From assembly GCA_001304015.1 (NCBI GenBank), contig LJUY01000033.1:1-27503 (forward strand): a DNA stretch of 27,503 nt, given 5' to 3'. Made by a program: the position numbers and the translations under genes. Below are positions 1 through 27,503 of the stretch, in pieces. This DNA comes from a candidate division Zixibacteria bacterium SM23_81. GTDB taxonomy: Bacteria; SM23-81. The stretch's first letter is position 1; each line of letters begins with the position of its first letter. A model generated the notes under the pieces. The model was not told the DNA's origin, searched no databases, and saw nothing but the letters and a program-made list of their open reading frames with translations.

Positions 1-437
1 ACCTTCGCGGTAGGGCCGAGACCCAGCTGGAGGTCGTCTGAACGGAAAAAGTCATAACGATAGGTGAGGCGATAGGAATCGAATCGGTATCGGGAATCTA
101 GCTGGGTGTTTGCCGCATATTCTTGATCTTGAAATGTGACCTGACGGTCGATTGTACCCTTAGCCTCTAAGCGAAGAGGGGCGATCAACACGCCTACGGT
201 GTGCCGCTCACCCAGTGAATACTGTAATCTCAATCGAAAGAAGGAAGAAGGGTTAATCTCTAATTCTTCTGACAGAGACAACAGAGTCCCAGTATCGCCG
301 GGAATGCGCACGTCGTTATAGCCGGCCAAGACCAGACCACTTTCAATGTCCAGCTGCCATTGCGCCCCGGATGTAGCCGGGTTGGTGATCATCAATAGCA
401 TCAGCAGAACAAACATCGCTTTCATCATTGTGGTCAT
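1..437 (-). CDS. Secreted, probable outer-membrane beta-barrel protein (3' end outside the window)
   Basis: The reading frame stays open to the window edge, giving 145 codons. The N-terminus is a typical signal peptide: Met/Lys-rich start, hydrophobic core (MFVLLMLLMI), and a likely cleavage after TSGA before QWQ. The mature part alternates polar and hydrophobic residues with many aromatics (FFRLRLQYSL, YRFDSYRLTYRYDFF), as in beta-barrel strands ending in short turns. This suggests an outer-membrane barrel, but no specific family is recognised. A GGGAGG motif lies 4 nt before the ATG at 437. A second ATG at 428 would be 13 nt away, so 437 is slightly preferred. The gene lies downstream of, and is separated by a strong terminator from, the repeat protein at 988-2517, so it probably has its own promoter, which I could not identify with confidence. 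Confidence 0.6.
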   Translation of the reverse strand, partial: MTTMMKAMFVLLMLLMITNPATSGAQWQLDIESGLVLAGYNDVRIPGDTGTLLSLSEELEINPSSFFRLRLQYSLGERHTVGVLIAPLRLEAKGTIDRQVTFQDQEYAANTQLDSRYRFDSYRLTYRYDFFRSDDLQLGLGPTAK

Positions 438-987
438 ATGACCTCCCTGCTTTTCCCGCGTAGCAAAGGCATATGGATACTTGGGAAAACAAGCTCTTTG
501 GGCAAAATTCATCGAACGTAATATACACGCAAATTCCTTCTTTGCGAGCATTTTTTTGAATATCAACCAGTATTTCATGAGGTGGCAACCACAGCAAGGA
601 GCAATGCCTATTAGCCAGCACATAGTGATTTGAGAGCAAATTAAGCAGAGGGAGATTTGGGCATTGTGCCCGGCGCCGTTAGAAAAAAAGCCGTCAGGTA
701 AGGCCGCCTGACGGCAGTGGTAAAGAGAGGATTGAAAAGATCATTGACTAGTAGGACAGAGGACTGCGAAGCCCTTGACTTTTTGGGATAACTCCTTATC
801 TATAAGGCATATATAAATCGCAGCCGCGGAATTGTTACGAATTTGTTTCAAATTATAGTTATAGTCAGAAAGGCGGGTGCCAAAGCCCTGGTTCCAGAGG
901 TAATGGAAATCTTTCTCAGCCCTCTGAGCGGAGAAAGATCACCTCAGACGATTGACATCCGCCCGTTGCGAATCGTTTTGCGTCGTT
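438..987. other. 550-bp intergenic region
   Basis: No convincing gene. It contains the intrinsic terminator described at 683-715 and otherwise AT-rich DNA. Short open frames on both strands here (for example 843-1067 on the plus strand) run into the 3' end of the neighbouring gene and lack a ribosome-binding site. A TTGACT-like box near 775 on the plus strand has no well-spaced -10 partner. Confidence 0.6.
683..715 (-). terminator. Rho-independent terminator after the 55-residue-repeat protein
   Basis: Perfect 9-bp stem (GCCGTCAGG with CCTGACGGC, 690-698 and 707-715) and 8-nt loop. On the minus strand it is followed directly by seven T residues (689-683). It lies about 270 nt after the stop of the gene ending at 988. 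No T-tract follows on the plus strand, so the direction is clear. Confidence 0.88.
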
Positions 988-2517
988 CTATTTGGAGTCA
1001 CTTAAAGCTTTGTCAAACTCTCCCACTCTGTTGGACACCGCCGATTCATTATCGCTGCCGTCAATGACGGTGACCACATAGAACAGGTTGGCCACCGGGT
1101 CGCCGATGCGGGCATCGGTGTAGGAAAAATCCAGATCAGAGGTCGTCGCCAGTAGATTCCCCGGCTCTGGCGTGAAGCTTGGATCCTCGTCACAGTAGAT
1201 TCGGTAGTTTATAGGTCCTTTCTCCAGCGAGCCATCCTCCCCGGTGGTCACCTGCTCCCAAGAGAGACAGAGAGTGTTCACCGACCCTTTGGCACTCCCG
1301 GAGGCCAGAATGCCAACCTGTGTCTTAGCCGGATCGATGTTGTCAACTGAATAGCCACTGTCGGGGGCAGAGTCCCAGAAGACGAACAGATTGGTCGTTT
1401 GGGCGGAAACAAGGAAGGTGAAGTATGGAATGCCGCTGGCGGAAGAATCTTCGAGGGTGGGAGCAATATAGGCATAACCCTCAAAAAAATGGGCATTGAC
1501 AGAGCCGAGAAATTCCCAATACTCGATCTTGGTTTCACCGAAACCATTGTTTCTTTCGATACGACGATAGACCAGCTTGGAAGAATCTTTTGGGAGGTTG
1601 CCTTCCCACAGTTCGCCAATCGAAGCGATCTTCGATCCTCCCAGGTGTCTGCGCCAAATGGAGTAGTACGTGATCACTTGATACTCCGGAGCATCGAGAT
1701 AACTGCGATCCCATAAAATGAGCACCTGTTTACCCTGATCATTGGGAACATCGCCGATGGAAACGATATGAGGAACGGGACCCAACACGCCATTCAAATT
1801 GACCCGCTGAGCGTAGATGTCATAACTGCTGGCGCTTCGTGAGTCCTCCCAGGCGATGATGGCCCCCCCGGAACCATCGCCGACCAGCTGAGGGTTTTGT
1901 TGATTATATGCAGCGGTCGAGATGGCCACTCCATCGGTGGGCCAAAGCGTGTCGCCGTTGGCGTTGACCCGCTGAGCGTAGATGTCAAAATTGCTGAGGC
2001 TTCGGTAGTCTTGCCAGGTGATGATGGCCCCCCCGGAGCCATCGCCTATAAGCTGGGGGTAAGATTGATCGGATGCAGCTGTGCAGATGGCCAGGCCATC
2101 GGCGGGCCAGAGGGTGTCGCCGTTGGCGTTGACCCGCTGAGCGTAGATGTCAATGTAGATGCCGCCTCGGTAGTCTTGCCAGGTGATGATGGCCCCCCCG
2201 GAGCCATCGCCGACCAACTGGGGGTAATATTGAGAGGGTGCAGCGGTGCAGATGGCCAGGCCATCGGCGGGCCAAAGCGTGTCGCCGTTGGCGTTGACCC
2301 GCTGAGCGTAGATGTCATAATCGCTGCCGCTTCGGTGGTCTTGCCAGGTGATGATGGCCCCCCCGGAGCCATCGCCGATAAGCTGGGGTCTCATTTGAGG
2401 GTTTGCAGCGGTAGAGATAGGGAGATTTGTATCGGGATCAGTGGGCCACCAGGCGGTGGCGGGGGTGAACAGCAATAAGACCAACGGGAGCCCTGCCATA
2501 AAAGCGGTCGCTCTCAT
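988..2517 (-). CDS. Secreted protein with four 55-residue tandem repeats and a C-terminal Fn3-like domain
   Basis: 509 aa. The ATG at 2517 is preceded by AAGGAGGTGT at good spacing and by a consensus promoter ending 53 nt upstream. A longer ORF start (2598) lies inside that promoter and is rejected. Residues 1-22 are a signal peptide (hydrophobic LPLVLLLF, cleavage near PATA). Residues 44 to about 244 hold three full repeats and one partial repeat of the pattern PQL-GDGSGGAI-TWQD-R ending in DIYAQRVNANGDTLW. Repeats of this kind occur in extracellular proteins of several candidate phyla; a beta-propeller-like fold is my inference. The last 100 residues (LCLSWEQV, NYRIYCDEDP, FYVVTVIDGSDNESAVSN) look like a fibronectin type III domain. 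I see no sorting signal after it. Function is unknown; surface display or carbohydrate binding is possible. It is a single-gene unit with its own promoter and terminator. Confidence 0.82.
   Translation of the reverse strand: MRATAFMAGLPLVLLLFTPATAWWPTDPDTNLPISTAANPQMRPQLIGDGSGGAIITWQDHRSGSDYDIYAQRVNANGDTLWPADGLAICTAAPSQYYPQLVGDGSGGAIITWQDYRGGIYIDIYAQRVNANGDTLWPADGLAICTAASDQSYPQLIGDGSGGAIITWQDYRSLSNFDIYAQRVNANGDTLWPTDGVAISTAAYNQQNPQLVGDGSGGAIIAWEDSRSASSYDIYAQRVNLNGVLGPVPHIVSIGDVPNDQGKQVLILWDRSYLDAPEYQVITYYSIWRRHLGGSKIASIGELWEGNLPKDSSKLVYRRIERNNGFGETKIEYWEFLGSVNAHFFEGYAYIAPTLEDSSASGIPYFTFLVSAQTTNLFVFWDSAPDSGYSVDNIDPAKTQVGILASGSAKGSVNTLCLSWEQVTTGEDGSLEKGPINYRIYCDEDPSFTPEPGNLLATTSDLDFSYTDARIGDPVANLFYVVTVIDGSDNESAVSNRVGEFDKALSDSK
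1786..2388 (-). repeat. 165-bp in-frame tandem repeat (3 full copies and 1 partial)
   Basis: Copies at 2388-2224, 2223-2059, 2058-1894, and a partial at 1893-1786, each encoding 55 residues beginning PQL(I/V)GDGSGG. Nucleotide identity is high, notably in the GDGSGGAI and NANGDTLWP segments, suggesting recent duplication or homogenisation. A half repeat (WWPTDPDTNLPISTAANPQ) sits before copy 1. Confidence 0.9.
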
Positions 2518-2569
2518 GGTACACCTCCTTAAAAAGATATAGTGAAAAGCTTTCCATGACTGTGTCTCC

Positions 2570-2598
2570 ATTTTACCACAACTCCTATTTCTTGTCAA
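2570..2598 (-). promoter_or_regulatory. Consensus sigma-70-type promoter for the 55-residue-repeat protein
   Basis: TTGACA (2598-2593), a 17-bp spacer, then TAAAAT (2575-2570) on the minus strand. The predicted transcript start near 2563 leaves a leader of about 46 nt before the ATG at 2517, which has a strong ribosome-binding site. Confidence 0.85.
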
Positions 2599-2890
2599 GA
2601 CATATTTTTCCTCATCTCACAATGAATCAAAACTATTCAAAGAGCCTATCATCATAAAAACCATATCTCCTTTGGTTCCCTATCGGAGAGTCGGTTTTTG
2701 TGGCCAAATTCACTGTGAATAGTACATCCTCTCTTCTGCTTGGTTTCAAAAGCCCTAACCGACTCACGGGAGGGTCTTTCACTACATTCTGATTCGGTGT
2801 TTAAATTTGTTTCGAATTTGTTTCAATTTTGTGGTCAGATTTGGTCAATTTTGGCAATTTATGGTGCGGTGAACAATCTTAGCAACAAGA

Positions 2891-2937
2891 CATAAAGAAA
2901 GGGAGTTGCATAAGTATCAACGACTTACGCAACTCCC
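2891..2937 (-). terminator. Terminator-like hairpin downstream of cdsA
   Basis: 15-nt arms (2901-2915 and 2923-2937, GGGAGTTGC-TAAGT) and a 7-nt loop. The one non-identical position is a G-U pair in minus-strand RNA but an A-C clash in plus-strand RNA, favouring minus-strand transcription. The minus-strand continuation is T-rich (TTTCTTTATG). It is the last and longest of five hairpins beyond cdsA and could end the ribosomal-protein operon or act in the RNA 3' end. Confidence 0.6.
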
Positions 2938-2954
2938 CTGGGAAGGCTTAAAAG

Positions 2955-2980
2955 GCCGTCGGGTGGGGCCATCCGACGGC
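2955..2980. repeat. 26-bp stem-loop, second copy of the hairpin at 690-715
   Basis: 12-nt arms around GG (GCCGTCGGGTGG / CCATCCGACGGC). It aligns over its full 26 bp with the terminator hairpin at 690-715, differing at six sites. Positions 7 and 20 change together (A-T to G-C), which keeps the pair. On the minus strand it is followed by CTTTTAAG, a weak T-tract. Confidence 0.65.
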
Positions 2981-2988
2981 ACTAAAAC

Positions 2989-3012
2989 AAGGGCTCAATA
3001 TATTGAGCCCTT
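2989..3012. repeat. 24-bp perfect palindrome
   Basis: AAGGGCTCAATA followed immediately by its reverse complement, with no loop. On the minus strand GTTTTAG follows, so it could be a terminator relic. Perfect symmetry also allows a protein-binding site or mobile-repeat origin. Confidence 0.65.
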
Positions 3013-3032
3013 ACAGGGCTTGCTGTTTTGCT

Positions 3033-3058
3033 CGTCGCGGATGTTTTCATCCGCGACG
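3033..3058. repeat. 11-bp perfect stem-loop with TTTT loop
   Basis: CGTCGCGGATG (3033-3043), TTTT, and the exact reverse complement (3048-3058). On the plus strand TTTTAAG follows, so it would read as a plus-strand terminator, but no plus-strand gene exists. Its GCGGATG loop-proximal core recurs in the hairpin at 3147-3174. Confidence 0.7.
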
Positions 3059-3146
3059 TTTTAAGTGGTGTGGGGTTACCGTACCCAAAGCTGCATTAGA
3101 CATTGAGCCGGCTGGTAGAATCACCCAACTAAAAGGTAAATATTCT

Positions 3147-3174
3147 TCCTGGCGGATGATAACATCCGCCAGGA
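3147..3174. repeat. 12-bp perfect stem-loop with ATAA loop
   Basis: TCCTGGCGGATG (3147-3158), ATAA, and the exact reverse complement (3163-3174). It shares the GCGGATG-N4-CATCCGC core with the hairpin about 90 bp away at 3033-3058, while the outer stem bases differ. Confidence 0.7.
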
Positions 3175-3195
3175 GCTGTGGTTTCTTTGTCTTTT

Positions 3196-3230
3196 ACGAT
3201 TAACGATCAACGATACACGATTCACGATAT
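3196..3230. repeat. Heptanucleotide array, 5 units of ACGATNN
   Basis: Five consecutive 7-bp units: ACGATTA, ACGATCA, ACGATAC, ACGATTC, ACGATAT. ACGATTA is a rotation of the reverse complement of CGTTAAT, the unit at 10148-10203, so both arrays belong to one family in opposite orientation. They resemble the short tandemly repeated repetitive (STRR) sequences known from cyanobacteria. Confidence 0.85.
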
Positions 3231-3300
3231 AAGCTTCGAGGTTCGTTTATTATCAGGATGAACCCACCCGATGACACGATAAGAGGTCTTTATAAAGTCT

Positions 3301-3350
3301 CTGGATTCCCGTCCCCGCTTTCGCGGGGACAAGCTTCCGCGGGAATGACG
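3301..3350 (+). repeat. 50-bp dispersed element, copy 1
   Basis: Begins CTGGATTCCCG, ends CGGGAATGACG, and contains an internal GTCCCCGC...GCGGGGAC stem and AAGCTTC. It is nearly identical to the reverse complement of 14791-14840. Elements of the GGATTCCCG...CGGGAATGAC type are widespread intergenic repeats in many bacteria. Nesting of the two inverted repeats suggests a REP- or MITE-like unit. Confidence 0.85.
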
Positions 3351-3370
3351 GATAAGAGAGACTGATCAAA

Positions 3371-3419
3371 TCTCGAATCTCGATTCACGATCGACAATTC
3401 ACGATTCACGATTCACGTC
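3371..3419. repeat. Heptanucleotide array, 7 units of TCACGAT type
   Basis: Seven 7-bp units in phase (TCTCGAA, TCTCGAT, TCACGAT, CGACAAT, TCACGAT, TCACGAT, TCACGTC). It is related to the array at 3196-3230 (ACGATTC rotated) and ends 36 bp from the cdsA stop codon. Confidence 0.85.
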
Positions 3420-3455
3420 ACGAGCATCGATAACGACAAACCAGTCTCAAGGGAT

Positions 3456-4334
3456 CTAAAAAACCACGTAACGCAAGTACCAGTATGTCACCGGGACGGC
3501 GAACAGGAGGCTGTCAAAGCGGTCTAAAACTCCTCCGTGGCCGGGCAGAAGTCGAGAGGTATCCTTGACTTGAGCATCGCGCTTGAGCAGAGATTCCACC
3601 AGATCGCCAATCTGGCCGATGATGCCGACGATAAGGCCGATGACCAGGAAATGCCTCAGGGCCAACAGGTCTTTCAGAAAGATCCCGCCCAGCAGCAAGG
3701 CCGCCAGCAGCGCGGTCACCACGCCGCCAATGGTGCCCTCCACCGTCTTTTTGGGGCTCACTCGGAGCAGCAACGGGTGTCTTCCCCAGGCCAATCCCAC
3801 TCCATAGGCCCCTGTGTCGCACACCCAGGTGATAATGAAGACGGTCAGCAGATACCAGCCTCCATCAGCGTACTTTCTTCCCATCTGGCCAGGCAGCTCC
3901 CGCAGGAGGATAAAATGGCTGCTCAGCCAACTCACGTAAAAGATCCCCATAAGGGTGGCGGCGATATGAAAGATCGACTGCTGCTGCTTTCTCCTGGCCA
4001 GCTCCGCGACCATGATGATGACAAGAATCAGCGTGAGGGCTATCTCGTTTCCCAGGTTGTTTCTGAAATAGGCCAGCCAGGATAAAAAAAGCCCGCCCCC
4101 AATTCCTAAAAACTTATAGGGACGGACCCCTTTGACCTCCATCAAGGAGAAAAATTCCCACAGGCCGAACAGAATGATCACATCCACCAGCCCGAGAAGG
4201 AAAAGTTCTCCCCTTAAGGCCATAAATGCCAAAAAAGGGATGCCCACCACCCCAACCAAAACCCTGGGCAGGAGCGCTGAGCCTCTGGTCTTATCTCCAA
4301 CTCCGCTGGGGAAACCACGATCAGGTGCCCCCAA
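3456..4334 (-). CDS. cdsA: Phosphatidate cytidylyltransferase (CDP-diglyceride synthase)
   Basis: 292 aa polytopic inner-membrane enzyme making CDP-diacylglycerol from phosphatidate and CTP, the branch point of phospholipid synthesis. The family signature is at residues 248-274: SLLKRDAQVKD, then PGHGG and LDRFD with the metal-binding Asp. Eight or so hydrophobic segments precede and follow it (for example LVGVVGIPFLAF and GGVVTALLAALLLGGIF). The start is TTG at 4334, overlapping uppS by 14 nt; GGGAG lies 7 nt upstream of it inside uppS, implying translational coupling. No ATG or GTG lies nearby. In many bacteria dxr and rseP follow cdsA; here the operon ends and a repeat island begins. Confidence 0.93.
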   Translation of the reverse strand: MGAPDRGFPSGVGDKTRGSALLPRVLVGVVGIPFLAFMALRGELFLLGLVDVIILFGLWEFFSLMEVKGVRPYKFLGIGGGLFLSWLAYFRNNLGNEIALTLILVIIMVAELARRKQQQSIFHIAATLMGIFYVSWLSSHFILLRELPGQMGRKYADGGWYLLTVFIITWVCDTGAYGVGLAWGRHPLLLRVSPKKTVEGTIGGVVTALLAALLLGGIFLKDLLALRHFLVIGLIVGIIGQIGDLVESLLKRDAQVKDTSRLLPGHGGVLDRFDSLLFAVPVTYWYLRYVVF

Positions 4335-5064
4335 ATCGACGCTCCCGGTTTTGATAATCCAGAATGGCTCGATAGAGGTGCTCCCGGCGAAAATCTGGCC
4401 AGAGCACGTCAGTTACGTAAATCTCCGTATAGGCAATTTGCCACAGAAGAAAATTGCTGACCCGCATCTCTCCGCTGGTTCGGATTAACAGGTCTGGGTC
4501 GGGCAATCCACCGGTGTACAGATATTTTCCAAAAAGATCCTCGTCGATGGCTTCAGGACTCATCTGCCCTGCCTGAACCTCTTTGGCTAGGACCCGGATG
4601 GCGTCAAGCAACTCATCGCGTCCCCCATAATTAATAGCCAGGTTCAGCAACAGTCCCGTATTCCTCTCAGTTCTGGCCACGGCTTTGGTCAAAACCCGAC
4701 GAGCCGCCGGAGCGAGCTCCTCCAACCTCCCGATGACCGCCAGACGCACCTGGTTCTTCATCAAATCCTCGATTTCCCTCCTGGTGGTCTCCCCTAACAA
4801 TTTCATCAGCGCGCCGATCTCCCGTTTAGGTCGCCGCCAGTTCTCAGCAGAAAAGACATAGAGGGTCATCACATCGATGCCCAGTTCCCCTGCAGCACGG
4901 ACCACTTCACGCACCGAGTTGATACCCTCTCGATGACCGGCAATACGAGGAAGGCCTCTCTGCATCGCCCATCTCCCGTTTCCATCCATGATGATGGCGA
5001 TGTGTCTAGGCAAATTACCGGCTTTTAAAATTTGACCTTTTAGCTGAGACAAGTTCGTGGCCAC
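4321..5064 (-). CDS. uppS: Undecaprenyl diphosphate synthase (cis-prenyltransferase)
   Basis: 247 aa cytosolic or peripheral membrane enzyme that adds isopentenyl diphosphate units to make the C55 lipid carrier for peptidoglycan and surface polysaccharides. Family hallmarks are HIAIIMDGNGRWA at residues 21-33 (catalytic Asp27), FSAENWRRP at 71-79, LNLAINYGGRDE at 140-151 and LLIRTSGE with NFLLWQIAYTE near 192-214. Two adjacent starts exist, TTG at 5067 and GTG at 5064. GAGG is 7 nt before the GTG but only 4 nt before the TTG, so GTG is chosen. The 230 bp to frr hold no gene and no clear terminator; a weak internal promoter there cannot be excluded. Confidence 0.94.
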   Translation of the reverse strand: MATNLSQLKGQILKAGNLPRHIAIIMDGNGRWAMQRGLPRIAGHREGINSVREVVRAAGELGIDVMTLYVFSAENWRRPKREIGALMKLLGETTRREIEDLMKNQVRLAVIGRLEELAPAARRVLTKAVARTERNTGLLLNLAINYGGRDELLDAIRVLAKEVQAGQMSPEAIDEDLFGKYLYTGGLPDPDLLIRTSGEMRVSNFLLWQIAYTEIYVTDVLWPDFRREHLYRAILDYQNRERRFGGT

Positions 5065-5294
5065 CAACGCACCTCACCGGGCTTGTAGGTAAGGTCCAAA
5101 GAGAGGCAGGAACATTGAGCCGGGGGACAAGGGAAGGATAGCACATTTCAGGAGACCGGAGAATTCGGCTCGGGGCGGCGGGAGTCCCTGAGGGGGTCTT
5201 TTGGAACAATGGAGCCGCTCAAGAAACGGTTTTCATGACCAGGGGATTTTGGGAGATTTTCTCTTTAAGAAGGCCCATTCCGCTATCCTGGAGC

Positions 5295-5852
5295 CTAGAC
5301 CTCCATAATCTCCCTCTCTTTTTCTTCTACGATCTTGTTCACCAACTCGGTATGTTTATCGGTAAGCTCCTGAATATGCTCCTGAGCTCTTTTGCTATCG
5401 TCCTGAGGAAGGTCACCGGTCTTCTCGGCCTGCCGCAGCTCTTCGTTGGCATCCCTTCTGATATTGCGGATGGCTATACGACCTTCCTCCGCCAGCCTCT
5501 TCACCACTCTAACCAATTCCTTTCTGCGCTCCTGGGTGAGAGGCGGGATGGGCAGGCGGATGACGGTGCCGTCGTTTGATGGTGTTAATCCCAGATCAGA
5601 TTTTAGCAAAACCTTCTCGATCTCCCCGATCATGCCTCTTTCCCACGGCTGAACGACAAGCATTCGCGGTTCGGGAACGCTAATGGCCGCCGCCTGATTG
5701 ATGGGCACCGAGGTGCCGTAATAATCGACCTTGATGCCATCCAGCAAGGAAGTAGTGGCTTTCGCCGTGCGAATCAAGGCGAGCTCGTGCTGGGTGGCCT
5801 GAAGTGCTTTCTTCATCTTCTTCTCAGTTTCGATGAAAAGCTGCTTGACCAT
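5295..5852 (-). CDS. frr: Ribosome recycling factor
   Basis: 185 aa, the standard length. With EF-G it splits post-termination ribosomes. The family pattern is clear: helical N-terminus (ALQATQHELALIRTAKATTSLLDGI), VDYYGTSVPINQAAAISVPEPRMLVVQPW, and LPIPPLTQERRKELV. The ATG at 5852 overlaps the pyrH stop (TGATG) and has AAGGAGG 7 nt upstream; a longer GTG start at 5858 would place the ribosome site too close. The pyrH-frr overlap indicates coupled translation, and this gene order is common in bacteria. Confidence 0.96.
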   Translation of the reverse strand: MVKQLFIETEKKMKKALQATQHELALIRTAKATTSLLDGIKVDYYGTSVPINQAAAISVPEPRMLVVQPWERGMIGEIEKVLLKSDLGLTPSNDGTVIRLPIPPLTQERRKELVRVVKRLAEEGRIAIRNIRRDANEELRQAEKTGDLPQDDSKRAQEHIQELTDKHTELVNKIVEEKEREIMEV

Positions 5853-6574
5853 CAGCACTCCTCCTTCACCAAAGTACCCACCTTTTCTCCCAAGAGAACA
5901 CGCTTCAGGTTGCCTCCCTCGGTCATGTTAAAGACGATGATGGGCACCTTGTTCTCCATACATAGCACCACCGCGGTGGTGTCCATCACCCGTAACCGCC
6001 TGCTAATAAATTCCATGTAGGATATGCAAGAGAAACACCGAGCCCCAGGCTGGTGAAGGGGATCGGCGTCATAAACACCGTCCACTTTGGTGGCTTTCAA
6101 GAGAGTCTCGGCCTTTATTTCCGCCGCACGCAGGGCTGCCGCTGTATCTGTGCTAAAATAAGGCTTCCCGGTGCCCCCAACTAAGATGACAACTCTGCCT
6201 TCCTGAAGATGACGCAGAGCGCGGCGGCGACTGTACGTTTCAGCCACCTCCTCTACGGGCAGGGACGAGAGAACGCGAGCTTCGACGCCTTCCCTGCTGA
6301 GAGCGTCCTCCAAGGCCAACCCATTGATCACCGTGGCCAACATGCCCATATAGTCGGCTGTCTCCCGCTGAACGCCCTGGGTACTGGCCGGAAGCCCTCT
6401 CAATATATTCCCCCCTCCCATAACCACCGCCAACTCCACCCCTAATCCTCGAGCCTCCTTCAGTGAGTAGGCTAAATAATCAGCTCGATCACTCTTCAGC
6501 GCCTGTGCCTGAGCGCCAGCCAGAACCTCTCCGCTGAGCTTCAGCAAAACTCTTTTGAACGATGCTCTGGCCAT
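5852..6574 (-). CDS. pyrH: UMP kinase
   Basis: 240 aa amino-acid-kinase-fold enzyme phosphorylating UMP to UDP. Visible motifs are LLKLSGE near the N-terminus, VVMGGGNILRG (phosphate loop), TADYMGMLATVINGLALEDAL, and VDGVYDADP in the nucleotide-binding region. The ATG at 6574 (MARASFKR) has AGGAG 5 nt upstream; the longer GTG start at 6589 contains this ribosome site in its coding region and is rejected. It belongs to the translation operon, not to the pyr operon with its PyrR leader, so UMP synthesis and UMP phosphorylation are controlled separately here. Confidence 0.96.
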   Translation of the reverse strand: MARASFKRVLLKLSGEVLAGAQAQALKSDRADYLAYSLKEARGLGVELAVVMGGGNILRGLPASTQGVQRETADYMGMLATVINGLALEDALSREGVEARVLSSLPVEEVAETYSRRRALRHLQEGRVVILVGGTGKPYFSTDTAAALRAAEIKAETLLKATKVDGVYDADPLHQPGARCFSCISYMEFISRRLRVMDTTAVVLCMENKVPIIVFNMTEGGNLKRVLLGEKVGTLVKEEC

Positions 6575-6605
6575 CACCTCTCCTGGCACAGCCCAACTGA
6601 GGTCC

Positions 6606-7199
6606 TCATTCCCCCAAACGAAATCGAGCGAATCTCTTAATGATGATGTTCTCGCCCAACTTCATCTTCACGTCGTTCAACAGGTCAGAAACCCGTTTGT
6701 CGCTGTCCTTGATAAATTGCTGATCGAGAAGGCAAACCTCCTGATAGTACTTTTCCATCTTGCCCTGAACGATCTTCTCGATGATCGTATCCGGTTTCCC
6801 CTGGCTGCGAGCTTGGTCTCGATATATCTCCTTTTCTCTCTCCACATCTTCAGCGAGCAGATCTTCTCTCCGCATCACCAGCGGATTGGCCGCTGCCACC
6901 TGCATGGCGATCTCCTTGACAAAAGCTCGGAAGTCTGGGGTTCGGGCTACGAAATCGGTCTCGCAGTTCACCTCAACCAATACTCCTAGACGCTCACCGG
7001 GATGGATGTACGAGGCAATAACCCCCTCCGAGGTTACCCTTCCCGCTCTCTTGGCTACCGCAGCAAGACCTTTCTTCCGCAAGACCTCCATGGCCTTTTC
7101 CAGATTGCCATCCGTCTCCTCCAAGGCTCGCTTGCAATCCATCATCCCAACGCCTGTTTTCTCCCTCAACTCTTTCACGATCGCTGCTGAAATGGTCAT
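6606..7199 (-). CDS. tsf: Elongation factor Ts, short form
   Basis: 197 aa. It is the nucleotide-exchange factor for EF-Tu. The N-terminal UBA-like domain (VKELREKTGVGMMDCKRALEE) and the core TDFVAR motif (VNCETDFVART) are intact. At 197 aa it is the short type seen for example in Thermus; the long forms near 280-300 aa carry an extra C-terminal subdomain. The ATG at 7199 follows the rpsB TGA with no gap, and GGAGG lies 5 nt upstream, inside the last rpsB codons. Confidence 0.95.
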   Translation of the reverse strand: MTISAAIVKELREKTGVGMMDCKRALEETDGNLEKAMEVLRKKGLAAVAKRAGRVTSEGVIASYIHPGERLGVLVEVNCETDFVARTPDFRAFVKEIAMQVAAANPLVMRREDLLAEDVEREKEIYRDQARSQGKPDTIIEKIVQGKMEKYYQEVCLLDQQFIKDSDKRVSDLLNDVKMKLGENIIIKRFARFRLGE

Positions 7200-7964
7200 T
7201 CAATCCTCCTGGGATGAGCTAGCGGAGTCTCCCTCAGCCTCTTGAGGCTCATCTTCCTCCTGCTCTTCAGGAATGACAGCCACTTTCTCCTTGGCCTCGA
7301 GCACGGCATCGGCCACCAGCTTGGAGATAAGCTTGATGGATTTAATGGCATCGTCGTTGCCCGGAACGGGGTAATTTACCAGATCTGGATCGGAATTGGT
7401 ATCCAATATGGCCACGATGGGAATCTCAAGTCTATTCGCCTCGGCCACGGCGATTCTTTCCTTTTTGGTATCGACGACATAGACGATCCCAGGCAGACGA
7501 TTCATGGCTCGAATACCACCCAGCGTCTTCTCCAGCTTCTTTCTCTCCTTTTCCAGCTTCAAAACCTCTTTTTTGGTAAATTTCTCGTAGGAACCATCCT
7601 GGCTCATCTTCTCAATCTCCTCCAGACGTCTCAGGCTCCGCCTGACGGTCTGGAAGTTCGTCAGCATCCCACCCAGCCACCGCTCGGTGACGTAGTGCAT
7701 ACCACACCTCTGTGCCTCTTCGGCCACCGCTTCTTTGGCCTGCTTTTTAGTTCCCACGAAAAGGATCGACTCCCCATCTTCAACTTTCTTAGCGACGAGG
7801 TTGTATGCCTTTTCGATGCACACAACCGTCTTTTTAAGATCGATGATGTAGATACCACCTCGGTCAGTGAAGATGTACTTCTTCATCTTCGGGTTCCAAC
7901 GCCGGGTTTGATGACCGAAATGAACGCCTGCCTCTAAAAGCTGTCTCATGGTCACAATGGCCAT
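7200..7964 (-). CDS. rpsB: 30S ribosomal protein S2
   Basis: 254 aa. Typical S2 features: [22 protein letters not shown] at the N-terminus, [20 protein letters not shown], and [19 protein letters not shown]. The C-terminal 25 residues are strongly acidic and Ser-rich ([15 protein letters not shown]), an extension common in many lineages. ATG at 7964 with AAGGAG 8 nt upstream. The gap to rpsI is only 42 bp, with no terminator or promoter seen, so it is probably co-transcribed. Confidence 0.96.
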
Positions 7965-8006
7965 ACAATAAACTCCTTCACTGAAAAAAACAACAGGATT
8001 CGTACA

Positions 8007-8399
8007 CTATCTCTTTGAGAACTGGAATCGTTTTCGTGCGCCGGCAAGACCGTACTTCTTGCGCTCCCTCATACGCGGATCCCTAGTGAGAAACCCGGCC
8101 GACTTTAATTGGTTGCGAAGCTCGGAGTCGCTCTTCACCAATGCCCGGGCAACTCCCAGCCTGATAGCTCCAGCCTGTCCAGAGTGACCGCTGCCCTTCA
8201 CGTTGGCCTGTAAATCAAACCGGTCCTGCGTCTCGGTTAACCTGAAGGGTTGCTCAACGATCATAGAAAGCGTCTCGCGCCCGAAGTACTCCTTCAGGGG
8301 CTTCCCGTTAACAAACCTCTGGCCCTTGCCCTCGATCAGACGGACGCGAGCCACGGCCTCCTTCCTGCGACCAATAGCAAAATACGTCTTTTTCTCCAC
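8007..8399 (-). CDS. rpsI: 30S ribosomal protein S9
   Basis: 130 aa with the full family pattern: [14 protein letters not shown] at the N-terminus, [21 protein letters not shown] in the middle, and a basic tail ending RFQFSKR, whose last residues reach the ribosomal P site. The start is GTG at 8399 with AGGGGG about 8-9 nt upstream; no ATG is available. Unusually for an rplM-rpsI pair, a terminator-like hairpin with a T7 tract lies between the two genes (8434-8474). Confidence 0.96.
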
Positions 8400-8433
8400 C
8401 TAGAATTCCCCCTTGTTGATAAATCCGACGCGC

Positions 8434-8474
8434 AAAAAAACCACTGACGGCAAAAAGACCGTTTCCGTCGGTGG
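8434..8474 (-). terminator. Terminator-like hairpin in the rplM-rpsI gap (possible attenuator)
   Basis: On the minus strand a 10-position stem (8465-8474 with 8441-8450; GACGG/CCGTC plus CCAC/GTGG with one C-A mismatch) and 14-nt loop are followed by TTTTTTT (8440-8434). It ends 35 nt before the rpsI start, which leaves no room for a promoter. The 5' arm (CCGACG) can also pair with CGTCGG just beyond the T-tract (8430-8425), an alternative that would break the terminator. A TTGACA box at 8519-8514 has no good -10 partner. Confidence 0.6.
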
Positions 8475-8519
8475 ATAGAACAATATCAAAAATCCGCACG
8501 CATTTCTTAAGGATGTCAA

Positions 8520-8951
8520 TCAGGGCAGCTCGAAGGGCTGCGGTTTCTGAGATTCGTGAGGGTGCCGAGGTCCCGCATAAACGCGCAATTTCTTAAGCAT
8601 TTGTCGGCCAAGACGGTTATGGGGTAACATCCCCTTCACCGCCTGTTTCACAATTCGCTCTGGCCGATGAGCGAGAAGATAGGCAAAGGTCCTCGTTCGA
8701 AGGCCTCCGGGATATCCCGTATGGTGATGATAGAGCTTCTGCTGGCTTTTTCTGCCCGTGACCACAACCTTTTCGGCGTTGATCACCACCACATGGTCGC
8801 CATTATCCAAGTGCGGGGTATAAGTGGGCTTCCTTTTACCTCGCAACAGCATGGCGATCTCAGTGGCCAGTCGACCAAGAATCTTTCCCTGAGCATCGAC
8901 GAGATACCACCTTCTCTCAACTTGGCTGGGCTTCAAACTAAAGGTCTTCAT
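8520..8951 (-). CDS. rplM: 50S ribosomal protein L13
   Basis: 143 aa. Clear L13 pattern: [43 protein letters not shown], and the signature region [26 protein letters not shown] at 8951 with GGGGGAGG directly upstream (short spacing). It is the first gene of the translation and envelope operon running to cdsA, about 34 nt from the predicted transcript start of the promoter at 8992-9020. Confidence 0.96.
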
Positions 8952-8991
8952 GCCTCCCCCAAATTAGACTATCTCAATTGCTGAATTTCCT

Positions 8992-9020
8992 AAAATAGCA
9001 ATAAGTCTAATACATGTCAA
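8992..9020 (-). promoter_or_regulatory. Consensus promoter of the rplM operon
   Basis: TTGACA (9020-9015), 17-bp spacer, TATTTT (8997-8992) on the minus strand. The leader is about 34 nt. A broken inverted repeat (AGTCTAA at 9004-9010 with TTAGACT at 8964-8970; AGCAAT at 8997-9002 with ATTGCT at 8977-8982) spans the spacer, -10 and start region and could be an operator. Confidence 0.85.
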
Positions 9021-9086
9021 GAAAAAACTACTTTACAATACAGTACTTTCTAACACCACTCGCTCTATTCTGGATAATCTTCAACC

Positions 9087-10133
9087 TCACCCGCGCTGTT
9101 TCATACGCGATAAACTTCTGTCATAGGGAGCTGTGAAAACCCCCGCTTCTGTGACAATGCCTGATATCAGATTTGCCGGGGTCACATCGAAGGCCGGACT
9201 GTACACGGGAACACCATGGGGCGCCATACTACGACCGCAGATCTCCGTAACTTCCTGAGCGTCTCGCTCCTCGATGGGGATTTCCTCCCCGCTGGCCAAC
9301 TGAAAATCCAACGTAGAGGAGGGAGCGGCCACGTACAAAGGCAGATGGTGCTTCTCGCACAGAACGGCCAAATTATATGTTCCTATTTTGTTGGCCACGT
9401 CCCCGTTGGCGGCTATACGATCGGCACCCACTATGGCGAGATCCACTTTGCCCTGTGACATCAATCGACCTGCGGCGTTATCGCAGATGAGAGTCACTGG
9501 AATGCCAGCCTGCATCAGCTCCCATGCGGTCAACCGAGCTCCCTGAAGCAGTGGTCTGGTCTCATCGGCATATACCGCGATCTTCTTGCCCATCTCATGC
9601 GCCACATAGAGGATGCCCAGGGCCGTTCCAATCCCCCCCGTGGCCAATCGACCGGCATTGCAGTGAGTCAGTATCCTGGCTCCATCCTTCAACAGCTGTT
9701 GGCCGTTTTCCCCTATGTGACGACAGAGACTGGCATCCTCCTGGTGAATGGCCTGAGCCTCCTGTAGAAGTGCCCCTTTGATCTCCGTGATAGAAGCATC
9801 CCTGTGCTTCTCGGCCACGGCTCTAAGGCGCCCCAGTGCCCAGGGAAGATTGACGGCGGTAGGTCTGGTGGAACGCATCAGGTCCAAGACTCGCCCCATC
9901 TCTCCCTGCAACTTCTTAAAGGATTCCGCGGAGGATTTCTGCAGGCCCAGGACAATCCCATAAGCGGCGGCGATTCCTATGGCTGGCGCGCCCCTGATAC
10001 GCAGTGTGCGGATGGCCTCGGCCATCTCCTCTGCCGTGTCACAACGGTGCAGTATTAGCTCCTCGGGCAGCCTGGTTTGATCGATCATCACCACATGATC
10101 GTCTTGCCAAGCGATGGTTGGAGGATCGAACAT
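9087..10133 (-). CDS. mtnA: S-methyl-5-thioribose-1-phosphate isomerase (eIF-2B-like)
   Basis: 348 aa. The family converts methylthioribose-1-phosphate to the ribulose form in methionine salvage. Conserved features: TLRIRGAPAIGIAAAYG (residues 43-59), ILTHCNAGRLATGG with catalytic Cys158, and IVGADRIAANGDVANKIGTY with catalytic Asp238. Both catalytic residues of the family are present, separating it from regulatory eIF2B subunits. The ATG at 10133 (MFDPPTIAWQDD) has AAAGG upstream; the 15 extra codons of a longer ORF are a translation of the adjacent CGTTAAT array. No other methionine-salvage gene lies in the window. It sits between the pyr-type operon and the rplM promoter, with no convincing terminator behind it. 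Confidence 0.93.
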   Translation of the reverse strand: MFDPPTIAWQDDHVVMIDQTRLPEELILHRCDTAEEMAEAIRTLRIRGAPAIGIAAAYGIVLGLQKSSAESFKKLQGEMGRVLDLMRSTRPTAVNLPWALGRLRAVAEKHRDASITEIKGALLQEAQAIHQEDASLCRHIGENGQQLLKDGARILTHCNAGRLATGGIGTALGILYVAHEMGKKIAVYADETRPLLQGARLTAWELMQAGIPVTLICDNAAGRLMSQGKVDLAIVGADRIAANGDVANKIGTYNLAVLCEKHHLPLYVAAPSSTLDFQLASGEEIPIEERDAQEVTEICGRSMAPHGVPVYSPAFDVTPANLISGIVTEAGVFTAPYDRSLSRMKQRG

Positions 10134-10147
10134 GATTTTACCTTTTT

Positions 10148-10259
10148 CGTTAATCGGTAATCGTTTATCGTTAATCATGTATCGTTAATGGTTTATCGTT
10201 AATCGAGACTAGAGACTCGGAAAAGACCCGGAACAGGGGTCCGGGAACCGGGATCCGTA
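10148..10259. repeat. Heptanucleotide array, 16 units in phase
   Basis: Eight units of CGTTAAT type (10148-10203: CGTTAAT, CGGTAAT, CGTTTAT, CGTTAAT, CATGTAT, CGTTAAT, GGTTTAT, CGTTAAT) continue in the same 7-bp phase into a second, GC-rich unit family (CGAGACT, AGAGACT, then AACAGGG, GTCCGGG, AACCGGG) up to 10259. It ends 14 bp from the mtnA start. Confidence 0.88.
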
Positions 10260-10264
10260 AAAAG

Positions 10265-10306
10265 CTGCCTATTTTTTGCTGCTTCCTGCTTACTGCCTAC
10301 TGGGGC
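10265..10306. repeat. Heptanucleotide array, CTGCTTA type
   Basis: Six 7-bp units: CTGCCTA, TTTTTTG, CTGCTTC, CTGCTTA, CTGCCTA, CTGGGGC. It lies 5 bp beyond the preceding array and has a different unit. Together the two fill most of the 195-bp gap between the YjbQ-like gene and mtnA. Confidence 0.8.
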
Positions 10307-10328
10307 GGCTGGGATGAGGAAGGGCCCC

Positions 10329-10748
10329 TCACTCCCCCATCAGTTGCACCAAAATCTCCCTCCGGCGGGGTCGGTTATCGAAATCCAGAAACACGATCTG
10401 CTGCCAGGTGCCCAAGGTCAGCTTTCCACTCACAAAGGGAGCGGTAAAGGAAGTACCTACGAGAGAGGAGCGGAGATGGGCATGACCGTTGCCATCGTGC
10501 CAGGTGTCGTCGTGGTGATAGCGTTGCCCAGAGGGAATGAGCTTATCCATGATCTCCGGGAGGTCACGTCTCAGCCCCGGCTCGAACTCCAATGTGGTGA
10601 TGCCTCCCGTGGAGCCGGAGATAAACACCGTGGCTATGCCATTTTTGAAACCACTTTGCTCCAGGGCCTGGGCCACCTGGGGGGTGATGTCCACCACGTC
10701 AGCGGAGCCTTGCGTCTCAATGGTAAAAGACTGCGTTGAAACCGACAT
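10329..10748 (-). CDS. YjbQ family protein (UPF0047)
   Basis: 139 aa, the usual length of this small family. The diagnostic block is clear: FISGSTGGITTLEFEPGL, then RYHHDDTWHDGNGHAHLRSSLVG, and LGTWQQIVFLDFDNRPRRREILVQL. The clustered His residues match the family's presumed active or metal site; thiamine-phosphate-synthase-like side activity has been reported for members, but the physiological role is uncertain. The ATG at 10748 has GGGAG 6 nt upstream; an upstream ATG at 10772 lacks one. It lies 45 bp after the LUD-domain gene, probably at the end of the pyr transcript. Confidence 0.9.
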   Translation of the reverse strand: MSVSTQSFTIETQGSADVVDITPQVAQALEQSGFKNGIATVFISGSTGGITTLEFEPGLRRDLPEIMDKLIPSGQRYHHDDTWHDGNGHAHLRSSLVGTSFTAPFVSGKLTLGTWQQIVFLDFDNRPRRREILVQLMGE

Positions 10749-10793
10749 CTCCAACTCCCTTCGGCCATACATATAGAAGAGTTCCGAAAACCC

Positions 10794-11435
10794 TCAAAAA
10801 CCGAGATCTTCGTTGACAATCACCACCGTCAGTCTTCCCGGAGCCACCTGTCTCTCTGTGATGACCAGATGGTTGCAGATCCGATCTGGGGACGAACAGT
10901 CCTCACATTGACCGCTGGTGGCGCAGGGAACCTTTCGACTCAGTCGTTTTGCGTTGAGAGGGGCGGCTTTGTTCCAGACTCGATCCAGGGCCTCGTCTAC
11001 ATCGCTGACAACCTTGTTCCTACCCACCACCACAATCACTTTCTGAGGGCCAAAGGTCATCGCCGCCACGCGATTTCCAACGCCGTCCAAGTTCACCAGC
11101 TGCCCATCCATGGTGACCGCATTGGAGCCGGTGACGAAGAAGTCGGCCAGCAACCCCTTTCGACGCATCTGCATGCCCTTCTCCGGAGAGAGACCCTTGG
11201 CATACTGATCATAAAGGGTGTACTTCCCGGAGCGAAGGGCATCCAGCAATCCGATCTGCTTGACGGTCAGCGAGCCCCCCAAGCCTACTGTGGTCCCCGA
11301 AGGGATCATCTTCAGGATTGTTTTTGACGCTTTGTTCCCATCGGGCACAAACATAGCGGCCATGTTCCTTCTCTCCAAAGCGGTCATGGTCCGTTTCACT
11401 CTGGCCTCATGGTACCAGGATGCGTCAGTTTTCAT
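10794..11435 (-). CDS. LUD-domain protein with a C-terminal cysteine cluster
   Basis: 213 aa. The fold is that of LUD/LutC-type proteins (formerly DUF162): VGLGGSLTVKQIGLLDAL (residues 50-66), TGSNAVTMDGQLVNLDGVGNRVAAM (102-126) and VIVVVGRNKVV (133-143). The C-terminus adds Cys171-x5-Cys177-x2-Cys180-x6-Cys187, which could hold an Fe-S cluster or zinc. The partners LutA and LutB are not nearby, so a lactate-oxidation role is not supported by context. The ATG at 11435 overlaps the pyrC stop by 11 nt and has GGGAGG 7 nt upstream inside pyrC, indicating coupling to the pyr operon. Function in pyrimidine metabolism is unknown. Confidence 0.82.
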   Translation of the reverse strand: MKTDASWYHEARVKRTMTALERRNMAAMFVPDGNKASKTILKMIPSGTTVGLGGSLTVKQIGLLDALRSGKYTLYDQYAKGLSPEKGMQMRRKGLLADFFVTGSNAVTMDGQLVNLDGVGNRVAAMTFGPQKVIVVVGRNKVVSDVDEALDRVWNKAAPLNAKRLSRKVPCATSGQCEDCSSPDRICNHLVITERQVAPGRLTVVIVNEDLGF

Positions 11436-12726
11436 CCTCTTGCCTCCCATATACGATCTCGCCTCCGACAATAGTGGCCACCGAGCGCCCGGTTAACTCC
11501 CATCCCTCGAAAGGCGTATTCTGAGATTTGGATCGAAACGACTGGCAATCAACGGCCCAGCGTACTTCCGGGTCGATGATGGTCAGGTCGGCTACGCCCC
11601 CCTCGCTAAGAGCACCGCCTTCGATGCCCAAAATTCGCGCCGGGTTCACGGTCAGCTTAGCCAGAGCCTCACTGAGGGTCAGAAATCCAGTCCCGACCAA
11701 CTCCGTCAACACCAAACCTAAACTTGTCTCCAACCCGACGATGCCGAAGGGGGCCGCGTCGAACTCCATCTCTTTTTCCTCCGACGAGTGAGGAGCATGA
11801 TCGCTGGCCACGCAATCGATGGTTCCATCGGCCAATCCGGACCGAAGGGCCTGCAGATCCGCCTCCGCCCTGAGGGGAGGGTTCATCTTGGTGTTCGTAT
11901 CGAAGGTGCGCACAGCCTCCTCGGTGAGGCTGAAATGGTGGGGCGTCACCTCGGCACTCACCTGGACGCCACGGCGCTTGGCCTCCCTGATGAGCTCCAC
12001 GGCTCCGGCGGTGCTCACGTGAGCGATGTGCAACCGTCCCCCGGTAAACTCGGCGATGGCTATGTCCCTGGCCACAGCCACCTCCTCGGCAATGGCAGGA
12101 ATACCCTTTAGCCCCAGAATGGTGGATACGTAGCTCTCGTTCATCACACCCGGCCCCCGAAGATCTATATCCTCACAATGGGAGATAACCGGAATGTGGA
12201 ACATGCTGGCATATTCCAAGGCGCGACGAAAGATCTCGGAGTTTCTCACCGGATCGCCATCGTCAGAGATGGCCACAGCCCCAGCCGCCACCAGGTCAGC
12301 CACCTCTGCGAGCTCCTGGCCCTGCCGTCCCCTGGTGATGGCGCCCACGGGATAGACCTTGACGGGGGCTTCCTCGGCCTTTTGACAGACAAACTGCACC
12401 GTCTCCTGATTGTCGATGGGCGGATTTGTGTTGGGCATGCAGATGATGGCCGTGAATCCACCGGCGGCGGCGGCCTGAGCGCCGGTGAAAATGGTCTCCT
12501 CATCCTCTCGACCCGGCTCCCGCAGATGCACATGCATGTCGATCAAACCAGGAACCACGAGCTTTCCTCGGGCCTCGAAAAGCTCAACGCCCACTGGCGG
12601 TTTCTTCACCGCTCCGATGGACACGATCCTGCCATTGCGGATGAGCACATCGGCCACTTTATCGAACCCGCTGCCAGGATCGAGAACACGCCCAGACTTG
12701 ATCCATAAGCTCTTAGCTTTGCTCAC
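11425..12726 (-). CDS. pyrC: Dihydroorotase
   Basis: 433 aa, the long B. subtilis/Aquifex-like type. It cyclises carbamoyl-aspartate to dihydroorotate. The metal ligands are all visible: HVHLREPG (His65, His67), ISDDGDPV (Asp155/156), SHCED (His183), IAHVS (His236) and ASDHAPH (Asp309). The GTG at 12726 (MSKAKSLWIKSG) has AGGAG 5 nt upstream; the longer ATG start at 12759 has no ribosome site. It follows pyrB after 46 bp, consistent with the pyrR-pyrB-pyrC operon in which the two proteins act in successive steps. Confidence 0.95.
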   Translation of the reverse strand: MSKAKSLWIKSGRVLDPGSGFDKVADVLIRNGRIVSIGAVKKPPVGVELFEARGKLVVPGLIDMHVHLREPGREDEETIFTGAQAAAAGGFTAIICMPNTNPPIDNQETVQFVCQKAEEAPVKVYPVGAITRGRQGQELAEVADLVAAGAVAISDDGDPVRNSEIFRRALEYASMFHIPVISHCEDIDLRGPGVMNESYVSTILGLKGIPAIAEEVAVARDIAIAEFTGGRLHIAHVSTAGAVELIREAKRRGVQVSAEVTPHHFSLTEEAVRTFDTNTKMNPPLRAEADLQALRSGLADGTIDCVASDHAPHSSEEKEMEFDAAPFGIVGLETSLGLVLTELVGTGFLTLSEALAKLTVNPARILGIEGGALSEGGVADLTIIDPEVRWAVDCQSFRSKSQNTPFEGWELTGRSVATIVGGEIVYGRQEDEN

Positions 12727-12772
12727 GCCAGCTCCTATATAATGGGACCATGTAGCCATCCATCAGGTAGGT

Positions 12773-13696
12773 TTAGACTCCCCCCCCACTCAGCAAAAAG
12801 AGGGCGGCCATGCGCACTGCCACCCCATTGGTTACCTGATCAAGGATGACCGAGTAAGGACCGTCGGCCACCTCCTGGGTGATCTCCACCCCTCGATTGA
12901 TGGGTCCAGGATGCATGATGGTCAGGTTTTCCTTGGCATCAGCTAACCGTTCGGTAGTTATGCAGTACTGCCGGATATACTCGCGCACCGAGGGCAGTAG
13001 CCCCTGAGTTTGCCGCTCAAACTGCAATCTCAGCACATTAATCACATCGGCGCCCTCCAGAGCATCATCCAGGTGGACATAGACATCCACGCCGAGCTGT
13101 TCCACGTCCAGGGGTATAAGGGTTTTGGGACCACAGACGGCCACCGACGCTCCCAAGGTGTTTAATCCCCAAATATTGGAGCGGGCCACGCGGCTGTGGG
13201 CGATGTCGCCCACGATGACCACGCGCAGGCCCTCCAAGCTGCCGTATTTCTCCCGCAGGGTCATCATGTCCAAGAGGGCCTGGGTGGGATGCTCATGTGC
13301 CCCATCCCCGGCATTGATCACGGACGCATCAACACATCTGGCCAGAAAATGTGGCGCCCCCGCCGCCGAGTGCCTGATGACCACCAGGTCCACCCTCATA
13401 GCCTCGATGTTCCTGACGGTATCCTTAAGGGTTTCACCCTTGCGTACACTGCTGCTATCTTTAGAAAAGCTCACCGAATCCGCACTCAATCGCTTCTCTG
13501 CTAGCTCGAAGGAGAACCGCGTACGTGTGCTGGGCTCGAAGAACAGATTCGCCACCGTGATTCCTCGCAAGGCTGGGACGATTTTAATGGGCCGTTCGAG
13601 AATCTCTTTGAAGGAGGCGGCGGTGTCCAGCATCAGCTGGATGTCCTCCCGATTGACTCCCTCTAACCCTAGAAGATGTTTGCTCTTCAATGCCAT
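12773..13696 (-). CDS. pyrB: Aspartate carbamoyltransferase catalytic subunit
   Basis: 307 aa, usual length. It joins carbamoyl phosphate and aspartate in the committed step of pyrimidine synthesis. Signatures: FFEPSTRTRFSFELA (Ser56-Thr-Arg-Thr carbamoyl-phosphate loop), SSVRKGETLKDT with Lys85, GDGAHEHPTQALLD (His135) and IMHPGPINRG. No regulatory subunit pyrI is present, in keeping with control at the RNA level by PyrR. The ATG at 13696 is preceded by GAGGTGATC, a nine-base match to the 16S rRNA 3' end, starting 15 nt upstream. The longer start at 13753 lies inside pyrR and is rejected. Confidence 0.96.
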   Translation of the reverse strand: MALKSKHLLGLEGVNREDIQLMLDTAASFKEILERPIKIVPALRGITVANLFFEPSTRTRFSFELAEKRLSADSVSFSKDSSSVRKGETLKDTVRNIEAMRVDLVVIRHSAAGAPHFLARCVDASVINAGDGAHEHPTQALLDMMTLREKYGSLEGLRVVIVGDIAHSRVARSNIWGLNTLGASVAVCGPKTLIPLDVEQLGVDVYVHLDDALEGADVINVLRLQFERQTQGLLPSVREYIRQYCITTERLADAKENLTIMHPGPINRGVEITQEVADGPYSVILDQVTNGVAVRMAALFLLSGGGV

Positions 13697-13709
13697 GAGT
13701 CGATCACCT

Positions 13710-14347
<638 letters not shown>

Positions 14348-14361
14348 AATTCCTGAAGCAA

Positions 14362-14390
14362 TAGATAACACAAAAGATTCATTTTGTCAA
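14362..14390 (-). promoter_or_regulatory. Consensus promoter of the pyr operon
   Basis: TTGACA (14390-14385), 17-bp spacer, TATCTA (14367-14362) on the minus strand. The predicted transcript start near 14355 places the PyrR-binding hairpin at the very 5' end of a leader of about 94 nt. Confidence 0.85.
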
Positions 14391-14430
14391 GGGAAATTTT
14401 TACGTAGGTGGTATGGCATCTTCAGGTACT

Positions 14431-14500
14431 GATGCTGGAAGCTCGTTTATCGGTGTGGAAGCTGGTATCGAAACTGGAAACTGGAAGCTCGATGCTGGAG
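14431..14500. repeat. Heptanucleotide array, GAAACTG/GATGCTG type
   Basis: About ten 7-bp units; the clearest are GAAACTG, GAAACTG, GAAGCTC, GATGCTG at 14470-14497, and GATGCTG, GAAGCTC at 14431-14444. It lies just upstream of the pyr promoter. Confidence 0.78.
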
Positions 14501-14568
14501 AGATATCCAGCTCAGCGTTTGAAGCTTGAGAAAAGTGTAACAGATAGCTGAAGGCGTGGTTGAGTGGG

Positions 14569-14603
14569 AAACCTTCCGAAGGTTGCGAACCTTCGGAAGG
14601 TTT
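14569..14603. repeat. 16-bp perfect inverted repeat with 3-nt loop
   Basis: Arm AAACCTTCCGAAGGTT (14569-14584), loop GCG, exact reverse complement (14588-14603). Each arm is itself close to palindromic (AACCTTCCGAAGGTT), so the element is a palindrome of palindromes. Confidence 0.85.
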
Positions 14604-14667
14604 AAGAAACGGAAAGGATTATCGAAGACGCAGAATCGATGCATGGCTTCATATGAATTATGCGCTC

Positions 14668-14695
14668 GTAGGGGCGTATTGCAATACGCCCCTAC
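14668..14695. repeat. 28-bp perfect palindrome of the GTAGGGGC type
   Basis: GTAGGGGCGTATTG followed directly by its reverse complement. It shares the GGGGCG...CGCCCCTAC ends with the palindrome at 14727-14746 but has a different centre, the pattern of an intergenic palindromic repeat family. Confidence 0.85.
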
Positions 14696-14726
14696 AGATT
14701 TTTCAAACCCTTTCCTTCCACAAAAA

Positions 14727-14746
14727 GGGCGCAGCATGCTGCGCCC
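14727..14746. repeat. 20-bp perfect palindrome, same family as 14668-14695
   Basis: GGGCGCAGCATGCTGCGCCC, followed by CTAC as in the neighbouring palindrome. The centre (AGCATGCT) differs from that of the first (TATTGCAATA). Confidence 0.82.
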
Positions 14747-14790
14747 CTACTACTGCGTGACGCTCCCTATCATTCCTGTCTTATCCCCAC

Positions 14791-14840
14791 TGTCATTCCC
14801 ACGAAGCTTGTCCCCGCGAAGGCGGGGAGCGGGAATCCAG
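14791..14840 (-). repeat. 50-bp dispersed element, copy 2 (inverted relative to copy 1)
   Basis: Read on the minus strand it starts CTGGATTCCCG and ends GGGAATGACA, with the internal CCCCGC...GCGGGGACAAGCTTC block. It matches 3301-3350 nearly base for base with a one-base insertion. It abuts the stop codon of the GIY-YIG-like remnant at 14843. Confidence 0.85.
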
Positions 14841-14842
14841 AA

Positions 14843-14902
14843 TCACACCAACTCATCATACAAATCCTTCCAGTCAGGATTTGTTTTCTCTATCAACTCA
14901 AG
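14843..14902 (-). pseudogene. Remnant of the 3' end of a GIY-YIG nuclease-like gene
   Basis: On the minus strand 19 codons and a TGA read LELIEKTNPDWKDLYDELV. The NP-x-W-x-D-L-Y-D-E-L ending is characteristic of the C-terminus of small stand-alone GIY-YIG endonuclease-like proteins. Directly upstream in this frame is a TAA (14903-14905), and the preceding DNA is a different repeat, so the rest of the gene is gone. The tail is followed within 3 bp by the 50-bp dispersed element. Recognition rests on a short motif, so a chance match is possible but unlikely. Confidence 0.6.
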
Positions 14903-14921
14903 TTATGTCGAAAGAGATCTT

Positions 14922-14953
14922 GTTGGGTTACGCTGCACGTAGCTCAACCTACG
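14922..14953. repeat. Decayed GTTGGGTT...CAACCTACG palindromic repeat
   Basis: GTTGGGTTACGCTGCACGT then AGCTCAACCTACG. It resembles the common bacterial intergenic repeat in which GTTGGGTT-ACGCTGCGCT pairs with CAACCCAACCTACG, but here the right arm is shortened and a CACGTAG insertion-like stretch interrupts it. Confidence 0.55.
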
Positions 14954-15053
14954 AGATACAAGCCTGCCATTTACATATTAACTTATTTATCAATTGGCAG
15001 TTATATAAACCATCTAAAGTCTTACTTTAGGTATTCTGGGGAGCTTACGACCT

Positions 15054-16835
15054 TCATAGATCAGTGGCCACGCCGGATGATTGATGGTCCAGAATCTCCT
15101 TCAGGGCCTGCTCCATGGTCAACAGAGGTGTCTCCACGGTCCAACCCCGTTTTCGAAGCTGCACCATCAGCTGAGAAGCCAGAGGCAGGTCGATGCCCAG
15201 CTGACCCACCCGCTCCCCCTTTGCGAAGATCGCCCACGGGGTATCATCCTCAGCCACAGTGCCTTCCTCCATGACCACCAGACGATCCGCCAGAGAAACG
15301 ACCAAATCCATGTTATGGGTGATCAGCACTATGGCCGTTCCCTGACTGCGAAGCTGTCTCAAAATCTCAAGGATCTGATCGCATCCCCTGGGGTCAAGCC
15401 CCACAAAGGGCTCATCCAAGATGAGGACTTCTGGCCCCAGGGCTAAAACGCCGGCGATGGCCACCCGGCGCTGTTCCCCCCCGCTGAGGTCGAAGGGGGA
15501 ACGCCGGGCAAAATGATTTACATCCAGGCCCACCAAATGCAGGGCCTTGCGGACTCGTTGATCTACCTCTCCATCTGAAAGGTTGAGATTCCGTGGTCCA
15601 TAGGCCACGTCATCGTAAACCGTCTCCTCGAAGAGCTGTTTCTCCGGAAACTGGAACACAAGACCCACTTTCTGGCGCAATTTCTGAAGATCCCTTTCCT
15701 TTTCGCTCACGCCCTGACCGTCCACCACCACCCTCCCCGAGGAAGGTCGCAGCAGGGCATTCAGATGTTGCACCAGAGTGCTCTTGCCGGAGCCGATGGG
15801 TCCCACCAGCCCCACCAGCTCCCCACGGCGTATGGACAGGCTGGCCCCACGGAGCGCAATGTTCTCTGTGGGCAGACCGGGATTATACCGGTAGCAGAGC
15901 TTCTCCGCCCGAATTCTCTCTTCACCCATTTCCCCAGGACCCAATCCCTCTGTGTCCAGAGTCCTCTCTTCTTTCTCAACTACCATGCGACGGACGTTCC
16001 CGAACCTGGGAAGGGAAAAGATGCCCACCGCCAGCTCATCCAAGTCATGGATGGGTTTTGGCATGGAGACACCAGCCTTTTCGAGCCTATTGGCCAGTTC
16101 CACGGGAAAAGGCGGCCTCAATCCCAGCTGGGCTAACCGGTCCCCTTGAGAAAAAACCTCATCGGGGCATCCCTCCATGACCAGCTTTCCCTCATGGAGC
16201 ACTAATACACGCGGGGACTCGGCGGCCTCCTCAGGGAACTGGGTGATGTGCACCACTGAGACCTGACCATCAGCGCACAGCCGCCCCAGCAGCTCCCGCA
16301 CCTCTCGTCGGCCCACGGGATCCAGCAGGGATGTGGGCTCATCCAAAATCAGGTATTTAGGCCGCATGGCCAGAACGGCGGCGATGGACAGACGCTGCTT
16401 CTCCCCACCGGAGAGCAGGTGAGGCGGACGCTGGCGAAAATCCAATAGGTGAAACTGATCCAGCACCTCCTCTACCCGATCTCGCAACAGTCCCGATGGG
16501 ATTGCCAGGTTCTCCAAGCCGAAGGCGATCTCCCGCTCCACCGTGGTGGAGACGATCTGATTGTCCGGGTTCTGGAAAACCATCCCCACCCTGCGCCGAA
16601 CGTCATCCCAATTGGTTCGCTGACGGACATCCAACTCATCCACCCAGACCTCACCACTCTGGGGAACGAGAAGACCATTGAGGCAACGGGCCAGGGTGCT
16701 CTTGCCGGAACCATTGGATCCGATGATGGCTACCGTCTCGCCCTCGGAGATTTTTAGAGAAACCCCCTTCAGGGCCATGAGACGACCACCGTCCCTGAGG
16801 CGGTAGCTGAACTCCAGATCCCGCACATCGATCAT
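15054..16835 (-). CDS. Two-domain ECF-type ABC transporter ATPase (EcfA1-EcfA2/CbiO fusion)
   Basis: 593 aa with two complete ATPase halves. Half 1: Walker A GSNGSGKST (39-47), Q-loop VFQNPDNQ, LSGGE (141-145), LILDEP (162-167), switch His196. Half 2: Walker A GPIGSGKST (345-353), Q-loop VFQFPEKQ, LSGGE (450-454), LILDEP (471-476), switch His507. The Q-loop NPDNQ and FPEKQ signatures are those of EcfA1 and EcfA2, which power vitamin and metal uptake with an EcfT membrane protein and a substrate-binding S component. Neither lies in the window, so the substrate is unknown. ATG at 16835 (MIDVRDLEFSY); the 22-codon longer start is a translation of the upstream repeat. Confidence 0.9.
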   Translation of the reverse strand: MIDVRDLEFSYRLRDGGRLMALKGVSLKISEGETVAIIGSNGSGKSTLARCLNGLLVPQSGEVWVDELDVRQRTNWDDVRRRVGMVFQNPDNQIVSTTVEREIAFGLENLAIPSGLLRDRVEEVLDQFHLLDFRQRPPHLLSGGEKQRLSIAAVLAMRPKYLILDEPTSLLDPVGRREVRELLGRLCADGQVSVVHITQFPEEAAESPRVLVLHEGKLVMEGCPDEVFSQGDRLAQLGLRPPFPVELANRLEKAGVSMPKPIHDLDELAVGIFSLPRFGNVRRMVVEKEERTLDTEGLGPGEMGEERIRAEKLCYRYNPGLPTENIALRGASLSIRRGELVGLVGPIGSGKSTLVQHLNALLRPSSGRVVVDGQGVSEKERDLQKLRQKVGLVFQFPEKQLFEETVYDDVAYGPRNLNLSDGEVDQRVRKALHLVGLDVNHFARRSPFDLSGGEQRRVAIAGVLALGPEVLILDEPFVGLDPRGCDQILEILRQLRSQGTAIVLITHNMDLVVSLADRLVVMEEGTVAEDDTPWAIFAKGERVGQLGIDLPLASQLMVQLRKRGWTVETPLLTMEQALKEILDHQSSGVATDL

Positions 16836-16847
16836 GCCTTTTCCCCT

Positions 16848-16928
16848 TCCCCGATTCCTCAATCCCCGATCTTGGATCCTCTGCCCCCGATTCCCACCCA
16901 TCCCCGATCCTAGATACTAGATCCTGGA
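16848..16928. repeat. Degenerate heptanucleotide array, TCCCCGA/TCCTAGA type
   Basis: Runs of 7-bp units such as TCCCCGA, TCTTGGA, TCCTCTG, CCCCCGA (16863-16890) and TCCCCGA, TCCTAGA, TACTAGA, TCCTGGA (16901-16928), with small phase shifts. It fills the leader just upstream of the ECF ATPase start. Confidence 0.72.
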
Positions 16929-16953
16929 TGCGAAGCAGGTGCATGAATTGTGA

Positions 16954-16999
16954 CGTAATGCGTAATACGTAATTTCCCTTCGCATTACGAATTACGTAC
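16954..16999. repeat. Two inverted heptanucleotide arrays of CGTAATN type
   Basis: CGTAATG, CGTAATA, CGTAATT (16954-16974) face CGCATTA, CGAATTA, CGT (16981-16997). A 12-position stem with one mismatch can form (16962-16973 with 16984-16995) around a 10-nt loop. Confidence 0.8.
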
Positions 17000-17057
17000 T
17001 GCGATCTGAACAAATTTTCAAGATCTAGCATGGAGCGTCAGGTGACTTTAGGTTTTT

Positions 17058-17092
17058 CCTAGCATCTAGAATCCAGAATCCAGCATCCAGAA
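17058..17092. repeat. Heptanucleotide array, 5 units of TTCTGGA type
   Basis: On the minus strand TTCTGGA, TGCTGGA, TTCTGGA, TTCTAGA, TGCTAGG in exact phase. It lies 13 bp beyond the stop codon of the methyltransferase gene at 17106. Confidence 0.88.
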
Positions 17093-17105
17093 CGTGCATG
17101 AGGTC

Positions 17106-18005
17106 CTATTCCCTCCGTGCCAAAATCTCCATGCTCGGCCTGATATCCCTCCACAGCAGTCGGCTCAACAATGCTGTCGGGACCAAGAGAAGGTCCAGGG
17201 TCCGCACCAGGACATGGTCCATGACCGCCCCTCGGCGGTGGAACAATCGCACCAAGCTATTGACCTCCAGTGTTATACTGTCCAGCAATGGAGCGCTAAC
17301 CCGCATAGGGGAGAATCCGGCCTTCTGGAGGCAGGTGCATATGGACTGTGGTGTGAAAAACCGGAGATGCGTGGGATCCTCCAGATGCCACCAGCTCTCC
17401 CCGAAAATCCGCAAGCCCGCCGAACGACCGTTGGGCGTCACTAAATAGATGAGAGCTCCCTTTCTGGCGGCGGCGAACAGCTTGCGAAAGCAGCGCAGAG
17501 GATCCTCCAGATGCTCCACAACGTGAATCATGTAAATGAGGTCCAGGCGCTCTTTTGGCAGGTCCGCTCGCTCTAATCCCTCATAATACAGATGAGCCCC
17601 GAGATACCTCAACTGATCCACCTGGAGACCCTGGGGCTGACTCACCTCCACACCGTAAACCTGGTGGTTCCGCCTTTGAAAAGACCTCAACAGCTGTCCG
17701 TCTCCAAATCCCACCTCCAAAACGTGAAGAGACTCTGGTTTGGCAAGCTGCGGGAGCAACTGGAGCAGCTTGCGCCGGGTGAAAAAAAGGCGGAATCGGT
17801 CGAACTTCTCCGACCCGCCGTAAACTTGATCTCGGGCGCCTGCCGGACAGAGGCGCACATCGCGGACCACATGCCCGCACAGGGGACACCTGTGCACAAG
17901 ACATCCCCGGGCCAGCCGCTGGACCACCAAAGTGCGGTCGCACACTTCGCACCGCTTGGACCGCTGGCCCTGAAACTCCACCTTCTTTTTCCCTCCAGAG
18001 ACCAT
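17106..18005 (-). CDS. Class I SAM-dependent methyltransferase with N-terminal zinc ribbon
   Basis: 299 aa. Residues 19-43 carry Cys19-x2-Cys22 and Cys40-x2-Cys43, a probable zinc ribbon. The SAM-binding motif is LHVLEVGFGDGQLL (93-106), with the acidic residue of motif II in VYGVEVSQ and the post-motif HVVEHLEDP (161-169). This matches the broad group annotated as class I methyltransferases acting on sugars, lipids or small molecules; the substrate is not recognisable. The ATG at 18005 follows the gcvPB stop by 5 nt with GAGG 3 nt upstream; an in-frame GTG at 18029 is an alternative. It is the last gene before a heptamer array and no terminator hairpin was seen. Context gives no clear job in glycine cleavage. 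Confidence 0.82.
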   Translation of the reverse strand: MVSGGKKKVEFQGQRSKRCEVCDRTLVVQRLARGCLVHRCPLCGHVVRDVRLCPAGARDQVYGGSEKFDRFRLFFTRRKLLQLLPQLAKPESLHVLEVGFGDGQLLRSFQRRNHQVYGVEVSQPQGLQVDQLRYLGAHLYYEGLERADLPKERLDLIYMIHVVEHLEDPLRCFRKLFAAARKGALIYLVTPNGRSAGLRIFGESWWHLEDPTHLRFFTPQSICTCLQKAGFSPMRVSAPLLDSITLEVNSLVRLFHRRGAVMDHVLVRTLDLLLVPTALLSRLLWRDIRPSMEILARRE

Positions 18006-18010
18006 GAACC

Positions 18011-19492
18011 TCAATCCTCGGGCTGCCACCGGAGCTTTAGGTCCCGGGCGGCTTTGACCTCATCCAGCCTGGCGACGGGGGTGCAGTGAGGAGCCGTTTT
18101 CAGCACCTCGGGATCGGACTCCGCCTCCTGGGCAATCTGAATCATGGCCTCCACAAAGGCGTCCAGAGACTCTAGGCTTTCCGTCTCCGTGGGCTCGATC
18201 ATGAGCGCTTCAGGCACAATCAGAGGGAAGTAGATGGTGGGGGCATGCACGCCAAAGTCCAACAATCTTTTAGCGATATCCAGCGTCCTCACTCCCTGAT
18301 CCTGAAACTTCTTTCCAGACAGAACGAACTCGTGCTGGCAATGTTGGCCATGGGGAAGATCGAAGGTCGATTGCAATCTTCTCATCAGATAGTTGGCGTT
18401 GATGATGGCGTTCTCGCTCACCCGCCGGAATCCCTCTAGACCTAGATGCCTGATGTACGCGTAGGCTTTCACCATGACTCCGAAGTTACCGTAGAAAGCC
18501 TGAACCTTGCCGATGGTCTTGGCACGGTCATGCTCCAGGGTGCAGCTGCCGTCCTGGCTTTTCACCACTACGGGCACAGGAAGATACGGGGCCAGTTCTT
18601 TCTTAACGCCCACGGGACCTGCCCCAGGACCTCCACCGCCGTGGGGCGCAGAGAAGGTCTTGTGCAGGTTGAAATGAACCACATCGAAGCCCATATCACC
18701 GGGCCGAACGATGCCCAGTAAGGCATTCAGGTTGGCCCCATCCATGTACATCAGGCCGCCCACGTCGTGTACCATCTGAGCGATGTCCTGAATCTGTGAC
18801 TCGAAGATGCCCAGGGTGTTGGGCACCGTCAGCATCAGGGCGGCCACCTGGTCGTCCAGAACCTGGCGCAGAGCCGTTAGGTCCACCTGGCCCTGGGGAT
18901 TGGATGGTACCTGGACCACCTGATAGCCAGCGATTCGCGCGCTGGCTGGATTGGTGCCGTGGGCCGAATCAGGAATAATCACCTTGGTTCGAGAGCTTCC
19001 CCTGTCCTGAAGCAGAGCCCGAATCATCAGCAGGCCGGTCAACTCACCATGGGCCCCGGCGGCGGGTTGGAGTGTGATCGCGTCCAGACCGGCCAGCTCA
19101 CAGAGCCATCTGCCCAGGCGGTGCATCAAACGAAGGGCACCCTGGATCGTCTCAACAGGCTGTAGGGGATGCAAGTCGCACAAGCCGGGCAGTCGAGCCA
19201 GACCCTCGTGAAACTTGGGATTATACTTCATGGTGCAGGAGCCCAGGGGATAGAAGCCCCTGTCCACATGATGGTTCAGGACAGACAGCCGAGTAAAGTG
19301 GCGCACCACATCGGCCTCGCTCACCTGGGGTAAGGGCGGAGGATCTGCTCGTCGAATTTCCTGGGGAAGAAGTTCCTCCAGGGATTGTCGGGGCACATCC
19401 AGCTTGGGAGGCTTGGTGCCTCGACGTGCCGGAGAACTGAGCTCGAAGACCAGCCTCTCCTGCTCGACACGGTGGCATTCCTCCCTTTTCAT
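18011..19492 (-). CDS. gcvPB: Glycine dehydrogenase (decarboxylating), subunit 2
   Basis: 493 aa. With GcvPA it forms the split P-protein, which decarboxylates glycine and passes the aminomethyl group to lipoyl-GcvH. The PLP region is intact: [18 protein letters not shown] with PLP-binding Lys278, and [25 protein letters not shown] and [13 protein letters not shown] are all family hallmarks. ATG at 19492 ([19 protein letters not shown]) begins 1 nt after the stop of the solute-binding protein. Two unrelated genes separate it from gcvPA, and gcvT is absent from the window. Confidence 0.94.
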
Positions 19493-19493
19493 G

Positions 19494-21158
19494 TCAATAT
19501 TTCCTTTCCTGGCGGGGTACCCACCACTGGTGCAGGTTTTTATACACGCCCCGGATGTCCATATGAACGCCACGAAAACGCCGGTGAATGGCGTGGCAGT
19601 CCTGAGCGACGTACAAAAAGGTATATGGCTGTTCCTCGGCGATAATCTCCTGGAAACGATACCAGATCTTCTTGGCGGCCTCCCGATCTACCGCCAGGCG
19701 ACCCCTTTCGATGAGGTCGTCCACCTCCGGGTTGGAAAAGGAGATGTAGTTATACTTGCCCTGGATGGATTTGGAGTGCCATACAGGAGTGGGATTGATG
19801 ACGAAGCTGCCCCGCCATGCTAGGATGCAGGCGTCGAACTCTTTGGCCTGAGTCTTGTTGAGGAACACGTTCCATTCCAGAGATTTAATGTCCATGCGAA
19901 GGCCCAGGTCCTGGAAGGCGGCCTGTATCACCGTGGAGACCTCCTCGGAGATCCGATTATCGGTGATGATGGTCATGGTGAAGGAAAAGGGATAGCCACC
20001 TCTGTCCAATAGCCCATCCCCATCGCTGTCGCGCCAACCCACCTCGGCCAGGAGACGCTTGGCTCGCTCCGGATCGAAGGGGTAGGGCCGAATGCTTTCG
20101 TTATAAGCCCAGGAGGTGGGCACGATGGGCCCGGTGCACAGCTGGCCCAAACCGAAACGCAATCCCTGGATGATCCCCTCCCGGTCGATGGCCATGGTCA
20201 GGGCTCGTCTGACCCGTTTGTCTCCAAAGAGCGGATTTAAGAGGTTCCAGCCCACGTAAACATAGTCTCGTCCCGGATATTTCCACACTCGCAAGCGGTC
20301 ATCTTCCATCCAGCGACCTTGGTCACTGGTGGGCACGGTGGGCAAAAGGTCGATGCCACCAGTCTCCAGCTCCACCCGACGGGTGGTTTCGTCGGGAATG
20401 ACGCGAAATACCACACGATCAAGAGGGGGCCGTCCCTCATAATAACCGTCGTTGGGGACCAAGATGAGGCGATCCTGACTGGCCCAGCTTTCAAGCTTGA
20501 AGGGACCATTACCCACGGGCTTACGGTTAAAATCGGCGAACTTCATCTTATCTGGGGGCACCTTCTCCAGGAGGTGCTTGGGCAATACGACCAATCGAGT
20601 GTCCCCTAGCTGGTCGGCGTAGGGCTTTTTGAAGATGAAGTTTATCGTGTAATCGTCCATCACCTCCACCCGCTCCACGAAATCGAAATCGCTGATTCCG
20701 GGGTAGGCGATGACCGGATCGGCCATCAGCTCATAGGTGTAAGCCACATCGTGGGCAGTGGTTGGCAGGCCGTCGGTCCAGAAAACGTCGCGCCGCAGGT
20801 GATAGGTAAGAACCCTGTGATCGGAGGAAAATTCCCACGACTCCGCCAGCTTGGGGACGATGTTGAGGTTTTCATCGTACTCTGTGAGGCGCAGAAACAA
20901 CAGCTCGATGATATCCTGGGCCACGGCGGAGGTGGAGACCAGCTCATTGAGGGCGTCAACGTCCACGCGGATCCCCACTACCAGGGTTCCCCCATATCGA
21001 GATGATTGGTGGCCCTCCCGAGCCTCTTGCTCCCCCTGGCCACAATCCCAGATGGGCAGCAGGGCCAATAATAGCAGAAGGGCCCAGAGCCTCAGATGAG
21101 TCCTACTCCTCTGGCTTATCGGCCAGCTTCTCCAGTTGCCCTTTGATCCACTCCTCAT
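19494..21158 (-). CDS. ABC-type peptide/nickel family solute-binding protein (SBP_bac_5)
   Basis: About 554 aa. A basic N-terminus is followed by [14 protein letters not shown] and DCGQG, probably a secretion signal and perhaps a lipid-anchored Cys, although the residues before Cys do not make a standard lipobox. The mature part shows the family pattern: [56 protein letters not shown], and [29 protein letters not shown]. No permease or ATPase genes of an Opp/Dpp transporter lie next to it, so the partner system is elsewhere or it serves as a sensor or chaperone. The start is uncertain: the ATG at 21158 overlaps the previous gene by 56 nt and lacks a strong ribosome site; a rare CTG near the hydrophobic segment is possible. 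Longer starts (21371) are excluded by the signal peptide position. Confidence 0.85.
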
Positions 21159-21954
21159 ATTGGTGTCCCGGATAACGGCGGAGGAAGGCTTGATAGGCTG
21201 CCACTGCCTCCTGTTTGCGTTCTGCCCTTTGGTAGGTGTATCCGATCTCCAGCGGAGCTTCTTCCGCAAGCTCGCTCTCAGGATACCGGTCCGCGATTTG
21301 CTTGAAACGAACCACTGCCTCATCGGTTCTCTCCAGACGGCGGAGAGCATCTCCCTGGGAGGAGAGGGCATCGTCCGAAAAACCCTCCCGGTTTTGGGGG
21401 TCTAAACGGACCACCTTTTCAAATAGAGACAGGGAGTGATCCCATTGACCCCGCTGATGATGTTTCTCACCTAGTAGGAAGAGGAGCTGGACCTTGGTGG
21501 AATCCTCCCCGACCTGTTTCTGAAGCGCAGCCATGGTGCCCTTGCCGGCGAGATAATCTCGAATCTGAGCCATAAAGGGTTCGGGCCGCAGATAGCCCAC
21601 AATGCGATCCACCTCTTGACCAGAGGGATCCAACAAAAGGATGGTGGGATAACCGAAAACCTGGAAATCCCGGGCCGCTTGGGTGTCAGCCCGGGCGTCC
21701 ACCTTGGCCCAGATAAACTGCCGGGAAAAGTCAACCACACTGGAATCGGAAAAGGTTGTATCTTCCAAAGCTTTGCACCACTTGCAAGTTTGAGTATAGA
21801 CATCTACCAAAAGGTGTCTCTGCGAATCCTCGGCCGCAGCCAGAGCCTCCTTCACAGAGCCGGCCCAGCGGATCTCCTCCCCCTTTTGGGCACAGGCCAA
21901 GACCATGAAAGAAATCAGCAGAGATAGAGCCACGAATTTAGCAAACCACAACAC
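21103..21954 (-). CDS. Thioredoxin-fold lipoprotein with C-terminal TPR repeats
   Basis: 283 aa. Signal sequence LWFAKFVALSLLISFMVLAC ends at Cys21, a likely lipidation site. Residues 30-145 form a thioredoxin-like domain with the redox motif Cys57-Lys-Trp-Cys60 and the cis-Pro loop FGYPTILLLD, as in periplasmic DsbD-gamma/YyaL-type and thiol-disulfide proteins. The rest is tetratricopeptide-like (LLFLLGEKHHQRGQWDHSLSLFEKVVRLDP, PLEIGYTYQRAERKQEAVAAYQAFLRRYPG). The GTG at 21954 has AGGAGGT 6 nt upstream; the longer ORF start overlaps gcvPA. The likely role is periplasmic thiol redox work or partner binding. It lies between gcvPA and the solute-binding protein. Confidence 0.85.
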   Translation of the reverse strand: MLWFAKFVALSLLISFMVLACAQKGEEIRWAGSVKEALAAAEDSQRHLLVDVYTQTCKWCKALEDTTFSDSSVVDFSRQFIWAKVDARADTQAARDFQVFGYPTILLLDPSGQEVDRIVGYLRPEPFMAQIRDYLAGKGTMAALQKQVGEDSTKVQLLFLLGEKHHQRGQWDHSLSLFEKVVRLDPQNREGFSDDALSSQGDALRRLERTDEAVVRFKQIADRYPESELAEEAPLEIGYTYQRAERKQEAVAAYQAFLRRYPGHQYEEWIKGQLEKLADKPEE

Positions 21955-22072
21955 TATTGACCTCCTCACATGAAAAAGGGATACCAGCGAGCCCGCCTGA
22001 AATCCTGACGGCCTCTCGGCCACTGATATCCCCAGCTCGATGGCCTGCAGCTTTTTCTTTGCCCTCAACAGA

Positions 22073-23428
22073 TTATGTTGCCCTTTGAGTGGCAAATTTC
22101 CCGAGATGCTCCACTAGATGATCTATCTGCTCCCTGGTCCTCTTTTCCGTCACGGCCACCAACAAACAGTCATCCAGGCCCATGCGGAATCGCCCCAGAT
22201 CTACCCCGGCCAAGAGCCCCTCGGCAACCAGTTGCTGAATGATCCGTCCAGGCGGTGCGGGAACCTGAACGGCGAATTCCTTAAAAAAGGGACGCTCAAA
22301 ACGTAGCCGAAATCCTGGCAGGCGGCAGATGGCTTTCTGAGCGTAGTGGCTTTTCTGCAAACAGAGATCCGCCACCTCTCGGAGCCCCTCCCTTCCCATT
22401 AGGGAGAGGTAAATGGTGCTGGCCAGAGCATTGAGGGCGTGATTGGTGCAGATATTGGAGGTGGCCTTCTCCCGTCGAATGTGCTGCTCCCGGGTTTGCA
22501 GCGTGAGAACGAAGCCCCTCCGACCCAGCCGGTCCGTCGTCTGGCCCACTAGCCTGCCCGGCATTTGCCTGACCAACTCCTTCTTGCAGGCGAAAAAGCC
22601 CAGAAACGGTCCGCCAAAGTTCATGGCATTTCCCAGGGCTTGCCCCTCTCCCAGGACAATATCGGCTCCCGTCTGTCCGGGCGGTACCAACAGGCCTAGA
22701 GAGATGGGATCCACGCAGACCACCACCAGCGCCCCAGCCCTTCGGGCGATATCAGCTGCCTCGGCCTGGGGCTCCAGGATGCCCAGGAAATTGGGTTGCT
22801 GAAAAAAAACGGCGGCCGTTTCATCCCCCACCATCGCCCCAAGGGAGCCCAGGTCTAGATGCCCCTCGGGGAAAGGAACCAGCTGTACCGTCAGCCCCAG
22901 ACCTCCCGTATAGGTTCGCAGCGTTTGAAGATAGGCTGGGTTGACCGTTCCGGCAATGACCAAATCCCTCCTTCCGGTATGGGCGTGAGCCATCAAGGCC
23001 GCCTCGCCCATGGATGAGGCGGCGTCGTACATGGAGGCATTGGCCACATCCATATCCGTTAGTTGGCAGATAAGGGTCTGAAACTCGAAGATGGACTGCA
23101 AGGTTCCCTGACTCACCTCTGCCTGATAAGGCGTATAAGCGGTATAGAACTCAGATCGACCTAGGAGCTCAGCCACCACGCCGGGAAGAAAATGGTCGTA
23201 TGCACCCGCCCCCAAGAAAGAGACCAGACGTTCTGAACTGTGGTTCTCCCAGGACAAGGCCTGGACCTCATGGACCACCTCTTGCTCTGTGGAGCCCGAC
23301 GGCAGAGAGAGTTCTCCGGACCACCTGAGGGGCTCAGGGATGGCCTCGAGAAGCTCCTCAAAAGAGGTGACGCCGATGGCCTCAAGCATTTTCTGTCGAT
23401 CGGTATCTGTGTTGGCGATGTAAGGCAT
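22073..23428 (-). CDS. gcvPA: Glycine dehydrogenase (decarboxylating), subunit 1
   Basis: 451 aa, normal for the split P-protein. The N-terminus MPYIANTDTDRQKMLEAIGV matches the family start, and GAGAYDHFLPGVV, TAYTPYQAEVSQGTLQ, FEFQTLICQLTDMDVANASMYD and the GEGQALGNAMNFGGP region are typical. It lacks the catalytic Lys, which resides in GcvPB. The ATG at 23428 is chosen from the conserved N-terminus; a GTG at 23458 overlapping the gcvH stop by 4 nt is a possible coupled start but would add ten atypical residues. Neither start has a strong ribosome site. It is followed by a 118-bp gap to the thioredoxin gene. Confidence 0.93.
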   Translation of the reverse strand: MPYIANTDTDRQKMLEAIGVTSFEELLEAIPEPLRWSGELSLPSGSTEQEVVHEVQALSWENHSSERLVSFLGAGAYDHFLPGVVAELLGRSEFYTAYTPYQAEVSQGTLQSIFEFQTLICQLTDMDVANASMYDAASSMGEAALMAHAHTGRRDLVIAGTVNPAYLQTLRTYTGGLGLTVQLVPFPEGHLDLGSLGAMVGDETAAVFFQQPNFLGILEPQAEAADIARRAGALVVVCVDPISLGLLVPPGQTGADIVLGEGQALGNAMNFGGPFLGFFACKKELVRQMPGRLVGQTTDRLGRRGFVLTLQTREQHIRREKATSNICTNHALNALASTIYLSLMGREGLREVADLCLQKSHYAQKAICRLPGFRLRFERPFFKEFAVQVPAPPGRIIQQLVAEGLLAGVDLGRFRMGLDDCLLVAVTEKRTREQIDHLVEHLGKFATQRAT

Positions 23429-23454
23429 TGGTCTGCACTGGCTGAGGTGGGGCT

Positions 23455-23832
23455 TCACTCGCCGATGAACTCACGATATTCCTTCGGGGAGAGCAAATTC
23501 TCCAATTCTTCCTCGTTGGCCACCTTGATCTTGACCATCCACCCTTCCCCATAGGGATCCGAGTTTATAATCTGAGGCGTATCCTCGAGCTTCGCGTTGA
23601 CCTCGACCACCTCTCCGGACACCGGGGAGTAAAGCTCCGAGACGGCTTTCACCGCCTCCACGGTGCCGAACGGCTCCATCTGAGAGACCTCCTCCCCCAA
23701 GGAGGGAAGCTCCACAAAAACGATGTCGCCCAGCTCTTTTTGAGCATAATCGGTAATCCCTACGGTGGCCAGGCCCGATTCCACCTGGACCCACTCGTGC
23801 TCCTCGGAGTATTTCAGATCGTTGGGAACCAT
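23455..23832 (-). CDS. gcvH: Glycine cleavage system H protein
   Basis: 125 aa lipoyl carrier protein. The lipoyl-attachment site is in GTVEAVKAVSELYSP (Lys62), flanked by the family blocks KYSEEHEWV, VGITDYAQKELGDIVFVELP and NSDPYGEGWMVKI. ATG at 23832 with AAGGG about 7 nt upstream. It lies 75 bp after accC, so a biotin-dependent and a lipoate-dependent pathway share an operon. GcvT and the lipoyl dehydrogenase are not in the window. Confidence 0.96.
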   Translation of the reverse strand: MVPNDLKYSEEHEWVQVESGLATVGITDYAQKELGDIVFVELPSLGEEVSQMEPFGTVEAVKAVSELYSPVSGEVVEVNAKLEDTPQIINSDPYGEGWMVKIKVANEEELENLLSPKEYREFIGE

Positions 23833-23907
23833 GCCATGACCCTTTCTCCAACGTTGCGCAAACCCCTGAATCCCAGGTTTGTTTCCACTGGGGGAAGCAA
23901 ACCCAAA

Positions 23908-25260
23908 TTACCCTTCCGAGCCAGCATTCATCTCCTCCACAAAGGAGGTGTCAAAGTCTCCCGCTTGAAAACGAGAATCGGCGACCACCCTTTGATGAAA
24001 GGGAATGGTCGTCTTAGGACCCTCCACCACGAATTCCTCTAATGCCCTCTCCATGCGCAGGCGAGCCTCTGCCCTGTCTTTCCCGTGCGCGATGAGCTTG
24101 GCCAGCAGGGAATCGTAATGGGGTGGAATCACGTAGTTGGCATAAGCATGCGTGTCTACCCGAATCCCCGGGCCTCCTGGCACATGAAAGCTGGTGATCT
24201 CGCCCGGCGAGGGCCGAAAGCTTTTGTCTGGATCCTCGGCGTTGATACGACATTCGATGGCGTGACCGCGCTGGACCACGTCCTTCTGGGTATATCCCAT
24301 GGGTTCGCCGGCGGCCAGTCGTATCTGCTCCTTGATCAAATCGATGTTCACCACCGCCTCGGTCACCGGGTGCTCCACCTGGATGCGGGTATTCATCTCC
24401 ATGAAGTAGTACCGACCGTTACGATCCAGAAGAAACTCCACCGTCCCGGCACCCTGGTATCCGATGCTTTTGGCCCCTTTGACGGCATCATGACCCATTT
24501 TCTTCCTCAGTTCCGCAGTCATGGCCGGGGAGGGAGATTCTTCCACCAGCTTCTGGTGTCGCCTCTGAATTGAGCAATCCCTCTCTCCCAGGTGAACGAT
24601 GGTACCATATTTGTCGCCCAGAATCTGAAACTCCACATGTCTGGGATTCTCCATAAACTTCTCCAGATAGAGATCGGCGCTGCCGAAGGCGCTCTGAGCT
24701 TCACTGCTGGCCATCTCGAATCCGCGTTGGAGGTTCTCCTCGCCGGCGGCGATGCGCATACCCCGTCCCCCTCCCCCCGCTGCGGCCTTGATCATCACAG
24801 GATAGCCGATCTTCTCGGCCATCTGAAGAGCGTGCTTGACGTCCTTGAGAACGCCCTCGCTGCCCGGGATGATAGGGAGTCCAGCCTTACGCATAGACTC
24901 CCGAGCATAAGACTTATCACCCATTTGGCGGATCATCTCCGCCGAAGGGCCAATAAAGACGATGCCGCAGTCTTTGCAGATATCGGCGAAGTCCGCATTT
25001 TCGGCCAGAAAGCCGTATCCGGGGTGGAGGGCTTCGGCGTTGGTGAGCTCCGCAGCGCTGATGATACGAGAGACGTTCAGATAGCTCTCCGAGCTGGGGG
25101 CGGGGCCAATGCAGACGTTCTCGTCGGCAAAGCGAACGTGCAAAGAGGCCTCGTCGGCCTCTGAATAAACCCCTACGGTGCTGATGCCCAGCTCTTTACA
25201 AGCTCTGATCACGCGCAGGGCGATCTCACCCCTATTTGCGATGAGGACTTTGGAAAACAT
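23908..25260 (-). CDS. accC: Biotin carboxylase subunit of acetyl-CoA carboxylase
   Basis: 450 aa, standard length. It carboxylates biotin on AccB using ATP and bicarbonate, the first step of fatty acid synthesis. ATP-grasp features: the Gly-rich loop [10 protein letters not shown] (161-170), [12 protein letters not shown] (205-216), [21 protein letters not shown] (226-245) and [15 protein letters not shown] (287-301) with the catalytic Glu and Arg residues. The N-terminal [20 protein letters not shown] is canonical. The ATG at 25260 begins 6 nt after the stop of the PilT-like gene; no strong ribosome site is seen, so it may rely on coupling. Normally accC directly follows accB; here a secretion ATPase intervenes. 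Confidence 0.96.
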
Positions 25261-25266
25261 CCTGTC

Positions 25267-26436
25267 TCAGGTTCCCTCCGAAGGCTCCTGCGGGCCGCTT
25301 TCCTGGGGGGGCTCCTCCTTTGTGTCCCCCTGTTGGTCGAAGAAACGCATGCTCCGGTCCGAGGCTCCCACAACCCCAGCCACCTTGAGCTCAAAATCTG
25401 TGGGGCTGGTGCTGAATTTCCTGGCCACATCCAAAGTGATCATCCCCCGCTGGTACAGCTGGAGAAGGGATTGATCGAAGGACTGCATTCCGTATTCCGT
25501 AACCCCATCCTCGATAAGCTGAGGAATCAGCTGAGACTTCTCGGGCTCCAACAGGCAATCTCGCACCGTGCCTGTGCCCACCAGCACCTCCACCGCCGGA
25601 ATGCGACCCTTGCTGTCGGCCCTGGGCAGCAACCGCATGGAGATGATAGCCTGTAAGGTGCCCGAAAATAGGAGACGAACGTATTGCTGCTGGTCCAAGG
25701 GGAAAAAAGAGATGACCCTGCTCACCGTCTGGGCGGCGTCGATGGTGTGCAAAGTGCTCAGAACCAGATGTCCTGAATCGGCCGCGTTGAGGGCCACGGT
25801 CATGGTCTCCACATCTCTGATCTCGCCGATGAGGATGACGTTGGGATCCTGCCTGAGGATATGCTTCAGGGCATCGGGGAAGGAATGGGTGTCATTCCCC
25901 ACCTCCCGCTGAGCAATGATGCTTTTGTTGTTCTCGTAGATGAACTCGATGGGGTCCTCGATGGTCACGATGTTGACGTTTTCACTATGGTTGATGTGCT
26001 CGATCATTGCGGCCAAAGTAGTGGACTTACCGCTACCGGCGGTACCGGTCACCAAAATCAGACCGCGCCTGCGCAAAGCAAGCTCGCTCAGAACCGGCGG
26101 AAGATTAAGGCCTGCAAAATCAAGGACCTCACTTTTAATAGCCCTGAAGACCATGGCTATATCGTTGCGTTGTCGATAGACATTGACCCGGTAGCGCCCC
26201 ACATCCGAGTAATCCAGGGCCGTATCGAACTCTTTATTACGCTCAAACATCTCCCTCTGAGCTCCGGTGAGCACGCGACCCAGCAAAACCTCCATCTCCT
26301 CGGTTCTCATGACCGGCGAATCACTTCTGATCAACACGCCATTGATACGGTAAATGGGCGACATGCCTACCCGGAGATGAAGATCCGAGGCGTCCCTAGC
26401 CCTCATATCCTGTAGTAGATCCTTCAGATCTGGCAT
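25267..26436 (-). CDS. PilT/PilU-family type IV pilus retraction ATPase-like protein
   Basis: 389 aa. Type II/IV secretion ATPase with N-terminal PAS-like region (residues 1-95; DASDLHLRVGMSPIYRINGVL), Walker A GTAGSGKST (131-139, Lys137), Asp box (TIEDPIEFIY, 158-167), Walker B NVILIGEIRD (199-208) and His box STLHTIDA (227-234). This drives pilus retraction in PilT. The canonical AIRNLIRE motif is replaced by a TVRDCLLEPEKSQ region, which leans to the PilU/PilT2 side of the family. The acidic Pro-Gln C-terminal tail (EEPPQESGPQEPSEG) is also unusual. ATG at 26436, GGAGG 5 nt upstream. No other pilus gene is present; it is wedged between accB and accC. Confidence 0.92.
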   Translation of the reverse strand: MPDLKDLLQDMRARDASDLHLRVGMSPIYRINGVLIRSDSPVMRTEEMEVLLGRVLTGAQREMFERNKEFDTALDYSDVGRYRVNVYRQRNDIAMVFRAIKSEVLDFAGLNLPPVLSELALRRRGLILVTGTAGSGKSTTLAAMIEHINHSENVNIVTIEDPIEFIYENNKSIIAQREVGNDTHSFPDALKHILRQDPNVILIGEIRDVETMTVALNAADSGHLVLSTLHTIDAAQTVSRVISFFPLDQQQYVRLLFSGTLQAIISMRLLPRADSKGRIPAVEVLVGTGTVRDCLLEPEKSQLIPQLIEDGVTEYGMQSFDQSLLQLYQRGMITLDVARKFSTSPTDFELKVAGVVGASDRSMRFFDQQGDTKEEPPQESGPQEPSEGT

Positions 26437-26478
26437 GGCAACCTCCTGTATTCTAAAAGTTCTCTCACTCACCGATTC

Positions 26479-26934
26479 TTAGGAGGGCTCCACGAAGAAG
26501 AGGGGCTGTCCGAACTCCACCGGTTGGGCGTCTTCCGCGAGGATGTCAACGATGCGTCCAGAAACGTCGGACTCGATCTCGTTCATCAGTTTCATGGCCT
26601 CTACGATGCAGACCACTGTGCCCTTGGCAATGGCCTGACCAACCTTGACATAGGGTTCGGCACCGGGTGCCGGGGAGCGATAGAAAGTACCCACCATGGG
26701 CGACTCTATGGCCACCATGTTTGCGGCCTTGGCATCTTTAGGGCCCGGTGCCGCCTCCGCGGGAACTTGCCCGGCTGTCGCCATCGAGGACAATGTGACC
26801 TCGGGGTTATTGCCGAGCGATGGCCGAGCCTTTTTGGAAATGCGTACTTTCCTGCCCCACCGGCTAACCTCCAGCTCCTCGATATTGCTCTCCTCAACCA
26901 ATTTAATCAGCCGTTTGATCATCGATTCTCTCAT
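26479..26934 (-). CDS. accB: Biotin carboxyl carrier protein of acetyl-CoA carboxylase
   Basis: 151 aa. The C-terminal biotinyl domain (residues 73-150) has the attachment site [11 protein letters not shown] with Lys115, and the thumb-like [22 protein letters not shown]. The N-terminus [19 protein letters not shown] is the conserved AccB start, joined by an Ala-Pro-rich linker (41-70). ATG at 26934 with GGGAGA 6 nt upstream; the in-frame ATG at 26922 is an alternative. It lies 48 bp after efp, in an efp-accB arrangement common in bacteria. Confidence 0.96.
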
Positions 26935-26982
26935 GGGTTTCTCCCTGCCATGGTTTGAGGGAACCCATCTTCGGCTCTCTCT

Positions 26983-27503
26983 TCACTTCACCCGTTCCAC
27001 ATAAATGCCTTTACGGGTATCCACTTTGATGACGTCGTTGACATCAATGAAGAAAGGCACCTGCACCACGGCTCCAGACTCCAGCTTGGCCGGCTTCGAT
27101 CCCCCGGAGGCGGTGTTACCACGCACGCCAGGCTCCGTCTCCTTCACCCTCAGCTCGACGAAGATGGGGAGTTCCAGCCCGATGACCTGGTTTTCGTGAA
27201 ACAGGACCTGAACATTGGCGCTCTCGGCCAGAAACTTGGCTGTATCTCCCACCATGTCGGCAGAAATGGGAATCTGCTCGTAGGTGCTGGTATCCATGAG
27301 GAAAAATTGATCACCCGAACGGTACAGGTACTGCATCTCCCGCCGGTCAATTCTGGCCTTCGTGATGCTCTCGCCCGCCCGAAAGGTGCGATCGACGACC
27401 CTGCCGGTGCGCACGTTCTTCAACTTGGTCCTGACGAAAGCCCCCCCTTTGCCCGGCTTGACATGCAGGAACTCCACTATGGTGTAAAGATCGCCCTCTA
27501 CCA
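26983..27503 (-). CDS. efp: Elongation factor P (5' end outside the window)
   Basis: The frame is open to the window edge; 173 codons are visible and about 12-15 residues are missing at the N-terminus, so the apparent internal GTG start at 27477 is not real. EF-P relieves ribosome stalling at polyproline. The loop VKPGKGGAFV contains Lys in the position modified in E. coli (Lys34), rather than the Arg used in the rhamnosylation (EarP) type. The KOW-like N-terminal and S1-like C-terminal domains are both present (LELPIFVELRVKETEPGVRGNTASGG, VQVPFFIDVNDVIKVDTR). It is the first visible gene of the accB-gcv operon. Confidence 0.95.
   Translation of the reverse strand, partial: VEGDLYTIVEFLHVKPGKGGAFVRTKLKNVRTGRVVDRTFRAGESITKARIDRREMQYLYRSGDQFFLMDTSTYEQIPISADMVGDTAKFLAESANVQVLFHENQVIGLELPIFVELRVKETEPGVRGNTASGGSKPAKLESGAVVQVPFFIDVNDVIKVDTRKGIYVERVK

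What the first reader, a model, noticed from the sequence alone, without database searches (positions are those of the whole stretch)
10148..10306. Sixteen in-phase heptamer units that switch unit family without losing phase
The CGTTAAT array passes directly into an unrelated GC-rich series while keeping the 7-bp period for 112 bp, and a third type (CTGCTTA) begins 5 bp later. Phase retention across unlike units suggests growth by a mechanism that counts 7 bp, not simple slippage of one unit.
Basis: seen in the sequence. Interest (0 to 1): 0.6.

Follow-up and report, generated by a model that had tools for sequence, protein, structure and literature searches.

The report
Mosaic seven-base intergenic DNA repeats
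The gap between two genes holds short blocks of seven-base repeats, one of many such blocks scattered between the genes of this little-known bacterium; seven-base repeats are a known bacterial habit, but here neighbouring copies are unusually often non-identical, which plain copy-slippage does not predict.

Summary
The repeats are real. At 10148-10306 the lag-7 identity is 0.566 against 0.248 in shuffles (z 9.3). Seven is also the top lag in the genome's intergenic DNA: 101 lag-7 arrays in 136 kb, against 1-15 at the other non-multiple lags and 0-1 in shuffles. The genus-level relative G001 shows the same.

'Sixteen units in one phase' is overstated. The period breaks at 10218-10231 (adjacent-unit identity 2/7, then 0/7), and the CG anchor moves from phase 5 to 2 to 1. 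Genome-wide, phase is kept only between abutting or near-abutting related units; beyond 15 bp it is lost even for one family. Simulated 7-bp slippage with point mutation makes in-phase family drift, so phase alone does not argue against slippage.

Most likely this is a member of the known class of bacterial intergenic heptamer repeats, in a multi-family degenerate form. Array sites are conserved between genera while units turn over, and there is no strand or positional bias. The surprise is that adjacent units share a core but are rarely identical, while identical units recur two apart. This holds in both genomes and partly replicated on unseen contigs, but not in unrelated contigs with the same or similar words. 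It suggests two-unit (14-bp) copying or purging of identical neighbours.

The parts
10147..10205 (-). AT-rich heptamer block; unit ATTAACG (CGATTAA family) read on the - strand, CGTTAAT on +; alternates CGTTAAT with CGTTTAT/CATGTAT/GGTTTAT (period 14)
10204..10219 (+). CGAGACT-type units, in phase with the CGTTAAT block
10225..10258 (+). GC-rich CCGGGAACCGGGATCC block, out of phase with the AT block; the same word family sits at the orthologous place in G001
10227..10245 (-). terminator-like hairpin CCCGGA-CCCCTGT-TCCGGG followed by TCTTTT, downstream of yjbQ; made of GC-block units
   Evidence: 1 found, 0.4 expected, so weak
10276..10302 (+). third block, CTGCTTA/CTGCCTA units (GCAGTAG family on -)
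9087..10133 (-). mtnA, S-methyl-5-thioribose-1-phosphate isomerase; the array lies in its upstream region
10329..10772 (-). yjbQ family gene, upstream neighbour of the array
3193..3245 (+). another array of the CGATTAA/CGATTCA family
3366..3417 (+). array drifting in phase from TCAAATC to ACGATTC
14470..14499 (+). GAAACTG array
16906..16929 (+). GATCCTA/GATACTA array
16953..17003 (+). ACGTAAT array followed by its own reverse complement
17059..17090 (+). CCAGAAT/CCAGCAT array

Best explanation
The region is non-coding, degenerate heptamer repeat DNA, one of roughly 200 such arrays in the genome (101 seen in 1.39 of 3.07 Mb; the total is extrapolated). Arrays arise in unconstrained intergenic DNA by misaligned copying in 7-bp steps and multiples. 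A 7-nt loop is too long for MutS/MutL mismatch repair (established knowledge; both genes are present here), so the steps are not corrected. Each array starts from one of a few core words and drifts by point mutation, which yields in-phase gradual unit change. Separate seedings next to each other give the blocks of unlike units seen here. In this lineage, either copying mainly adds two units (14 bp) at a time or identical neighbours are preferentially deleted, leaving mosaics in which neighbours differ at wobble positions and identical units recur two apart. Shown here: the 7-bp specificity, the many families, the intergenic location, the site conservation with unit turnover, and the lack of strand and position bias. 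Moderately supported: the neighbour anti-similarity. Inferred: misaligned copying as the cause, the 14-bp step or purging, and the absence of function.
For: Lags 7, 14 and 21 lead in intergenic DNA. 101 arrays at lag 7 against 1-15 at the other non-multiple lags and 0-1 in shuffles; G001 has 45 against 0-8. The CGANTC-type families split 18 sense to 18 antisense, and array positions are spread evenly across intergenic regions. Orthologous gaps in G000 and G001: arrays in both 4, in G001 only 2, in G000 only 0, in neither 35 (p 1.5e-4; 0.0063 when both gaps are at least 150 bp), with different units. MutS and MutL are intact and no reverse transcriptase was found. Exact/6-match excess ratio at 1, 2, 3, 4 units: G000 0.13, 0.27, 0.15, 0.44; G001 0.13, 0.50, 0.14, 1.18; bootstrap for distance 2 over distance 1: P 0.0007 and 0.0027. 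Unseen G001 contigs: 20 of 78 identical neighbours against 41% expected, p 0.003. A 14-bp-step simulation gives 0.07, 0.57, 0.09, 0.50.
Against: The wobble pattern (fixed CGA or CCAG.AT core, variation at set positions) is also what selection on a recognition motif would leave. Recurrence of the same few words at many loci is not explained by slippage alone. The alternation statistic was found post hoc: an earlier array-level version was marginal (P 0.07 and 0.16, combined 0.03; sign count 42 to 48), distance 2 over distance 3 is P about 0.04 in each genome, and one pair per array gives p 0.08. No growth or loss event was observed directly.
Confidence: 0.55

Rival explanations
1. The arrays are binding sites: a protein recognises the core (CGA.., CCAG.AT) with wobble positions free, and selection keeps cores while neighbours vary.
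For: Differences between neighbours concentrate on wobble positions in most words tested (e.g. CGATTAA p 5e-15; CCAGTAT 13 of 14 differences at one position). Array sites are conserved between genera.
Against: At least eight unlike families; no orientation bias (18:18 for the CGANTC-type families) and no preference for start codons; families change at the same locus between genera. Free positions alone predict independent neighbours, not fewer identical ones than independence.
Confidence: 0.18
2. Arrays are spread as ready-made pieces (recombination between arrays, gene conversion or mobile elements) rather than growing in place.
For: The same words recur at dozens of loci in a genome. The GCAGTAG word is amplified in an unrelated complete genome (88 matches, control 0) and in 66 IMG/VR stretches against 5 and 8 for control words. 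Three Y1 transposase-type genes are present.
Against: No conserved flanks or common ends were seen around the arrays inspected. Block order and phase vary. CGAATCT is no more widely shared across phyla than its reversed control word.
Confidence: 0.15
3. A templated enzyme (telomerase-like reverse transcriptase) adds 7-nt units, counting 7 by its template.
For: Constant 7-bp step over unlike sequences and low unit identity.
Against: No RVT_1 (PF00078) match in the genome, which is 92.6% complete; the control genomes do ring. Phase is lost between blocks.
Confidence: 0.02
4. Chance, base composition or an assembly artefact.
For: MAG in 99 contigs; assemblers can mishandle perfect tandem repeats, which could thin out identical neighbours.
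Against: Shuffles give 0-1 arrays against 101. The independent relative G001 agrees. IMG/VR contigs, mostly metagenome assemblies, keep perfect arrays. Repeats of two or three units are shorter than a read.
Confidence: 0.04

Closest known systems
GGGAATC repeats of Xanthomonas and GGGGA(C/T)T repeats of Nostoc (Rehm et al. 2015, PMC4692102)
   Same: 7-bp unit, intergenic, heterogeneous units (GGGANTN) with a fixed core, mostly at the same gene gaps in related species with length and sequence variation, no clear function; one of our blocks (CGGGATC/CGGGAAC) resembles the word
   Different: One G-rich family per genome there; here many families, several in one gap, and neighbours avoid identity
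TAACTGA direct repeats of marine Beggiatoaceae, Cyanobacteria and Bacteroidetes (MacGregor 2015, PMC4679880)
   Same: Intergenic heptamer arrays; the same word found in distant phyla; in Microcystis mixed with other heptamers
   Different: There most sit just upstream of start codons and related words are rarely repeated; here no positional or strand preference and related words are the rule
Long simple sequence repeats of prokaryotes (Mrazek et al. 2007, PNAS; known here only as cited in PMC4679880 and PMC4692102)
   Same: Heptanucleotides are the commonest class in many genomes; 7 nt proposed as the stretch that interacts with DNA polymerase
   Different: That survey concerns statistically long repeats; here units are degenerate and rarely exact
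Borg tandem repeats (PMC9879509)
   Same: Many recent tandem repeat regions scattered over a genome
   Different: Found in archaeal extrachromosomal elements; compared here only by abstract, unit lengths not compared

Membership tests
Bacterial intergenic heptamer repeats (long SSR class) | 7 bp is the dominant tandem period in intergenic DNA, above shuffles and other lags | tested here: met
Bacterial intergenic heptamer repeats (long SSR class) | Concentrated between genes | tested here: met
   101 in 136 kb intergenic against 33 in 1.26 Mb called coding (crude ORF calls)
Bacterial intergenic heptamer repeats (long SSR class) | Copy number varies between strains | not testable with these tools
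   no second strain held
Xanthomonas GGGAATC-type repeats | One dominant G-rich word with fixed core and wobble | tested here: not met
   many families, though each has a core and wobble
Xanthomonas GGGAATC-type repeats | Same gene gaps carry repeats in related species while sequence varies | tested here: met
Beggiatoaceae TAACTGA-type repeats | Word TAACTGA, close upstream of start codons, related words not repeated | tested here: not met
Simple 7-bp slippage arrays | Neighbouring units more often identical than units further apart | tested here: not met
   exact identity relative to near-identity lower at distance 1 than 2 in G000 and G001; met in the unrelated GCAGTAG set
Reverse-transcriptase-templated repeat addition | A reverse transcriptase in the genome | tested here: not met
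   (genome 92.6% complete)

The most novel reading that the evidence does not exclude
In this lineage the heptamer arrays grow in two-unit (14-bp) steps from pairs of non-identical heptamers, or actively avoid identical neighbours, so that 7-bp periodicity is a half-unit of a hidden 14-bp heterodimeric repeat; this would be a distinct mode of tandem repeat growth in bacteria.
Probability: 0.35. Interest if true: 0.6.

Novelty: new variant of a known kind. Interest (0 to 1): 0.4.

Why it matters
Why heptamers dominate bacterial tandem repeats has been open since at least 2007, and the papers read here offer mainly the polymerase-contact idea. A genome with many unlike heptamer families, conserved sites and a measurable neighbour pattern offers a test: models of 7-bp slippage, 14-bp copying and purging of identical neighbours predict different identity patterns at one, two, three and four units. 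If the two-unit step holds, the question becomes what machinery copies 14 bp at a time.

Tried and rejected
RNA structure of the gap: folds no better than shuffles (z +1.03). Known RNA families and tRNAs: none in the window. Promoter scan: none. Telomerase-like addition: no reverse transcriptase. Mismatch-repair loss as driver: MutS and MutL present. Shared words as evidence of horizontal spread: CGAATCT is no commoner across 290 genomes than its reversed word, though GCAGTAG is special. Phase across unlike blocks: chance beyond 15 bp. A first set of simulations let the arrays die out and was uninformative.

Full report
The window is contig 33 (G000:C33) of a 3.07 Mb draft genome in 99 contigs, 92.6% complete. 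Only three genomes of the same phylum were found among the relatives searched: G001 in the same family, and G002 and G003 more distant. The best named match to its ribosomal protein S2 is candidate division TA06 bacterium SM23_40 at 63% identity. The finding lies between yjbQ and mtnA, both on the minus strand.

Observation. The lag-7 signal is strong over 10148-10306 (0.566 against 0.248 in shuffles, z 9.3) and present in each of the three parts. The claim of sixteen units in one phase does not hold. CGTTAAT passes in phase into CGAGACT, but the next junctions share 2/7 and 0/7 positions, an 11-bp spacing appears, and the CG anchor moves from residue 5 to 2 to 1 modulo 7 (positions read). So there are three or four blocks: an AT block with its CGAGACT extension, a GC block in another phase, and the CTGCTTA block.

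Genome-wide test. In 735 kb of the genome the top intergenic lags are 7, 14 and 21 (z 19.0, 9.8, 6.7). In 1.39 Mb there are 101 lag-7 arrays in 136 kb of intergenic DNA, against 1-15 at the other non-multiple lags and 0-1 in shuffles; G001 has 45 against 0-8. Bacilli, Clostridia and Gemmatimonadota loci show no such arrays, while some Nitrospirae and Desulfobacterales loci do. Intergenic calls rest on a crude ORF finder (ORFs of 90 codons or more), so some of the 33 'coding' arrays may lie in false ORFs.

Phase. Adjacent blocks of the same or related units keep phase when at most 14 bp apart. Beyond 15 bp none of 21 same or related pairs is best in phase, and unlike pairs are at chance. The unrelated IMG/VR set behaves similarly, although its unlike abutting pairs are not significant. 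Simulated slippage plus mutation makes in-phase drift to unlike units without any counting machinery, so phase retention is weak evidence of mechanism.

Units. Each family has a fixed core and wobble positions: around CGATTCA the differences between neighbours fall on positions 4-7, and around CCAGTAT 13 of 14 fall on position 5. The CGANTC-type families show no strand preference (18:18), and array positions are even across the gap. Different words dominate in the two genera: the CCAGNAT pattern has 76 matches in G001 and 3 in G000.

Orthologous gaps. Among 41 conserved adjacent gene pairs, arrays occur in both genomes at 4, in G001 alone at 2, in G000 alone at 0, and in neither at 35 (Fisher p 1.5e-4; 0.0063 for gaps of at least 150 bp). 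The mtnA gap of G001 carries CGAATCC-CGGATCC-CGAACCC-CGGTTCC, three CGAATCT units and an AATGAAA stretch. The GC-rich family sits in the matching place, but the other blocks differ. This is what Rehm et al. describe for Xanthomonas (PMC4692102).

Neighbour pattern. Exact neighbours are rare: CGATTCA 2 of 47 near neighbours, CGATTAA 2 of 37, CCAGTAT 0 of 14, against 316 of 463 for GCAGTAG in unrelated contigs. A whole-intergenic measure, exact over 6-of-7 matches in excess of background, gives 0.13, 0.27, 0.15, 0.44 at distances of one to four units in G000 and 0.13, 0.50, 0.14, 1.18 in G001; bootstrap over gaps gives P 0.0007 and 0.0027 for distance 2 above distance 1. Unrelated contigs chosen for GCAGTAG, CCAGNAT or CGATNNA give ratios of 0.6-1.2 without zigzag. 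On G001 contigs not used before, CGANTCN neighbours are identical at the wobble base in 20 of 78 pairs against 41% expected (p 0.003), and in 48% two apart; one pair per array gives 20 of 64, p 0.08. For CCAGNAT in G001, neighbours are identical in 17 of 76 pairs against 27% expected, which is compatible with independence; in unrelated contigs the same core gives 72% against 36% expected. An earlier array-level test was only marginal. I therefore treat the rarity of identical neighbours as well supported and the two-unit zigzag as moderately supported.

Models. Growth by 7-bp slippage with or without later mutation gives falling or nearly flat ratios. Deletion of identical neighbours gives low, then higher, without zigzag. 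Growth in 14-bp steps from a heterodimer followed by mutation gives 0.07, 0.57, 0.09, 0.50, closest to the data.

Known context. Heptanucleotides as the commonest long repeats of bacteria and the polymerase-contact idea are cited in PMC4679880 and PMC4692102; the 2007 paper itself was not held. Mixed heptamers in Microcystis are mentioned there too. I found no report of neighbour avoidance or two-unit alternation in six searches of the held library, which lacks most subscription papers.

Verdict. An ordinary kind of sequence in an extreme, multi-family form, with one unexpected statistical property worth a proper test.

Noticed in passing
window 3322-3349 (-): GTCATTCCCGCGGAAGCTTGTCCCCGCG, a palindrome-like dispersed repeat with at least two further copies in the genome (C79, C94); a related sequence is visible near 14783-14840. 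The genome also has three Y1_Tnp-type genes, so a REP/RAYT-like pair is possible.
   Followed up: partly
window 14668-14695: Perfect 28-bp palindrome GTAGGGGCGTATTG/CAATACGCCCCTAC, with another palindrome GGGCGCAGCATGCTGCGCCC at 14727-14746; a similar GGGCGAGG...CCTCGCCC element is seen in L161 near 13790.
   Followed up: partly
window 16953-17003: A heptamer array (ACGTAAT) followed by its own reverse complement, able to form a long hairpin; inverted arrays are also reported in Xanthomonas.
   Followed up: partly
window 1799-2388: 165-bp tandem repeat, 3.6 copies, inside a large secreted-looking protein gene with GDGSGGAIITWQDYR repeats.
   Followed up: no
L030 5247-5330: A 27-bp exact tandem duplication of a piece holding several heptamer families (one 27-bp case counted; sequence), which shifts the phase by one base: duplications not a multiple of 7 also occur.
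   Followed up: partly
G050 (whole genome handle): An unrelated complete 5.0 Mb genome has 88 GCAGTAG array matches, nearly all perfect; the same word is over-represented in IMG/VR contigs (66 stretches against 5 and 8 for control words).
   Followed up: partly
window 9087-10178: The longest ORF for mtnA runs 45 bases into the heptamer array; the likely start is ATG at 10133 with an AAAGG ribosome site at the array edge.
   Followed up: no
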